Source: Aliivibrio sp. EL58
GTDB lineage: Bacteria > Pseudomonadota > Gammaproteobacteria > Enterobacterales > Vibrionaceae
DNA: 64,000 nt
NCBI RefSeq assembly: GCF_900312675.1
Contig: NZ_OMPC01000001.1
Coordinates: 975,633 to 1,039,632 of the forward strand
Reading direction: 5' to 3'
The notes beneath the pieces are model-generated. The model searched no databases. It had not been told where the DNA came from and saw only the letters and a list, made by a program, of their open reading frames with translations. Of the stretch, positions 1-64,000 are shown in pieces; the first letter of the stretch is position 1; each line of letters begins with the position of its first letter. The position numbers were made by a program, and so were the translations under genes.

Positions 1-816
1 TTAAAAGTTCCTAAATTAACAAAACTACCAGGCTCTCATTATCATATTTCAGGAGTGGCTAGCTTACGCGGTGAGTCTGTTCCTGTGATCGATTTACGAG
101 GAGCTATTGGGATGAAATCGATGGGTTGTGATGAAGAGGCGACATTAATTATCACAGAATATAATCGTACCACCCAAGGTTTTTTAGTTGGACAAGTTCA
201 AAATATTATAAATACGACTTGGGCAGATATTCAACCGCCACCTAAAACTGTTGGGCGTCATAACTATCTTACAGCAATCACTCAAGTTGAAGTTGAGCCA
301 AATGTTACTCGTATAGTCGAGATTATCGATGTAGAAAAAGTACTGGCAGAGATCATTGAGTATGATATTACTATTTCTGAAGGTGTATTAGATGAGAAGC
401 TTCTTGCCCACATGCATGGACGTAAAGTTCTTACTGTTGATGATTCGAGTACGGCTCGTGCTCAAGTTAGAAATACGTTGCAGCAGTTGGGTTTAGAAGT
501 TATTGAGTGCAGTGATGGGCTTCAGGCTCTGAATTTACTAAAAGGGTGGTGTAACGAAGGGAAAGTCGTTACGGATGAGATCTTATTAATGATTACTGAC
601 GCTGAAATGCCTGAGATGGATGGTTATAAACTGACACATGAAATTCGAAACGATCCTCGAATGAATGATCTTTTTATTACTCTGAATACGTCGTTGAGTG
701 GTAGTTTTAATGATGCAATGGTACAAAAAGTCGGCTGTGATCGTTTTATCTCTAAGTTTCAGCCGGATCTCATTGTTGGTGTAGTGCAAGATCGTCTTGC
801 TCAAATTATTAAATAA
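1..816 (+). CDS. cheV: Chemotaxis coupling protein CheV, 5' end outside window
   Basis: The reading frame is open from the first base, so only the last 271 residues are visible. The first part (about residues 1-125) is a CheW-like coupling domain with the motif GQVQNI. It is followed by a receiver domain starting at KVLTVDDSSTAR, with the likely phosphorylated Asp at about residue 200 in ITDAEMPEMDGY and a late conserved Lys in FISKF. CheW plus receiver is the CheV architecture: a cytoplasmic adaptor that links chemoreceptors to CheA and is tuned by phosphorylation. No other chemotaxis gene is visible, which fits the scattered stand-alone cheV genes of vibrios. The paralogue cannot be named from this fragment. 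Confidence 0.93.
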   Translation, partial: LKVPKLTKLPGSHYHISGVASLRGESVPVIDLRGAIGMKSMGCDEEATLIITEYNRTTQGFLVGQVQNIINTTWADIQPPPKTVGRHNYLTAITQVEVEPNVTRIVEIIDVEKVLAEIIEYDITISEGVLDEKLLAHMHGRKVLTVDDSSTARAQVRNTLQQLGLEVIECSDGLQALNLLKGWCNEGKVVTDEILLMITDAEMPEMDGYKLTHEIRNDPRMNDLFITLNTSLSGSFNDAMVQKVGCDRFISKFQPDLIVGVVQDRLAQIIK

Positions 817-996
817 TGGGTCAACCTGCTTATAAAAATAGGTGGGTTATATAAAGTATTGGTACGGTAAGCTGTATATTAAATGTGACAATTATGTTTG
901 GTTTTGGTAGAGTTCTGACAGTTCCATGACATTGGAGCGCATTAGAGCAAGGCACTTTGTCTTTTACACATCAAATTTAAGGTAGTTTGTTCGCAT

Positions 997-1095
997 ATGA
1001 TCTGGATGACATCCAAGTTAATAATTACGCTGATGGTTTTAGCGTATAGAACATATCACAAAGGACGTGTAAAATCTGAAGCTGAGCTTGATTAG
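997..1095 (+). CDS. Possible small membrane protein, 32 residues
   Basis: An ATG at 997 opens a 32-codon frame ending in TAG, just before the strong terminator at 1111-1140. The peptide has one hydrophobic stretch (SKLIITLMVLAY) followed by a basic and polar tail (RTYHKGRVKSEAELD). That is the usual layout of a single-pass small membrane protein with a cytoplasmic C-terminus. A possible ribosome-binding GGTAG lies about 12 bases upstream, which is rather far. I do not recognise a family. It could be a chance frame in an intergenic or small-RNA region. Confidence 0.3.
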   Translation: MIWMTSKLIITLMVLAYRTYHKGRVKSEAELD

Positions 1096-1110
1096 CTTAG
1101 TGGATAAATT

Positions 1111-1140
1111 AAAAAGGAGGCTTATGAGCCTCCTTTTTTT
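1111..1140. terminator. Strong intrinsic terminator between cheV and glgX
   Basis: The stem AGGAGGC/GCCTCCT with a four-base loop is flanked by an A-tract and a T-tract, so it can work in both directions. On the plus strand it ends whatever is transcribed through 820-1110. On the minus strand it would end the glgX transcript. Confidence 0.85.
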
Positions 1141-1182
1141 ATTGCGGTCTATTTATACCAATACTAGTGGTTATCTTTTTTC

Positions 1183-3138
1183 CTATTCGGCATTAAATAT
1201 CGCGATTGATAGTGGTGATAAGCTGTAATCGAAAATAAACTGTTTTGTGCTGGTTCTTGTATCTTGAGTATCACAGATTAAAGACCAGCGAGAGTATTTT
1301 TTGGGCTTTGGTAATTCAAAGCGTGTAGGCACATTTGATTGATTAATTATAATCAGTAATTCTTTTTCACCATTATAGATATTAAGGTGAAGGCATAAAG
1401 ATTCAGCACCATGCCAATCACTGTGTGTCATGTAGTTGCCTTCAGGTGTATACCATTCAACTTTTTGTTTCGTTCTATTTGAACCGCTAAATGCATTTAT
1501 AATAGGCACCATATGAGTTTGTCTAGCTTGGATCATTTCTGATAACCATGCTTTAAACTCTTGTGCTTCTTTATTTAATGTCCAATTTACCCAGCTAATA
1601 TCACTGTCTTGGCAGTAAGCGTTATTGTTACCTTGTTGAGTGTGTGAGCAATTATCAGCTGCAAGAAGGTGAGGGATCCCAAAACTAAATAATAACGTTG
1701 TCATCATATTGCGTTTCTGTTTCTCACGAAGGGCGATAATTCTAGGGTTACTTGTTGGTCCTTCAACACCATAGTTATCAGAACGATTGTCGCCATGGCC
1801 ATCTCTATTCTCTTCACCGTTAGCGTAATTATGACGCTCTTTATAGCTAACAAGGTCTTGAAGAGTAAATCCATCGTGGTAGCTAATATAGTTAACAGGA
1901 AGTTTATGTGGCCAACGAGAAGCGCTAACCAGATCTCGAGATCCCATAAGACGAGTCGCAATGGATTTTAGGTAATTTTGCTCCCCGCGCCAAAAACTCT
2001 TAGCGGTATCACGGAATTTATCGCTACACTCATTCCAACCATCAGGAAATTGGCCAACCTGATAGCCGTTAGGGCCAATATCCCATGGCTCTGCAATCAG
2101 TTTTACTTTTCTAAGGATCGGATCTTGAGCAACGGCTTTGAAGAACGCATTGTTAGGATTAAATTGGTCATACTTACGACCTAATGTCGCAGCTAAATCA
2201 AATCGGAAGCCATCAATATGGTAGTGCTCAACCCAATACCGCAAAGTATCCATAACTAGGTTTAAACTTGGTTGATGTGTAATGTCCAGCGTATTACCAC
2301 AACCGGTATAGTTAGTGTAATTACCATTATGGTGTAAGTAATAGTCTTGGTCTAAACCTTTTAGATTAAAGGTTGTTCCGCCATTACCACCTTCTGCTGT
2401 GTGGTTGTATACCACATCTAAGACCACCTCAATATTATTTTTATGTAATTCTCGTATCGCCGTTTTTAGCTCGCGAACTGCATCAGTTTTGGCATAGCGA
2501 GGATCTGGAGCCATAAAAGAGATAGGGTTATATCCCCAATAATTCACCATGTCCATTTCAAGTAAATGTGGTTCATGCATACAAGCAGCTACAGGAAGTA
2601 ATTGTACGGTAGTGATCCCTTGTTGCTTTAAGTGAGCGATGCAGGCAGCATCCGCTAAACCAAGATATGAACCTCTTACATCCTTATTAACTTCTGGGTT
2701 TAACAGCGTAAAGCCTTTTACGTGAGTTTCTAATAAGATGGTTTCTGCACGAGGGATCATTGGATTAGCAGTACCTTGCCAATCAAATTGGTCGTCGACA
2801 ACCACTGACTGAGCGAGTGTCCAACTTTGTTCTGCAGTGTAAGGTACTTGATAGTGAGGTGTATTTTTTAGTGCTTTTGCATAGGGGTCAAGTAAAAGAA
2901 GGGCTTCTTGGTCTTGAATGATTTTAAAGCCATAGGCGGTATTTTCTGTGATTCCATCGATAAAAGTATATTTTATAGAGGCGTACTCTGCGGTGAACGG
3001 GTATTCACAATATGTACCGTCATCATTAAAAATGATTAATGAAACGGGAGATGCGGAGGTGTGATGTACAGAAAAATTACAACCATCGCGAGTAAGTGTC
3101 GCACCAAGAGGGTACGGGAATGCATGATGTGTGTTCAC
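1183..3138 (-). CDS. glgX: Glycogen debranching enzyme GlgX / isoamylase-type GH13 protein
   Basis: The 651-residue protein matches the length and layout of E. coli GlgX. An N-terminal early-set (CBM48-like) domain (about 1-130) precedes a GH13 barrel. The catalytic triad is visible: nucleophile Asp314 in DGFRFDLA, acid/base Glu350 in LIAEPWD, and Asp422 in SYHDGFTL. The motif NANGEENRDG and the string HSQQGNNNAYCQD-type loop near residue 515 are typical of GlgX/isoamylase. It cleaves alpha-1,6 branches in glycogen or maltodextrin limit dextrins. The upstream frame opens at a TTG (3150), but GTG at 3138 is preferred because AGGAA sits four bases before it. It lies behind malK, separated by a hairpin, and so probably belongs to the maltodextrin regulon. 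Confidence 0.93.
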   Translation of the reverse strand: MNTHHAFPYPLGATLTRDGCNFSVHHTSASPVSLIIFNDDGTYCEYPFTAEYASIKYTFIDGITENTAYGFKIIQDQEALLLLDPYAKALKNTPHYQVPYTAEQSWTLAQSVVVDDQFDWQGTANPMIPRAETILLETHVKGFTLLNPEVNKDVRGSYLGLADAACIAHLKQQGITTVQLLPVAACMHEPHLLEMDMVNYWGYNPISFMAPDPRYAKTDAVRELKTAIRELHKNNIEVVLDVVYNHTAEGGNGGTTFNLKGLDQDYYLHHNGNYTNYTGCGNTLDITHQPSLNLVMDTLRYWVEHYHIDGFRFDLAATLGRKYDQFNPNNAFFKAVAQDPILRKVKLIAEPWDIGPNGYQVGQFPDGWNECSDKFRDTAKSFWRGEQNYLKSIATRLMGSRDLVSASRWPHKLPVNYISYHDGFTLQDLVSYKERHNYANGEENRDGHGDNRSDNYGVEGPTSNPRIIALREKQKRNMMTTLLFSFGIPHLLAADNCSHTQQGNNNAYCQDSDISWVNWTLNKEAQEFKAWLSEMIQARQTHMVPIINAFSGSNRTKQKVEWYTPEGNYMTHSDWHGAESLCLHLNIYNGEKELLIIINQSNVPTRFELPKPKKYSRWSLICDTQDTRTSTKQFIFDYSLSPLSIAIFNAE

Positions 3139-3159
3139 AATATTCCTCAAATAAACAAC

Positions 3160-3187
3160 AAAAGCCCAATTGCAGATTGGGCTTTTT
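3160..3187. terminator. Hairpin terminator between malK and glgX
   Basis: AAAAGCCCAAT and ATTGGGCTTTTT form an 11-base perfect stem with a five-base loop. On the minus strand it follows malK directly, with a T-rich tail, and lies before glgX. It may therefore reduce but not abolish read-through into glgX. Confidence 0.8.
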
Positions 3188-3204
3188 ATAATTAGTAACG
3201 TTTG

Positions 3205-4314
3205 TTAAGCGCCGACTTCTTTATAGAGCCTTTGGCATGCTTTTCCATCATTATGAAATAAATGGCATCGATTTGCAGGAATACCAATAGAGAAGGCATC
3301 GCCTGCTTCAATTAACGCTGTATCAGGGACACGGTATATCATATCGGCGTCAGCATCTTCAATTGTTAAATAAATTTGTGTTTCATATCCCAATTTTTCA
3401 ACAACTAAAACATCTCCTTTAATAACTGCGTCGCCATTTTCAGCAGCAACTAAGTGCTCAGGACGAATACCTAGTGACATTCTTTCACCACGAGTGACCT
3501 GTGTTCCATCGACTGGGATCCAAAATGAAGCGCCGTTCTTAAATTGAACCTTAACTTGATTCTTCTCAACATCTTCAATGAAGACACTAATAAAGTTCAT
3601 TTTAGGAGAGCCAATAAAGCCAGCCACAAAACGGTTTTTTGGGTAATGGTACAGTTCTAATGGCGCGCCAACTTGAGAAACATACCCGCCATCTAGTACC
3701 ACAATTTTTTCAGCCATTGTCATTGCTTCGACCTGATCATGGGTAACGTAGATCATGGTGCAACCTAGTTTTTTATGCAGTTTGGCAATTTCGATACGCA
3801 TTTGAACACGTAATGCCGCATCAAGGTTTGATAAAGGCTCATCAAGAAGAAAAACGTCTGGTTGAGACACCAAAGTACGACCGATAGCAACACGTTGGCG
3901 TTGACCACCAGAAAGTGCTTTAGGTTGACGTTCTAGTAAATGACCTAGCTGTAGGATATCAGCAGCGTGATCAACACGTTTTTTGATTTCAGATTTATCT
4001 GCTTTTGCTAACTTCAAGCCAAAAGACATGTTATCAAACAAGTTTAAATGTGGATAAAGCGCATAAGACTGGAAAACCATACCTACGCCACGTTTAGAAG
4101 GTTCGACATCATTCATGCGCTTTTCACCCATGTATAAGTCGCCAGACGTAATGTCTTCTAAACCCGCGATACAACGTAATAATGTTGATTTACCACAGCC
4201 CGATGGCCCAACAAAAACAACAAATTCACCAGAGTTTATATCTAAATCAATATTCTTCGAGATTTTAACGTCGCCATAGGATTTGCAAACGTTACGTAAA
4301 GTGACACTCGTCAT
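3205..4314 (-). CDS. malK: Maltose/maltodextrin ABC transporter ATPase MalK
   Basis: The 369-residue protein aligns by eye along its whole length with E. coli MalK (371 residues). The ATPase domain has Walker [10 protein letters not shown], signature LSGGQRQR, Walker B VFLLDEP and the switch His in YVTHDQVEA. The C-terminal regulatory domain contains GSPKMNF and SLGIRPEHL. MalK dimers power MalFG and, in the enteric system, also bind MalT and glucose-specific EIIA. Start: the frame can be extended to 4329, but ATG 4314 gives the usual MTSV-type N-terminus and has GAGGAT seven bases upstream. It is divergent from malE across a shared regulatory region. Confidence 0.97.
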
Positions 4315-4347
4315 TGTGTCTATCCTCATTTAATTTTAAATAATTTT

Positions 4348-4372
4348 TACCAACTACTTATTCAGTTTGGTA
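4348..4372. repeat. Short ATACCAA-type inverted repeat upstream of malK
   Basis: TACCAA at 4348-4353 and TTGGTA at 4367-4372 form a short inverted repeat resembling the ends of the larger ATACCAAYC elements at 5997, 32619 and 42546. It lies in the malK leader and may be a remnant of that family. Confidence 0.4.
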
Positions 4373-4419
4373 TTAGCTAAGCGCTTTTATAGTGTCATTC
4401 TTATGCAAAAGGAGGCGTT

Positions 4420-4468
4420 CGTCATCCTCCTCCTTCTTCTTTTTTTTGGGGGAGTAGGGGGGAGGAGT
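4420..4468. promoter_or_regulatory. Cluster of MalT-box-like sites in the malK-malE divergent region
   Basis: The MalT box is roughly GGGGAKGAGG. GGGGAGTAGG at 4449-4458 and GGGGAGGAGT at 4459-4468 each match 9 of 10 positions on the plus strand, as adjacent direct repeats. A minus-strand copy, GAGGATGACG (4420-4429), matches 8 of 10. A weaker GAGGATGATT lies at 4629-4638. Arrays of such boxes between malK and malE are the known arrangement in enterics. I infer MalT-dependent activation in both directions. Confidence 0.65.
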
Positions 4469-4525
4469 ACTTAGATCACGTTTTTAATAAATGTCGACGG
4501 AGTTCAAAGTTTTTTTAAAATTCAA

Positions 4526-4571
4526 CGTGAATAAGATCTCATTTAGGAATGCTTTTGTGAGCTGGCTCAAC
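4526..4571. promoter_or_regulatory. Two CRP-like sites between malK and malE
   Basis: CGTGA-N6-TCTCA (4526-4541) matches 8 of 10 consensus half-site bases, and TGTGA-N6-TCAAC (4556-4571) about 8 of 10. They lie between the MalT-like boxes and malE, where CRP sites are found in the enteric malEp-malKp region. Catabolite control of the divergent mal operons is the natural inference. Confidence 0.5.
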
Positions 4572-4739
4572 TCTAATCTAGATTAAGATCACGCTTTTAA
4601 GTGACAAGTGAAAAGGCGTAGAGAGTAGGAGGATGATTAAAGGGGCGTAATTACCGAAAATACATCCTGAAAATTGAATCATCACCTATTTTTACCTAAC
4701 CCTACGGATGATTCGCTAATTATAAAGGAAGGATTCACA

Positions 4740-5924
4740 ATGAAAAAAGTCCTCAGCACTGTCGCTTTATGCACAATGGCAGCTCTTGGTTCAATCAATG
4801 CTTCTGCAGCAATCGAAGAAGGTCAACTAACGATTTGGGTGACTGGTGATAAAGCCTACGAAGGTATGGCGGAAGTAGGTAAACGTTTTGAAGAAGATAC
4901 AGGCATTAAAGTGACTGTTTCTTTCCCTGATAAAGCGGAAGAGAAATTTCCTCAAGTAGCGGCAACCGGTGATGGTCCAGACATGATCTTCTATGCGCAT
5001 GACCGTTTTGGTGGTTTTGCTGAAGCAGGTTTATTAGCGGAAATTAAACCATCTGAAGAATTGAAATCTGAAATTGTGGACTTTGCATGGGATGCCGTTG
5101 AATACAAAGGTAAAACAATCGCATATCCAGTGGCGATTGAATCAGTCTCTCTAATTTACAATAAAGCATTAGTAAAAACGCCACCAAAAAACTGGGAAGA
5201 TATTCCTGCGTTAGATAAAGAATTAATGAAGAATGGTCAAAAAGCAATTATGTGGCCTTTACGTGGTGGTGCTTATTTCACATGGCCTTTATTAGCGGCT
5301 GACGGTGGTTATGCCTTTAAGAAAACAGCCGATGGCTATGATGTTAAGAACGCAGGTGTAAACCAAAAAGGCGTTCAAGATGCAATGAGCTTTATTGAGA
5401 CCATGGTAAAAGACAAAACGATTTCAGCTGATATGGATTACTCAGTGGCTGAATCTGAATTTGTAAAAGGTAACGTTGCTATGATGATCAACGGTCCTTG
5501 GGGCTGGGCGAACGTTGAAAAAGCAGGCATCGATTATGGTGTAACAACACTGCCTAAGTTCCACGGACAAGCGTCTAAACCATTCGTTGGTGTTTGGGTT
5601 GGTGGTATCAGTGCTGTTTCTCCAAACAAAGATCTAGCGGTTGAATTCTTTGAAAGCTACTTATTGACGGATGAAGGTCTAAAAAGCTTAAACGATGATA
5701 AACCACTAGGTGCCGTAGCATTAAACTCTTTCCAAGAGCAACTAGGTAATGACCCACGTATCGCAGCAACAATGGACAATGCAATGAATGGTGAAATTAT
5801 GCCAAACATTCCAGAGTTCACAACGTTCTGGTACAGCATGGAAGAAGCTATTGGTAATGTGGTTGATGGTCGTCAAATGATTGGTGATGCACTAACTGCT
5901 GCTGAACAGCGCATGACAAAATAA
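4740..5924 (+). CDS. malE: Periplasmic maltose/maltodextrin-binding protein MalE
   Basis: The 394-residue precursor has a classical signal peptide of about 24 residues ending ASA-AIEEG. The mature start [17 protein letters not shown] is diagnostic of the maltose-binding protein. Further MalE hallmarks are [19 protein letters not shown] and MINGPWGW. It binds maltodextrins in the periplasm and delivers them to MalFGK2. The frame can be read from 4674, but ATG 4740 is chosen because AAGGAAGG precedes it and the signal peptide starts there. It is first in malE-malF-malG, followed by a stem-loop that probably lets it be expressed more highly than the permease genes. Confidence 0.97.
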
Positions 5925-5936
5925 ATAGAATCTTTT

Positions 5937-5967
5937 GAGAGAGGGAGCCTATCTATCTCCTTCTCTC
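5937..5967 (+). promoter_or_regulatory. Intercistronic stem-loop after malE
   Basis: GAGAGAGGGAG (5937-5947) pairs with CTCCTTCTCTC (5957-5967) over 11 positions with one wobble and a nine-base loop. No T-tract follows, so it looks like an mRNA-stabilising or attenuating hairpin rather than a terminator. In E. coli, REP elements at this place protect malE mRNA. Here a different sequence may do the same job. Confidence 0.55.
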
Positions 5968-5996
5968 GTTTGACTAAATCAACTTCTCATCAATGC

Positions 5997-6048
5997 ATAC
6001 CACTCTACTAAGTTTGTTTCCTAATTAATTGACTTACTAGGTTGGTAT
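5997..6048. repeat. ATACCA-type inverted repeat in the malE-malF gap
   Basis: ATACCACTCTACTAAGT (5997-6013) is inverted at 6032-6048 with three mismatches over 17 bases. The ends match the ATACCAAYC repeat family seen at 32619-32666 and 42546-42720. This is a short, internally deleted form. Confidence 0.6.
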
Positions 6049-6070
6049 TTTTAAAAAGGTCTTGGAGTTT

Positions 6071-7615
6071 ATGACAACAGCAGTCGCTTCGCATACAAAT
6101 TATAAATCATTAGCAAAGTGGGGTTTATTATCCGCTATTGCTGCAATAAATGGCTATGTATGCGTACTTATGTATTCTCGTGGTGAAACTGCATTTGCAA
6201 TGTTAACTTTGGTATTAACATCGCTAGCCGTTTATGTGTTTGGCAGTAAAAAAACGTATGCTCACAGATATACCTTTCCTGGTATTGCGGGCATGATTTT
6301 ATTTATAATTTTCCCATTGGTTTACACTATTGGTTTAGCGTTCACCAATTATAGTGCCACTAACCAACTCACGTTAGAGCGAGCACAAACGGTACAGCTT
6401 TCAAAAACATTCCAAAGTGGGAAGAGTTATAAGTTTCAGTTAATGAATCAAGGTAATGGTTACGCGTTAACCATCAAAGATTCAGGAGAGTTATTTGCAA
6501 CTGAAACGTTTGATTTAGCCAATGCGGTTGAACGTGATCTTGTATTGGCTCCTGTTGAGTCAATAAAAGGCAAGAAAGCAAAAATTAAAGAGATTATTGC
6601 GAAGCGCCCTAGCTTGAATTTAATTACGTTGTCTTTGCCTTCTGGCGAAAGTATTAAGATGAGTGGTTTACGTAAATTTGCTGCAGTAGGACCTTTATTT
6701 GTTCTGCAAGATGATGGCGAAACACTTTATAACAACAAAACAGAAACCTATTTTAAAGCAAATCATGAAACAGGTTTCTATCAAGAAGTTAACGATAATG
6801 ATGTTTTTGTTGGTGATCCTATTTCTCCTGGTTTTGTTGTTAACGTTGGTGCTGCTAACTTTGAACGAATTTGGAAAGATGATGGTATTAAAGAACCGTT
6901 CATTAGTATCTTTATTTGGACGGTGATCTTTGCTACTTGTACCGTTGTTTTCACTCTAGCAATAGGTTTGGTTCTTGCTGCGGTAGTGCAGTGGGAAGAG
7001 CTTAAAGGTCGTGCCGTTTACCGTTTGTTGTTAATTCTTCCTTATGCGGTTCCGGCGTTTATTTCTATCCTGATTTTCCGTGGTCTCTTTAACCAAAGTT
7101 TTGGTGAGATCAATATGCTGCTTGATAGTATGTTTGGTATTCAACCTAATTGGTTCTCAGACCCGTTCACAGCAAAAACAATGGTATTAATTGTGAACAC
7201 TTGGCTAGGCTTCCCTTACATGATGATCCTATGTATGGGTCTATTGAAATCGATTCCAGAAGAGCTTTATGAAGCTTCAGCTATTGATGGTGCCGGACCA
7301 ATTCAAAACTTTTTCAATATCACAGTGCCAATGATGGTTAAACCATTAACACCGCTATTGATTGCCGCTTTTGCTTTTAACTTCAATAACTTTGTAATGA
7401 TTGCGCTATTAACTAAAGGTGGTCCAAATATGATTGGAACCACAGAGCCTGCAGGTTATACCGACTTATTAGTAAGTTACACGTACCGAATCGCATTTGA
7501 AGGCAGTGGTGGTCAAGACTTTGGTTTAGCAAGTGCTATTGCAACGCTTATATTCTTATTAGTTGGTGGCTTAGCGTTACTAAACCTACGCTTCACTAAA
7601 TTATCAAATAACTAG
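6071..7615 (+). CDS. malF: Maltose ABC transporter permease MalF
   Basis: The 514-residue protein has the same length as E. coli MalF and follows its sequence closely. It has N-terminal membrane segments, a large periplasmic P2 loop (about 90-270), then the core permease segments. The EAA coupling loop (YEASAIDGAGPIQNFF) and the ending QDFGLASAIATLIFLL are conserved. With MalG it forms the channel powered by MalK. The upstream TTG extension at 6062 is rejected because ATG 6071 fits the family. Translation may be modest, since GGAG lies only three bases before the ATG. Confidence 0.96.
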   Translation: MTTAVASHTNYKSLAKWGLLSAIAAINGYVCVLMYSRGETAFAMLTLVLTSLAVYVFGSKKTYAHRYTFPGIAGMILFIIFPLVYTIGLAFTNYSATNQLTLERAQTVQLSKTFQSGKSYKFQLMNQGNGYALTIKDSGELFATETFDLANAVERDLVLAPVESIKGKKAKIKEIIAKRPSLNLITLSLPSGESIKMSGLRKFAAVGPLFVLQDDGETLYNNKTETYFKANHETGFYQEVNDNDVFVGDPISPGFVVNVGAANFERIWKDDGIKEPFISIFIWTVIFATCTVVFTLAIGLVLAAVVQWEELKGRAVYRLLLILPYAVPAFISILIFRGLFNQSFGEINMLLDSMFGIQPNWFSDPFTAKTMVLIVNTWLGFPYMMILCMGLLKSIPEELYEASAIDGAGPIQNFFNITVPMMVKPLTPLLIAAFAFNFNNFVMIALLTKGGPNMIGTTEPAGYTDLLVSYTYRIAFEGSGGQDFGLASAIATLIFLLVGGLALLNLRFTKLSNN

Positions 7616-7646
7616 TCGTTAAAATAATAAATAAGGATTCATTGAT

Positions 7647-8537
7647 ATGCCAATGGTTCAAGGAAAAAACTTAAAATATCGTGTTTGGGCAACTCATGTA
7701 GCTATGTGGATTTTTTTAGCGATGATCATTTTCCCATTACTAATGGTTATTACTATTTCATTCCGTGAAGGTAACTTTGCAACAGGGAGTATTATTCCTG
7801 AGAATCCATCATTAGAACACTGGAAACTAGCGTTAGGTATTGCGGTAGAGCATGCTGATGGAACAACGACTCAACCTCCATTTCCTGTTTTAACTTGGTT
7901 ATGGAATTCAATTAAAGTCGCTGCGATAAGCTCTGTATTAATCGTTGTGTTATCTACAACCAGTGCGTATGCCTTTGCTCGACTACGTTTTAAAGGAAAA
8001 GAAACTATACTGAAAGGAATGATGATTTTTCAAATGTTCCCAGCGGTACTAGCGCTTGTTGCTTTATATGCTTTATTTGACAAACTAGGCCAATACATTC
8101 CATTTTTAGGGCTAAATACCCACGGTGGACTTGTATTTGCTTATCTTGGTGGTATAGCACTGCATGTGTGGACGATTAAAGGTTACTTTGAAACCATTGA
8201 TAACTCATTAGAAGAGGCGGCTGCGTTAGATGGCGCTACACCATGGCAGGCATTCCGTCTTGTGTTGCTTCCGCTATCTGTGCCAATTTTGGCTGTTGTG
8301 TTTATTTTATCTTTTATTGGGGTAATAACAGAGGTTCCTGTAGCATCTTTACTACTTTCTGATGTAAACTCGTACACATTAGCAGTTGGTATGCAACAGT
8401 ATTTATACCCTCAGAACTACTTATGGGGCGATTTTGCGGCAGCTGCTGTATTATCAGCATTACCTATTACATTGGTTTTCTTACTTGCTCAGAAGTTTCT
8501 TGTGGGTGGTTTGACAGCCGGTGGTGTAAAAGGATAA
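7647..8537 (+). CDS. malG: Maltose ABC transporter permease MalG
   Basis: The 296 residues equal the enteric MalG length. The EAA loop [16 protein letters not shown] and the ending [12 protein letters not shown] are near-identical to E. coli. Six membrane segments can be read. It pairs with MalF in the inner membrane for maltodextrin uptake. AAGGA lies ten bases before the ATG, and the gene follows malF by 31 bases with no terminator, so malE-malF-malG is one operon. Confidence 0.97.
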
Positions 8538-8594
8538 CGATAATTATACGGACCCGACACATTTTGGGCAGGGTCCATTTGCGTGAAGAGCTTT

Positions 8595-8660
8595 ATGATG
8601 GTTTGGTCGCCGATCGGTAAAGTGTTCAGCGCAGTATTGGCATTACGCATAGCTGGGTAA
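8595..8660 (+). CDS. Possible 21-residue peptide inside the candidate small RNA
   Basis: ATGATG at 8595 opens a 21-residue frame, MMVWSPIGKVFSAVLALRIAG, ending in TAA. GAAGAG lies four to five bases upstream. The peptide is short and hydrophobic with two basic residues, so it could touch the inner membrane, as SgrT does when it blocks a glucose permease. The pairing-like core AGTATTGG lies inside this frame, unlike E. coli SgrS, where peptide and pairing region are separate. It may be a chance frame. Confidence 0.33.
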   Translation: MMVWSPIGKVFSAVLALRIAG

Positions 8661-8695
8661 GTGTTGCAGGATGCAACTTTACTTCTTGTAATCAG

Positions 8696-8724
8696 AGCCT
8701 GGGTATTACCACTCAGGCTTTTTT
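8696..8724 (+). terminator. Terminator of malEFG / candidate small RNA
   Basis: AGCCTGGG (8696-8703) pairs with CTCAGGCT (8712-8719), with one wobble and an eight-base loop, followed by six T. It would end the malEFG message and any small RNA released from its 3' end. Confidence 0.85.
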
Positions 8725-8761
8725 CTATCTAAAAGTTAGACATATGAAAAGAAGGGAAGGG

Positions 8762-9727
8762 TTAGCTTAATTCAGGTCTATAAATTGTAGATTGATTTCT
8801 GCCATGCTCTTTAGAGTAATAGAGTGCTTTGTCTGCCATCTCTAACCAAGTTAAATAGTTATCATTTTCTTCGGATAACTCACAGACTCCTAAACTGACG
8901 TTATAAGTTATAGAAGAGCTACTATCACATTCAATCACTGTCTTTTCGATACGTTTACGCAGTCTTTCAGCAAAATAGAGAGCTTGCTCTGCATTGGTAC
9001 CAGGAAGAATAACGGTAAATTCTTCACCTCCATAGCGCCCGCAAATGTCAGTGTTGCGAGAAGTCTTACGTAATAAATCTGCCGCGTTACGAATTACACC
9101 ATCGCCGACGGTATGACCATAAGTATCATTAACTTTTTTAAAATGGTCGATATCAAAGATAACCACAGAAGATGTCGCCCCTGATATCTTTGCTTGTTCA
9201 AACTCTCTTTTTAAACATGACTCCCAATAGGCACGATTAAATAGTTTGGTTAATCCATCGGTTTTACTTAGATCTGATAATTGTTGATTCGACTCTTGTA
9301 AATGCAGCTTATTTTTGGCGATGTCAGTAACATCGTTAATCACTAAACTGACATGAGAAACCTGACCATTTAATGAAGTTAGTGGTGAGAAAGTAATGTT
9401 TTGACGCATCTCAGTCAAACCATTAGAGATCGGGGTAAAGTTCTTAAACTTGAATAAATAAGGCCTATCTTCCCAGCATGAAAAGCCGCGAGAATTTAAA
9501 GTAAATGAAGCATTTATTTTTTTCCTTAACCATTTTTCAGGCAGTTCTGGGATAACATCAAAAATAACATGCCCTAGGATCTTATCTGAAGTTATGCCAC
9601 TGTAAGACTGCATGAAGTCATTCCAAGCGCATACTTGGTAATCGTTATCTAATACAATTAATCCAGCATCTAAATCACCGATGACTTGCATCGCCCAATG
9701 AAAATCACTCATATCAGAGTTCATCAT
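8762..9727 (-). CDS. PAS-GGDEF diguanylate cyclase
   Basis: The 321-residue protein has an N-terminal PAS-like sensor region (about 10-135) and a GGDEF domain (about 160-315). The active-site motif is GGEEF at 233-237. An inhibitory I-site RNTD (224-227) lies exactly five residues before it. An active, feedback-inhibited cyclase that makes c-di-GMP from two GTP is therefore expected. There is no signal peptide or membrane segment, so it is cytoplasmic. Its ATG overlaps the TGA of the upstream receiver gene by four bases, so the two are translationally coupled and probably work as a phospho-signal to c-di-GMP unit. Confidence 0.92.
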   Translation of the reverse strand: MMNSDMSDFHWAMQVIGDLDAGLIVLDNDYQVCAWNDFMQSYSGITSDKILGHVIFDVIPELPEKWLRKKINASFTLNSRGFSCWEDRPYLFKFKNFTPISNGLTEMRQNITFSPLTSLNGQVSHVSLVINDVTDIAKNKLHLQESNQQLSDLSKTDGLTKLFNRAYWESCLKREFEQAKISGATSSVVIFDIDHFKKVNDTYGHTVGDGVIRNAADLLRKTSRNTDICGRYGGEEFTVILPGTNAEQALYFAERLRKRIEKTVIECDSSSSITYNVSLGVCELSEENDNYLTWLEMADKALYYSKEHGRNQSTIYRPELS

Positions 9728-10713
9728 AATATACTCTCCAGAATGGCTTTAATGGCAGCTAAAGAATCGTTATCCATTAAAAAAATAACATCACATTTTA
9801 AATCAATTGTTTCCGCAGAATAGACAAATTCGATAGTAAAAATGTCATTATCATATTCTGTCAGGAAGGATGGTTTATGTCTTAATGCTGCTTTCAATTG
9901 GTCTGTCTCTAACACAATAGGTTGGCGTAATGAAATATCAATATCTAACTGTGTATTGAAAGACGATAGAAAAGAAGAGACTAAAAGGTTTGAGATATCC
10001 AAAATCGCTTCATTGGTTGTTATTTGCTCGTCGCCATTATCAACGTTTAATAATTCGGATAAATCGTCGCCATGCAAACAGACAAGTGCCTCACCATTAA
10101 TCCCGTTACCCACAAACCGCTGTGAAATGGCACGATATTCTGAATTGTTTACAATATCTTGCAGTGTCATCTGTAATTCAGAGTGATGTAACGAAGCAAC
10201 ATTTGGTAGTGGCATGTCAATAAAACGGTCAAATTGTTCTGAAATGAGAGCGGCACTAGCACCTAGAGCAACATTACTGATCTCTTTAATATTGGCGATG
10301 ACTTCTGAAAAAGAGAGGGTGTAGCTAGGGTTGTGATGAGCTAATTTAGCGCTTACAGGAATACCATAACGATGAAGAAGAGCCGCCATGACTTCAGGTT
10401 TAAATGGTTTTTCAAGAAATTCATGAGCGCCTAAGCTATAACAGCGCTGTTTTGCTTTTTCTTGAACATCTCCTGATACAACAATGATTTGAGTAGGGTG
10501 TGAGTTGATAGGTAGTCGTTCTAGAACACCAAATCCGTCCATTACTGGCATGGTTAAATCAAGAAAGAGTATATCAATCGAATGTTCTTTTAGTATCGCT
10601 AGAGCCTGAGAACCATCTTCCGCAAAAAAAAGAGAGTTTTCAGGTATCACCTCTATATTACTTGAGAGTGTTTTTCGTGCGACTTTCGAGTCATCACAAA
10701 TTAATATATTCAT
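9724..10713 (-). CDS. Response regulator with C-terminal CheC/CheX-like domain
   Basis: The 329-residue protein starts with a receiver domain (about 1-120): acidic pair Asp7-Asp8, phosphorylation site Asp52 in FLDLTMPVMDGF, and Lys in FLEKPF. The rest (about 135-329) resembles the CheC/CheX phosphatase fold, with two related helical segments including an E-x2-N-like pattern around ISNLLVSSF. CheC-type proteins dephosphorylate CheY-like receivers. A receiver carrying its own phosphatase-like domain may self-limit its signal or bind a partner kinase. The frame extends to a TTG at 10728, but ATG 10713 gives the standard MNILICDDS start. It is coupled by a four-base overlap to the diguanylate cyclase. 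Confidence 0.82.
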   Translation of the reverse strand: MNILICDDSKVARKTLSSNIEVIPENSLFFAEDGSQALAILKEHSIDILFLDLTMPVMDGFGVLERLPINSHPTQIIVVSGDVQEKAKQRCYSLGAHEFLEKPFKPEVMAALLHRYGIPVSAKLAHHNPSYTLSFSEVIANIKEISNVALGASAALISEQFDRFIDMPLPNVASLHHSELQMTLQDIVNNSEYRAISQRFVGNGINGEALVCLHGDDLSELLNVDNGDEQITTNEAILDISNLLVSSFLSSFNTQLDIDISLRQPIVLETDQLKAALRHKPSFLTEYDNDIFTIEFVYSAETIDLKCDVIFLMDNDSLAAIKAILESIL

Positions 10714-10867
10714 TAAAGCTATAGTCAAAATTTGAACGGTACATCATTCTTGACAGTATGTATTTTTAAATCAACCTATTGATATTAAATAGTAGTGATA
10801 ACAAGACAGAGTTAACATTTTTGCAATAAAATCGATGCAGGTGCAAATTATTTAAGAGTTTGATAAG

Positions 10868-10881
10868 TTGATCTAGATCAG
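10868..10881. promoter_or_regulatory. FNR-like site upstream of ackA
   Basis: TTGATCTAGATCAG matches the FNR consensus TTGAT-N4-ATCAA at 9 of 10 defined bases and contains the perfect palindrome TGATCTAGATCA. It lies about 130 bases before the ackA start, in a gap shared with the receiver gene on the other strand. Control of acetate kinase by oxygen would make physiological sense. Which promoter it serves is not visible. Confidence 0.45.
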
Positions 10882-10916
10882 TGAAATTCAAGATCAAAGC
10901 AAAAAAAAGAAAAACA

Positions 10917-10948
10917 AAAGTTGAATAATTAAAAAAAAGTTGAATAAT
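10917..10948 (+). repeat. Short direct repeat in the ackA leader
   Basis: AAAAGTTGAATAAT occurs at 10917-10930 and again at 10935-10948 in an A-rich stretch. It could be a tandem regulator site or simple slippage. No specific regulator is recognised. Confidence 0.4.
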
Positions 10949-11008
10949 GGTAGGGTAACAAAAGGCACAGATCTATGTGCAACCTACAGATGTATAATAA
11001 AGAGAATA

Positions 11009-12205
11009 ATGATGAACAACGAATACGTATTAGTTATCAATTCAGGCAGCTCTTCACTAAAGTTTGCCGTTATCGATTCTGCTTCTGGTGATGCAGTATT
11101 AAGTGGTCTTGGTGAGTGTTTTGGCCTGGAAGATGCTCGTATGAGCTGGAAGTATCAGGGACAGAAAACAGAAATAGCCATTGAAGGCGAAGAGAACCAC
11201 CATAAAATTGCAATTGGAAAATTAGTTGGACTAACTGAAGAGTTTGGTTTTACTGATGGTATCGTTGCGATTGGTCATCGTATCGTTCACGGTGGTGAAA
11301 AATTCACACAAACAGTTCGCATTTCTGAAGAAGTAACTCAAGAGATTGAAAGCCTATCAGATCTTGCTCCATTACATAACCCAGCTGGTGCTATTGGTAT
11401 CCGTGCTGCTGTTGAAGCCTTCCCTTCTCTTCCTCAATTTGCGGTATTTGACACAGCGTTCCACCAAACTATGCCGAAGCGTGCATACACAGGTGCTATT
11501 GCTAAAGAGTTATATACTGATTTTGGTGTTCGTCGTTACGGTTTCCACGGCACAAGTCATTATTTTGTAAGCCGTGAAGCTGCGAAAATGATTAACAAGC
11601 CAATTGAAGAATCTAGCTTTATCTCAGTTCACCTAGGTAATGGCGCATCGGTTTGTGCAATTAAAGACGGTAACAGTGTTGATACATCAATGGGCTTTAC
11701 CCCACTTTCTGGTCTAATGATGGGTACACGTTGTGGTGACTTAGATCCAGGCATCATTGAGTACCTACTTAAAAAAGGTTGGTCACAAGAGCAAGTATTT
11801 AACTCTCTAAACAAAGAGTCTGGTTTCCTAGGTGTGTCCGGCTTAACAAGTGATGCTCGCGGTATCCTTGAAGCGATGGAAGAAGGTCACGAAGGTGCGA
11901 CATTAGCATTCCAAGTATTCACATACCGTGTAGCTAAGTACGTTGCTTCTTACCTAGCAGCGTTAGATTCTCTAGATGGCATCATCTTTACTGGTGGTAT
12001 CGGTGAAAACTCTTTACCTATCCGTCGTGAAATCTTAAACAACCTTAAAATTCTTGGTTTTGTTGAAGATGTTGCAGGTAATGAAGCTGCTCGTTTTGGC
12101 GCTGATGGTATTGTCGCTAAATCAGAAATGCTAAATGCAGTAGCAATGGTTATCCCAACCAACGAAGAATTTGTAATTGCTCAACAGTCTGTTGAACTAC
12201 TGTAA
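11009..12205 (+). CDS. ackA: Acetate kinase
   Basis: The 398-residue protein has the full acetate kinase signature set: phosphate-binding VINSGSSSLKF at the N-terminus, GHRIVHGG, FDTAFHQTMP, RRYGFHGTSH, HLGNGASVCAI, GTRCGDLDPG and FTGGIGENS. It interconverts acetate plus ATP and acetyl phosphate plus ADP in the cytoplasm. No phosphotransacetylase gene adjoins it, unlike the usual ackA-pta pair, so this is probably a second copy with its own regulation. Two ATGs in tandem (11009, 11012) follow AGAGA. A longer frame from 10940 is not supported by the family. A strong terminator follows directly. Confidence 0.96.
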   Translation: MMNNEYVLVINSGSSSLKFAVIDSASGDAVLSGLGECFGLEDARMSWKYQGQKTEIAIEGEENHHKIAIGKLVGLTEEFGFTDGIVAIGHRIVHGGEKFTQTVRISEEVTQEIESLSDLAPLHNPAGAIGIRAAVEAFPSLPQFAVFDTAFHQTMPKRAYTGAIAKELYTDFGVRRYGFHGTSHYFVSREAAKMINKPIEESSFISVHLGNGASVCAIKDGNSVDTSMGFTPLSGLMMGTRCGDLDPGIIEYLLKKGWSQEQVFNSLNKESGFLGVSGLTSDARGILEAMEEGHEGATLAFQVFTYRVAKYVASYLAALDSLDGIIFTGGIGENSLPIRREILNNLKILGFVEDVAGNEAARFGADGIVAKSEMLNAVAMVIPTNEEFVIAQQSVELL

Positions 12206-12227
12206 ATCCTTCTAAAATACAGAATAT

Positions 12228-12259
12228 AAAAAAGCGAGCTATGATGGCTCGCTTTTTTT
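12228..12259 (+). terminator. Terminator of ackA
   Basis: AAAAAAGCGAGC and GCTCGCTTTTTTT form a stem with a seven-base loop 22 bases after the ackA stop. It ends the gene as a single-cistron unit. Confidence 0.9.
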
Positions 12260-12564
12260 ATATCCAATCATTTATTGATATTAATGTAATTATGAATGAC
12301 CGTTCGAATAAATAGCTCACAAACCAATATTTTGACACGGTTCTTTTTTAAAGAAAATATATACTCATGATTTCTCCTTCTAGCGTGGCATTAAATTAGC
12401 TATTTATCTCGATAGAAATAAAAATCGATGGTGCTGATCAGCTTTGTGCTTTAAACCCTCAGATTTTTCGGAAGATTTGGGATCTTGTCCTATAGTTAGA
12501 ATATACAAGAGACAAGCAATATCGTTTCTACTCCATAATAATTTAAATTAGAGAGTAATGAGAT
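12260..12564. other. Gap upstream of nspS
   Basis: The 305 bases between the ackA terminator and nspS hold no plausible gene. An imperfect AT-rich palindrome (TATTTATC and GATAGAAATA, about 12401-12420) and TGATCA at about 12435 are the only local symmetries seen. The promoter of nspS-mbaA must lie here, but I cannot place it with confidence. Confidence 0.4.
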
Positions 12565-13599
12565 ATGCAATTAATCTACCTGAGTATTTTTTTACTGTTT
12601 GGCTTAACAAGTACCGTGTTACAGGCTGGTGAAGTTAGATTATTTACGTGGGAAGGCTATTTTTCAGATGAAATATTAGCAGATTTTGAAAAACAAACAG
12701 GCCATACTGTTAAACAGATTTACTTTGAAAGCGAATCTTTGCGAGATGATGTTGTGTACTCTGGAAAGGCATCAGCATACGACTTATTTATTCTCGACGG
12801 CTATACAGTAAAAACCTTTGGTGAAAAAGGTATTTTAAATGCAATCAACCCATCCCTGTCTTCTGAGTTAACTTACTTCTCTGATGGAGCAAAAGAAGCT
12901 TGCCATCAATATGGAATTCCTTATTCGTTTGGTTCTATTGGGATTGGCTATAGAAGTTCAAAAGTAGCGGAGACATTTGGTTCATGGATGGATGTTTTTG
13001 ATTATGCGAAAGAACATCCAGGTAAAGTCGTTATTCCTGATGAAGACATGGATACTGTTGCTATTGCGTTGATGGCTTTAGGTTACCATCCAATGACCAA
13101 TGAGGAGTCGGAGCTAAAAGAAGCTTATAAATTACTCAATGAAGTAATAGGTGACCTCTTAGTTTTTAGAAATAGTCTTGGTTATGCGATTGATGAGGGT
13201 ACGGAGTCAGTCATGGATGTTGCTGTATTTTATTCTGGTGAGACAGAGCAAATATCTAAAACAACAGGTCAAGATGATTGGGAATACACCATTCCTCGTG
13301 AAGGGACATTACTATGGTATGAGTGTTTTTCTTCTCTAGCAAACAAGCCGTTAAGCCAAGCCTCGTTATCATTTCTTCAGTTTATTAGTACCCCAAAAAA
13401 CGCAATAGAAAATGCAGAAAAAATATGGTTTGCAACCGCAAATGATCGAGCGCTGACGTTAGCAAATGATGAATATTTGAATGATACAGAGTTGTTTCCG
13501 CCAGCAGCAGAAGCACGACAGTATTATTATTATGAACCTCTAGACAGTAATGCTCTAAAAATTAGAGGGAATATAATTAACGTACTGTCAAAAGAATAA
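12565..13599 (+). CDS. nspS: Periplasmic polyamine-binding sensor NspS
   Basis: The 344-residue protein has a signal peptide of about 21 residues ending LQA and a PotD-like solute-binding domain (EVRLFTWEGYFSDEIL, GIPYSFGSIGIGYRSS, FYSGETEQ). The immediate downstream partner is a membrane GGDEF-EAL protein and no ABC permease is present. That pairing is the NspS-MbaA system of Vibrio cholerae, in which NspS loaded with norspermidine or spermidine binds MbaA in the periplasm and changes its c-di-GMP phosphodiesterase output. The gene is ten bases from mbaA. An orphan spermidine-transport binding protein is less likely. Confidence 0.88.
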   Translation: MQLIYLSIFLLFGLTSTVLQAGEVRLFTWEGYFSDEILADFEKQTGHTVKQIYFESESLRDDVVYSGKASAYDLFILDGYTVKTFGEKGILNAINPSLSSELTYFSDGAKEACHQYGIPYSFGSIGIGYRSSKVAETFGSWMDVFDYAKEHPGKVVIPDEDMDTVAIALMALGYHPMTNEESELKEAYKLLNEVIGDLLVFRNSLGYAIDEGTESVMDVAVFYSGETEQISKTTGQDDWEYTIPREGTLLWYECFSSLANKPLSQASLSFLQFISTPKNAIENAEKIWFATANDRALTLANDEYLNDTELFPPAAEARQYYYYEPLDSNALKIRGNIINVLSKE

Positions 13600-13609
13600 G
13601 GAGATTCGA

Positions 13610-16060
13610 ATGAAGTTATCCGCCAAAGTCAATTTCATCATACTCCCAGTAATGCTTGTTATCTTTTCTCTTGCAGGAATATTGTCTTACAACAGCCAAA
13701 AAACGCAATTGATTTCATCTTTAAGTGAAAAAATTGAATATGAATTGAAGCATATCTCAGACAGTTTAAAAGATTCACTTTATGAATTGGATTCTGTTGC
13801 GAATATGTTTCTAGGAGGCCAAAGCGTAAATAAGTACCTTAACAACTTAAGGTTTGATAGTCATAAAAACTACTCGAATAAAGAACTTGTTAAAAGTATT
13901 AATCAATTAGAGTTGAGAGGGGGTGAAATAGTAATCTTTGGTATACTTAACTCAGATAAGGAAGAGGTCTTTTTATATGATGCAGAAGACCCATTTGCAA
14001 CAATTGAGATCACTGAGGCTATTACAGAGCATTTCGCTTATATCAATGAAAATATAAAGCCACAAGGTGTTTCAGAACTTCAGCCATCTAGGTATCAACT
14101 TCTAATGACCGAAAAAAGAGGTAACGAGATACTTTGGATAAGAACGTTCTCACCTGATCAAGCAATATCCACGACCTCTTTTTCTAAGGGACACTCCATT
14201 TATACTGCGATTATTAAATTACGTTTACCAAGAGCCACAAATTATATGCATGAGCTAAAAAGCAGCCTTGGTGAAAATGTATTGATTAATATTTCTCCCA
14301 TTGGGCATTCACAAACAATGGAGAGTGTAACAACGCTAAACTTCATGAATGATAAAGACATTAATTACGGATTATATCTAGCAAATCAGCTGTGGAAAAT
14401 CGAAGTTTCAGTGCCATATACTTATTTGGATAAGCTGTACCAGCCATATCGATTTTTATTCTTGTCTATCGTTATTGCAGTTACAGGGATTACATTTATT
14501 CTTTTAAAATCGTTGATTACAAGTCGGATTATTAATCCGGTCGTTAATTTGACCAAACAAGTGGAAGATACCGTTCCTGGGGACAAACTTCGAATAGCAA
14601 GGCTTCAAAGTAATGATGAAGTCTCCTTATTGACGAATAAATACATCGATTTAATAATGAAACTAGATAACATTGCAAAATATGATCATCTAACAGGGCT
14701 AGCCAACCGGATCCAGTTTCAATTAGAACTTAGTAAACTTGTATCGAATAGTTTGAATCAACAGACTCGATTTGCGATGTTTTATATTGATTTAAATAAC
14801 TTTAAAAGTGTGAATGAACGATTTGGTCATTTTATTGGAGATCAGGTTTTAAAGGTGTTTTCTACTCGTTTAGCTGAGTCTTTACATGAGACAAATCTTA
14901 CTCATGGTGACGAAAGTCAATTTGATATCGCTCGATTATCGGGTGATGAGTTTGGGCTTGTTATTCACAATGTGAGAGATATGAATAATGTAGTTCAAGC
15001 AGCTAAAAATATTATCTCTCTTTTTGATGAAGGATTTAGAATAGATAATCACCTCTTTGATATCGGGATCAGCATTGGTATCGCAATGTACCCTGATGAT
15101 GCAGAAGATGCCGATCATGTCATAAAAAAAGCCGATATAGCCATGTACTCAGCAAAAAGCTGTAGCCACAGTGCATACCAATTTTATACATCAAAATTGT
15201 CTTATGAAATCGAACGATATGAAACAGTTACGATGAGTTTAAAAGACGCACTAGTCAATAATGAGTTTTATTTAGTCTATATGCCTATATATGACTGCCA
15301 AAATGGGTCTTTGCGTGGTTGTGAAGTATTATTACGCTCAACTAATGAGACCTTAGCTGCTTATGGGCCAGAGCAGTTTATTCCTATAGCTGAAAAATCA
15401 GGTTTGATTAAAGATATGGATTATTGGGTTCTTGAATCTGCATTTCAAAAGTTATCAGAATGGATAAAAAAATTCAGTTTTTCAGGGGTCCTTGCGATTA
15501 ACTTTTCTTCATGGCAATTAAAAAACCCAGAATTTGTAGAAAAAGTATCAGGCCTCATTGATACTTACCAAGTTCCCCCTCAGCTTATTGAGCTCGAAAT
15601 TACTGAGACCTGTTTTGTGCCAGGAGAGCATAAAAACGGAGATATATTATCGGCTTTACATGGCTTAGGAGTAAATCTTTCATTAGATGATTTTGGAACA
15701 GGATTTACCGCTTTTAGCCAATTAATCGATTATCCTATTGATATTTTAAAGATAGACCGAATGTTTATTAATGAGATTAATAAAGGTAAAACTGAAGATA
15801 GGCCTCTAGTGGATATTATTGTCGATGTTGCAAAACTGTATCACTTAGAAGTTGTTGCTGAAGGGGTTGAAACGGAAGAACAGCTTAATTATGTGCGGGC
15901 GCTTGGTTGCCAGTTAGTTCAAGGCTATTTTTTATCTAAACCACTACCTGAAGCGGAGTTTGTTTTGTTACTTGAGAAAAGCAATCCACAGGTGAGTGAA
16001 ATAGTTTTAGATAAGGAAGGTAATGGTGATCTAAGCTCTCCTCGCTGTCAGGTGCTTTGA
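13610..16060 (+). CDS. mbaA: Polyamine-responsive GGDEF-EAL phosphodiesterase MbaA
   Basis: The 816-residue inner-membrane protein has an N-terminal membrane segment (about 8-26), a periplasmic sensor region (about 27-280), a second membrane segment (about 282-302), a HAMP-like linker, then GGDEF and EAL domains. The GGDEF motif is SGDEF (444-448), degenerate at the first glycine. The EAL domain keeps its catalytic set: Glu572 in CEVLLR (EVL instead of EAL), ELEITET, SLDDFGTG, LKIDR and VAEGVET. I expect c-di-GMP hydrolysis controlled by NspS binding outside. GGAG precedes the ATG. The gene is co-transcribed with nspS, and a hairpin terminator lies 78 bases past the stop. Confidence 0.9.
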   Translation: MKLSAKVNFIILPVMLVIFSLAGILSYNSQKTQLISSLSEKIEYELKHISDSLKDSLYELDSVANMFLGGQSVNKYLNNLRFDSHKNYSNKELVKSINQLELRGGEIVIFGILNSDKEEVFLYDAEDPFATIEITEAITEHFAYINENIKPQGVSELQPSRYQLLMTEKRGNEILWIRTFSPDQAISTTSFSKGHSIYTAIIKLRLPRATNYMHELKSSLGENVLINISPIGHSQTMESVTTLNFMNDKDINYGLYLANQLWKIEVSVPYTYLDKLYQPYRFLFLSIVIAVTGITFILLKSLITSRIINPVVNLTKQVEDTVPGDKLRIARLQSNDEVSLLTNKYIDLIMKLDNIAKYDHLTGLANRIQFQLELSKLVSNSLNQQTRFAMFYIDLNNFKSVNERFGHFIGDQVLKVFSTRLAESLHETNLTHGDESQFDIARLSGDEFGLVIHNVRDMNNVVQAAKNIISLFDEGFRIDNHLFDIGISIGIAMYPDDAEDADHVIKKADIAMYSAKSCSHSAYQFYTSKLSYEIERYETVTMSLKDALVNNEFYLVYMPIYDCQNGSLRGCEVLLRSTNETLAAYGPEQFIPIAEKSGLIKDMDYWVLESAFQKLSEWIKKFSFSGVLAINFSSWQLKNPEFVEKVSGLIDTYQVPPQLIELEITETCFVPGEHKNGDILSALHGLGVNLSLDDFGTGFTAFSQLIDYPIDILKIDRMFINEINKGKTEDRPLVDIIVDVAKLYHLEVVAEGVETEEQLNYVRALGCQLVQGYFLSKPLPEAEFVLLLEKSNPQVSEIVLDKEGNGDLSSPRCQVL

Positions 16061-16094
16061 GGTAAACCGTTGAAAATAATAAGGCAGAATAAAC

Positions 16095-16124
16095 AGTGAT
16101 GTAAATCACAAATGCTGCTATAAT
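16095..16124 (+). promoter_or_regulatory. CRP-like site and -10 element before the ABC-F gene
   Basis: AGTGA-TGTAAA-TCACA (16095-16110) matches 9 of 10 CRP half-site bases. A perfect TATAAT follows at 16119-16124. The CRP centre would fall near position -28 relative to the inferred start, which overlaps the -35 region, so repression or an alternative start is possible. The promoter points toward the ABC-F gene. Confidence 0.55.
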
Positions 16125-16137
16125 CGCCTGAAATTTG

Positions 16138-16167
16138 AAAAGCTGGACATGTGGGCCAGTTTTTTTA
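16138..16167 (+). terminator. Hairpin terminator between mbaA and the ABC-F gene
   Basis: AAAAGCTGG (16138-16146) pairs with CCAGTTTTT (16156-16164) including one G-T wobble, followed by more T. It can end mbaA transcripts. It also lies just downstream of the TATAAT at 16119, so it may attenuate the ABC-F gene. Confidence 0.7.
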
Positions 16168-16198
16168 TGTCTATTTGAATAACTAATTGGAATGTACT

Positions 16199-17794
16199 GT
16201 GCTAACGACTGCTAACATCACAATGCAATTTGGCGATAAGCCTCTTTTTGAAAATATTTCTGTTAAGTTTGGTAACGGTAACCGTTACGGTTTAATCGGC
16301 GCAAACGGCTGTGGTAAATCTACCTTCATGAAAATCTTAGGTGGAGAGTTAGAACAGTCTGGCGGTACAGTATCAACTGATCCTAATGAGCGTATGGCTA
16401 AATTAGGTCAAGACCAATTCGCATTTGAAGAATACACAGTAATCGACACTGTGATCATGGGTCATAAAGAGCTATGGAAAGTAAAAGAAGAGCGTGACCG
16501 TATCTATTCTTTACCTGAAATGTCAGATGAAGATGGCATGCGTGTTGGTGATTTAGAGACTGAATTTGCGGAAATGGATGGCTACTCAGCTGAAGCTCGT
16601 GCGGGTGAACTTCTATTAGGCCTAGGTCTTCCTGAATCACAGCACTTTGGCTTAATGAGCGAAGTTGCTCCAGGTCTTAAAGTTCGTGTTCTACTAGCTC
16701 AAGTACTGTTTGCTGAACCAGATATCATGCTTCTTGATGAACCAACGAACAACTTGGACATGCATACAATTGCGTGGTTAGAAGATGTTCTTCTTGCTCG
16801 TAACTGCACAATGATCATCATCTCGCATGACCGTCATTTCTTAAATGCAGTATGTACACACATGGCTGATGTCGATTACGGTGATATTTGCCTGTTCCCA
16901 GGTAACTACGATGAATACATGACAGCAGCAACGCAAGCTCGTGAGCAACTTCAAGCAGACAATGCGAAGAAGAAAGCACAGATTGCTGATTTACAAACAT
17001 TCGTAAGCCGTTTCTCTGCAAACGCATCGAAAGCAAAACAAGCAACGTCTCGTCAAAAGCGTTTAGATAAAATTGAACTAACAGAGATTAAAGCATCTAG
17101 CCGTCAATCTCCGTTCATTCGTTTTGACCAAGAAAAACCACTTTTCCGTAATGCATTAGAAGTTGAAGGCCTAAAACAAGGTTACGATGAAAATATCCTA
17201 ATCAATGGTGTAAACCTAATGGTTGAAGTGGGTGAGCGTATTGCTATCATCGGTGAGAATGGTATTGGTAAATCTACGTTCCTTAATACGCTTGCTGGTG
17301 AAATGGAACCAATGGCAGGTATGGTGAAATGGTCTGAAAACCACAACATCGGCTTTTATGCACAAGACCATAGCCATGACTTCGAAGAAGATCTTAACCT
17401 ATTAGATTGGATGGGTCAGTGGAAACAAGAAGGCGATGACGAACAAGTCGTTCGCGGTATTCTTGGGCGTATGCTTTTCTCTCAAAGTGACATTAAGAAA
17501 TCTGTAAAAGTAATTTCTGGTGGTGAGCAAGGTCGTATGCTATTTGGCAAGCTAATCATGCAAAAAGCAAACATCCTTCTTATGGATGAACCAACAAACC
17601 ACATGGATATGGAATCAATCGAAGCATTGAACTTGGCTCTTGAGAACTACAAAGGTACATTGATGTTTGTATCTCATGACCGTCAGTTTGTATCTTCTAT
17701 TGCAACGCGCATCATTGAAATTACGAAAGATGGCGTTAACGATTTCCACGGTACTTACGAAGAGTACCTAGCAAAACAAGGCTTAAAAGGCTAA
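16199..17794 (+). CDS. ybiT: ABC-F family ATPase YbiT
   Basis: The 531-residue soluble protein has two ATPase halves: Walker [10 protein letters not shown] and GENGIGKST, and Walker B boxes followed by DEPTNNLD and DEPTNHMD. The charged linker [13 protein letters not shown] lies between them. The sequence follows E. coli YbiT throughout ([43 protein letters not shown]). ABC-F proteins act on the ribosome rather than in transport. YbiT itself is thought to resolve translational problems. GTG 16199 is chosen because it gives the family N-terminus and has GGA seven bases upstream. The frame opens earlier at TTG 16187. Confidence 0.93.
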
Positions 17795-17824
17795 TTCAGA
17801 AATCTAATATTCTGGATAACAAAT

Positions 17825-17859
17825 AAAAATGGAAGACTAGAGATAGTCTTCCATTTTTT
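17825..17859. terminator. Bidirectional terminator between ybiT and the PHP gene
   Basis: ATGGAAGACTA and TAGTCTTCCAT form an 11-base perfect stem with loop GAGA, flanked by A- and T-tracts. The two convergent genes end on either side, so it can serve both. Confidence 0.92.
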
Positions 17860-17891
17860 ATATCTGTTGTAAGTGAATTTTCAGCTTCAGA

Positions 17892-18641
17892 TTACTTAGT
17901 GAATCGGTCAAACTCTGAAATAGACGCACGTCCACGCAGTGCTAAGAATTTAAGAAACTGGTTAGGGGTATGAGTAATCATTTTTTCTAGAGGAAAGTCT
18001 ACAGCATCAATAAGTAGTTCTACTTTTTCAAACTTCCCAATATCCGCACAGAAGTGGGCATCACTTCCTGTGGTGATATAAGCTCCAAGCTCCTTTACTA
18101 CTTTGGCAATCTCATAACAACGGTCAATACTGCCAATGCGACTGCCTCCTTTTAGAGAGGTATTGTTAATCTCTATTGCGACGTTGTTGTCCACCGCACA
18201 TTGAATGACTTCTTCAAAATTAAAATCAAAATTAGGGTTTCCAAGGTGCCCTAATGCATCGACTCGGCCTGATCGAATAATATTCAAAAGCGCTTGAGTA
18301 TGAACTTCTTTACTTTGAGGAGGAAAAACAGGTTCATGGAAACTAGCAATGATCCAATCAAGGTTTTGATCAACAGAGAGGGGGATATCAATGTCACCTT
18401 CGATATTGCATATATTAACCTCGCAGCCTCTTATTATAGCCACTCCGTGAAGAAACCTAGGTAATACTCTCTGATTACTGAAAAACCAGTAATGCGGCGC
18501 ACCAGGCATTGAAGAGGCATGATCTGTCGTGCAAAACATCGGTAAACCAAGTTGGGAGGCAGAAAAAGCGTTTTCACTGATTGTACTGTAAGCGTGGCCA
18601 CTAGCGTAGGTGTGGGTATGAGTATCTACTTGAATGCGCAT
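17892..18641 (-). CDS. ycdX: PHP-domain phosphatase, YcdX family
   Basis: The 249-residue protein begins with the PHP metal motif [16 protein letters not shown] and continues with [40 protein letters not shown] and GSDAHF. These supply the His/Asp ligands of a trinuclear zinc site, as in E. coli YcdX (245 residues). The enzyme is a cytoplasmic phosphatase or phosphodiesterase of uncertain natural substrate. AAAGGAGA precedes the ATG. It stands alone, convergent with ybiT. Confidence 0.92.
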
Positions 18642-18784
18642 TAGTTTTCTCCTTTAAACTATAATGCGATCAGTATAACCGATTTTTGCAACTTTTAGCT
18701 TTGACATTTGTCTGACAAAGTGTAGGAAAAAGAGAAGTAACATTCATGTTGTTGATGAAAGCGTTAAGATATTTGGAGTTTGTT

Positions 18785-18964
18785 ATGATTAGTACAGAAA
18801 CAATTAAAATTGAACTGAATGAACTGACAGTTTATCAATTACGAAACTTACAGCATGCGATCAATAAAAAGTTAAAAGAAAAGACAGCAATAAAAGAGCC
18901 ATCTATTAGTGAGCTTCTAACAAATGAAGAATTAGACATGCTAGCTGAGGTTATGAAAGTTTAG
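18785..18964 (+). CDS. Small hypothetical helical protein, 59 residues
   Basis: ATG 18785 is preceded by GGAG at six bases, making this a well-supported small gene. An upstream ATG at 18746 lacks such a site. The product is soluble, highly charged and predicted helical (ELTVYQLRNLQHAINKKLKEK, then SISELLTNEELDMLAEVMK). I do not recognise a family. It has no signal peptide or metal motif. It lies alone between the PHP gene and the LysE-type exporter, on the opposite strand to both. Confidence 0.65.
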   Translation: MISTETIKIELNELTVYQLRNLQHAINKKLKEKTAIKEPSISELLTNEELDMLAEVMKV

Positions 18965-19040
18965 TTTTTGTAACTTTGCGTCAGCATTAAAAGAATGAGT
19001 GTTTAAAAGGTGACCGCAATGGATCACCATAGTGTAAGTG

Positions 19041-19661
19041 TTAACCCATAAATAGCCAGATAGCGACACCAATCATCAAACTACCTGAAATTCGATTCAT
19101 GATCTTTACGTTATTTGAATGACCAAGGACACGTTTCAGACCTTTCCCACCGACGGCATACAGTGTCATACATAAAAACTCACAAACCAAAATGATCGAG
19201 ACAAGTGCGATTAATTGCGGTGCAATAGCATGACTTCCATCGATAAATGGAGGAAGTAATGAGACCATAAAAGCCCAACCTTTTGGGTTAGCTATTGCGG
19301 TTACAAAACCTTGAACCACTAAATCCCAATCTTTTCCTTTTGGTGCCTCTGTAGGTTCTCCTGTCATAGCAAGCTTGCCTTTAGAGCGCCACATTTGAAT
19401 GCCAATATAAGCAAGGTAACTGGCACCCACAGCTTTAAACCCAGTAAATAACCATGGGTAATTAAGCATAATAGCAGCGACACCTAATACAGCAGCAACA
19501 GCGACGATAGCTACGCCAACTAATTCACCTGCCATCATCCAAAGTGTGCGTTTATAACCAATACTCATCCCTAGGCTTAGTGCTAATGTCATGCACATAC
19601 CAGGAGTAACAGAGACGAAGAAAAAAGTAGGGACAAAAGCCCATAAAATAGCCGTATTCAT
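19041..19661 (-). CDS. LysE/RhtB family amino-acid exporter
   Basis: The 206-residue inner-membrane protein has the RhtB family length and about six hydrophobic segments. The N-terminal motif FVSVTPGMCMTLALSLGMSIGYKRTL and the internal ANPKGWAFMVSLLP are hallmark positions. Members export amino acids or homoserine lactone-like molecules. The frame extends to 19721, but ATG 19661 (MNTAILW) fits the family. Its ribosome-binding site is weak. The specific substrate cannot be read. It sits tail-to-head behind a LysR regulator on the same strand, which may or may not control it. Confidence 0.85.
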   Translation of the reverse strand: MNTAILWAFVPTFFFVSVTPGMCMTLALSLGMSIGYKRTLWMMAGELVGVAIVAVAAVLGVAAIMLNYPWLFTGFKAVGASYLAYIGIQMWRSKGKLAMTGEPTEAPKGKDWDLVVQGFVTAIANPKGWAFMVSLLPPFIDGSHAIAPQLIALVSIILVCEFLCMTLYAVGGKGLKRVLGHSNNVKIMNRISGSLMIGVAIWLFMG

Positions 19662-19770
19662 TATATTTACTAGGTAAAAGGGTATAGCAAAATAGAGTAC
19701 GGAAATTAAACTTAAAAGCAATGTAAATGTTTACACGATAATGTTAATTTTAATAATAGTGTTACATAAA

Positions 19771-20643
19771 TCAACTTAGCTTACTTTTTAAATAGCGAAT
19801 AAAGAGTTGCGTTCGAGTGTGTTCGTAATCCAATGTCGGATAATACGCATTGACCGAAATATGATCAGTCGTCATTTCGGGTAACACGGCGATTAAATTA
19901 CCAGAGTCAATATCATCAATGAGCATTTGCTTACTAGCTAACAAGATCCCCATTCCTCGTTTTGCAGCATGGAATAGAGCTTCAGGGTTGGTCGTTGCAA
20001 AGTTACCTCGTAGAGTGACTCGCTTTTCATTTGCTAGCTTTATTTCTCGGACCGGACGTTCTCCCCAAATCAGCATATTATGATGCTTTAGTTCATCAAC
20101 ATTATTTGGCATACCGTGTTTTTCTATATACTCTTTTGAGGCGAAAAATCCTGAGTGATGCTCAAAGAGAGGCGTAGATTTATAGCTAAAGGTATTGAGC
20201 TGCTCGAGTTCTCGACTAATAAAGACATCAATATTACTTTCAGGGACTTGCCCTGGTAGGGTTGTGATCAACTGAACTTTAATCTTTGGGTAGGTTGCTA
20301 GAAATTCATCCAAATATTTAATGATAAATTTAGACCCGACAGCAAGCGTTGCGCCTATTTTTAATAGTCCTGTCGGTGTTTGGTTAATTGCTCGAGTTTC
20401 ATCAACTAAATGCTGCCATTGGTCTAGTTGTAGCCGGGCACGTTGATAAAATAGAATGCCGGCTTCAGTTTGATGAACAGAACGCGTCGTTCTAGTTAAT
20501 AGTTGTACCCCAACCCGATCTTCAAGCCAGTTGATGCGTTTGCTGATGGCAGAGCCTGACGTATTCATTTGAAAAGCCGCGGCATTGAAGCTGCCTTCCT
20601 CTACTACTTTTATGTAACTTCTAACGCACTCTATCCAATCCAT
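19771..20643 (-). CDS. LysR-family transcriptional regulator
   Basis: The 290-residue protein has the LysR helix-turn-helix at the start (FNAAAFQMNTSGSAISKRINWLE) and an effector-binding domain (about 90-290) of the CrgA/DmlR-like group (LRIGATLAVG-like start, PEALFHAAKRGMGI). It is divergent from the Bcr/CflA-type exporter at 20722 with a 78-base gap. This is the classic layout of a LysR regulator controlling its neighbour. The inducer is unknown. Confidence 0.88.
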   Translation of the reverse strand: MDWIECVRSYIKVVEEGSFNAAAFQMNTSGSAISKRINWLEDRVGVQLLTRTTRSVHQTEAGILFYQRARLQLDQWQHLVDETRAINQTPTGLLKIGATLAVGSKFIIKYLDEFLATYPKIKVQLITTLPGQVPESNIDVFISRELEQLNTFSYKSTPLFEHHSGFFASKEYIEKHGMPNNVDELKHHNMLIWGERPVREIKLANEKRVTLRGNFATTNPEALFHAAKRGMGILLASKQMLIDDIDSGNLIAVLPEMTTDHISVNAYYPTLDYEHTRTQLFIRYLKSKLS

Positions 20644-20721
20644 GATTAATTCCTATTAGGACGCAATGTGATTCCTCTAGTTGCTATTATCAATGATATT
20701 GATTGAATGTAAACTGGATAA

Positions 20722-21930
20722 ATGAATAAAAATAAGACACAAACGCTACCTTCAGGTCGCTTAAATAAAACACCATTACTTCTTGCTATGATGATCATTG
20801 CGACGGGGCAAGTTGGTGTGAGTATTTATCTGCCATCACTGCCATTAATCAGTCAAGATCTTGGAGTTTCATCTGCAGATGTTCAACTCTTAGTCACGCT
20901 GTTTTTAGTCGGCTTTGGTGGCTCTCAACTGTTTTATGGTCCTTTATCTGATGCATTAGGCCGACGTCCTATCTTTATTTTAGGGCAGGGGATTTATTTG
21001 TTAGGCACCGTATTGTGCTTTGCCATGACAGATAATTTTACTGCGTTAGTGTTTGGTCGATTGCTTCAAGGACTTGGCGCGGGCAGTGCATCGGTCCTTG
21101 GGCGAAGTGTCTTAAGGGACAGTTACAGCGGGCACCACTTAACCAAGGCCATGTCTTATATATCAATAACGGCTTCTGTATTGCCTATTCTTGCTCCTGT
21201 GATTGGAGGTTGGATTGCGTGGCACTTTAGCTGGCAATGGGTATTTGGCTTTGTACTGATTTATCTAACAAGTATCTTAACAATTGGCTATTTTATCTTG
21301 CCTGAGACGCTTCCGTATAAACCACAAAAATTCAGCTTTGTTCAAACATTACGAGATTATGGTTCTTTATTTAGCAATGCGCAGGTGATCTCAAGCGCGA
21401 GCTTAAATTGGGTAAGTTATTTGAGTAGCTTGGTTTCAGTCTCTTTGTTGCCATTTTTACTGCAAGATGGGTTAGGGTTAACTGCCGCTGAATATGGTCA
21501 AGTGATGATCATTCCCTCGGCAGGGCTTATGATCGGTAGCTTTATTCTTAATAGTTTAAATAAACGCTGTAGTGTTATTCAATTAATGGGTATAGCGCTT
21601 GGGATAATGGCAGTGTCAGGCTTATCTTTGGTTATGTTTAACACATCGCTATTTTCATTGGTTTTTGGCTTTACATTACTTGCTGTGGCTCAAGGCATTT
21701 CATTCCCACTTTCTATTAACTTATTATTGTCTCCGCACACTAAAAAAGTAGGCACTATTTCTGCTTTATCAGGCTCTGTTCAAATGTGTTTAGCTGGGGT
21801 GCTTGGGGGGTATTTGGTAAAAAATTGGGTGATAGACCAAAACAGTTTAGGCTTATTTTATTTACTGATCACAGTGATCATGTTCTTTGTTTTATTATGG
21901 AACAAACAAGTTCAGGGTGAAAATGAGTAA
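20722..21930 (+). CDS. MFS multidrug exporter, Bcr/CflA-EmrD type
   Basis: The 402-residue protein has about twelve membrane segments. The 12-TM drug/H+ antiporter motif YGPLSDALGRRPIFILGQG lies after TM2, and motif C-like residues lie in TM5 (SVLPILAPVIGGWIAW). This fits the Bcr/CflA subfamily. It probably pumps a toxic compound out by proton antiport. The divergent LysR gene is the likely regulator. The specific drug cannot be inferred. Confidence 0.88.
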   Translation: MNKNKTQTLPSGRLNKTPLLLAMMIIATGQVGVSIYLPSLPLISQDLGVSSADVQLLVTLFLVGFGGSQLFYGPLSDALGRRPIFILGQGIYLLGTVLCFAMTDNFTALVFGRLLQGLGAGSASVLGRSVLRDSYSGHHLTKAMSYISITASVLPILAPVIGGWIAWHFSWQWVFGFVLIYLTSILTIGYFILPETLPYKPQKFSFVQTLRDYGSLFSNAQVISSASLNWVSYLSSLVSVSLLPFLLQDGLGLTAAEYGQVMIIPSAGLMIGSFILNSLNKRCSVIQLMGIALGIMAVSGLSLVMFNTSLFSLVFGFTLLAVAQGISFPLSINLLLSPHTKKVGTISALSGSVQMCLAGVLGGYLVKNWVIDQNSLGLFYLLITVIMFFVLLWNKQVQGENE

Positions 21931-22150
21931 TATAATCAATTCATTACGATACATTCAGTGAAGAGTTCTAGATTCTCTAATGAGTACAAAAGATAAATGG
22001 TGTTTAATTTCTCAATAAGTTAAATATTAGAAATTATATGTTGAACTTTTAAATTTGTGTGAAGTAAAGCACTGTGTGGTTTGATTTATCAGCATTTCTG
22101 CGTAAATAATAGATATGTAAAGTATATGTTAATTTATTGCAGGAGGCATC

Positions 22151-22807
22151 ATGTTACATTCACACGATACAACATTGCAGCTGACACAGTTGAGTCACGC
22201 TGCGGTTCATCAACTCGCACCTTCATTTTCGGGGCTACCTCAGACCATGCACGCTGATGGTAATTTTCGATTAAGACGTTACTCCGTCATTCGAATGGTT
22301 AATGAAAAAGTTATCGAGACGAATAAGCATAACTTTGTGCAAAGTGAAGATATTAACCATTATCAAGGTGATGTGGTTCGTGAGTTTGAAGGTATTGAAA
22401 GTAAGATCCTACACAGTGAAGGTATGGCTGAAATGTGCCAGGTCTTTATGGATCTTAATCATTTACCAAATGGTCAAGAGATTGAAATACATCAAATGCG
22501 AATTGCGGCGATTTACGAAGAAACCGAGATAGCCCCAGAAGGCGTCCACCAAGATGGTTTTGATCATATCGCATTAATTGGTATCGATCGATCAAATATC
22601 GAAGGAGGAGAATTACTTGTATACAAAGATTCAAACGAAGAACCATTTTTTAGGAAAATTTTAGAAGATGGTGAAGTTGCTATGGTTGATGATAGAAAGC
22701 TGTGGCACAACGGCAAGCCAATTCGATTGATTGAACAAGGTCATGAAGGGCATATGGATGTATTTGTATTAACCGCAAAGGATAATGTTGATGACTTTCA
22801 CGCCTGA
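22151..22807 (+). CDS. 2OG-Fe(II) dioxygenase, amino-acid hydroxylase-like
   Basis: The 218-residue protein resembles the 2OG-Fe dioxygenase family that contains the Bacillus L-isoleucine 4-hydroxylase (IDO). The iron ligands appear as His-x-Asp in GVHQDGFDH and a distal His in DRKLWHNGKP, and an Arg follows (PIRLIEQ) for 2-oxoglutarate. QMRIAAIYEE and EGGELLVYKD are also typical. It probably hydroxylates a free amino acid. AGGAGG precedes the ATG. Its end overlaps the start of the PLP enzyme gene, so the two products are coupled and may act in sequence on one metabolite. Confidence 0.75.
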   Translation: MLHSHDTTLQLTQLSHAAVHQLAPSFSGLPQTMHADGNFRLRRYSVIRMVNEKVIETNKHNFVQSEDINHYQGDVVREFEGIESKILHSEGMAEMCQVFMDLNHLPNGQEIEIHQMRIAAIYEETEIAPEGVHQDGFDHIALIGIDRSNIEGGELLVYKDSNEEPFFRKILEDGEVAMVDDRKLWHNGKPIRLIEQGHEGHMDVFVLTAKDNVDDFHA

Positions 22808-24023
22808 TCAAGTTCGCTCTCAATTTTCAGCACTTACACAAAAAATTGATGAGTTTCCGGTACTGTTTTTAGATGGTCCCGGAGGCTCTCAAGTACCTAA
22901 TTCTGTACTGACAGCAATGACTGAATATCTGGGTTATTCTAATTCCAATTTAGGCGGCCATTTTTTTTCAAGCCAAACGACAAATAATGTGATGGATACT
23001 GCTCGTTCTTCTTGTGCTGCATTAGTAAATGCACCAAGCAGTAATAATATTGTCTTTGGTGCCAATATGACGTCCTTAACGTTTCAATTAAGTCGAGCTA
23101 TAAGTCGAGAATGGAAAGAGGGTGATGAGATCATCGTTACGGCATTGGATCATTATTCGAACGTATCAAGCTGGCAGCAAGCCGCTGAAGATAAAGGGGT
23201 AATAGTTCATCAAGTTCGAGTTAATACCACTGATTGCACGCTAGATATGGATCATTTTTTTTCACTGTTGTCTGATAAAACCAAGCTAGTTGCCACGACG
23301 TTCGCCTCTAATACTACAGGGTCTTTAGTTGATGTGAAGTCGATAATTAACGCTGCACATGCTGTTGATGCAATGGTGTATGTTGATGCGGTTCATTACG
23401 CCCCTCATCATTTGATCGATGTGCAAGATCTTGATTGTGACTTCTTAGCTTGCTCGGCCTATAAATTTTTTGGTCCCCATGTTGGCATTGCTTATGTTTC
23501 TCCTAAATGGATACAAACGCTGTCGCCATATAAAGTTGAACCTGCTACAAATATAGGGCCTGGCCGATTTGAGACAGGCACACAAAGCTTTGAAGGGCTT
23601 GCTGGCGTTACAGCAGCTATTGAGTATTTGGCTCAGTGGGGAGCAAAAGAGGCGGGTTTACGAGAAAGACTTATCTCTAGTTTTACTCAATATGAACAAC
23701 ATGAATTGGCATTGACTCACTATTTTTTAAATAAATTAGAAAGCAGGCCTTGGATTTCATTGTTTGGTATTAGTGATCCTGAAAACTGCACTAATCGGAC
23801 CCCAACGTTTGCTATTCGACTTCAAGACCATACGCCAGAAGTCGTAGCTAAAGAATTAGGTTCGCACAATGTGTGCGTATGGAATGGACATTTTTATGCG
23901 CTTGGTTTGATTAAGCAGCTTAATTTAGAAGAGTGTGGTGGTGTTGTGCGGATTGGATTTATGCACTACAACACCATCGATGAAATAGACTACTTATTTT
24001 CGCTATTAGATGCATTGGCATAA
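22791..24023 (+). CDS. Class V aminotransferase / cysteine-desulfurase-like PLP enzyme
   Basis: The 410-residue fold-type I PLP enzyme has a cofactor-binding Asp and His (YVDAVHYAPH) and the Schiff-base Lys in ACSAYKFFGPHVG. FLDGPGGSQVP at the N-terminus and GTQSFEGLAG later mark the subgroup of cysteine-desulfurase-like proteins first seen in Vibrio (VC1184-type). No catalytic Cys loop of true IscS/SufS is obvious, so lyase or transaminase chemistry is more likely. ATG 22791 is nine bases after AAGG. An ATG at 22785 is an alternative. It overlaps the oxygenase gene. The 3' end overlaps the cytochrome gene on the other strand by 34 bases. Confidence 0.82.
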   Translation: MTFTPDQVRSQFSALTQKIDEFPVLFLDGPGGSQVPNSVLTAMTEYLGYSNSNLGGHFFSSQTTNNVMDTARSSCAALVNAPSSNNIVFGANMTSLTFQLSRAISREWKEGDEIIVTALDHYSNVSSWQQAAEDKGVIVHQVRVNTTDCTLDMDHFFSLLSDKTKLVATTFASNTTGSLVDVKSIINAAHAVDAMVYVDAVHYAPHHLIDVQDLDCDFLACSAYKFFGPHVGIAYVSPKWIQTLSPYKVEPATNIGPGRFETGTQSFEGLAGVTAAIEYLAQWGAKEAGLRERLISSFTQYEQHELALTHYFLNKLESRPWISLFGISDPENCTNRTPTFAIRLQDHTPEVVAKELGSHNVCVWNGHFYALGLIKQLNLEECGGVVRIGFMHYNTIDEIDYLFSLLDALA

Positions 24024-24304
24024 AACGCAGCAATGTCTTTTAAGTCTTGATCATTAAGTCGTTGCAGCTGGGCCTTCATCATTTGTGCGAGGGGGCCCTT
24101 TCGTTCGTCATTTTGATATGATTTCATTGAGTTATATAAATACATTTCATTTTGCATATCCAAATTAGGGTAGCTTGAATCTATTGCTTTTCCTGTTTCG
24201 CCGTGACAAAAAATACAACTTGGTGCTTTTAGTTTACCTAGCTTGGCATCGCCGGCACTGATATTAAATGAAAAAAATGCTATAAAAATTAAATATTTAG
24301 CCAC
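23990..24304 (-). CDS. Small periplasmic c-type cytochrome
   Basis: The 104-residue precursor has an N-terminal hydrophobic signal (about 1-17) and one haem-binding CIFCHGETG motif. MMKAQL-type methionines near residue 75 could give the axial ligand, and DIAAFYANAS ends the class I cytochrome c fold. It would carry single electrons in the periplasm. The start is GTG with AAGG upstream. It is convergent with the PLP enzyme gene and shares 34 bases with it. No oxidase or reductase partner is adjacent. Confidence 0.83.
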   Translation of the reverse strand: MAKYLIFIAFFSFNISAGDAKLGKLKAPSCIFCHGETGKAIDSSYPNLDMQNEMYLYNSMKSYQNDERKGPLAQMMKAQLQRLNDQDLKDIAAFYANASNSENK

Positions 24305-24511
24305 AATTAAAACCTTATGTATTAATAGTTAATTAAGCCAATACATTTTCTTTTAGTCAAGAGTATTTATTGCTTTTTGAGATGCAGTTTATGTTTCTAT
24401 CATTAACTTTAGTTGTCCCTTATTTTTCTACGGAAATAAAGTGAGCAAGTTTGCTTTATAGTATAACATGCATAAAAGATTTGAGTGTGCAGTTAGCTGT
24501 AAGGGGCATGA

Positions 24512-26548
24512 GTGTTTGATTATTTGATGAAGAACTTTCCGTCTAATAAATATTTAGCGGGTATTAGTAATGTATTTATTATGCTACTTCCTATCTCATT
24601 ACTTTCATCGTTTTCTTTACTTGCTTCTAATGGCGCAGAGCTGTTTGAATTATCAAGCATCAGCAGAGATTTACACTTAACAAGCACGCTTATTTCACAA
24701 CTATTTCCAGTTTTACTCGTTGTCTTCTTTTCTCAATATCTAGCTTCACTTCATAAACAGCCTATCATTGCTATTATCACCTCTTCGATTTTGGTTTATT
24801 TTATTGTTTGCCTTCAATGGGGAGAAGGTGAAGGGACAGCTGCAATTCCAATCAATTTTCCTTTTGCTATTCTTCTTCCTATTTTAGTCAGCTCTTGTTA
24901 TCAATACTTTAAATTATGGTCTTTTTTTAAAGACTCACATTTACCTAGCGTAGTTGAGCGATCAATCAATCTTGTTATTTCAGTATCTACAATCAGCATT
25001 TTTATTGTTGCTGTTAGTTATGTTCTTAAATACGTTGTTTTTGATAATTTGCAACTCGAATTTGAAATGCCAACATTAGATCCTATGTCACTTTTTGATG
25101 GCATTGTTTACGAATTGAGCCGTGGGTTATTTTGGTCAATTGGTATTAATGGCCATGTGGTGCTATCAAGCTATAAGTCAGAGCTTTTTGCTGTTACAGA
25201 AGAGAGTTTGGCACTAATAGAACTTGGTAAAGGAACAATGCCTATTTTAACCAGTAACTTCTATGATTTTTACACTGGTATGGGGGGGGCAGGAAACTCT
25301 CTTAGTTTAGTGTTATGTGTGTTGATTTTTGCAAAAAATAAAGGCTATAAAAATCTTGCTCAAGCCGCATTTTTGTTAAGTATCTTCAATATTAATGAGC
25401 CGATACTTTACGGTTTACCAATCATGTTTAACCCTATAATGATTGTTCCTTTTTTAATTGCTCCTATTGCGGGATTAATTATTGCTTATTTTGCTACGCT
25501 ATGGGGCATAGTCCCGCCAATTATGGGGGTAATAAGTTGGATGACACCGCCTATCATTGGTGGCTATCTAGGAACTAATGGTGCAATTTCAGCTTCGATA
25601 TTACAAGGTGTCATTTTACTTGTAGGTATGGCTATTTATTATCCATTTTTTATGAGAATGGACAAATTAAGCATAGGTAGAACCGCTTTAGACTCATTAA
25701 CTGAACGATTCTTTTCTTCAGAAAAAATTGATACAACTAAGGCGATTGGCAGTTATATTCCGCATTTAACAAAAAATATGGCAGCCCAAAAAGAAGTTGA
25801 ACATTTGCATAAAACAGGTGATTTCATTCTTTACTATCAACCGCAATATAATGTGAAGCAGAACAAGATTGTCTCATTAGAAGCTTTAATTCGACATCGT
25901 TCATACTCAGGGAAAATTACGCCTCCGACCTTTATTCAGTCATTTTCAGAGCTTGGATTACTGGCGGAATTAGATTTTTGGGTATTAGAAAAAGCAATCA
26001 TGACAGCAAGTCTTTATGCTGATGATCCCAACTTTAAAATTTCGATTAATGTTTCTCCTGAGACGGTATTAGTACCAACATTTTTACCAACGTTATCGCG
26101 TCTTATTACGACGAGTAATTTAAAGTTTTCACAGCTTGAACTAGAAATAACAGAAGAACTGCTGATTAAAGATGAAGAAAAAACAAAGGAAATACTAACC
26201 CAACTTAGATCTCTAGGTGTTAAGATCGCGTTAGATGACTTTGGATCTGGCTATTCTTCAATTGCCTACTTGTCTCGTTTTGATTTTGATAAAGTAAAAA
26301 TTGACCGTTCATTATTATTGAATATTGATACATTGCGCGGACAAAAGCTGTTTAGGCTTTCTGTTGAACTAGGCCTGATCACTGGGGCAGATATTGTGGT
26401 TGAAGGGGTAGAAACTCCTAGTGAAGTTGAGTTTGTTCAATCACTGGGCGTTGAATGCATCCAAGGCTTCTTCTTTTATCGTCCAATGCCTATTGAAGAT
26501 ATTATAGATCTTGGCCTGGTTACTTGTGTAAAAAGTGATGTTGCTTAA
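24512..26548 (+). CDS. PTS EIIC permease domain fused to an EAL phosphodiesterase
   Basis: The 678-residue protein has an N-terminal PTS EIIC-type membrane domain (about 1-395), related to cellobiose/lactose family permeases, with the substrate-loop-like INEPILYGLPIMFNP and SWMTPPIIGGYLG. A C-terminal EAL domain (about 430-670) has an intact catalytic set: Glu457 in SLEALIRH, ISINVSPE, ELEITEEL, Asp575-Asp576 in ALDDFGSG, VKIDRS and VVEGVET. No IIA or IIB domain or gene is adjacent. The EIIC part may therefore act as a sugar sensor that sets c-di-GMP hydrolysis rather than as a transporter. The GTG start has AAGGGG five bases upstream. Confidence 0.88.
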   Translation: MFDYLMKNFPSNKYLAGISNVFIMLLPISLLSSFSLLASNGAELFELSSISRDLHLTSTLISQLFPVLLVVFFSQYLASLHKQPIIAIITSSILVYFIVCLQWGEGEGTAAIPINFPFAILLPILVSSCYQYFKLWSFFKDSHLPSVVERSINLVISVSTISIFIVAVSYVLKYVVFDNLQLEFEMPTLDPMSLFDGIVYELSRGLFWSIGINGHVVLSSYKSELFAVTEESLALIELGKGTMPILTSNFYDFYTGMGGAGNSLSLVLCVLIFAKNKGYKNLAQAAFLLSIFNINEPILYGLPIMFNPIMIVPFLIAPIAGLIIAYFATLWGIVPPIMGVISWMTPPIIGGYLGTNGAISASILQGVILLVGMAIYYPFFMRMDKLSIGRTALDSLTERFFSSEKIDTTKAIGSYIPHLTKNMAAQKEVEHLHKTGDFILYYQPQYNVKQNKIVSLEALIRHRSYSGKITPPTFIQSFSELGLLAELDFWVLEKAIMTASLYADDPNFKISINVSPETVLVPTFLPTLSRLITTSNLKFSQLELEITEELLIKDEEKTKEILTQLRSLGVKIALDDFGSGYSSIAYLSRFDFDKVKIDRSLLLNIDTLRGQKLFRLSVELGLITGADIVVEGVETPSEVEFVQSLGVECIQGFFFYRPMPIEDIIDLGLVTCVKSDVA

Positions 26549-26589
26549 TTAAATCGAATATCAATTTAAATAATTATTACCGTAAACTA

Positions 26590-26620
26590 AACCGTTCGCT
26601 GTTATGACGAGCGGTTTTTT
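26590..26620 (+). terminator. Terminator of the EIIC-EAL gene
   Basis: AACCGTTC pairs with GAGCGGTT, including one wobble, followed by six T, about 40 bases after the stop. It separates this gene from the sigma-factor operon. Confidence 0.75.
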
Positions 26621-26705
26621 ATTTGTGTTTTTATATAATAGCTAAGTCTCACTAAGTGACATTAATTGAGATTTATTAGATTAAAACCGTCTATAGTCTA
26701 GATAG

Positions 26706-26735
26706 TGATCCAAACATGAATCTCTTTCGTAATAG
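26706..26735 (+). promoter_or_regulatory. Putative ECF (RpoE-ChrR) promoter of rpoE
   Basis: TGATCC (26706-26711) plus 18 bases and TAATAG (26730-26735) lie just before the rpoE gene. The CGT spanning the -10 edge occurs at the same distance in the two related sites at 28090 and 40001. TGATC is the -35 element of the singlet-oxygen sigma factor of Rhodobacter sphaeroides, so autoregulation is expected. Confidence 0.7.
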
Positions 26736-26759
26736 TTAGAAATAATTGCGGAGGTAGAT

Positions 26760-27377
26760 ATGCAAACTCAGCAAATAGAGGTTAGCAGTCGAGTGAACTC
26801 TAGTTATAAGCCACTGCCAATAAACAGTGAAGAAGAGATAGCCAAGCTAGATGTTTGGTTAAATCTGGTGGGAGAAACTCAAGATAAGCAGGCATTTTCT
26901 GAGCTGTTTTCTTGGTTTGCACCCAAAATTAGAGCGTATGGATTAAAGAAATTCAATGATCCAACGTTAGCAATGGATTTAGTTCAAGAGACGATGACGC
27001 TTGTTTGGCGAAAAGCGGCCTTATTTAATCAGGCCAAAGGTAATGCCTCTGGGTGGATATTTACCGTCATGCGTAATCACAGCTTTGATATGTTACGCAA
27101 AATGCAATCAAATAGAGAAGATACGGTCAGTGACGAGTTATGGCCTCTGTTTGATAAGCAAGTCGAGGCCGTAGAGCTAGATTGGCTTGAAACTAAAAAA
27201 TTGAAAAAAGCAGTCAGTGTACTGCCTGGTAATCAGCGAGTAGTTGTTGAAGGGATTTATGAACAAGGTTTGACTCAACAAGAGCTTTCAGAACAACTTA
27301 GTGAACCAATAGGAACGATTAAATCACGGCTGCGTTTAGCATTAACCAAATTAAGACAGGAGTATGAGCATGAATAA
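26760..27377 (+). CDS. rpoE: ECF sigma factor of the RpoE-ChrR (singlet-oxygen) type
   Basis: The 205-residue protein has sigma region 2 (LVQETMTLVWRKAALFNQ, ASGWIFTVMRNHSFDMLRK) and region 4 (LPGNQRVVVEGIYEQGLTQQELSEQL, GTIKSRLRLAL). The adjacent gene encodes a ChrR zinc anti-sigma factor, which places it in the ECF11 group that responds to singlet oxygen and organic peroxides. GGAGG precedes the ATG. It is expected to direct transcription from the TGATC-type promoters found in this window, including its own. Confidence 0.92.
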   Translation: MQTQQIEVSSRVNSSYKPLPINSEEEIAKLDVWLNLVGETQDKQAFSELFSWFAPKIRAYGLKKFNDPTLAMDLVQETMTLVWRKAALFNQAKGNASGWIFTVMRNHSFDMLRKMQSNREDTVSDELWPLFDKQVEAVELDWLETKKLKKAVSVLPGNQRVVVEGIYEQGLTQQELSEQLSEPIGTIKSRLRLALTKLRQEYEHE

Positions 27378-28023
27378 AATTACCCACCATCCTAGCGATG
27401 CATTATTACGTTCTCATGTTGACGGTGATTTACCTGAATCTCTTGCTGTTGGTATGACGTTACATTGTGATTTGTGTGAACATTGTAAGCGTAAATCAGA
27501 GAAATTAACTCAAGAATTTGCAGCGAAAGCATGGCAAGAACCAGTAGAAGCGGAATTGATTGATTTTTCTCAAATGCTCAACGGTATATTAAATACTGAG
27601 GTTGAAACTAGCTATTTGAAAGAGCCATCGGTAGAACATATCTTTATTGATTCTTTTCATTATGAATTACCTCGTGTATTAACTCGTTATGTTGATATGA
27701 AATGGAATCAAATGGGAGCGGTAAGTCGTGCTCGTTTGATAGAAGAGGGAGCGACACGATCTAACTTACTGCACATCAACGCGGGTGGCGTAATCCCAAC
27801 GCATACCCATAAAGGCTTTGAGTTAACTTTATTGTTAGATGGTAGTTTTGAAGATGAATCAGGACATTATCATAAAGGTGATTTTGTTTGGTTAGATTCT
27901 TCACATGCACATAGCCCTAAAACTACTGATGGGTGTTTATGTTACACTGTACAAAATGCGCCACTGCACTTTACCCAAGGGATAAGTAAATTATTTAATC
28001 CGATAGGTAACTTATTGTACTAA
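27370..28023 (+). CDS. chrR: Zinc anti-sigma factor ChrR
   Basis: The 217-residue protein has an N-terminal zinc anti-sigma domain with His7 and the H-x3-C-x2-C motif (His32, Cys36, Cys39). This matches R. sphaeroides ChrR His6/31, Cys35/38 with a one-residue shift. The C-terminal half is a cupin with THTHKGFELT and later SSHAH supplying the His-His-Glu-His metal set. The N-terminal domain holds the sigma factor, and the cupin domain is needed for release under singlet oxygen. ATG 27370 is preferred to 27364, since AGGAG is then seven bases away. It overlaps rpoE by eight bases. Confidence 0.92.
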   Translation: MNKITHHPSDALLRSHVDGDLPESLAVGMTLHCDLCEHCKRKSEKLTQEFAAKAWQEPVEAELIDFSQMLNGILNTEVETSYLKEPSVEHIFIDSFHYELPRVLTRYVDMKWNQMGAVSRARLIEEGATRSNLLHINAGGVIPTHTHKGFELTLLLDGSFEDESGHYHKGDFVWLDSSHAHSPKTTDGCLCYTVQNAPLHFTQGISKLFNPIGNLLY

Positions 28024-28071
28024 TATATAAATATAGGTAAGCAAGCTGAGTTAAAGCTAACTTCCTTTATG

Positions 28072-28100
28072 AAAAAAGATCACAGGATGTGATCTTTTTT
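28072..28100 (+). terminator. Terminator of rpoE-chrR
   Basis: AAAAAAGATCAC and GTGATCTTTTTT form a 12-base stem with a five-base loop. The downstream arm contains the TGATC of the next putative promoter, so terminator and promoter share bases. Confidence 0.88.
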
Positions 28101-28119
28101 GAATGCTACCACGTAGTAT
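28090..28119 (+). promoter_or_regulatory. Putative ECF promoter of the lipid-modification operon
   Basis: TGATCT (28090-28095), 18 bases, TAGTAT (28114-28119) has the same spacing and the same CGT (28112-28114) as the rpoE promoter. It begins within the terminator hairpin. It would drive the operon from 28148. Confidence 0.6.
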
Positions 28120-28147
28120 TTCATAAGTTTAATAAGGACATATCATC

Positions 28148-28576
28148 ATGAAGCACTCTAATTTTGTTACTACATTTATATCACTTTATGGTGAATTAGA
28201 TCGTTCAACTCTTCATCGCCTTCCTGAAATTTATTCTAATGATATTCAATTTATTGATGCCGTACATCAAATCGATGGGCTTCCTATGCTTACCGAGTAT
28301 TTTGAACATTTATACGAGAATATTTTAAATTGTCAGTTTCATATTCATCATGTTATCGAGAATGATAATGAAGCCAGTCTTTTTTGGACGATGGAATACA
28401 GCCATCCTAAAATAGGTAAAGGGAAATGTATTTCTGTTGATGGTACTTCACATATTAAATTCAATGAAAGAGTGTATTACCACAGAGATTACTTAGACAT
28501 GGGGCAGATGCTGTATGAGCATTTACCAGTTCTTGGTTCAGCAGTAAAGCTGATTAAAAAGAGAATGCAGTCATGA
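28148..28576 (+). CDS. NTF2/SnoaL-like protein in the ChrR regulon
   Basis: The 142-residue soluble protein reads as a nuclear-transport-factor-2-like (SnoaL) fold: a helical start FVTTFISLYGELDRSTL, then YSNDIQFIDAVHQIDG and the beta-rich middle. Such proteins are small binding pockets or isomerase-type enzymes. The gene starts the operon after the putative ECF promoter. Its stop overlaps the SDR start by four bases. It commonly accompanies SDR, FAD-oxidase and Cfa genes in ChrR-linked clusters. The specific role is unknown. Confidence 0.75.
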   Translation: MKHSNFVTTFISLYGELDRSTLHRLPEIYSNDIQFIDAVHQIDGLPMLTEYFEHLYENILNCQFHIHHVIENDNEASLFWTMEYSHPKIGKGKCISVDGTSHIKFNERVYYHRDYLDMGQMLYEHLPVLGSAVKLIKKRMQS

Positions 28577-29310
28577 AAACAATATTAATCACAGGCGCAA
28601 CGTCGGGCATCGGTCTCTCTTTAACAAATAAATACCTTAAACAAGGGTATCGGGTTTATGCGTGTGGTCGTAATTTCTCTGGGTATGTTGATTCAGATTA
28701 CTTAACCAGCGCGAAAGGCAACGGGAGTTTAATTGAAGTCGTTTTTGATCTTGATGACAGCAACTCAATCCTTGACGCGCTTTCTACGATTGAAATGCTA
28801 GATACCGTAGTTCTTAATGCGGGAACGTGTGAATATATCGATGACGCGAATCAGTTTGATGCTGCATTATTTGAGCGAGTGATCACAATCAATGTCATTT
28901 CAATTGGGTATTGTTTACAAGCGTTAATACCAAAAATTAAACAGGGCGGTCACTTAGCATTAATGGGTTCAAGTGCTTCTTATGTACCATTTCAACGGGC
29001 AGAAGCGTATGGCTCAAGTAAAGCAGCAATTCATTATTTGGCAAAATCGCTTCAATTAGATATATCACCGGAACAATTTACTATTAGTGTGATTGCTCCT
29101 GGTTTTGTTAAAACGCCGCTTACAAATAAAAATGATTTCCCTATGCCAATGTTAATCGAAGTTGATAAAGCAGCAGAGCATATAATTGCAGGCATAGATA
29201 AAAATAAAAAACACATACATTTTCCATTTCCATTTACGAGTTTCTTAATTTTAATGGGAAGTCTCCCAGATCGTATTTGGCACTGGCTCGCTTTAAGGAT
29301 GAAACGATAA
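28573..29310 (+). CDS. Short-chain dehydrogenase/reductase
   Basis: The 245-residue SDR has the cofactor motif TGATSGIG at residues 6-13, NAG at about 90, and catalytic Ser (MGSSAS), then Tyr-x3-Lys in YGSSKAA. It is a NAD(P)H-dependent oxidoreductase. The substrate is probably a lipid or aldehyde, judged by its neighbours. It is coupled by a four-base overlap to the NTF2-like gene and by one base to the FAD oxidase gene. Confidence 0.9.
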   Translation: MKTILITGATSGIGLSLTNKYLKQGYRVYACGRNFSGYVDSDYLTSAKGNGSLIEVVFDLDDSNSILDALSTIEMLDTVVLNAGTCEYIDDANQFDAALFERVITINVISIGYCLQALIPKIKQGGHLALMGSSASYVPFQRAEAYGSSKAAIHYLAKSLQLDISPEQFTISVIAPGFVKTPLTNKNDFPMPMLIEVDKAAEHIIAGIDKNKKHIHFPFPFTSFLILMGSLPDRIWHWLALRMKR

Positions 29311-30587
29311 TGAAAAAAATTGCAGTTGTTGGTACAGGTATTTCAGGATTGGTGTGCGCGCATTTATTATCACGAGAACATGATGTAACAGTATTTGAAG
29401 CTAATGATTATATTGGTGGGCATACCGCAACAAAACGAGTAAAAGCAGAAGGAAAAGAGTGGGATATTGATACTGGTTTTATTGTATTTAATGATCGAAC
29501 TTACCCAAACTTCATTGAGTTATTAACTCAACTTGGTTTATCTGGGCAAGAAACAGAAATGAGTTTTAGTGTTAAAAATGTTATTTCTGGTCTTGAGTAT
29601 AATGGCCATAATTTGAATACGCTTTTTGCTCAACGCTCAAACTTATTTAATACTAAATTTTTATCCTTAATTAGTGAGATTTTACGCTTTAATAAACAAT
29701 GTAAAGAGATGTGGAGTGTGGAGCACAGTGATGATCACATCGATCTTGATGTTGATGGCACGTTAGGTGATTTCTTATACCGTAATGAATACAGTAGCTA
29801 TTTTTCTGAGCACTATATCTTGCCGATGGGTGCGGCTATTTGGTCATCCAGCTTACAAGACATGAAAGCATTCCCGTTGCACTTTTTCATTCGTTTTTTC
29901 CATAATCATGGCCTGTTAGATATTGCGAATAGACCTCAATGGTATGTGGTGCCTAATGGTTCTCATTCATACATAAAACCTCTGATTGCGACGTTTAAAG
30001 ATAAAATTCATTTAAATAGCCCAGTAACCAGTGTGACTCGAAATCCTAGAGGAGTAACGTTAGAGATAAATGGTGAAGACAAGCATGACTTTGATGAAGT
30101 GGTATTAGCTTGTCATAGCGACCAGTCACTAGCAATGTTAAGTGATATTACAACCGCTGAAAAAATAGTGCTAAGTAAACTCACTTATCAAGAAAATGAA
30201 GTCGTTATGCATACTGATGAGAGCTTATTACCAATACAAAAACGTGCATGGGCAGCTTGGAATTATCATCTGGATACGGGGAATAAAAATAACCCATCCA
30301 GTGTGACTTATAACATGAATATTCTTCAAGGATTAGAAACTAAAGAAACAACATTTTGTGTCACTTTAAACAATTCCCCTTTGATTCATAAAGATAAAAT
30401 ATTAGGTTCATATAAATATGATCATCCTGTGTTTAATACAGACACCATAGAAGCACAAGCTCGTCGAGAAGAAATTTGTGGTCGACACCATACCCACTTT
30501 GCTGGTGCTTATTGGTATAACGGTTTTCATGAAGACGGAGTAAGAAGTGCGCTTGATGTATGCCAACGTTTTGGGATTAGCCTATGA
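29310..30587 (+). CDS. FAD-dependent amine-oxidase-like protein
   Basis: The 425-residue flavoprotein begins with the dinucleotide-binding motif [15 protein letters not shown] and continues with [15 protein letters not shown] and [15 protein letters not shown]. It ends with the FAD-contacting [20 protein letters not shown]. It belongs to the NAD(P)/FAD (amine oxidase) proteins that neighbour Cfa-type methylases. In R. sphaeroides such genes take part in furan fatty-acid synthesis in the singlet-oxygen regulon, so a fatty-acyl oxidation or desaturation is likely. The start moves from 29277 to ATG 29310, overlapping the SDR stop by one base (TAATG). Confidence 0.88.
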
Positions 30588-31315
30588 TTAATTCTTGCCT
30601 TTATCACGGTGATGTAAGACACAGACGATTTCAAACTAAGGCGCATAGTTTTAGTTATCAGATGTTCTTTATCGCCTTAGATTTGGATGAATTAGAAAAA
30701 ACAGAACAGGTGGGGTGGTTCAAAAAAGGGCGTTTTGCTCCCCTAAGTTTTCGACGTTCTGATTATCTTGGCAGTCAGGATGAATCTTTAAAAGAATCGG
30801 TGTGGAATAAAGTGAGTGAATTGGGTGGAAATAACAGCCAAGGTCGAGTGCTTTTTGTTGGACAGGTTCGTTGTTTTGGGCTTTATTTTAGCCCAATTAA
30901 TTTTTATTACTGTTATAACCAACAAGATGAATTGACGGATTTACTGGCTGAAGTGAGTAATACGCCGTGGAATCAAACTCACTATTACTTAATAAAAATT
31001 GGCTCTGAGCAAATCATAGATAAAACCTTTCATGTATCGCCTTTTTTGGATCTGAATATGAAATATCATTGGTTTATTAAAGCGCCAAGCAAGCGATTAT
31101 CATTACATTTAGAAAACCGTGGTTTAGATGAAGAACAAGAAAAAATTTTTGATGCAACGATCGCTATGACACGAAAAGAATTTAATTCAAAAAATATACG
31201 TGAACAAGTGATCTCTATTCCCGTAATGACCGTAAAAATAGTATGGGGCATTTATTGGCAAGCATTGAAATTATTCATAAAACGAATCCCGTTTGTGCCA
31301 CACCCAGAGCAATAA
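30584..31315 (+). CDS. DUF1365 family protein
   Basis: The 243-residue protein contains [20 protein letters not shown] at the N-terminus and [15 protein letters not shown] and TFHVSPFLD in the middle, all hallmarks of DUF1365. The family almost always sits beside FAD oxidase and Cfa-like genes, as here, and its biochemical role is unknown. It overlaps the upstream gene by four bases, so it is co-translated. Confidence 0.9.
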
Positions 31316-31325
31316 GGAGAGAGCA

Positions 31326-32600
31326 ATGGCTAGTAATCAAATAGAGAGAACAGTATTGAAAGAGTCAGTTCTAAGCAATGATAAAAACAATAAGCCAATG
31401 CGCTGGATTGATGGTATGGCGCGTAAAGTGTTATTGGATTACTTAGGTAAGATGACTCAAGCCTCATTGACGATAAACGATGAATTAGGGCAAGTTGTTT
31501 TGGGAGATCCATTAGCCTCTTTGCAAGCTGTTGTAGAAATTAATAATACCGAAGCGTATCGAAAAATTTTATTCGGTGGTGGTATTGGCGCGAGTGAGGC
31601 ATATGTTGCTGGTTGGTGGACAAGTCCAAACTTAACAAAGGTTATTCAAGTGTTAGGCCGTGAAGAAGGCGTACTTGATAGAGTAGAAAATAGCTTTAGT
31701 AAACTGGTTCAATTTTTTGATTTAATCAACCACAAGCGGAATAAAAATACCAAAGAAGGGTCTAAAAAGAACATTTTAGCGCACTATGATCTCGGTAATG
31801 AAATGTACAAAATGTTTCTGGATAAAGAAATGTTGTATTCAAGTGCTATCTATCCTAATGCCGATGCAAATTTGGAAGAAGCTCAGTTATTTAAATTACA
31901 CACTATCTGTGAGCGACTTGAACTAAAAGAAGGTGAAACCTTACTTGAAATAGGCACGGGATGGGGAGCGTTAGCTATTTATGCAGCACAGCATTATGGC
32001 GTAAATGTTACCACGACGACGATTTCTGATGCTCAATATGACTTTGCAGAGCAGAGAGTAAAAGCCTTAGGTCTAGAAGGCCGAATTACGCTTCTAAAGC
32101 AAGATTATCGTACTCTTGAAGGTCAGTATGACAAATTAGTTTCGATTGAAATGATAGAAGCGGTGGGACACGAATATCTAAGCACTTTCTTTGATGTATG
32201 CAGTCGACACCTTAAACCTGAAGGTAAAATGTTAATTCAAGCAATTACCATTGCAGATCAACGTTACGACCAATACCGTAAAAGCGTCGATTTTATCCAG
32301 CGTTATATATTTCCTGGGGGCTGTTTACCCTCAGTTAGTGTCATGGCAAATAAAGTGGCACAAAATACAGATATGGTGATTACTTCACTACATGACATAG
32401 GCTTAGATTACGCCAAAACATTACGCCATTGGTATGAACGTTTTGACGATGCAAATAGTGATTTAAAACAGATGGGTTATGGCGATGATTTTATTCGTTT
32501 ATGGCAGTTCTATCTTTGTTACTGCGAAGGTGGTTTTTTAGAACGCAAGATCAGCACTGTGCATTTAGTGGCTGCGAAACCACAAAACGGGGTGTATTAG
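31326..32600 (+). CDS. cfa: Cyclopropane-fatty-acid synthase family methyltransferase
   Basis: The 424-residue protein has a short N-terminal lipid-binding part and a SAM-dependent methyltransferase core: LLEIGTGWGALAIYAA (SAM site), SIEMIEAVGHEY and FIQRYIFPGGCLPS. These are the Cfa signature blocks, and YCEGGF near the C-terminus is also typical. It transfers a methylene or methyl group to unsaturated acyl chains in membrane phospholipids. In the ChrR context this may be protective modification or a furan-fatty-acid step. The start is ATG 31326 with AAGGAGAG upstream rather than the frame start at 31293. Confidence 0.9.
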   Translation: MASNQIERTVLKESVLSNDKNNKPMRWIDGMARKVLLDYLGKMTQASLTINDELGQVVLGDPLASLQAVVEINNTEAYRKILFGGGIGASEAYVAGWWTSPNLTKVIQVLGREEGVLDRVENSFSKLVQFFDLINHKRNKNTKEGSKKNILAHYDLGNEMYKMFLDKEMLYSSAIYPNADANLEEAQLFKLHTICERLELKEGETLLEIGTGWGALAIYAAQHYGVNVTTTTISDAQYDFAEQRVKALGLEGRITLLKQDYRTLEGQYDKLVSIEMIEAVGHEYLSTFFDVCSRHLKPEGKMLIQAITIADQRYDQYRKSVDFIQRYIFPGGCLPSVSVMANKVAQNTDMVITSLHDIGLDYAKTLRHWYERFDDANSDLKQMGYGDDFIRLWQFYLCYCEGGFLERKISTVHLVAAKPQNGVY

Positions 32601-32618
32601 CCAATTAGTATTTGTTTC

Positions 32619-32666
32619 ATACCAATCTGAGGGAGTAGTTGAATTACGACTTATTTAGGTTGGTAT
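32619..32666. repeat. ATACCAAYC inverted repeat between cfa and the DUF2878 gene
   Basis: ATACCAATCT (32619-32628) is inverted as AGGTTGGTAT (32657-32666). The 48-base element is a short relative of the 175-base element at 42546-42720. It lies within the operon, between two co-directional genes, and would form a hairpin in the mRNA. Confidence 0.65.
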
Positions 32667-32680
32667 GGTAGGAGGCTTCA

Positions 32681-33250
32681 ATGTTACGTTATTTCCCTAT
32701 AATCAATGCAGTCTGGTTTCAATTGATTTGGTTTGCAGTGATCCTTTATCAACAGCAAGCGGTTCCTTTTTTACTCGTTTCAATATTGCTTCATCTATTG
32801 GTATCTCCAACACGGAAAATTGACTTTTATTTATTCATTTTAATTTCGATGTTAGGTGTTTTTGGGGACGTATTACTGTCTTTTACAGGCGTATATCAAT
32901 TCTCTAATGATGTACTTATACCTGTGTGGCTTATTTTATTATGGTGTCATTTTGGTTTTGCTATCAATCACAGCTTAGGGTGGTTATCTCGTTTCAATCT
33001 TGGACTTATTGCTTTAATTGGTGCTATTGCAGGTCCATTAAACTATTTAGCCGGTCATCGATTAGGTGCTGTGGATTTCTCATATTCATATCAAATCACT
33101 TTATTTTCAATTGGAGTGATCTGGGCGGTCAATCTACCCGTATTTATTATTATTCAAAAGCGTTTAAGAGCAAGAATAAATAATGAGGGGAAGGATCATG
33201 AAAAGCTTGATAAGTATACTCACCATAGTAAGCCTGTTAACAATAAATAG
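32681..33250 (+). CDS. DUF2878 family inner-membrane protein
   Basis: The 189-residue protein has about five to six hydrophobic segments and a basic C-terminal tail. The central GDVLLSFTGVYQF and PVWLILLWCHFGFAINHSL match the DUF2878 family as I recall it. Its function is unknown. In ChrR-type clusters it accompanies cfa and the DUF3833 lipoprotein, which suggests a membrane-lipid role. GGAGG precedes the ATG. It overlaps the next gene by 53 bases. Confidence 0.8.
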   Translation: MLRYFPIINAVWFQLIWFAVILYQQQAVPFLLVSILLHLLVSPTRKIDFYLFILISMLGVFGDVLLSFTGVYQFSNDVLIPVWLILLWCHFGFAINHSLGWLSRFNLGLIALIGAIAGPLNYLAGHRLGAVDFSYSYQITLFSIGVIWAVNLPVFIIIQKRLRARINNEGKDHEKLDKYTHHSKPVNNK

Positions 33251-33701
33251 TGTGGTTGCAGCCCCATTACAAGGTCTACAAAGCAGCGGAAAGTCAGAAT
33301 TGTCATGGTTTTTAATTTCAGTGTATGAAGCACAACTGTTTACCACTTCAGGTCAGTTTGTCTATGGTCAATATCCACAAGCACTTGAGATTGAATATTA
33401 TCGTAACATTACTAAAGAAAACCTAATTAAAGCGACTAAAGATCAGTGGGAAGAGCAATCAATTAAACACCCTGATTTAGATTCATGGTTGGTTGAATTA
33501 GAACAAGTATTTCCTGATGTGAAAACTGAAGATAAATTGGTTTTTAGCATTGATGAGATAGGGAATAATCAGTTTTTTCTAAATGATAAACCTATTGGAA
33601 CAATAGCAAATAAAGACTTTTCTCAGCTTTTTCTTGATATTTGGGTATCTGAAAAAACAACGTATCCAGATCTACGTCTTGAATTGATAGGAGATAAATA
33701 A
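33198..33701 (+). CDS. Periplasmic chalcone-isomerase-like protein
   Basis: The 167-residue precursor has a signal peptide (about 1-22, ending VVAA-PLQG) and a chalcone-isomerase-like fold marked by LSWFLISVYEAQLFT and QALEIEYYRNIT. In bacteria these proteins are periplasmic and thought to bind fatty acids rather than flavonoids. AAGGATC precedes ATG 33198, and the frame start at 33183 lacks a signal. It overlaps the DUF2878 gene in another frame and the lipoprotein gene by one base. Confidence 0.8.
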   Translation: MKSLISILTIVSLLTINSVVAAPLQGLQSSGKSELSWFLISVYEAQLFTTSGQFVYGQYPQALEIEYYRNITKENLIKATKDQWEEQSIKHPDLDSWLVELEQVFPDVKTEDKLVFSIDEIGNNQFFLNDKPIGTIANKDFSQLFLDIWVSEKTTYPDLRLELIGDK

Positions 33702-34219
33702 TGAAAAAGGTAGTCCTATTTATTTTTAGTATTCTATTAGTAGGGTGCTCTTCTCAAGACATTAATGATTACGCAGGCACTAGCCCTGAGTTTTCGATGA
33801 GATCATTTTTTCAAGATGATTTAAAAGCAGAAGGGATAGTAAAAGACTTCAATGGCACGGTTATTAGAACATTCACTGTCGATCTTCAAGCTCAATGGGA
33901 TGGAGACACATTAACGCTAGACGAGCAGTTTTTATTTAATGACGGTGAAGAGCAAGAACGAACGTGGATTATTCAAGATCTAGGCGATAACTCATATACA
34001 GGAACGGCCAGTGATATCCTTGAAACTGCTTATGGTAAAAGTGTAGGAAACGCCCTTAATTGGAAATACTCGATGATATTAAAGGTAGATGATTCACACT
34101 ATGAAGTTGAATTTGATGATTGGATTTATCAAATTTCAGATAATGTTGTTATTAATCAAACCGAAATATATAAGTGGGGTATACAAGTTGGTGAAGTTGT
34201 ACTTGTTATCCGAAAATAA
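33701..34219 (+). CDS. DUF3833 family lipoprotein
   Basis: The 172-residue protein has a lipoprotein signal ending in the lipobox LLVGC, with the modified Cys at residue 16. The body is beta-rich (FNGTVIRTFTVDLQAQWDG, LDEQFLFNDGEEQERTW) and matches DUF3833. A Ser follows the Cys, which favours outer-membrane localisation. The function is unknown. It ends the operon before a strong terminator. Confidence 0.83.
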   Translation: MKKVVLFIFSILLVGCSSQDINDYAGTSPEFSMRSFFQDDLKAEGIVKDFNGTVIRTFTVDLQAQWDGDTLTLDEQFLFNDGEEQERTWIIQDLGDNSYTGTASDILETAYGKSVGNALNWKYSMILKVDDSHYEVEFDDWIYQISDNVVINQTEIYKWGIQVGEVVLVIRK

Positions 34220-34264
34220 AAGAAGTTAGTAAACACCTTGAAATGAAACATACCACTAAACTAA

Positions 34265-34305
34265 AACCACTCACTTGATTCCCTCGTCGAAGTGAGTGGT
34301 TTTTT
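34265..34305. terminator. Terminator after the lipid-modification operon
   Basis: AACCACTCACTT and AAGTGAGTGGTT form a 12-base stem with a 13-base loop, then T-rich sequence. The minus-strand lipoprotein gene ends 17 bases further on, so it may serve both directions. Confidence 0.9.
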
Positions 34306-34321
34306 ATTTCTTATTGTTTAA

Positions 34322-35269
34322 TCATTTACATACAAGATCATGGTTACGATTTTTAATCGTTTTGTATGCTTTCATCATGTTCTCTTGTTTCACAAAGCGT
34401 TTTGGTGGGGCTAAAACCTTTAATTGATAATCAGAGTCGTCAGTAGTAACTTCTTCTGCCGGAGTGATAACCACGACATTAAGCTTAGGGTTTAATTTTA
34501 CTATTTGTGCCGCAGTGCCTAGACCATTCTCGATATGAAACTTTCCTGCAATATGCATGACTTGCGCTTTAGGGTGTAGCGCTAAGTAATTAACAATGCT
34601 TTCTGCCATCGTGGCATCCCACGTCATTTGAGCTGCAAATTGTTTTTGAGTTTGTTCTTCGTCACCATGATGCATAGAAGCTAAAAATTTTGACTTATAA
34701 GGGGACTCAGCAAGGTCGATGTTTTTAGCTAACCATGACTTTTCATCAACATCGAGTTTATCTAAATAGCTAATACCTTGTTGGCCAATGCATTTTACGA
34801 TTGGTTTTGGAGCATTTGCTGCGATAATATCACGTCCTTCAGCCTTTGCGATTTCAACTAATGGGCGATAATCACTTTCATAATTAGGCCATGCCTTAGC
34901 TTCTGACATTAATGTTTGTTCGCCAATTTGTCCTGTTAAATACTCATCCACAACCATCTGTTTATCACGACTGAATTGCTCCATAGATAATGCTAATTTA
35001 GGCTCTGTTGCAGAGAGTTGCTTAAATAGATCCGTTTGAAAACGGTGGATAGCGGCATGAGTGTGCCATTCACCAATAAGAATTACATCAGCATCAATTA
35101 TCTCTTGAGGTAAAGCACTAAGGGACAAAGGAGAGCTTGTTGGTGAGAGTAATTGATAATCATAGAAACTGGTGATAGCTTGAGAGGGAACTGGTGTTGG
35201 CTGAATTTGTTGGCTGCAACCTGACAGTAAAAGTATCGCAACAAAAGACAATAAAACGGTGGATTTCAT
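34322..35269 (-). CDS. ChaN-like haem-binding lipoprotein
   Basis: The 315-residue protein begins with a lipoprotein signal ending LLSGC. The body has the ChaN/Tiki-like motifs ADVILIGEWHTHAAIH, LSMEQFSRDKQ and VMHIAGKFHIENGLG. ChaN of Campylobacter binds haem and is iron-regulated. A Fur-box-like sequence 60 bases upstream supports iron control here. It probably works at the outer membrane. The downstream plus-strand operon is convergent. Confidence 0.85.
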   Translation of the reverse strand: MKSTVLLSFVAILLLSGCSQQIQPTPVPSQAITSFYDYQLLSPTSSPLSLSALPQEIIDADVILIGEWHTHAAIHRFQTDLFKQLSATEPKLALSMEQFSRDKQMVVDEYLTGQIGEQTLMSEAKAWPNYESDYRPLVEIAKAEGRDIIAANAPKPIVKCIGQQGISYLDKLDVDEKSWLAKNIDLAESPYKSKFLASMHHGDEEQTQKQFAAQMTWDATMAESIVNYLALHPKAQVMHIAGKFHIENGLGTAAQIVKLNPKLNVVVITPAEEVTTDDSDYQLKVLAPPKRFVKQENMMKAYKTIKNRNHDLVCK

Positions 35270-35328
35270 AATAGAGATTCAGTAAAGAACAATCTTATAG
35301 ATTAGGATAAAACGAGAGATAATTCAAT

Positions 35329-35347
35329 CTTAATAATAATCATTACC
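35329..35347 (-). promoter_or_regulatory. Fur box upstream of the ChaN-like gene
   Basis: CTTAATAATAATCATTACC matches the 19-base Fur consensus GATAATGATAATCATTATC at 15 of 19 positions. It lies 60 bases before the lipoprotein start, a usual promoter position. Iron-repressed expression is inferred. Confidence 0.7.
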
Positions 35348-35450
35348 ATTTATAGTGGTGTGATTTGAATTCGTTCTTCTATCTCTGTCACAGTATTGCA
35401 ACTCAAGACTCGTATAATCGGGATCTTGAAACTCACATAAGGATATTCAT

Positions 35451-35588
35451 ATGAGTGCAAATTACCTTGAGAAAACTAGGTATCATGAAGAAGTGGAATT
35501 AGAGTGGCTAGACGCAATTGAAGCAGGTCTATACTTCCATAATTCAATAGAAGTTGAGAGTGGCACTGATACCACTCTTAACGATTAA
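35451..35588 (+). CDS. Small acidic protein, 45 residues
   Basis: ATG 35451 has AAGGAT six bases upstream and opens a 45-codon frame to TAA. The product is acidic and soluble ([19 protein letters not shown], then [19 protein letters not shown]). It has no signal peptide, metal motif or membrane segment. The good ribosome-binding site and its place in an otherwise free gap favour a real gene. I do not recognise a family. The 3' end contains an AGAGTGG/CCACTCT hairpin at about 35557-35578. Confidence 0.6.
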
Positions 35589-35625
35589 TTTTTCAATTCT
35601 CATTATTTTCAATATAAAAAGTGAT

Positions 35626-37506
35626 TCAGTCACTTGATTTAGGCAAGAAGGAAATAGATTCTCCTTCCGCGGTTAAAATCGAAATCTGCTCCGGCTTGCC
35701 TTTTTCATCCAATCTTAACTCCCCAATTGAACTTTTATTAATTAGCTTATCGTTATTGGTAACGGATGGATCGCGTTTAGTGACTAATAAATTCTTACGT
35801 TTCGTGAACCAGTTTAACGGTGAGTGCGGGCTATAGAGTACTCTGTCCATAAAATCACAAAAACGTAATAGCTTATTGGGAAATTCATTTTTAAAGCCAC
35901 TGCAAGTAATTTGGTAGATATCAGGGCTTGATTTACTGTGACGCAATTTAATGTCATAGGCGAAAGAATAATGCACATCACCAGATAGAATGACAAAGTT
36001 TTGTGGTGTTTTAGGGTGAGTAAGAATACTCAATAATGTATTCGCTGAGCCTGGGTGAGCCATCCAGTTTTCTGCATCAATCACTAACGGTTGTCCTAAC
36101 ATAGTCATTGTTTTTTGCAGGGCTTCAATAAATTTAACCCCAAAAATAGGCGCAGCAGAGACGATGATAATCGCTTCTTGTCCAATAAGCTCATGCTGAA
36201 AATCAAGCATTGCCTCCCAATCCATCAAACCTGATGGTTTATTAGTATTGGATTCAGAACGCCAACGACGAGTTCGAGTGTCTAACACCACGATTTTAGG
36301 CATCGTATGGATAGAGTAATGCCATTGCTCGAATCGGGTTAAATCTCTGATAAGTTGCGTATGCTGCTCATGATTATAATCATTAAAGAGTTGACGGAAA
36401 CCATCTAAAAATGCGTCATCAAATTGCTCAGGATTATTTCCCCAGCCCTGACACAGAAAGTAGCCCATTAAGCCATTACCAATGACTTGAGCGGCGAGTG
36501 GATGCCCATTAACGGCATTCTCCCAGCCAATGGTTAAATTCCAGTCATCAGTGATGTCATGATCATCAAAGATCATGTAAGTCGGTATATGCGAAAACAG
36601 TTGCTGGACGTCATTTAACCCTTGCACAAATTGGTCAATAATGATTTTTTCTGTTTTCCAGCAAGCGTGCCATTTTTTATCTAATTTATTATCAGGATCA
36701 GGAAGTGACGCGGGCAGACTTACACATTCCCACAATGCAGGCGACCAAACTAATAAATACATGACGAAGAATTCGGCACAGGTGATTAGATGATTTTCGT
36801 GCTCACTGGAGCTAAAAATGGGACGAGACTTATATAGATTCCATCGAGAAAGAAAATTAGTATTATCAACATAGTGCGGCAAAAGCTTATCACGTTGATA
36901 AAGGTTATGTTGATGGGCGTAAAGCGAAGTACTTGTTGGGATAGCGGTATCAGGAAGCGATTCTTCAAATAACTCTAGTTGAGGAATGATTTGCTGAATT
37001 GCCATTAACATCGGTCCTGCGACATCATCTGCATAGATCTGGTCGCCACTCATCATTAATAGCGAAGCTCTCTCTTCAAGCGCTTGTGTTTTCAATTGTT
37101 GATTGGCGATGACTAAGCTGTCTTTGCTAGGATAATGAGGATTACGACATGAACCATGTAAGACATAATCTGCTTTGTCTTTAATGATGAATGAAAATAG
37201 AGATTCATTAGAATAAAGCGCATTAGGTAATAAACCAGATAATGCGCCATATTGAGTGATGATATCGTATTCGAGAGCTTGATTTACCGGAAAGTCCGCT
37301 TGGCATTGCAGTAGATATACCCAAGCATGGTGACCGATTTGAATGCATTGCAGATCGGTGATCATAAACTCAAGTGAGTTATCTGCCCATTGAATTAGGG
37401 TATGACCTTCGAGGCGTTCTGAAGTCGTTAGCCATAAGTTGACTTCAGTCGCACTCGATTTTCTAATAATAGGCCCAGCAAGAACTAACGGTAGTGATTT
37501 AGACAT
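35626..37506 (-). CDS. PhoD-like metallophosphatase
   Basis: The 626-residue protein has metal-binding motifs of the PhoD-like phosphatase family: HGSCRNPH, MMSGDQIYADDVAG, MIFDDHDITDDWN and LSGDVHYSFAYDI near residue 510. There is no signal peptide, so it is cytoplasmic, unlike secreted PhoD. ATG 37506 is used rather than the TTG at 37509. It lies 52 bases after the photolyase gene on the same strand and may be the third gene of that operon. Its substrate is unknown. Confidence 0.83.
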   Translation of the reverse strand: MSKSLPLVLAGPIIRKSSATEVNLWLTTSERLEGHTLIQWADNSLEFMITDLQCIQIGHHAWVYLLQCQADFPVNQALEYDIITQYGALSGLLPNALYSNESLFSFIIKDKADYVLHGSCRNPHYPSKDSLVIANQQLKTQALEERASLLMMSGDQIYADDVAGPMLMAIQQIIPQLELFEESLPDTAIPTSTSLYAHQHNLYQRDKLLPHYVDNTNFLSRWNLYKSRPIFSSSEHENHLITCAEFFVMYLLVWSPALWECVSLPASLPDPDNKLDKKWHACWKTEKIIIDQFVQGLNDVQQLFSHIPTYMIFDDHDITDDWNLTIGWENAVNGHPLAAQVIGNGLMGYFLCQGWGNNPEQFDDAFLDGFRQLFNDYNHEQHTQLIRDLTRFEQWHYSIHTMPKIVVLDTRTRRWRSESNTNKPSGLMDWEAMLDFQHELIGQEAIIIVSAAPIFGVKFIEALQKTMTMLGQPLVIDAENWMAHPGSANTLLSILTHPKTPQNFVILSGDVHYSFAYDIKLRHSKSSPDIYQITCSGFKNEFPNKLLRFCDFMDRVLYSPHSPLNWFTKRKNLLVTKRDPSVTNNDKLINKSSIGELRLDEKGKPEQISILTAEGESISFLPKSSD

Positions 37507-37558
37507 CAATTAATACAACTCTTAATAACAGATGAGACCATCATAATACTTGCTATGG

Positions 37559-38998
37559 TTAATTAGCAACATCCTGAGCTTTGGCGTGCTTATAGATATC
37601 TAATGTCTTTAATCGTTGTACTGAATGCTCAATGAGAGGATCTACGTAATTATCCGGTTTTAATAGCGGCTTGTTATTGGGTTGATGCAGTAGCTTTCCT
37701 GTTAGTTCCGATAACTCTGGTAGCCAATGTTTAATAAAAACACCATTACTATCAAACCGTTCGCTTTGTGTTGTGGGGTTAAATATGCGGAAGTAAGGCG
37801 TACTGTCGCAGCCTACTGATGCGCACCATTGCCAGCCTCCATTATTCGATGCAAAGTCACCATCAATAAGTTTTGACATAAAGTACTGCTCGCCCCAGCG
37901 CCAATCAATGTGTAAATCTTTGACTAAAAAACTGGCAGTGATCATGCGTAAGCGATTATGCATCCAACCGGTAGTGTTGAGTTGTTTCATTGCAGCATCA
38001 ACAATAGGAAAGCCAGTATCGCCTTTACACCACTGTTCAAATTTGTCTCTGTTGTTATTCCATTGAATGTATTTGTCAAAGCTTAAAAAAGCGTGGTTTT
38101 TAGATAGCAATGGATAAAAGTGAAGTAGATGAGTGTAGAACTCTCGCCATATTAATTCATCAAGCCAAATTTCTTGTCCCTGAGTTAGTTGGTTATTGGC
38201 CTCTAAGTGTAAACGTAAAATGCACTGTTTTGCTGAAATCGCGCCAATAGCTAGATAAGGTGAGAGTTGACTCGTCCCTTCAATTGCAGGGTAATCTCGT
38301 TGGTCATGATATTGTTGTGATTTTTCGCGACAAAACTGACGCATAGCATTGACTATCGTTTTATTTGAAACTGACCACATCTTGCTTTCATTACTGATAG
38401 AGCCAGTAAATGTAGGGTCATGATAACGTTGAAGTGAGCTTAATTGTGTTGCCGATAACTCAACTGAAGCTGTCACTTTTTCAATGGTTGGAAAGTGTTG
38501 ATAAAAGTACTCTCTCCATGCTTTTTTAAATGGCGTAAAAACTTTATAAGGCTGATGAGTTTTATTCAGTACTTTTCCAACTTCTACCGCACATTTGGCG
38601 TCATAAAAAGCACATTGAACATCAGAGAGTTGTGTTACAACATCAGCATCTCGGCTTAATTCGTCAGCCTCATATTCTTTATTGGCAAATAAATGTGATA
38701 TACCAAGATCTTTACATAATCTGTGCAGTTGTGGTGGAACATCCTTGAACCAAGGACAAGATAATACCAGTAAAGGAATATGTAATGAGTGAAGCTCTTT
38801 TTCAAGCTCAAGTAAGCGCCTCTTTATCAAATCAATTTGAATTGAGGCTTTATTGTGTCGTTGCCATTGCGATTCACTAGCTACAAAAATAGCGACAGTA
38901 GGGGCTTGATTTGCAAGAGCAGCAGATAACGCCGGGTTATCGGCCACTCTTAAATCAGTACGAAACCAAACGCATTGCATGGTTGGTTTATAATCCAT
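37559..38998 (-). CDS. phr: Deoxyribodipyrimidine photolyase
   Basis: The 479-residue protein has the class I CPD photolyase layout: an antenna-binding Rossmann domain (VWFRTDLRVADNPALS) and an FAD-binding helical domain (LDELIWREFYTHLL, TGFPIVDAAMKQLNTTGWMHNR, DGDFASNNGGWQWCASVG). WCASVGCDSTPYFRIFNP is diagnostic. It repairs UV pyrimidine dimers using blue light. It overlaps the upstream DUF523/DUF1722 gene by 11 bases, as with ybgA-phr in E. coli. The operon has a TGATCC promoter-like motif, tying it to the RpoE-ChrR response. Confidence 0.95.
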   Translation of the reverse strand: MDYKPTMQCVWFRTDLRVADNPALSAALANQAPTVAIFVASESQWQRHNKASIQIDLIKRRLLELEKELHSLHIPLLVLSCPWFKDVPPQLHRLCKDLGISHLFANKEYEADELSRDADVVTQLSDVQCAFYDAKCAVEVGKVLNKTHQPYKVFTPFKKAWREYFYQHFPTIEKVTASVELSATQLSSLQRYHDPTFTGSISNESKMWSVSNKTIVNAMRQFCREKSQQYHDQRDYPAIEGTSQLSPYLAIGAISAKQCILRLHLEANNQLTQGQEIWLDELIWREFYTHLLHFYPLLSKNHAFLSFDKYIQWNNNRDKFEQWCKGDTGFPIVDAAMKQLNTTGWMHNRLRMITASFLVKDLHIDWRWGEQYFMSKLIDGDFASNNGGWQWCASVGCDSTPYFRIFNPTTQSERFDSNGVFIKHWLPELSELTGKLLHQPNNKPLLKPDNYVDPLIEHSVQRLKTLDIYKHAKAQDVAN

Positions 38999-39932
38999 AT
39001 CGTAATCTCAGTTCTTGAGGATATGGATTAAGGAAAGATTGCTTTGCTAAGTACTCATTGGAATGAATACCTAAATGATGCTTAATTAAGGTAATTGGTG
39101 AAAGCAAAGGCAATAACCCTTGATTGTAGTCTTGGATTATTTGAGCTAATTCAACCTTTTGTGGTGATTGAAGTTCTTTTTTGAAATAGCCTTGTAGGTG
39201 CATTAATACATTCGTATTGTTTTTACGAGAAGCTCGGATCGCCATTGTCTGCATTAGCTGTGTACGATAAATTGCAAAAAACTCATTAATGTCATATTCC
39301 GCCACTTTAGCAACTAATTTACCTAAGTTTTTGTACCCAACGGTTGAGTGCGACATCAGGGTGTATTTATAACGAGAGTGAAAGGCGATGATTTTCCCCG
39401 CGGTTGGTTCACCATCCATAGATTTATACAGGTCATTTAAACAAAAAACACGAGTAATAAAGTTTTCTTTAAGTACAGGGTCACTCAATCGGCCGTCTTC
39501 TTCTACTGGCAGCCAAGGCATTTCTTTCATTAAGATTTGAGTGTAAAGACCAACCCCATTTTTTGTAGCACTGTTTTTACTGTATACCTTAACTCGTTCC
39601 ATGCCACAGCTTGGTGAATTCGCACAAACTATATAACCGCACATTTCTGTTTCTTTCAGTCTATCAACCGTTTTTTGAGAAAATTCGATCATTGAATCAG
39701 TGTAGTCTAAAGATGCATCTTTTGAGTCAACAAGGGCAATTCTCTCTTCGTTTGTGATTAAACGTATTGTCGGCCTTGGTACTGACATACCACTACCAAC
39801 TTCTGGACAAATAGGAACATAAGTAAAGTACGGGGCAAGGACTTTAGAGGCAAATTTATTGCTTTTATGGCCACCGTCAAAACGAACACTTTCACCGTTA
39901 ACACAGGAACTTATACCAACTTTAATATCCAT
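38988..39932 (-). CDS. DUF523-DUF1722 protein (YbgA-like)
   Basis: The 314-residue protein has an N-terminal DUF523 domain (VGISSCVNGESVRFDGGHK, CPEVGSGMSVPRP, ANSPSCGM with conserved Cys) and a C-terminal DUF1722 domain (SRYKYTLMSHS, LMHLQGYFKKELQ). E. coli splits these: YbgA, the DUF1722 protein, also precedes phr. The role is unknown, but the partnership with photolyase is old and widespread. The start is ATG 39932, with GGAGAG upstream, rather than 39965. It is the first gene of the photolyase operon. Confidence 0.9.
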   Translation of the reverse strand: MDIKVGISSCVNGESVRFDGGHKSNKFASKVLAPYFTYVPICPEVGSGMSVPRPTIRLITNEERIALVDSKDASLDYTDSMIEFSQKTVDRLKETEMCGYIVCANSPSCGMERVKVYSKNSATKNGVGLYTQILMKEMPWLPVEEDGRLSDPVLKENFITRVFCLNDLYKSMDGEPTAGKIIAFHSRYKYTLMSHSTVGYKNLGKLVAKVAEYDINEFFAIYRTQLMQTMAIRASRKNNTNVLMHLQGYFKKELQSPQKVELAQIIQDYNQGLLPLLSPITLIKHHLGIHSNEYLAKQSFLNPYPQELRLRYGL

Positions 39933-39971
39933 GATTGACTCTCCATTGCTTATTTTTATTATCAATGAGTA

Positions 39972-40001
39972 ATTAAACGAATTAACTCTCTATTTGGATC
40001 A
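39972..40001 (-). promoter_or_regulatory. Putative ECF promoter of the photolyase operon
   Basis: On the minus strand, TGATCC runs from 40001 to 39996. After an 18-base spacer comes TTTAAT (39977-39972), with CGT at the edge as in the rpoE and lipid-operon promoters. It ends about 40 bases before the DUF523/DUF1722 start. This would place photolyase under RpoE-ChrR control. Confidence 0.6.
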
Positions 40002-40082
40002 CTTCAGCTTGACTCTTTTTTTGTAGTCGAGCAAACTAACTGTAAACATATTGTGACACCTATCTTAGTTAAGGAAGCTTTT

Positions 40083-41630
40083 GTGCGTCTTGAAGTGCAA
40101 TGTAAAGATCGATTAGGACTAACCCGTGAATTACTTGATATTTTGGCCTCTCAGAATATCGATTTACGAGATATTGAAATTGAAAAAACAGGGTTAATCT
40201 ATCTTAACTTTCCTGAAGTAGAATTTGATGAATTCAGTCAATTAATGGCTAAAATTCGTCGAATTGATGGTGTTATGGATGTTCGTAAAATTCCATTCCT
40301 ACCAAGTGAACGAATTAACACTGAATTATTAGCAGTATTAAGTACCTTGCCTGATCCGGTTTTCTCTATTGGTTTAAAAGGAACCATTGATCATGTAAAT
40401 CACGCCGTGGCTTCATTATTTAAAATTGAAAAAGAGAAATTACTGGGTCAACCAGCAAGTACTTTATTGCCTGATTTTAATGTGATGAATTGGTTTGAAG
40501 AGTCACGTATTCGCCAGCGTGAATCGATGCTAATTGATAATATAACCTATGTAATGGAAATCATGCCGGTCTACATTACCGATGATGATAATGCCTCAAT
40601 TTTAGCCAGCGCAGTGGTGATCATCAAACCTGCAATGGATTCAAAATTAGCTCGTCCATTTATTCCTGAATCCTCTAATCTTGGCTTTGAGCATTTTGTA
40701 GGTTCTTCGACTAAATATAAAACCTTGATCTCACAAGCGAAGAAATTATCAGATATTGATCAATCATTATTGATCCAAGGTGAAACAGGGACAGGTAAAG
40801 AGATGTTAGCGCGTGCTTGTCACAATGCATCTATCCGTTCAGGAAAAGCCTTCATGGTGGTTAACTGTGCAGCCATGCCTGATGATGTCGCTGAGACGGA
40901 GTTATTTGGCTACGCTCCAGGAGCATTCCCTAATATGCCAGAAGGTAAAAAAGGGATCATTGAGCAAGCGGACGGCGGTACGGTCTTCTTTGATGAGATC
41001 AGTGAAATGAGCCCACTGTTGCAAATCAAACTGTTACGTTTTATTCAAGATGGTAACTTTCGTCGAGTGGGTGAAGAGAAAGAGATCCATGTTGATGTTG
41101 GGATCATTGGCGCAAGTAAGAAGGAGCTACTAGAATTAGTGGAACAAGGCGTATTCAGAGAAGATCTTTATTATCGTTTAAACGTATTATTTTTGGAGAT
41201 CCCACCACTGCGTGAGCGTCCTTCTGATATTGCTACTTTGTTTGAGTTTTTTGTGGCTCAGTTATGCAAAGAGTTAGGTATTGTTAAGCCGTCTATTTCA
41301 GAAGATGTGTATGAGTATTTACGCAGTTATTCATGGCCGGGAAATGTACGCCAATTAAAGAGTTCGACACTAAAAGCGTTAACTCAAATGGATAGAAACC
41401 AATTGAATACCTCACATTTTATGCTGCCAATATCAGATGCTAAAGCAGCAAATATGATGGATATTAATGTAGATGGCACACTTGATGAGATCATGAAATC
41501 GTATGAATCAATGATCCTAACTGGATTATACGGTGAGTTCCCATCCAGTCGTAAATTAGCAAAACGATTAGGTGTTTCGCATACCGCAATAGCGAATAAG
41601 TTGCGAGACTACGGAATAGGTAAGAAGTAG
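40083..41630 (+). CDS. tyrR: Aromatic amino acid regulator TyrR
   Basis: The 515-residue protein matches E. coli TyrR (513). It has an N-terminal ACT domain (RLEVQCKDRLGLTRELLD), a PAS region (about 75-190), a central AAA+ domain with Walker A GETGTGKE and FFDEISEMSP, and a C-terminal helix-turn-helix (SSRKLAKRLGVSHTAIANKL). It represses or activates aromatic amino acid genes using Tyr or Phe. GTG 40083 gives the family N-terminus and has GGAAG upstream. The sigma-54 loop GAFTGA is replaced by GAFPNM, so sigma-54 activation is not expected. The linked photolyase operon is divergent. Confidence 0.95.
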   Translation: MRLEVQCKDRLGLTRELLDILASQNIDLRDIEIEKTGLIYLNFPEVEFDEFSQLMAKIRRIDGVMDVRKIPFLPSERINTELLAVLSTLPDPVFSIGLKGTIDHVNHAVASLFKIEKEKLLGQPASTLLPDFNVMNWFEESRIRQRESMLIDNITYVMEIMPVYITDDDNASILASAVVIIKPAMDSKLARPFIPESSNLGFEHFVGSSTKYKTLISQAKKLSDIDQSLLIQGETGTGKEMLARACHNASIRSGKAFMVVNCAAMPDDVAETELFGYAPGAFPNMPEGKKGIIEQADGGTVFFDEISEMSPLLQIKLLRFIQDGNFRRVGEEKEIHVDVGIIGASKKELLELVEQGVFREDLYYRLNVLFLEIPPLRERPSDIATLFEFFVAQLCKELGIVKPSISEDVYEYLRSYSWPGNVRQLKSSTLKALTQMDRNQLNTSHFMLPISDAKAANMMDINVDGTLDEIMKSYESMILTGLYGEFPSSRKLAKRLGVSHTAIANKLRDYGIGKK

Positions 41631-41639
41631 GGGAACGAC

Positions 41640-42197
41640 ATGGATGTGCATTTTGAGTTTGACCATTACCAAGTTCGTTTAATTAAAAGCAGTGACTCTG
41701 TGATGATTGCCAATTATTTTATGCGCAATCGGCACCATTTAGAACCATGGGAGCCTAAGCGCGCGAATTCCTTCTTTACCGCTGAAGGTTGGAAGCAACG
41801 TTTGTTGCAATTGGTTGAGTTACATAAGCATAATTTAGCTTTCTATTTTGTGATTTTTGATACTCAAGAGAAGAAAATTATGGGGTCGGTGAGCTTTAGT
41901 AATATTACTCGCTTTCCGTTTCATGCCGGTCATGTTGGCTACTCTCTTGATGAACATTATCAAGGTAATGGGATTATGCAGCGAGCGCTAGAACATACCG
42001 TAGATTGGATGTTTTCAGTTCAGCATCTTCATCGAATTATGGCTGCGTATATTCCACACAATAAAAAAAGTGGCAATGTGTTATCGGCACTGGGTTTCGT
42101 TAAAGAAGGAGAGGCGAAAGACTACCTTTATATTAACGGAGCTTGGGAAGATCATATTCTGACTTCTAAGATAAATAGCCATTGGGTACCAGAATAA
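41640..42197 (+). CDS. rimJ: GNAT acetyltransferase, RimJ/RimL type
   Basis: The 185-residue protein matches the RimJ/RimL group: YFMRNRHHLEPWEP near the N-terminus, acetyl-CoA motif GYSLDEHYQGNGIMQRAL and FVKEGEAKDYLYINGAWEDH at the C-terminus. These enzymes acetylate ribosomal protein N-termini, S5 in the case of RimJ. It starts nine bases after tyrR with GGGGAACG upstream and is probably co-transcribed. The exact target (S5, L12 or another protein) is not certain. Confidence 0.85.
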   Translation: MDVHFEFDHYQVRLIKSSDSVMIANYFMRNRHHLEPWEPKRANSFFTAEGWKQRLLQLVELHKHNLAFYFVIFDTQEKKIMGSVSFSNITRFPFHAGHVGYSLDEHYQGNGIMQRALEHTVDWMFSVQHLHRIMAAYIPHNKKSGNVLSALGFVKEGEAKDYLYINGAWEDHILTSKINSHWVPE

Positions 42198-42323
42198 CTC
42201 TATTTTTGTGGCATAAATATAAGAAAGAATAGTTTAAATTGAAAGTTAGCATAGAGAAGTCGTTTAATTGGTGTACTCTATAAAGATGGTTTTTAAGACA
42301 ATGATAATAAAGAAGGAATTTAA

Positions 42324-42536
42324 ATGCTGAAGTTTATTAAATTTTTACAGTTGCTGATTTTAGGTGTTGTTGGTGCATTTGTTATTCAATCAACTGTGTT
42401 GCATGGTATTGGTATTTTCAGTGAGCGCTATGTGATCATGAGCTTGGTGCTGACAGCATTCTTAGAGCTGGCTATTTTTATTATTTATAAGTTAGTAGAA
42501 GATGATTTCACTAACGAACCGAAAGTAAAAAAGTAG
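42324..42536 (+). CDS. Small two-segment membrane protein
   Basis: The 70-residue protein has two hydrophobic segments (about 7-24 and 37-57) and a charged C-terminal tail (KLVEDDFTNEPKVKK). AAGGAA precedes the ATG. I do not recognise a family. It is probably an inner-membrane protein with both ends on the same side. A terminator lies after an intervening repeat element. Confidence 0.7.
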   Translation: MLKFIKFLQLLILGVVGAFVIQSTVLHGIGIFSERYVIMSLVLTAFLELAIFIIYKLVEDDFTNEPKVKK

Positions 42537-42545
42537 CACGAATTT

Positions 42546-42720
42546 ATACCAATCACAGTAAGTAAGTGATCAGTAATAGCGAAGGAAAAATGCTTGAGAA
42601 CAAGGCGGCACTCTTTAACAAATAGTTTCGATAAGTAGTTATTCTACAATCAAAAATTTCAACGCAGTTATCGAGTATTTTAACCAGCTAGGATGATCAG
42701 TTATTTACTACGATTGGTAT
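42546..42720. repeat. 175-base ATACCAAYC inverted-repeat element
   Basis: The left end ATACCAATC (42546-42554) is inverted as GATTGGTAT (42712-42720). The ends are imperfectly complementary over about 27 bases up to TGATCA (42567-42572 and 42694-42699). It lies in a gene-free gap and has no coding frame, like a non-autonomous miniature element. Short relatives occur at 5997-6048 and 32619-32666. A genome-wide repeat family is likely. Confidence 0.75.
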
Positions 42721-42737
42721 TAGCAAATCGTTGAATG

Positions 42738-42775
42738 AAAAAAACCGATAACTCTTTGGAGATATCGGTTTTTTT
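42738..42775. terminator. Bidirectional terminator before bioA
   Basis: AAAAAAACCGATA and TATCGGTTTTTTT form a 13-base stem with a 12-base loop. It lies between the repeat element and the end of bioA, so it can end transcripts from both sides. Confidence 0.88.
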
Positions 42776-42803
42776 GTGTCTAGCATTACACAATTACATT
42801 GAG

Positions 42804-44084
42804 TTAGAAGAGTTCATTTAACGCACTATCAATAGCATTAACCAATTTAGTAATGTGTTCAGGCTGCGAAATAAACGGCGGCATCATATAAATTAACTTA
42901 CCAAATGGTCGTATCCAAACCCCTTGCTCGACAAAGTGTGCTTGTATTTTTTCCATCTCAACAGGCGTGGTTAATTCCACAACGCCTATCGCGCCAAGCC
43001 ATCGAACATCGGCAACCACATCGTGTTTTTTAAGTTGAGGCAGTAATTCTGAAAAGCAGGTTTCAATCTGTTTAGTTTGAGTCTGCCAATGATCTTGTTG
43101 GATCAATTCTAAACTAGCATTGGCTACGGCACAGGCCAATGGATTTCCCATAAAGGTTGGTCCATGCATAAAGCATCCGGCGTCTCCACTGCATACTGTA
43201 TCAGCAACAACTTTGCTGGTGAGTGTTGCAGATAATGTCATATAGCCGCCAGTAAGCGCCTTACCAATACACATGATGTCAGGCTCAATGTCGGCGTGTT
43301 CACAAGCAAATAACTTTCCTGTTCGCCCAAAGCCGGTTGCTATCTCATCCAAAATTAACAGCAAACCATATTGGTCACATAAGCGGCGTACTTCTTTTAA
43401 ATATTGAGGATGGTATAAACGCATTCCGCCAGCGCCCTGAACAATAGGCTCAAGGATCATGGCGGCGATCTCTTCATGGCGTTCGGCCAGCATCTTTTCT
43501 AAAGGAAGAATATCTTCAGGGTTCCACTCACCACCAAATTTACTGGTCGGAGATTCAACAAACAGGTGCTCTGGTAAAAAACCTTTATATAGACCGTGCA
43601 TTGAATTATCGGGATCGGTTACCGACATCGCGGCAAAGGTATCACCATGGTATCCATGTCTAACCGTCACGAATTTTGAGCGTGGTTGTCCTTTGGCGTG
43701 CCAATATTGCAGAGCCATTTTTAAACTAACTTCAACCGCGACTGAGCCAGAATCGGCTAAAAAGACTTGCTCTAATCGAGAAGGGCTTAGTTCAACTAAC
43801 TTTTTACATAGATCAACCGCAGGTTGATGAGTAATACCACCAAACATCACGTGTGCCATTTTATCGGTTTGATCTTTAAGCGCTTGATTAAGGTGAGGAT
43901 GACAGTAACCGTGAATGGTAGACCACCAAGAAGACATTCCATCAACCAATTCCGCCCCATTTTCTAAATAGAGATTAACTCCATTCGCGTGAGTGACAGG
44001 GTAGCAAGAAAGCGGATTAATTGTAGATGTGTAGGGATGCCAAATGTGTTGACGGTCAAAATCCAAGTCGACGCTATTGTTCAT
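42804..44084 (-). CDS. bioA: DAPA aminotransferase BioA
   Basis: The 426-residue fold-type I PLP enzyme matches Bio[18 protein letters not shown] at the start, [49 protein letters not shown] and the PLP Lys in [13 protein letters not shown]. It converts KAPA to DAPA, the third-last step of biotin synthesis, using SAM as amino donor. It is divergent from bioBFCD across a BirA operator. Confidence 0.97.
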
Positions 44085-44095
44085 TTATTCACCAG

Positions 44096-44128
44096 TTGTA
44101 AACTTTATCTATCCATTAAGGTTGACAG
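44096..44128. promoter_or_regulatory. BirA biotin operator between bioA and bioB
   Basis: TTGTAAACT, a 15-base spacer and GGTTGACAG match the BirA operator (TTGTAAACC-N15/16-GGTTTACAA) at 15 of 18 positions. It lies 12 bases from the bioA start and controls both directions, as in E. coli, where biotinyl-AMP-bound BirA represses. Confidence 0.85.
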
Positions 44129-44244
44129 TGTATCGTTTAACCGTAGACTAGCCAAGTATAAATCGAGACCAAAAAGCACAATCAAAAGTGGTCGGATCTT
44201 AGCAATAGCAATGGTTATAGCATGTTAACGAAAGGAATTTACAC

Positions 44245-45297
44245 GTGGAAGTGAGACATAACTGGACAGTAGCAGAAGTACAGGCGTTGATGGATAAGCC
44301 GTTTATGGACTTAATCTTTGATGCTCAATTAGTACATCGTAAGTATCAACAAACAAACCATGTACAAGTAAGTACACTGCTATCAATTAAAACGGGCGCT
44401 TGTCCTGAAGATTGTAAATATTGCCCTCAAAGTGCTCATTACCGCACTGACGTTGATCGTGAACGCTTAATGGAAGTAGAAAGCGTTTTGGATGCTGCGA
44501 AAAAAGCAAAGAACTCAGGTTCAACCCGTTTCTGTATGGGTGCTGCTTGGAAAAATCCAAAAGAACGTGATATGCCTTATCTGTTAGATATGATCAAAGG
44601 CGTTAAAGAGATGGGTCTTGAGACGTGCATGACGTTAGGGATGATCACCTCAGATCAAGCGGATGAATTATCAGGCGCAGGGTTAGACTATTACAACCAT
44701 AATTTAGATACCTCTCCAGAGTTTTACGGCAGCATTATTACGACACGAACGTATCAAGATCGTTTAGATACGTTATCTCATGTTCGTGATGCCGGAATGA
44801 AGATCTGTTCTGGTGGCATTATCGGCATGGGCGAAAGTGACAGTGATCGTGCCGGCCTATTTGTTGAATTAGCGAACCTTCCTCAGCATCCTGAGTCTGT
44901 TCCTGTCAATATGCTGGTAAAAGTAAAAGGCACGCCATTAGAGGATGCAGAAGACGTTGACCCATTTGATTTTATCCGTTTGATTGCGGTTGCTCGTATC
45001 ATGATGCCTGAGTCTGCCGTGCGTTTATCTGCAGGTCGTGAAAGCATGAATGAGCAGATGCAAGCCTTATGCTTTATGGCAGGTGCAAACTCGGTATTCT
45101 ATGGTTGTAAACTACTGACGACACCAAACCCAGATGAAGACAGTGATATGCAACTGTTTAAAAAATTAGGTGTAAACAGCCAGCAAATAGCACAGAAACC
45201 AGATGTGGTTCAAGAACATGAATTGTTAGACCGCGTTGCTGAACGTGTCGCTTCTCGTCCTGAAAAAGACGATTTATTTTATGAAGCAAGCGTTTAA
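44245..45297 (+). CDS. bioB: Biotin synthase BioB
   Basis: The 350-residue radical SAM protein has the cluster motif CPEDCKYC (Cys53, Cys57, Cys60) and the family strings [49 protein letters not shown] and [17 protein letters not shown]. It inserts sulfur into dethiobiotin. The GTG start has AAAGGAA upstream. Its stop overlaps the bioF start by 17 bases. Confidence 0.97.
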
Positions 45298-46432
45298 TCA
45301 ACGTATTAGCTCCGCCCTTACTCAACGTAAGCAAGTGGGGCTGAATCGTTCTCGAACGGTAATAGAGCAAGGTAATCAATCTCGATTAGTGGTGGATGGT
45401 CAATCTTACATTAACTTTTCAGGTAATGATTATCTTGGTCTTGCTGGCAGCAAAGAGTTAACTCAAGCGTGGCAACAAGGCTTATCTTTATATGGCTGTG
45501 GTAGTGGTGCTTCGCCATTAGTGACTGGCTATTCAAAACCTCATGCCGATTTGGAATCTCAACTGGCTGAATGGCTTGGGTTTGATTGCGCATTACTGTT
45601 TAACTCAGGTTTTAGTGCTAATCAAGCGGTGCTTTTTTCATTATTAGAAAAAGGCGACACCTTGCTGCAAGACAAACTTAATCATGCCTCGTTAATGGAA
45701 GCGGGTATATTGTCACCTGCGACGATGAAACGCTTTAAACATAATGATATATCTCATTTAACCAAATTATTAACAACGTCTGATAGTTCACCTTTTTTGG
45801 TCGTTACTGAAGGGGTTTTTAGTATGGATGGGGATTTATCACCACTGTCTGAGATTGTCAAAGTAACCAAAGAAAATAATGCGTGGTTAATGGTGGATGA
45901 TGCCCACGGATGTGGTGTGTTAGGTAACAATGGCCGAGGGTGTTGTGATTTTTATCAAGTAACACCAGACATTTTAGTCGTCACGTTTGGTAAAGGGTTT
46001 GGTTTATCGGGTGCTGCGGTGCTATGTAATCAAGAATGTGGTGATTACTTAGCGCAATTTGCTCGTCATCATGTCTATTCAACGGCAATGCCGCCTGCTC
46101 AAGCCCATGCATTATCCCATGCACTTTTTATGATCCAACAACAAGAATGGCGCAGAGAAAAACTAAGTGAACTTAGTCAGCAGTTTGAATCAGAACTGGC
46201 CGGCTTTTCAGGTGCACTAAAAACGATAACTCCCATTAAACCTATTATTATTGGTGATACAGGGGCTGCAATGGCGATATCCACAGCACTTAAAAATCAA
46301 GGACTGTGGACAACTGCCATTCGTCCGCCTACCGTGCCAACAGGAACTGCGAGGTTAAGAATTACGTTAAGTGCCAATCACTCGCAACAAGACATTACAC
46401 AGCTTACACAAGCAATAACAGAATTAGGATGA
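45281..46432 (+). CDS. bioF: KAPA synthase BioF
   Basis: The 383-residue alpha-oxoamine synthase has [44 protein letters not shown] and the PLP Lys in [14 protein letters not shown]. It condenses pimeloyl-ACP with L-alanine. ATG 45281 (MKQAFNQR) is chosen over the frame start 45236. It overlaps bioB, so translation is coupled. Confidence 0.96.
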
Positions 46433-46439
46433 TGGAGTT

Positions 46440-47261
46440 ATGGTTAATCAAGCGGTCGCCATAGAAACCTCACATTGGACATCAAGCCAAGAGAAACAAG
46501 CCATTCAAGCCGCGTTTAGTAAGGCGGCGAATACGTATGATCGTTCTGCTGAATTTCAGCGTCAGGTGGCGGATACCTTATTATCTTACTTACCTCAAGA
46601 TCTGTCAGGACTGCATATAGTCGATGTCGGTTGTGGAACGGGTTATTGCAGTGAACAACTGTTGAAGCGCGGTGCAACAGTGGTGGCGTTTGATCTGTCT
46701 CAATCAATGTTAGATAAAGCCAAAGAGCGCTGTGGTGAAATAAACATCAGTTATGTTCAAGGGGATGCTGAGCATTTACCGTTTAAGAACAATGAATTTG
46801 ATGTAGTTATTTCTAGTTTAGCACTGCAGTGGTGTCAGGATTTATCCGTACCGCTAGCTGAAATGAATCGAATTACCCATAATAAAAGCAAGGTTATATT
46901 TTCAACTTTGTTAAATGGCTCACTGTTTGAGTTAAAAAAAGCGTGGTCAAAGGTTGATTCATATCAACATGTTAACGATTTTATTACCTCATCTATGGTA
47001 AACCTTGCGTTAGCGCAATCTGACAGTAAGAATTTTACACTAGACTGCACGCCAGTCGAGATGACGTATTCTTCTGCTCTTGCTTTGATGAAAGATTTAA
47101 AAGGAATTGGAGCAACGCATTTACCTAATGGTCGCCACTCAGGTTTATTGAGTAAAGAAAAGCTATTAGCAGTAGAAGAAGCGTATCAAATTTTTAAGAA
47201 TGAATTTAATAAGTTACCTGCTACTTATCAGGTAGGCTTTGGAGTTATAAGTAATGATTGA
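46440..47261 (+). CDS. bioC: Malonyl-ACP O-methyltransferase BioC
   Basis: The 273-residue SAM methyltransferase has the BioC pattern [20 protein letters not shown], motif [16 protein letters not shown] and [13 protein letters not shown]. It starts the pimeloyl moiety of biotin by methylating malonyl-ACP. GGAG precedes the ATG. It lies seven bases after bioF and overlaps bioD by eight bases. Confidence 0.94.
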
Positions 47262-47934
47262 TGCATTTTTTGTTGCAGGCACAGATACCGATGTAGGTAA
47301 AACCGTTTCTTCTAAAGCGATTTTAGATGCATTAAATATGAAAGGGCTAAATACAGCCGCATATAAACCTGTAGCAGCAGGATCTGAAGACAAAGGTGAA
47401 GGCGTCCAAAACTCTGATGCAATCCATTTACGCTCTGTAGCCAATGTTGAATTAAGTTATGAAGAAGTAAACCCATACGCATTGTTATTGCCTGCATCGC
47501 CACACATTGCAGCAAAAGCTGAGAATGTTGTAATTGATTATTCTGTTCTTTCACAAGGCTTAGCGGCATTAAAAGCTAAGTCAGACGTAGTATTAGTTGA
47601 GGGCGCTGGTGGTTGGCGTGTCCCTGTTTCTAAAGATGATTGCCTATCAACTTGGGTTAAACAAGAGAAATTGCCAGTTGTATTAGTAGTAGGCATTAAA
47701 TTGGGCTGTTTAAGTCATGCAATGTTAACGGCAGAAGCGATTCAACATGATGGTTTAGAGATCATTGGTTGGGTAGCAAACCGAGTAAACCCAGGTACTG
47801 AAAATTATGCTGAGATTATCGCGATGTTGGAAGATAAAATGCCAGCACCAAAATTAGGCGAGATCCCATATATGCCAAGTGTTAAGCGTAAAAATATGGG
47901 TAAGTACATTAATTTAGATGTGTTAGAAGCTTAA
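47254..47934 (+). CDS. bioD: Dethiobiotin synthetase BioD
   Basis: The 226-residue protein has the P-loop [36 protein letters not shown] and [13 protein letters not shown]. These are BioD signatures. It closes the ureido ring of biotin with ATP and CO2. No bioH is adjacent. It is the last gene of bioBFCD before a terminator. Confidence 0.96.
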
Positions 47935-47969
47935 TTTCTATAGTTACAAAAAATAGTTAAGAGACAACA

Positions 47970-48002
47970 AAGCCAATATCTTTCATGATGTTGGCTTTTT
48001 TA
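47970..48002. terminator. Terminator of bioBFCD
   Basis: AAGCCAATATC pairs with GATGTTGGCTT with one wobble, then a T-tract. The convergent LysR gene ends seven bases further on, so the hairpin may serve both directions. Confidence 0.88.
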
Positions 48003-48008
48003 TTGACG

Positions 48009-48890
48009 TTAATTAGAAAACGTTTCTCTAAATAAGGCCACCATCGCCCGCGTTTTTTCAGGTAAATAACTGGGTGTTGGATAAACTAAAGTAATGGTCA
48101 AATCAGTAAAAGAGGTTCTTGGTAAGACCTCAATGAGTTGGCCATTTTTGATTTTATCTTCAATTAAGATCGAAGGCAGAAGAGCAATGCCTTTACCTGA
48201 CAGTGCTAATCGTTGAAGTAGATTCAGATCATCACTAAATAATTGATATTCAAGTCCTTGAGGGAGCAAGCTTTTATTATAACGGCTAGCAAGCAGATGA
48301 AAGTCGTTTAACTGAGCCACATTATCAGGGCATCCGTTAAGCGCTAAATATTCAGAAGAAGCAACCATGCTATAAGGAATTTGAATTAAGCGTTGTTGAA
48401 TATAGTCATCATGCAAAGGTTCGATATAGCTAGGTAGAATTTGTAGATCAACATTTTCACGACGAAGATCCAATGATTGAACATGATGCTCAATCTCCAA
48501 TTTAACCTCTGCATACTCCTTCATATACTGTTCAATTAGCTGGGAGAAAATCTCGGTCATTCCTAGGGCTGGTGGGATAGCTACTTTTAATCTACCTCTT
48601 GGTGTTAAGTGGTGCTCTCTCATTAATCGGCTCGCATCCACTAGGGTATTGACTGGATTCGAGGTTTGCTCATATAGCCATTTTCCTTGCTGGGTTAATT
48701 CAATCGCTCTTGTCGTTCTGATGAGTAATTGATGGCCAAGGGCTTTTTCCAATTCTTGCAGTCGACGGCTGACTTTTGAACGCTGTAATCCTGCAAATTG
48801 CGCGGCAGAGCTAATTCCCTTGTGCCTAACAATAAGAACAAATAGGTAAATATCATCAAATGAAACGGTGCTTTCTGGATGGTGACTCAT
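48009..48890 (-). CDS. LysR-family transcriptional regulator
   Basis: The 293-residue protein has the N-terminal helix-turn-helix (GISSAAQFAGLQRSKVSRRLQELE) and the LysR effector domain (about 92-290). It is divergent from the HlyD-type adaptor at 49006 with a 115-base gap, so it probably regulates that efflux pair. The inducer is unknown. Confidence 0.88.
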   Translation of the reverse strand: MSHHPESTVSFDDIYLFVLIVRHKGISSAAQFAGLQRSKVSRRLQELEKALGHQLLIRTTRAIELTQQGKWLYEQTSNPVNTLVDASRLMREHHLTPRGRLKVAIPPALGMTEIFSQLIEQYMKEYAEVKLEIEHHVQSLDLRRENVDLQILPSYIEPLHDDYIQQRLIQIPYSMVASSEYLALNGCPDNVAQLNDFHLLASRYNKSLLPQGLEYQLFSDDLNLLQRLALSGKGIALLPSILIEDKIKNGQLIEVLPRTSFTDLTITLVYPTPSYLPEKTRAMVALFRETFSN

Positions 48891-49005
48891 ATCTATTGTC
48901 CTGTTATTAGGTCATATGTGAGCTATTTTGCCATCTATTCGAAATAAAATCACGCACTATAATGAGAACCAGATCACAGCAACTTTGACTTTATTGAGAA
49001 CTTCT

Positions 49006-50073
49006 ATGCAAGCTGCAGAGCAAAAATTCAAACAATGGATGCGTATCCTAATCATATTATTTCTTCTCGTTACTGCTTATTTAGTGATGGCAGATAGATT
49101 AACGCCGTTAACGACCCAAAGTAAGGTGCAAGGCTTTGTGGTTCAAATATCACCAGAAGTGTCTGGTCGAGTAGTTGAAGTTAATCACACAAATAATCAA
49201 TTAGTTAAGCAGGGCGAGTTACTGTTTAAGATTGATGATGAAAAATATCAATTGGCCGTTCAAAAAGCCGAAATTGGATTAGCTCAAGCAAGAGAGCAAG
49301 AAGCGTCATTAGTGGCGGATATCGAAGCGGCACGCTCAAATGTTAAAACGACTCAAGTAACGGCAGATAATGCGAACCGTGAATATCACCGTATTAAGCG
49401 ACTAGCCAAATCAGGGGCAGTATCAGCATCAGGCTTAGATTCTGCTGTCACTAAGCGTGACCAAGCCGCTGCCAATTTTATGGCTTCAAAGCAAAAGTTA
49501 CACGCATTGGAAGTTAAACTAGGTAAAGGAGATGGCCAAAGTAGTGCCGTACTTTCTGCAAAAAATGCCTTAAAACAAGCGTTGCTGAATTTAGAAAATA
49601 CTCAAGTAATAGCGCAAAGTGAGGGGATAATTACCAATATGCAGTTGCATGTCGGTTTGTTTGCCAATGCTAATCAGCCATTACTGACGTTTATTCCAAC
49701 CGATTCACTGTGGATCTCCGCAGATTATCGTGAGAAAGCGACTTCAGAGATGAATAAAGGAATGTATGCTGAAGTGGCTTATGATGCACTGCCGGGTGAA
49801 GTGTTTCCATTATTGGTAGAGAGCCGCGATTATGGGGTTGCTTCTGCCCAACAAAAAGCCAATGGTCAATTGAGCAGCGTAGAAGTCAGTAATCGCTGGG
49901 TTCGTGATGCCCAACGTGTACGAGTGAATTTAATTAGCGAAGAGGCTATTTCACCACGATTATTTGTTGGCTCGCGAGCAACCGTTATTATTTATACGTC
50001 AGGCAATGCCGTCATTGATTACATTGGTCATAGCTTAATTACCATGATCAGCTATCTACATTACATATACTAG
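49006..50073 (+). CDS. HlyD-family membrane fusion protein
   Basis: The 355-residue adaptor has one N-terminal membrane segment (about 15-33), a lipoyl/barrel-sandwich half (VQGFVVQISPEVSGRVVEV), a coiled-coil hairpin (about 80-195) and the second half (SEGIITNMQLHVGLFAN). This matches the AaeA/EmrA type, a periplasmic bridge to an outer-membrane channel. ATG 49006 is chosen over the frame start at 48928 because GAGAA precedes it. It is paired with the DUF2955 membrane gene 13 bases downstream and with the divergent LysR gene. No outer-membrane channel gene is adjacent. Confidence 0.87.
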   Translation: MQAAEQKFKQWMRILIILFLLVTAYLVMADRLTPLTTQSKVQGFVVQISPEVSGRVVEVNHTNNQLVKQGELLFKIDDEKYQLAVQKAEIGLAQAREQEASLVADIEAARSNVKTTQVTADNANREYHRIKRLAKSGAVSASGLDSAVTKRDQAAANFMASKQKLHALEVKLGKGDGQSSAVLSAKNALKQALLNLENTQVIAQSEGIITNMQLHVGLFANANQPLLTFIPTDSLWISADYREKATSEMNKGMYAEVAYDALPGEVFPLLVESRDYGVASAQQKANGQLSSVEVSNRWVRDAQRVRVNLISEEAISPRLFVGSRATVIIYTSGNAVIDYIGHSLITMISYLHYIY

Positions 50074-50086
50074 GTGGAATGTTGAT

Positions 50087-51112
50087 ATGAAAGCATTACG
50101 GATATGGTTTGGTTGTGTTCTAGGCTTTGCAATGTGTACGGTATTTGGTTGGTCAAACGGTATGTTCGGAACTCTGCTACCACTGTTTATTTTATCTAAC
50201 CTGAATCGTTGGAATTGGGGAATGTTCATCCAGTTGGTTGTCAGTGTCGTTTGGGTGAGTATTCAAGTGGTATTAATTGTCGGTTTTTTACAACCATATC
50301 CACTATTGATGACCGTAGCTGTTGGCATTATGCTGCTATTTAAATGCCACGCAATGCACTATAAAGCGAGTTACTTATTCGGCTACACTGGCTTATTAGT
50401 AGGTTCAATTTTATTGAATTTTGGATCGTATGTGACATTTGATTTAGAAAACTTCATTGTAGGGGCGTGGGTTGCAGCCATTATGGTGATCCCTATTTGT
50501 GCTTTAGCTTTCTATCTGTTTCCTGATCCTATTGACAGTAATGCACCGATTTTAAAAGTAGAAGGCGAGAGCAAAGATCCACGAGAGATGCTAGAACAAA
50601 CGGCATTGGGCTGGATGGTTGCTATGATTGTATTTTTGATATTTGAAATCGGTACATTAAATGATTCATTATCAGCCCAAGCTTCAATGCTTATCATGCT
50701 CTCTCCAATGACACTCGTTGGCTCATTGATGATGGCTCGAATTCGTATCGTAGGGACTATCTTAGGCTGTTTAGCTGCGATGGCGATGCAATTGATACTT
50801 TATGATCTGTATGATAATCCAATTTTATACATTCTAAGTTTTGCAATTGCCTCAGGCTATTTCTGTAAATGGTTAGCCAGTGAAAATCCAATCATGAAGG
50901 GAGTTGGATTCTCAGCAATGGCGGCCTTAACCATTCCAATAACAGGCGTGATCCCCGGCCAAAAAGATGCATTTTTTGCTATTTTATACCGAGTATCATC
51001 TATTGTGGTGGCGGTGATTATAACCAGCATATTAATTTGGGTCTGCTATCGGTTAATTAAACAGTTTCCTGTCTTTTTCCGAGGGGTTGAGCGAGAAGAA
51101 AAGGCTCACTAA
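50087..51112 (+). CDS. DUF2955 membrane protein, AaeB/FUSC-like exporter
   Basis: The 341-residue protein has about nine to ten hydrophobic segments. Its arrangement resembles the DUF2955/FUSC group of AaeB-like aromatic-acid exporters (FGTLLPLFILSNLNRW, FKCHAMHYKASYLFGYTGLLVG). It is shorter than full AaeB and lacks the cytoplasmic half. With the HlyD protein it probably forms an efflux unit. GGTGGA lies upstream. Substrate unknown. Confidence 0.8.
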   Translation: MKALRIWFGCVLGFAMCTVFGWSNGMFGTLLPLFILSNLNRWNWGMFIQLVVSVVWVSIQVVLIVGFLQPYPLLMTVAVGIMLLFKCHAMHYKASYLFGYTGLLVGSILLNFGSYVTFDLENFIVGAWVAAIMVIPICALAFYLFPDPIDSNAPILKVEGESKDPREMLEQTALGWMVAMIVFLIFEIGTLNDSLSAQASMLIMLSPMTLVGSLMMARIRIVGTILGCLAAMAMQLILYDLYDNPILYILSFAIASGYFCKWLASENPIMKGVGFSAMAALTIPITGVIPGQKDAFFAILYRVSSIVVAVIITSILIWVCYRLIKQFPVFFRGVEREEKAH

Positions 51113-51133
51113 CAATTTGAATTATTAGATAAT

Positions 51134-51178
51134 AAGCCAAGAGGTTGGTACATTGTTACGAACCTCTTGGCTTTTTTT
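51134..51178 (+). terminator. Terminator of the HlyD-DUF2955 operon
   Basis: AAGCCAAGAGGTT pairs perfectly with AACCTCTTGGCTT over 13 bases, followed by a T-run. It ends the operon before ybiB. Confidence 0.92.
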
Positions 51179-51234
51179 GTTTATGTGATAACGTCTGTGT
51201 AGTTGAAAATTATAAAGAAATAACAAGGACAGTC

Positions 51235-52239
51235 ATGAGCTCAATTATAGAATGCATTAGAACCGTCGGTCGTGGTGAGCGAAGCCGTAAGCCACTTAGT
51301 TTTGATCAAGCTTATCAAGTAATGAAAGAATATCTTGCCGGTGAAGTCTCTAGTGACAAAATGGCAATGCTGATGATGCTTATCCGAGTTCAAAACGAAA
51401 CGGTTGAGGAGATCAGCGGCTTTACCACTGCTATTCGTGAATTTATTCGTAACGAACAAACACCAGAGCTAAAAGAGCTTAACGTTGGTATTGATTGGGC
51501 GTGTTTTGCCGGTAAGCGTCAGGTTCAAGGTCCATCATGGCAGTTATACGCAGCACAAATTCTAGCGAACAAAGGATTTAGAGTATTACTTCATGGCCAC
51601 TTACAACTGGGCAGCACACGTGAACACGTATCTCAAGTGATTGATAAACTAAATATCCCTCGCTGTTCAAGTATTGCAGAGACACAAAAAGCATTAGATG
51701 AGGGTAATATCGCATATTTACCGCTATCGGTTTACGCCCCTCAAGTAGAAACCATGCTGTTATGGCAACATGAGTATGGTCTGCGTACCCCTGCGAATAC
51801 CTGTGCGCGTATGTTAAACCCGGCATCAGCTCCAATTTCATTACGTGGAAGCTTTCATCCAGGTTTACCACAATTACACGGTGAAGCTGAATCTCGTTTA
51901 CAACAAGCGACAGAAGATTGCTCAGAATTGGCACTGTGCTTTAAAGGCATGGGCGGAGAATCTGAATTTAATCCTAAAGTTAGCCAGTCTCTATGGTGTG
52001 CATCAAAAGGGGTATGTGAAGAGCTGTATTGGGAAGAGGCATTAATTGAAGATTTACCAATCCCTCAAATTTGTTTGTTAGGGACTAAACCCGAGCAGTT
52101 ACAGCTAATGGCGAACACCGTTATTTTTAATGTCGCTAATGTTTTATGGGCAAATAAACGTGAAGAGAACTATCCAAGAGCAGAGGCGATTAAGCTTGCT
52201 ACTCAATATTGGGAAGAGTATGTAAACACACTCGATTAA
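51235..52239 (+). CDS. ybiB: TrpD2-like nucleic-acid-binding protein YbiB
   Basis: The 334-residue protein follows E. coli YbiB (320 residues): an N-terminal helical domain (KPLSFDQAYQVMKEYLAGE, MLIRVQNETVEEISGFT) and an anthranilate-phosphoribosyltransferase-like domain with degraded substrate motifs (PLSVYAPQVETML). YbiB is a LexA-regulated DNA/RNA-binding protein, not an enzyme. AAGGAC precedes ATG 51235, and the frame start at 51145 is rejected. The YbiI gene is immediately downstream, as in E. coli's ybi region. Confidence 0.88.
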   Translation: MSSIIECIRTVGRGERSRKPLSFDQAYQVMKEYLAGEVSSDKMAMLMMLIRVQNETVEEISGFTTAIREFIRNEQTPELKELNVGIDWACFAGKRQVQGPSWQLYAAQILANKGFRVLLHGHLQLGSTREHVSQVIDKLNIPRCSSIAETQKALDEGNIAYLPLSVYAPQVETMLLWQHEYGLRTPANTCARMLNPASAPISLRGSFHPGLPQLHGEAESRLQQATEDCSELALCFKGMGGESEFNPKVSQSLWCASKGVCEELYWEEALIEDLPIPQICLLGTKPEQLQLMANTVIFNVANVLWANKREENYPRAEAIKLATQYWEEYVNTLD

Positions 52240-52265
52240 CTCTTTATTAAGCAAATGAATCTGTT

Positions 52266-52295
52266 AAGCCGTAACTTTATCGTTGCGGCTTTTTT
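52266..52295 (+). terminator. Terminator of ybiB
   Basis: AAGCCGTAAC pairs with GTTGCGGCTT with one wobble, then T-rich sequence. It lies 27 bases past the ybiB stop. Confidence 0.85.
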
Positions 52296-52416
52296 ATAAT
52301 TATAATAATTTAGTTTATTACATCAGTGTAATAGTAATTCACATTTAGCTCTATTATCAAAACACAGTTAATAATCGATAATGTTCTCCTAGTCAATCAT
52401 ATATTTGGAGACCATT

Positions 52417-52686
52417 ATGGCTAATGGATTTACAAGAGATGGTGGCGTACAAGAACAAATTGATGCCACTGTTACTGATGCAATTAATCGTGCGAGAGCA
52501 CACCTTAACCATGAACATAATGAGACAGATTATTGTCTTGAATGTGGTGAGCAGATCCCTGAAGGTCGACGTAAAATCATCCCAGGCGTTGAGTTGTGTG
52601 TGGAATGTCAATCTAAAGAAGATACACGTGAAAAAGCATTCAGCGCTTACAACCGCAGAGCAAGTAAAGACAGTCAATTACGATAG
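52417..52686 (+). CDS. ybiI: DksA/TraR-type zinc-finger protein YbiI
   Basis: The 89-residue protein matches E. coli YbiI (88 residues) in length and at both ends: ANGFTRDGGVQEQIDATV and the exact C-terminus YNRRASKDSQLR. The Cys4 zinc finger is CLECG...CVECQ. This short DksA/TraR type lacks the DksA coiled-coil and its role is not settled. ATG 52417 is chosen because GGAG lies seven bases before it. Confidence 0.92.
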   Translation: MANGFTRDGGVQEQIDATVTDAINRARAHLNHEHNETDYCLECGEQIPEGRRKIIPGVELCVECQSKEDTREKAFSAYNRRASKDSQLR

Positions 52687-52785
52687 CAATGGTTACTGTC
52701 TAGATCTGCATTGGTATAACAATGGCGAAGTATCATACTTCGCCATACTATTACTGAGAAATGGTTTTGAATAAATAAAGAGAGG

Positions 52786-53280
52786 CTATTTACGATTGAT
52801 ACGTGCCAAGAAATAGGTATTTACGTACTCACCCTGTCTAAACGCAGAATCAATGGCTTCACCTTCAATCACAAACCCGAATTTTTTATACAGAGAAAGC
52901 GCCGCGTGGTTATCTACAAACGCGTCAATCTCAATACGGCGAACATTAAGCCAATTATCAGCAAGTTCTAAAACGGTTTCAATTAGCTTACTACCAATAC
53001 CACGTCCATGATAATCATCGTGAACGCCCATTCCAAAATGAGCAACATGACGAGTCCTAGGATGTGTCACTTGTTCAAAACCAATATTACCTACAACCTT
53101 GTTATCAATAAGGGCAACATAGCTATAGACGTTATCAGGTTTGCTTGAAATGCGTTTTTCCCAGAGAGCAGGAGATGGGAGTGGCAGTTGAAGTGTTTGC
53201 GCCTGAGCTTGTGGTTGATTATACAACTCACATAAACCATCAATGTCTTTTAATTCTGTTGGGCGAATTATTATTTCCAT
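52786..53280 (-). CDS. GNAT acetyltransferase, YhhY/SpeG type
   Basis: The 164-residue protein has the acetyl-CoA motif GVHDDYHGRGIGSKLIETVL and the family string EIDAFVDNHAALSLYKKFGFVIEGE. It resembles YhhY (AaaT) of E. coli. The substrate is uncertain: YhhY acts on free amino acids. ATG 53280 is chosen since AAAGG precedes it at a workable distance. It is divergent from the export operon at 53480. Confidence 0.85.
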   Translation of the reverse strand: MEIIIRPTELKDIDGLCELYNQPQAQAQTLQLPLPSPALWEKRISSKPDNVYSYVALIDNKVVGNIGFEQVTHPRTRHVAHFGMGVHDDYHGRGIGSKLIETVLELADNWLNVRRIEIDAFVDNHAALSLYKKFGFVIEGEAIDSAFRQGEYVNTYFLARINRK

Positions 53281-53370
53281 TACCTGCATCCTTTGCCTAA
53301 TAAACATACACTTAACTTAACCAGAATCATCTTCGATGACAAGCACTGATCCCATTTGAATCTAATAATT

Positions 53371-53399
53371 ACCGTTTATTCCTGTTATTTACCATTCGT
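53371..53399 (+). promoter_or_regulatory. LytTR-like direct repeat upstream of the ABC/two-component operon
   Basis: ACCGTTTAT (53371-53379), an 11-base spacer and ACCATTCGT (53391-53399) form a 9-base imperfect direct repeat. Both copies fit the LytTR consensus [TA][AC][CA]GTTN[AG][TG] (9/9 and 8/9). A possible -10 element TAATCT lies at 53432-53437, which would put the repeat at about -73 to -45, the usual activator position. The operon itself ends with a LytTR regulator. Confidence 0.5.
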
Positions 53400-53479
53400 C
53401 GCATCTTCCTGTTTTTCATTTTTACCTTAGCTAATCTGTAAACATCAAAAAGGACCACAGATTAACTAAGGCCAACCTA

Positions 53480-54127
53480 ATGAAACATAAATTAACGACA
53501 CTAGTATTTAGCTTATTAATGAGTGTGATGACTTTCTCCACGCAGGCGGCATTAACGGATAAAGATATTGCGGTATATAACCAAGCGGCAGCAGGCGATG
53601 AAGATCTTGTTGAATCAGCTTATGAACGTTTTGAACAATTGATTCAAACTGAAGGTGCAACGCCATTAACACTCGTTTATCTTGGCAGCGCAGAAACTCT
53701 AAAAGGTCGAGATGCAATGATGCCTTGGACAGCAATGAAATACGTTGAACAAGGGTTAGCTAAAATTGGCAAAGGTCTAAATCTACTTGCTACGGAAACC
53801 ACTCCAATTGAAGATCAACCCGTTGTGTCTGGTCTTCCTAATTCTTATCTCACCCGTGCTTTAGCGGCAGCAACTTATTCACAATTGCCTGATATGTTTA
53901 ATCATTTTGAGCGCGGCTATGATCTTTATTTAGCTCTTTTATCTGAACCTGATTTTCAACAGCAACCTTATCAAGCCACTGCTTGGGTATATGGTTATGC
54001 AGTGCAAGCAGCGCTTCGTGCTGATGATATAAATCAATCAAATCAATGGATAGCAGTCATGATTGAGCGAGATAAAAATCACCCTGAATCAATAAAAGCA
54101 CAAGCACTTATTAGTGCTAAAAATTAG
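53480..54127 (+). CDS. Periplasmic alpha-helical (TPR-like) protein
   Basis: The 215-residue precursor has a signal peptide (about 1-23, ending TQA-ALTD) and is otherwise helical with a repeat-like pattern (EDLVESAYERFEQLIQTEG, TPLTLVYLGSAETLKG). I do not recognise a named family, and the TPR/SEL1-like impression is by eye. It starts the operon that encodes an ABC transporter, a LolA-like protein, a barrel and a two-component system. It may be a periplasmic cargo-handling or sensing partner. Confidence 0.7.
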   Translation: MKHKLTTLVFSLLMSVMTFSTQAALTDKDIAVYNQAAAGDEDLVESAYERFEQLIQTEGATPLTLVYLGSAETLKGRDAMMPWTAMKYVEQGLAKIGKGLNLLATETTPIEDQPVVSGLPNSYLTRALAAATYSQLPDMFNHFERGYDLYLALLSEPDFQQQPYQATAWVYGYAVQAALRADDINQSNQWIAVMIERDKNHPESIKAQALISAKN

Positions 54128-54136
54128 GAGAGGACA

Positions 54137-54820
54137 ATGATTAGTTTTAGTAGCATAGAAAAAACATATCAATTGGGCTCTCAAGACGTAGCTGCGTTGA
54201 AAAAGGTAGAGGGCTTTATTATTAAAGGCAGCATGGTGGCTCTGTGTGGCCCATCAGGCTCCGGAAAAAGTACTCTACTCAATATACTTGGTTTGTTAGA
54301 TATGGATTATAAAGGCAAGATCAGAATGGATGGAAAAGCGTATCCTAAAGATCCCATTAAAGCGGCCACGTTACGTCGTCACAAGTTAGGTTTTGTATTT
54401 CAACGCTTTAATTTAGTGCCAGTGATGACCGCTTTAGAGAACGTTGCCTATCCGCTGCATTTAAATGGCTACAGTCGAGAAGATCAAAAACGCTTAGCCA
54501 CTGAAATGTTAGAAAAAGTAGGTCTTGGCGATTTTATTCACCACCGTCCAGATAACCTTTCTGGCGGACAGCAACAGCGCGTCGCCATTGCTCGTGCGTT
54601 GGTTCATAAGCCAAGTTTAGTCATTGCCGATGAACCAACGGCCAGTTTAGATAGCCATACCGCAGAAAAAGTGATTGATATTATGAAAGCGTTAGGCAAA
54701 GAAATGGGAACCACCTTTATTATTGCGACGCATGATTATCGCATGGCACAGCATTGTGATGCCTGCATTAATTTACTTGATGGCACCATAAATAAGGAGA
54801 CAGTTTCATGGGCAAGTTAA
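54137..54820 (+). CDS. ABC transporter ATPase, LolD/MacB type
   Basis: The 227-residue protein has Walker A GPSGSGKST, Q-loop in FQRFNLVPVMTALENV, signature LSGGQQQR, Walker B VIADEPTASLD and the switch His in IATHDYRM. The LolD/MacB/FtsE-type ATPases have this length and these motifs. It powers the FtsX-type permease encoded by the next gene (13-base overlap). GGAGAG precedes the ATG. Confidence 0.9.
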   Translation: MISFSSIEKTYQLGSQDVAALKKVEGFIIKGSMVALCGPSGSGKSTLLNILGLLDMDYKGKIRMDGKAYPKDPIKAATLRRHKLGFVFQRFNLVPVMTALENVAYPLHLNGYSREDQKRLATEMLEKVGLGDFIHHRPDNLSGGQQQRVAIARALVHKPSLVIADEPTASLDSHTAEKVIDIMKALGKEMGTTFIIATHDYRMAQHCDACINLLDGTINKETVSWAS

Positions 54821-56076
54821 TCTCATTATTTCCTTATTCATTGCGTCTCGCGTGGCTTAATTTATTACGAAATGGCCGCCGTAGCGCACTTTCGATTTTA
54901 ATCATTACCATTGCGGTGTTTGCATTAACCAGTGCGGGTGGTTTTGGATTGTATACTTATGACTCACTCAAAGAATCGACGGCAAGAGACACAGGCCACC
55001 TTACCCTAAGTCAGCCGGGTTACTTTGAAAGTGATGAAGAGATGCCCCTTAGTAATGGTCTTTCTGATATTTCGCAATTAACTCGTGATCTAATGAAGCA
55101 CGATGAGGTTCGTGGAGTTCAACCAAGGATCGATTTCACAGGGTTAATCTCTAACGGGAGCAAATCGACTATATTCATGGGAACCGGTGTCAACGATCGT
55201 GAGTTTGACATGAAAGGTCCATTTCTAGATATGAGATCAGGAAAAACCTTAACGGATATTACATCGAGTCGATATGACGTGATGGAGCCTGAGATCATGC
55301 TTGGAGTGGATCTCGCCAAAAACCTAAACGTGGGTATCGGTGATTGGGTAACTTTACTGGCAACGACCAGTGAGGGGGCATTGAATGCGTTTGATTTTAA
55401 AGTACATGGAACTTATTCAACAGGGGTTCCAGAATTAGATAAACGTCAACTGTATATTCACATTGACTCAGCTCAAGAGCTATTGATTTCAGAGAAAGTG
55501 AGCACATTGTCGGTGTTTCTATTTGATACAGAGAAAACAGCTCTGATACATCAACGATTGGATGATGACCTAAAATCGATGTCACTAGAGCAAGATATTG
55601 AGATCACACCATGGCAAGAGAGAGCGTTTTTCTACAATAAAGTGAAAGATCTTTACGATCTTATCTTCGGTGTGATGGGTTTTGTGATGGGATTGGTGGT
55701 TTTTGTGGCCTTGTTTAACACCATGACAATGTCCGTGACTGAGCGAACACGTGAAATTGGTACCTTATCCGCACTGGGAAGCTACCCAAATGAAATTATC
55801 AATTCATTCTTACGAGAAGCGGGCTTACTTGCCATCATTGGAGTGCTATTTGGTGCAATCACGACGGCAATTACCACGATATTGTTAATGATTGTTGATG
55901 TTCAAATGCCACCACCACCAGGAAGAACCGATGGTTACCCACTTAATATTTACTTCTCATTTGAGTTGGTTGTTTATGCAGGCATTGGTGTGATGGGTAT
56001 TTGTTTACTTGCAGCGTATTTGTCTGCTCGAAAAGGCGTAAGAAAACCCATTACGGAGGCGCTTATCTATGTCTAA
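54808..56076 (+). CDS. FtsX/MacB-type ABC permease
   Basis: The 422-residue protein has an N-terminal membrane segment (about 22-42), a large periplasmic domain (about 45-290) and three C-terminal membrane segments (about 290-415) carrying the FtsX motif (MTMSVTERTREIGTLSALGSYPNEII). This is the layout of LolC/LolE and MacB permeases, which extract or push substrates from the periplasm or inner membrane. It is coupled to the ATPase gene. One permease gene only, so it probably works as a homodimer. Confidence 0.88.
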   Translation: MGKLISLFPYSLRLAWLNLLRNGRRSALSILIITIAVFALTSAGGFGLYTYDSLKESTARDTGHLTLSQPGYFESDEEMPLSNGLSDISQLTRDLMKHDEVRGVQPRIDFTGLISNGSKSTIFMGTGVNDREFDMKGPFLDMRSGKTLTDITSSRYDVMEPEIMLGVDLAKNLNVGIGDWVTLLATTSEGALNAFDFKVHGTYSTGVPELDKRQLYIHIDSAQELLISEKVSTLSVFLFDTEKTALIHQRLDDDLKSMSLEQDIEITPWQERAFFYNKVKDLYDLIFGVMGFVMGLVVFVALFNTMTMSVTERTREIGTLSALGSYPNEIINSFLREAGLLAIIGVLFGAITTAITTILLMIVDVQMPPPPGRTDGYPLNIYFSFELVVYAGIGVMGICLLAAYLSARKGVRKPITEALIYV

Positions 56077-56890
56077 ATTAAAATTATTATCTACGTTCTG
56101 CTTATTTATGGGGCTTCATTTTTCAGTGGCCGCGACAGAGTTATCTCAATCAGAGCTTACTCAACAAAAGAATCAGCAAAAAATCGGGATTAATCATAGC
56201 CAAGTGGAACAAATGATTAAGGCTGCTGATGATTATCGACTAGATAACGCAGCTGCAAAAGTCGTATCAGAAGTATTGCTATATAAAAATGATGAGCTAG
56301 ATAAAAAACGTCAATACACGGTGTATATGCGAGAAAATAGAGAATCATTAGTGCTGTTTAATTCTCAAGTCGAAGCTGGGCAAAAGATGCTGATGTTAGG
56401 CGATAATTATTGGTTATTAATGCCTAAAAGCCGCCGACCAATCCGTATTACACCAATGCAAAAATTATTGGGAGAAGCATCGGTAGGTGACATTTCAACC
56501 CTCACTTGGAGCGAAGATTATCAAGGGCAATGGCAAGCAAGTGAGGGACTAAAATTAGAGAATGGGAAGCAGGTACAAGCTGAAAAACTTAAACTGAATG
56601 CCATTACTAAAGGCGCGAGTTATTTCACCATTGATTTATGGCTAGAGCAGGGGACTCATTTTCCAATTAAAGCCGATCTCTATCTACGTTCAGGAAAAAT
56701 GGCGAAAGAAGCGTGGTTTATTAAAGGGCTTAGAGAAGGTGAAACCAAAGTTATCTCAATGGTATTAAACGATCAAATCCAAACCAATCAAAAAACCGTC
56801 ATTGAATACAAAGAAATAGTGCCAACAGAGATTGCGGATAAATATTACAACCCTGCTTATCTGTCACGTACCAAGCAGTTGGATTTGTGA
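56069..56890 (+). CDS. LolA/LolB-like outer-membrane lipoprotein-sorting protein
   Basis: The 273-residue precursor has a signal peptide (about 1-22) and a beta-rich LolA-like fold: LGDNYWLLMPKSRRPIRI, RITPMQKLLGEASVGDISTL. These match the outer-membrane lipoprotein-sorting domain proteins that accompany MMPL or ABC exporters. It is likely to carry a hydrophobic molecule across the periplasm. It overlaps the permease gene by eight bases and the barrel gene is two bases beyond. Confidence 0.82.
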   Translation: MSKLKLLSTFCLFMGLHFSVAATELSQSELTQQKNQQKIGINHSQVEQMIKAADDYRLDNAAAKVVSEVLLYKNDELDKKRQYTVYMRENRESLVLFNSQVEAGQKMLMLGDNYWLLMPKSRRPIRITPMQKLLGEASVGDISTLTWSEDYQGQWQASEGLKLENGKQVQAEKLKLNAITKGASYFTIDLWLEQGTHFPIKADLYLRSGKMAKEAWFIKGLREGETKVISMVLNDQIQTNQKTVIEYKEIVPTEIADKYYNPAYLSRTKQLDL

Positions 56891-56892
56891 TC

Positions 56893-58149
56893 ATGAAACC
56901 TCGGGTGAAATGGATATTATTGTGCGGTACTTGGTTGGCTTCTTTTTGCTCTCAATCTTCAGAGATGACTTTCGAATGGGATTGGATGCTTAGTGCTGAA
57001 ACGGTTCAACAAAGAGAAACGGTTTTCTCTTTGATGACAGATAACGAGCATCAAGAGTCATTCAATGGTTTATTAGATGTTCAGATTGGCTACCAAGATT
57101 GGAATGCGGTGGTGGCACTGAAAGGTAATGATCTCTATTATTATTCAAATCTTGAGTCTCAAGATAAAAGCGCAGAAGCTGAGCTAATTGTCAGTGAACT
57201 ATTTTGGCAAAGTAGTGTTGATATTTCCAATACATCATTAGATTTACAACTAGGTAAAGTTAGAGTCGATTGGGGTGTTGGTTATGGTTATCGCCCTCTT
57301 GATATATTCACGCCATATCGTCGTAATCCAGTCGGAATTCAAGTAGAAGAAGGAGCAGGCGTAGCTTCGGTATCCTATTTTGATAATCAAGGCGAGTGGT
57401 CATTAATTTATACCGATTCGTCATGGACTCAGCAAGAAGGGAGTGAGTTAGAAGAGCAAAGCGAACAACAAGGGATAGGAATAAGACGTTATGCGTTAGT
57501 GGGAGATACCGAATACCAATGGGTTGCTTATTATGACGATGTTCGACAGGGGCTATTGGGTGCGAGTGTTGTTACTGTGCTTGATGCCGCGTGGGAGTTT
57601 CATGGCTCAGCGGTATATCAATCAAAGTATCTTTCTTATGAGCAGTCAAATATCACACTTTACCCTGTCACTTTAGAAAAAGAAGAAAATGCATATCAAG
57701 CCTTAGTCGGGTTTACGTGGGCAAATGATGTGGGAAATAGTATCGTTTTAGAATACTGGTATGACAGCCGAGCGTGGGGTAAAAGTGATTGGAAAAATGC
57801 ACTTACTGTGGCAACACCGTCGTATCAACAGGGCTTTAATCAGGCGAATATGGTTCAACATAACATGATGTTTCATTGGAGCTTAGATCCTAACGCATGG
57901 TCAACATGGGAATGGAGCCGAGATATCTCATGGTTAAGTCAATTTACCCCAACATTTGATGTGCTTTACTCACCAGAAGATAATGGCGTGATAGCAACGC
58001 AGTGGTTAAATTATTTGCTGCATGACTCGGGTGATTCCAGTATTGAAATGGAACTTGCCGCACGTTTTTTAACAGGTTCGGATGATTCAGCGTATGCAAA
58101 TTTACCCGATAAGCATATGCTGTTATTGAATCTAAAAGGACGATTTTAA
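56893..58149 (+). CDS. Outer-membrane beta-barrel protein
   Basis: The 418-residue precursor has a signal peptide (about 1-22), many amphipathic beta strands, aromatic belts (WDWMLSAETVQQRE, QLGKVRVDWGVGYGYRPLD) and ends in Phe (LLLNLKGRF), as outer-membrane barrels do. No family is recognised with confidence. It resembles DUF1302/OMP-porin-like partners of lipid-export systems. ATG 56893 is preferred, and GTG 56887 is an alternative. It would be the outer-membrane terminus of the pathway encoded by the operon. Confidence 0.75.
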   Translation: MKPRVKWILLCGTWLASFCSQSSEMTFEWDWMLSAETVQQRETVFSLMTDNEHQESFNGLLDVQIGYQDWNAVVALKGNDLYYYSNLESQDKSAEAELIVSELFWQSSVDISNTSLDLQLGKVRVDWGVGYGYRPLDIFTPYRRNPVGIQVEEGAGVASVSYFDNQGEWSLIYTDSSWTQQEGSELEEQSEQQGIGIRRYALVGDTEYQWVAYYDDVRQGLLGASVVTVLDAAWEFHGSAVYQSKYLSYEQSNITLYPVTLEKEENAYQALVGFTWANDVGNSIVLEYWYDSRAWGKSDWKNALTVATPSYQQGFNQANMVQHNMMFHWSLDPNAWSTWEWSRDISWLSQFTPTFDVLYSPEDNGVIATQWLNYLLHDSGDSSIEMELAARFLTGSDDSAYANLPDKHMLLLNLKGRF

Positions 58150-59210
58150 TGGTAGTGATAAATAAGCAAAAAGAAGTAGCGATTCAGTTAGTAAAAAGCC
58201 TAGCGATTACGACTGTGTTTTGTCTTATTATCGCCATGATGACGAGTAATATTTGGCCATCTCCTTTTTATGAACACGTTCTTATTAGTTTTGGTTATGG
58301 CTACAGTGCCGTGTTATGTTCATTCGCCTTAGAGTGGTTTTTACCGACACTTAAAAAAGCATATTCGACCGTTATTGCTATGGTGTTATCTCTTGCTTTA
58401 GGCACATTTCACGCCTCTTTGTGGTTAAATAAATACGACGATTTTGCAACTTTAGAAGCATTACAGCCGATCGTATTATTAGGATTGATATTTACCGGGA
58501 TCTGTTTTTATTACTTTCACGCCACAGAGAAAACGTTGCAGGCAGAGCAAGCATTAGAGATCTCTAAGCGCAAGCAATTAGAGCAAGAAAAAGCATTAGC
58601 ATTAAGTCAATTAAGCCAACTTCAAAGCCAAATAGAACCTCATTTCTTGTTCAATACCTTAGCTAACATTAGTGCGTTAATCGAATTAGACAGTGATAAA
58701 GCCAAATTGATGTTGGAGAAATTAACGGACTTACTTCGAGGCACCCTAAAAACAAATCGTAACCCTCTAATTACGCTAGAACAAGAAGTAGAATTATTAA
58801 GTGCGTATTTATCAATTCAACAGATCCGTTTAGGTGAGCGTTTAACGTATGAGATTGAGAACCAACTGAGTGGAACAATTTCGCTGCCTCCTTTACTCAT
58901 TCAGCCTCTGGTTGAAAACGCGATTACTCATGGTATAGAGCCACAAGCAAAAGGAGGTAAGGTTGTTATCATGTTTAAGCAGCAAGATAATAGATTCAAG
59001 GTGTCAATTTCTGATAATGGTTTAGGCTTAGAACAAATGACATCAACCAAAGGAAATGGAATGAGTTTGAATAACATCAAGCAGCGTTTGCATAACCTAT
59101 TCGATGGTACTGCTTCTATCATGATAATAGAGAATGAAGAGGGTGGCGTAGACGCTGAACTTTCTATTCCATTGGAGAAATTGGCTCAACTAAATAGGGA
59201 ATATTCATGA
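58149..59210 (+). CDS. LytS/YehU-type sensor histidine kinase
   Basis: The 353-residue membrane kinase has about four membrane segments (about 15-125), a coiled linker (about 125-165) and a His_kinase domain with QIEPHFLFNTLANISAL (phosphorylated His). The ATPase part has VENAITHGIEP, ISDNGLGL and GNGMSLNNIKQRL. These are LytS/YpdA/BtsS features. It has no large periplasmic domain, so it probably senses within the membrane. It overlaps the barrel gene by one base (TAATG). Confidence 0.92.
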   Translation: MVVINKQKEVAIQLVKSLAITTVFCLIIAMMTSNIWPSPFYEHVLISFGYGYSAVLCSFALEWFLPTLKKAYSTVIAMVLSLALGTFHASLWLNKYDDFATLEALQPIVLLGLIFTGICFYYFHATEKTLQAEQALEISKRKQLEQEKALALSQLSQLQSQIEPHFLFNTLANISALIELDSDKAKLMLEKLTDLLRGTLKTNRNPLITLEQEVELLSAYLSIQQIRLGERLTYEIENQLSGTISLPPLLIQPLVENAITHGIEPQAKGGKVVIMFKQQDNRFKVSISDNGLGLEQMTSTKGNGMSLNNIKQRLHNLFDGTASIMIIENEEGGVDAELSIPLEKLAQLNREYS

Positions 59211-60010
59211 GTAAATTGATGACCGCCATTATTGCCGATGATGAGCCTTTATTACGATTCCATTTGGAAAAAATGCTGTCTGACCTTTGGCTTGAGCTAG
59301 AGATTGTTGCAGTGTGTAGTAATGGTAAAGAAGCGCTTGAAGCAATAGAGCAGCACCAACCAGATATTGCCTTTCTTGATATTAAAATGCCAGAATTAGA
59401 CGGCATGACTCTGGCCTCACAATTACAAAAATCAGCAACAGCACCAATGGTTGCTTTTATTACGGCTTATGATGAATTTGCCGTTAAAGCGTTTGAAAAC
59501 AATGCAATAGATTATGTGTTAAAACCAATTTCTGAAGCAAGATTAGATGCCACGTGTCAAAAATTAAAACAGAGAGTGGGTCAGCAATCTAGAGATTCTG
59601 ATTCAAAACAAGATCAAGGGGCATTAAGTGATCTGTTTGCTCAAATTCAGCAGCTATCAGCACAGCAAAAACCAGAATATTTAAGTTGGATTAAAGCGTA
59701 TCGGGGAGAGGAGTTACACTTGCTTTCGGTCTCTGATGTCCTCTATTTTAAGGCGGAAGATAAATACGTTTCTGTTTATGCACAGCAGGCAGGCAATAAA
59801 GTTACCGAATATTTGATCCGCTGTTCGCTTAAAGAATTACAACAGAAGATAAATCCTGATCATTTTTGGCATATTCATCGCTCAAGCATTGTGAATGTCG
59901 CTCAAATAGATAAAGTGAAAAAGGATCTGTTAGGCCATTTACATGTGCACATTGGAGAGTCAAAGCTACCTGTTAGCCGCAGTGCGCAAAGTTTATTTAA
60001 AGGGATGTAG
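59207..60010 (+). CDS. LytTR-family response regulator
   Basis: The 267-residue regulator has a receiver domain (about 1-120) with ADDEP acidic residues, the phosphorylated Asp in IAFLDIKMPELDG and Lys in DYVLKPI. A C-terminal LytTR DNA-binding domain (about 160-265) contains FKAEDKYVSVY, IRCSLKELQ and FWHIHRSSIVNV. It partners the upstream kinase (four-base overlap). The LytTR-like repeat upstream of 53480 is a candidate target, giving autoregulation of the operon. Confidence 0.92.
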   Translation: MSKLMTAIIADDEPLLRFHLEKMLSDLWLELEIVAVCSNGKEALEAIEQHQPDIAFLDIKMPELDGMTLASQLQKSATAPMVAFITAYDEFAVKAFENNAIDYVLKPISEARLDATCQKLKQRVGQQSRDSDSKQDQGALSDLFAQIQQLSAQQKPEYLSWIKAYRGEELHLLSVSDVLYFKAEDKYVSVYAQQAGNKVTEYLIRCSLKELQQKINPDHFWHIHRSSIVNVAQIDKVKKDLLGHLHVHIGESKLPVSRSAQSLFKGM

Positions 60011-60041
60011 ATTAAAGAGTGAATTGATTAAATTGATGGAG

Positions 60042-60096
60042 GTAACGCCCCATTCCAACAGCAGATCTAAATAATAGAAAAGAAATAGGGCGTTAC
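60042..60096. repeat. Widely spaced inverted repeat after the LytTR operon
   Basis: GTAACGCCC (60042-60050) is inverted perfectly as GGGCGTTAC (60088-60096), with a 37-base spacer and no T-tract. It lies between convergent genes (LytTR regulator and alpha-glucosidase). It could be a structured 3' end or a protein-binding site. Confidence 0.5.
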
Positions 60097-60122
60097 AGGT
60101 TGGTTCAATAGTCTCGATGATC

Positions 60123-61754
60123 TTACAGTGTTACCACAATACTTTGATATGGTGTAAGCGTTAGTTGTGAGCCAAAATGAGTGACAGAGTCTAGATTAGC
60201 AATTAAGCACTCGACTTCTTTATCCATTAAATGTTCAGGTAAAATTAACGTCTGAGGCTCAGCAGTAAAGTTATTTAGTACCACTAAATGTTGATCTTCA
60301 TTTTTACGCTCATAAGCAAATACAGCAGGATGACCTTCAAACAGTGGAATAAAATCACCGTACACAATCACAGGATTCTGTTTTCTCAGAGCAATCAGCT
60401 TTTGGTAATGATAGAAAATTGAGTCAGTATCTTCTAAAGCCGCAGCCACGTTTATCTGTGGAAAATTTGGGTTCAATGAGATCCAAGGCGTACCTTGAGT
60501 AAAACCAGCATGCGCAGAATTATCCCAATGCATTGGAGTACGTGCATTATCACGGCTATTGGCATGAATGCCTTTCATCATAGTTTCATGACTGACGCCT
60601 GATCCGGTTTTTACCTTGTAGAAATTCAGCGTTTCAATGTCTTTGTACTCATCTAAGGTATCAAAGGCCACGTTTGTCATACCAATCTCTTCACCTTGGA
60701 AGATATAGGGTGTGCCTTTTAGTAGGTGTAACGTTGTTGCTAACATCTTCGCTGATTCAACACGATATTGACCATCACACCCGTATTTAGAGACAACACG
60801 AGGCAAATCATGGTTATTCCAAAACAGAGAGTTCCAGCCGTTATTACTCAGTTCAAGCTGCCATTTGATCATCACTTGCTTAAAGGCATTAAGATCTAAC
60901 GGTTTTGGTTTCCACTTATCGCCGTCTTCCCATAGCAGAGTAATGTGCTCAAATTGAAATACCATTGATAGCTCATTACGAGCAGGGTTGCTATAAAGCT
61001 GTGCCGTTTCTGGCGTGGCATCCCAGGTTTCACCCACGGTTAATAGGTCTTTATTGCCAAACGTCGCTTGATTCATCTGTTGAAGAAGTGGGTGTAGACG
61101 CTCGCCGTTTCCTGTGATCTTCTTATCGATCTCTTTGCCAATGAGATCAATCACATCTAAGCGGAAGCCACCAATACCTTGGTCAATCCACCAGTTCATC
61201 ATATCAAATACTTTTTGATGAACAGCAGGGTTCTCCCAGTTTAAATCTGGCTGACGTTTTGAAAATAAATGGAAATAGTATTGCTGATTTTCCTCGTCCC
61301 ATTCCCATGCAGTGCCACCGAAGATTGAGCCTAAATCACTTGGCGCTTCTCCGTTGTCACTCGCATCACGCCAGATATAAAAATCACGGTATTTACTGTC
61401 TTTGTTATTTTTCGCTTCAACAAACCAAGGGTGTTCATCAGAAGTATGGTTCACCACTAAATCCATGACGATTTTAATGCCACGTTGTTCCGCTTTTTGC
61501 ATTAACTCACGCATATCATCCATGCTGCCAAACTCAGCAGCAATAGCTTGATAATCAGAGATATCGTAACCGTTATCATCCATTGGTGACTGATAAACAG
61601 GAGAGAGCCAAATAACGTCGATACCAAGGGTGGTTAAGTAATCGAGTTTGCTGATAATGCCTTGTAAATCACCAATGCCATCATTATTTGAATCGCAAAA
61701 GCTACGTGGGTAAATTTGATATACCACACTGTTATGCCACCAACGTTTTTCCAT
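60123..61754 (-). CDS. GH13 alpha-glucosidase / oligo-1,6-glucosidase
   Basis: The 543-residue cytoplasmic GH13 enzyme starts WWHNSVVYQIYPRSF and has DLVVNHTSDEHPWF. The nucleophile is Asp200 in GGFRLDVIDL, the acid Glu242 in LTVGETWDA and the third Asp316 in WNNHDLPR. This matches oligo-1,6-glucosidase/alpha-glucosidase or trehalose-6-phosphate hydrolase. No PTS gene adjoins, so an alpha-glucosidase acting on imported maltodextrins is more likely. ATG 61754 is chosen with GGAT upstream, and the frame start is TTG 61766. It is divergent from a LysR regulator. Confidence 0.9.
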   Translation of the reverse strand: MEKRWWHNSVVYQIYPRSFCDSNNDGIGDLQGIISKLDYLTTLGIDVIWLSPVYQSPMDDNGYDISDYQAIAAEFGSMDDMRELMQKAEQRGIKIVMDLVVNHTSDEHPWFVEAKNNKDSKYRDFYIWRDASDNGEAPSDLGSIFGGTAWEWDEENQQYYFHLFSKRQPDLNWENPAVHQKVFDMMNWWIDQGIGGFRLDVIDLIGKEIDKKITGNGERLHPLLQQMNQATFGNKDLLTVGETWDATPETAQLYSNPARNELSMVFQFEHITLLWEDGDKWKPKPLDLNAFKQVMIKWQLELSNNGWNSLFWNNHDLPRVVSKYGCDGQYRVESAKMLATTLHLLKGTPYIFQGEEIGMTNVAFDTLDEYKDIETLNFYKVKTGSGVSHETMMKGIHANSRDNARTPMHWDNSAHAGFTQGTPWISLNPNFPQINVAAALEDTDSIFYHYQKLIALRKQNPVIVYGDFIPLFEGHPAVFAYERKNEDQHLVVLNNFTAEPQTLILPEHLMDKEVECLIANLDSVTHFGSQLTLTPYQSIVVTL

Positions 61755-61898
61755 CTTGATATCCAATATTCACTAAAAGAAAGTAACGTTAATATAGCGA
61801 AATTAAATCGGTATGAATAATTGATAATTTGAACTCTGATATAGAAAAAATTTATATCACGAGTATGGTGGAACTGAATTTAACAGTGGATATCAATA

Positions 61899-62780
61899 AT
61901 GGAAAAGCAATATCGTTACTTTTATGAGGTAGCTCGCCAAGGCAGCATTAAAGCCGCGGCAGATAAATTGTGTATTAGCCAACCAACGCTAACCACGGCG
62001 ATTAAAAAGCTTGAAGAGTTGTTAGGTACTGTGCTGTTTTATCGTAAATCTAAAGGCGTAGAGTTAACCAGTACCGGCTGGGTGTATTATCGCTACGTAC
62101 AAGATATTTATGAAAAACATGGCCAGATGATGCATCAACTATCGGACATGAAAGCGCGCAGCCAAGGTAAAATTAAAATTGGTATTGGTGAAGCGTGGTG
62201 GGAATGTTTTGCTGCTGATGTAATTAAACAATTTATAGAGACGCATCTAACAAATTCACTCTATATTGAGTTTGGCAATGGCTTATCAATGCTGAGTCAT
62301 TTACTTAATGGTGATATTGATCTCTTTATTGGTCATGAAATAGAAAATATTGATTCTCGTAACCGCGTGCGTTTCATTCCACTATTTACTGAATGCGAAG
62401 CCTTATATGTGCGAGAAGGGCATCCATTATTAAATGAGAAGAAGGGGGGTGATAACAGTCGTTACCCACAAATAAAAGTCACCCCCGATCATAGTCGAGA
62501 TGGAAAAGTGCTCAATGATAAAGGCGCAGAGACCTTTGCATTAAAAGCACAACAAGCCAAAGTTATCTATGAGTTAGATTCATTAAAAGCCAGTATCGAT
62601 ATGCTGAAAATGAGCGATGCTATTATGCCTTATACCGATAAAATAAAATCGAAAATGGCTCTGCAAGGAGTTATCGCTTTATCTACTGAACAATGTAAAA
62701 CTGGTGTGGTTGGGATTTACTCTAATACAGAAGTATTGTCTGAAAATATGGAATACTTGGTCGATTTATTTAAACACTAA
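61899..62780 (+). CDS. LysR-family regulator next to the alpha-glucosidase
   Basis: The 293-residue protein has the LysR helix-turn-helix (SIKAAADKLCISQPTLTTAIKKLEELLG) and effector domain (KIKIGIGEAWWECFAADV). It is divergent from the alpha-glucosidase gene with a 144-base gap and probably controls it or the downstream transporter. The inducer is unknown. It is not MalR/LacI-like, which is unusual for a sugar enzyme gene. Confidence 0.88.
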   Translation: MEKQYRYFYEVARQGSIKAAADKLCISQPTLTTAIKKLEELLGTVLFYRKSKGVELTSTGWVYYRYVQDIYEKHGQMMHQLSDMKARSQGKIKIGIGEAWWECFAADVIKQFIETHLTNSLYIEFGNGLSMLSHLLNGDIDLFIGHEIENIDSRNRVRFIPLFTECEALYVREGHPLLNEKKGGDNSRYPQIKVTPDHSRDGKVLNDKGAETFALKAQQAKVIYELDSLKASIDMLKMSDAIMPYTDKIKSKMALQGVIALSTEQCKTGVVGIYSNTEVLSENMEYLVDLFKH

Positions 62781-62886
62781 TTTTTAACAATAGGTAAATA
62801 AAGTAAAGATAAGGCTGTCGTAGACTAGAATTAATAAAAGTTATGCTACTGTAGCCGCAATATAAATAAAAATGAGAGTCACTATC

Positions 62887-64000
62887 ATGCCGAGCCTTGC
62901 TCATTGGAAAAATCCTAAAACTTTTTTGATTTTAATTTCCATCGTTGTTCCCATTGCTTTTTCTACATGGAATGCGTTACTTAATAACTTCGTGATTGAA
63001 AAAGCGGCGTTTACTGGGGCTGATATTGGGCTCTTGCAAAGTGTGCGAGAGATCCCTGGTTTTCTAGCGTTTACTGCTGTTTTCGTCCTTCTTTTTATTC
63101 GTGAGCAAAAGTTCATGATCCTCGCTTTGGTGATGTTGGCAGTTGGTGTAGCAATTACTGGTTTTTTCCCAAGTGTGTATGGCCTGTTATGCACCACGCT
63201 GTTGATGTCGGTAGGCTTTCACTATTTTGAGACCTTAAAACAATCCTTATCATTACAGTGGCTAACTAAAGAAGAAGCTCCTGAAATGTTAGGTAAGCTG
63301 ATCTCGATTGGTGCTCTTGCATCGTTATGTACTTATGGTGTGCTGTGGGTATTACTTGAGTTAGTGCAATTAGAGTTTAAATGGATCTATTTAATTGCAG
63401 GGACAATTGCCCTTATGGTGACTGTTTTTATGTGGTTGTCTTTCCCGAACTTTGAAAGTGAAACACCACAGACGAAAAAATTGGTTCTACGCAAGCGCTA
63501 TTGGTTGTACTACGCACTCACATTTATGAGTGGTGCTCGTCGTCAGATATTTATGGTGTTTGCAGGCTTTTTAATGGTTGAAAAATTTGGCTATTCAGCT
63601 GCTGATATCACTCTACTGTTTCTTGCTAATTATGCATTCAATTGGCTTTTTGCTAAAAAGATTGGCCGCTGGATTGGTGTTGTGGGTGAGCGCAAGGCAC
63701 TAATGTTTGAATATATCGGTCTTATTTTTGTGTTTGTTGGCTACGCATTAGTTCAGACGTCAGAAATGGCAGCAGCGTTATATATTATTGATCATTTGTT
63801 CTTTGCATTAGCATTAGCGATTAAAACTTATTTCCAAAAAATTGCCGATCCTGCTGATATGGCATCAACTGCGGGTGTGGCATTCACCATTAATCATATA
63901 GCAGCAGTTGTTATCCCAGTAAGCTTTGGTTTGATATGGTTGGTATCGCCTGCTGCTGTGTTCTATGTTGGTGCTACAATGGCATTTATTTCGTTCTTAT
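62887..64000 (+). CDS. MFS transporter, 3' end outside window
   Basis: The frame opens at ATG 62887 with GAGAG upstream and is open to the end of the window (371 codons). It has about nine to ten visible membrane segments with MFS-like alternation (LLNNFVIEKAAFTGADIGLL, SVREIPGFLAFTAVFVL). The motif FMSGARRQIFMVFAGFLMV is distinctive but I cannot name the substrate. It lies 107 bases behind the LysR gene on the same strand. Confidence 0.8.
   Translation, partial: MPSLAHWKNPKTFLILISIVVPIAFSTWNALLNNFVIEKAAFTGADIGLLQSVREIPGFLAFTAVFVLLFIREQKFMILALVMLAVGVAITGFFPSVYGLLCTTLLMSVGFHYFETLKQSLSLQWLTKEEAPEMLGKLISIGALASLCTYGVLWVLLELVQLEFKWIYLIAGTIALMVTVFMWLSFPNFESETPQTKKLVLRKRYWLYYALTFMSGARRQIFMVFAGFLMVEKFGYSAADITLLFLANYAFNWLFAKKIGRWIGVVGERKALMFEYIGLIFVFVGYALVQTSEMAAALYIIDHLFFALALAIKTYFQKIADPADMASTAGVAFTINHIAAVVIPVSFGLIWLVSPAAVFYVGATMAFISFL

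Follow-up and report, generated by a model that had tools for sequence, protein, structure and literature searches.

A ChrR-associated operon of Aliivibrio predicted to make furan fatty acids, with a candidate accessory set for envelope lipids

The Ufa pathway of furan fatty acid synthesis is known from the enzymes of Rhodobacter (Cereibacter) sphaeroides and R. palustris, and DUF1365 was identified as UfaO in the same work (Lemke 2020, PMC7380195). In R. sphaeroides, deletions of RSP1087 (SDR) and RSP1088 (DUF3833) left the furan profile unchanged (PMC7380195), and RSP2143-2144 encode a photolyase and cfaS (PMC5507510). Gammaproteobacteria (Shewanella, Marinomonas, Pseudomonas) have been reported to form furan acids from cis-vaccenate (PMC3528120), and a UfaM that a gammaproteobacterium encodes in a contiguous ufa cluster yields 11-methyloctadec-12-enoate in E. 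coli (PMC12089945). Here we analysed a 64,000-nucleotide stretch of the Aliivibrio sp. EL58 genome (the window), which holds an operon whose products, under ChrR control, very probably convert cis-vaccenoyl phospholipids to a monomethyl furan fatty acid. While the three-enzyme pathway is already known, the accessory set is the new element of this operon.

Locus layout and predicted regulation

By Pfam search the eight operon genes, from SnoaL_2 to DUF3833, all lie on the plus strand directly downstream of an rpoE-chrR pair, and they are tightly packed, most neighbouring genes overlapping at ATGA or TAATG junctions (Table 1). Pfam confirmed the SDR, FAD oxidase, DUF1365, Cfa methyltransferase, DUF2878, CHI-like and DUF3833 proteins named in the initial annotation, which had however left out the SnoaL_2 gene at the head of the operon. 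For the CHI-like gene, start and signal peptide were judged from the sequence, with 33198 as the likely true start. DUF1365 is found in 108 of 121 Vibrionaceae genomes, and in 104 of the 108 sampled loci an FAD gene lies directly upstream of it on the same strand. The gene set is therefore not a chance assembly.

Table 1. Features of the locus in window coordinates
Feature	Coordinates	Strand	Basis or remark
Predicted sigma-E (RpoE/ECF11) promoter of rpoE-chrR, TGATCC-N16-CGTAAT	26706..26733	+	Motif and spacing as in Shewanella promoters
rpoE, encoding an ECF sigma factor of a type controlled by ChrR	26760..27377	+	Pfam and NCBIfam
chrR, cupin-type anti-sigma factor, singlet-oxygen sensing by homology	27364..28023	+	Cupin_7; NCBIfam anti_sig_ChrR TIGR02451, 180 bits
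Terminator-like hairpin after chrR	28073..28101	+	-14 kcal/mol, z -4.2
Predicted ufa operon promoter for sigma-E, TGATCT-N16-CGTAGT	28090..28117	+	58 bp upstream of the first start codon
SnoaL/NTF2-like protein, accessory	28148..28576	+	Pfam SnoaL_2
SDR, RSP1087 counterpart, accessory	28573..29310	+	Pfam; top match in the genome for the SDR of the Cereibacter operon
UfaD homologue, predicted to desaturate the methylated acyl chain with FAD	29310..30587	+	Pfam Amino_oxidase/NAD_binding_8; alignment with Cereibacter UfaD
UfaO homologue (DUF1365), predicted furan-ring-forming oxygenase	30584..31315	+	Pfam DUF1365, E 1.9e-77
UfaM homologue (annotated Cfa), predicted SAM-dependent methylase of cis-vaccenoyl chains	31326..32600	+	Pfam CMAS, 8e-85; tree
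DUF2878 protein, hydrophobic, probably in the membrane, accessory	32681..33250	+	Pfam 2e-39; co-occurrence with DUF1365
Accessory CHI-like protein that may bind fatty acids, with an apparent signal peptide	33198..33701	+	Chalcone_3 on 33183-33701, 5e-12
DUF3833 lipoprotein, RSP1088 counterpart, predicted lipocalin-like beta-barrel	33701..34219	+	Pfam 1e-65; co-occurrence with DUF1365
DNA photolyase, likely member of the same regulon	37559..38998	-	Adjoins the operon in many relatives
DUF523/DUF1722 (YbgA-like) protein	38988..39965	-	Upstream of and overlapping the photolyase gene
Possible variant sigma-E promoter serving the DUF523 and photolyase genes, TGATCC-N16-CGTT	39974..40001	-	By eye; one base off the motif

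Two features of a core RpoE-ChrR (ECF11) regulon are present, namely adjacent rpoE and chrR genes with a cupin in ChrR and a sigma-E promoter motif before the genes. The ChrR protein is 30% identical to R. sphaeroides ChrR of PDB 2z2s. TGATCY-N16-CGTA stands before rpoE and again before the operon, and it agrees in motif and spacing with the sigma-E promoters mapped in Shewanella (PMC4336711). Across gammaproteobacterial loci carrying rpoE, the motif stands before rpoE in 20 of 23, against about 0.15 expected in shuffles. Scanned genome-wide, TGATCY-N18-TARTA barely exceeded its control (16 matches versus 12), and the refined TGATCY-N16-CGTA showed no enrichment (8 matches versus 9 in the reversed control), so that the assignment to the regulon rests on promoter position and conservation. 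The many motif matches located 77-256 bp before SnoaL in relatives resemble photolyase coding sequence, i.e. similar DNA, and were excluded as promoters. The right arm of the hairpin after chrR contains the -35 element of the operon promoter; this hairpin is absent from the list of the consensus terminator scan.

Homologues of the Ufa enzymes

The genome collection gave no locus from R. sphaeroides itself, and the two sister species Cereibacter johrii and C. azotoformans stood in for it. Their loci reproduce the order and gene lengths of RSP1087-1091 beside rpoE-chrR (SDR 245, DUF3833 186, MFS 401 and DUF1365 249 aa). The sole full CMAS gene of each, taken here as Cereibacter ufaM, adjoins a photolyase gene, which matches the RSP2143-2144 arrangement. 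Compared with the Cereibacter proteins, the window encodes a UfaD with 37% identity over 98% (E 5e-98), a UfaM with 39% (E 2e-89) and a UfaO with 25% (E about 1e-21), together with an SDR (30%, 2e-32) and a DUF3833 protein (30%, 9e-31). UfaD is the single match in this genome, DUF1365 is present in one copy, and the only full-length CMAS gene is that of the operon. In UfaO the residues that are invariant across its family (H13, R15, E123, Y135, K147, SPF152-154 and Y161) are all conserved, and UfaD has nearly all of its own invariants. No DUF1365 was detected among the viral contigs searched or, by sequence search, among solved structures, and the UfaO model had no significant match in the PDB (best E 0.013).

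The initial annotation had proposed such alignments as a check, and two of its statements change. It had called the gene set related but not identical to the Ufa genes, whereas UfaM, UfaD and UfaO are all present and the SDR and DUF3833 genes are counterparts of RSP1087 and RSP1088. It had also described four members as lacking a known biochemical function, but DUF1365 has one as UfaO (PMC7380195).

In a tree of CMAS proteins all operon copies and the Cereibacter UfaM form one clade (99% SH-aLRT), separate from E. coli Cfa and the other stand-alone CFAs. Within it the window protein sits in a gammaproteobacterial subclade, sister to the subclade holding Cereibacter UfaM. All 90 operon copies and seven photolyase-linked UfaM proteins carry Gln at the position of His266, which in Cfa is a ligand of the catalytic bicarbonate, while 21 stand-alone CFAs keep the histidine. 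We considered this exchange as a block on ring closure and hence as proof of a furan product, and dropped the idea because cotton GhCPS1/2, FAD-CFA fusions that have active-site changes in common with UfaM (Gln for His266), make cyclopropanes (PMC3132707). The replacement is a lineage marker only, and for the same reason membership of the UfaM family does not fix the product.

Proposed pathway, alternative readings and accessory set

According to the proposed mechanism, singlet oxygen would inactivate ChrR and free sigma-E for transcription of rpoE-chrR and the operon. UfaM would then methylate cis-vaccenoyl chains of phospholipids to 11Me-12t-18:1, which UfaD would desaturate to 11Me-10t,12t-18:2. 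By addition of an oxygen atom from O2 and ring closure, UfaO is predicted to yield the monomethyl furan acid 9M5-FuFA, expected to quench singlet oxygen in the membrane. The chemistry is that described for R. sphaeroides and R. palustris. What the enzymes do here, on which substrate and with which product, is inferred, as are the accessory roles; the present analysis establishes which genes there are, their homology, the placement in the tree and the promoter motif.

The furan and singlet-oxygen reading, already put forward in the initial annotation, is the best supported, since the sole full-length homologues of the three Ufa enzymes lie in the operon, the sigma-E motif precedes it and gammaproteobacteria are reported to form furan acids. 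We counted against it the low identity of UfaO to the Cereibacter protein, the sister position of the window CMAS subclade, the cyclopropanes of GhCPS1/2 and the use of two sister species for R. sphaeroides. A light-stress-induced operon for cyclopropane (or cyclopropene) fatty acids, with the methyltransferase as a cyclopropane synthase, appears very unlikely. A blue-light study of V. cholerae takes this view and names the counterpart VC1122 a CFA synthase (PMC5241685), and both the Pfam CMAS match and the cotton fusions agree with it. However, the tree groups the operon CMAS with UfaM, its score of 289 falls below the NCBIfam Cfa cut-off of 400, its near-strict linkage to DUF1365/UfaO is not needed by a cyclopropane pathway, and Agrobacterium homologues made no cyclopropane in yeast (PMC3132707).

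The divergence of UfaO, together with SnoaL-like, DUF2878 and CHI-like genes that are missing from the R. sphaeroides-type operon, could also point to a pathway that stops before the furan or yields another oxygenated or methylated acid through a diverged UfaO or UfaM, for instance a diene with a methyl branch or a furan that differs in chain length. The retention of the UfaO invariants and of nearly all those of UfaD makes this outcome highly improbable. Finally, the operon might mainly signal rather than scavenge, its lipids or proteins promoting ChrR turnover and thus feeding back on sigma-E. RSP1090 and CfaA of R. sphaeroides reportedly act in this way (Nam et al. 2013), and the promoter motif places the genes in the same regulon. 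Such a role would be compatible with furan synthesis, yet as the main function we regard it as unlikely.

With furan synthesis as the preferred reading, the SnoaL-like, SDR, DUF2878, CHI-like and DUF3833 proteins would have no part in making the ring; their probable task is the binding, transport or repair of furan lipid or oxidised lipid in the envelope. Using Pfam models on 398 Pseudomonadota genomes, we found DUF3833 in 107 of 153 genomes with DUF1365 and in 6 of 245 without; for DUF2878 the corresponding counts are 71 and 1. A DUF2878 HMM of our own making strayed into CHI-like proteins, and its DUF2878/CHI counts were not used. Thus both families occur almost only in bacteria with the furan fatty acid pathway, and their genes are often unlinked to DUF1365. 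The predicted structure of DUF3833 is a lipocalin-like barrel. These observations suggest an envelope module handling furan lipids. More tentatively, given the near-exclusive, often unlinked co-occurrence and the lack of a furan effect of the RSP1087 and RSP1088 deletions, the five proteins may constitute a maintenance arm of the pathway, for which we found no published description: a dedicated system in the envelope for binding, moving or regenerating furan lipids once they have reacted with singlet oxygen.

Comparison with described systems

Our prediction extends furan fatty acid synthesis to the Vibrionaceae, in which cyclopropane synthase is the usual name of the gene, and suggests that furan lipids form part of the blue-light responses published for vibrios (PMC5241685). 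It ties DUF2878 and DUF3833 to the pathway, so that their role becomes testable. Marine bacteria that do not photosynthesise may supply furan acids present in fish.

The locus shares with the Ufa system of R. sphaeroides and R. palustris (PMC7380195) all three enzymes, and with that of R. sphaeroides also the neighbouring rpoE-chrR, the sigma-E promoter type and the RSP1087 and RSP1088 counterparts. In R. sphaeroides, however, ufaM lies elsewhere beside the photolyase gene and not inside the operon; the SnoaL-like, DUF2878 and CHI-like genes are found here, where the MFS gene (RSP1089) is absent. The RpoE2-ChrR regulon of Shewanella oneidensis (SO_3386-SO_3374) has the same promoter, TGATCC-N16-CGTAAT, and an operon with ybgA (DUF523), phrB and cfa, whereas here the photolyase and DUF523 genes are separate from the operon and on the opposite strand; the excerpted text of that study (PMC4336711) makes no furan assignment for the operon. 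The same or a similar gene set occurs in the cfa cluster of Aeromonas salmonicida (PMC10012899) and in V. cholerae VC1118-VC1123 (PMC5241685, PMC12971978), where VC1123 is the DUF2878 protein and VC1122 the Cfa; both were called cyclopropane-related or unknown. Of these studies, only that of the contiguous ufaMDO genes of Halomonas (PMC12089945) assigns furan synthesis. The plant UfaM/UfaD proteins described with AtUFAO1 (PMC10940516) likewise combine an FAD oxidase with a CFA-type methyltransferase, but as a fusion, and cotton GhCPS (PMC3132707) shares the Gln at the His266 position but is fused, GhCPS1/2 making cyclopropanes.

The operon and its setting

Pfam recovers every gene named in the initial annotation and thus confirms the operon as real. 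At its head it also detects a gene for a SnoaL-like protein, which is additional to that list. The host genome comprises 4.3 Mb in 12 contigs, and the features surrounding the operon are compiled below together with two loci elsewhere in the genome that carry the sigma-E motif. 3' of chrR we find a hairpin with a T-run (z = -4.2), whose right arm includes the -35 element of the second predicted promoter, the one before the operon. Short pieces resembling the palindrome between ufaM and the DUF2878 gene do not occur above chance elsewhere in the window.

Coordinates of features around the operon and of two further motif-bearing loci of the host genome
Feature	Sequence	Coordinates	Remark
PTS EIIC domain fused to EAL domain (cyclic-di-GMP phosphodiesterase)	window	24512-26548	just before rpoE
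rpoE	window	26760-27377	directly before chrR, upstream of the operon
chrR	window	27364-28023	followed by the operon
Palindrome ATACCAATC...GGTTGGTAT	window	32619-32631	within the 80 bp that separate ufaM from the DUF2878 gene
ChaN-like haem-binding protein	window	34322-35269	between operon and photolyase
PhoD-like phosphatase	window	35626-37509	between operon and photolyase
Lipocalin lipoprotein	locus L319	1559-2086	preceded by the motif
Small gene with a CIA30 protein next after it	locus L323	632-1472	preceded by the motif; divergent from a DPRP-type photolyase-related gene

Candidates for the three Ufa enzymes

Synthesis of furan fatty acids in R. sphaeroides requires UfaM (RSP2144), UfaD (RSP1091) and UfaO (RSP1090), the last of which belongs to DUF1365 (PMC7380195), and on this basis the operon holds candidates for all three enzymes. 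This supports the proposal of the initial annotation that its products may make furan fatty acids. For comparison, the loci of Cereibacter johrii and Cereibacter azotoformans were retrieved via the R. sphaeroides ChrR sequence of PDB entry 2z2s. Their operons show the gene order and gene lengths of RSP1087-1091, and each species has one full CMAS gene adjoining a photolyase gene, in agreement with the RSP2143-2144 arrangement (PMC5507510). In the suggested search for Ufa homologues, the Cereibacter UfaD yields a single match in the host genome; for the SDR of Cereibacter, the best match is the one in the operon, and DUF1365 is present in a single copy. The predicted structure of UfaO (pLDDT 83) has no significant relative among solved structures. 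As a separate observation, the DUF1365 copies of three sampled genomes (G267, G487 and G502) contain an in-frame stop or give split matches, and these are possibly decaying genes.

The methyltransferase of the operon, initially annotated as a Cfa, was compared with UfaM and canonical Cfa in a tree built from 86 CMAS proteins. Here a single clade with 99% support unites the operon copies with the Cereibacter UfaM, separate from E. coli Cfa; two of its members (loci L075 and L077) were marked as canonical through a strand error and are in fact operon copies. All members of the UfaM clade carry Gln at the position of E. coli His266, which binds the catalytic bicarbonate (PMC11387697). This replacement is a lineage marker only, because the cotton GhCPS enzymes also have Gln while GhCPS1 and 2 yield cyclopropanes (PMC3132707). 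A UfaM of Halomonas, which is encoded in a contiguous ufa cluster, produced 11-methyloctadec-12-enoate when expressed in E. coli (PMC12089945). A second full-length CMAS was not found in the host genome, and therefore formation of a dimethyl furan by a FufM-like enzyme would not be expected in this organism.

Accessory genes

Co-occurrence with DUF1365 was analysed in a single sample of 398 Pseudomonadota genomes, 153 with and 245 without this domain. DUF3833 is found in 107 of the former and 6 of the latter (p = 1e-51; unlinked in 55), and DUF2878 in 71 versus a single genome (p = 5e-34; unlinked in 17), both p values being inflated by shared ancestry. In several genomes (loci L325, L326, L327 and L344) DUF2878, the CHI-like protein and DUF3833, all or some of them, are encoded as a block apart from the ufa genes. 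BFA1 and Ycf58 are among the calycin-type barrels to which a model of DUF3833 (pLDDT 92) is similar. Deletion of RSP1087 (SDR), RSP1088 (DUF3833) or RSP1089 (MFS) in R. sphaeroides leaves the furan acids unaffected (PMC7380195), and therefore at least the SDR and DUF3833 are probably not ring-making enzymes. Within the operon, it is this accessory module that most deserves experiment.

Promoters, regulators and known systems

The sigma-E motif reads TGATCC-N16-CGTAAT upstream of rpoE and TGATCT-N16-CGTAGT upstream of the operon. It precedes rpoE in 20 of 23 gammaproteobacterial loci containing this gene (about 0.15 expected in shuffles), and it stands before 56 of the 75 FAD genes present in the retrieved Rhodobacteraceae loci (about 0.45 expected). 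Counted across the whole host genome, the motif is about as frequent as its control. About half of the sampled Vibrionaceae loci (L149-L168) have a nearby MerR-family regulator where others have rpoE-chrR; this is a swapped regulator beside the same genes.

Both predicted window promoters equal the mapped Shewanella promoters in spacing and sequence (PMC4336711). Furan acids have been reported for Shewanella putrefaciens, Marinomonas, Enterobacter agglomerans and Pseudomonas fluorescens; cis-vaccenate is the proposed starting point of the route (PMC3528120). The furan-fatty-acid pathway is already known, and its assignment to this Aliivibrio is a new prediction.
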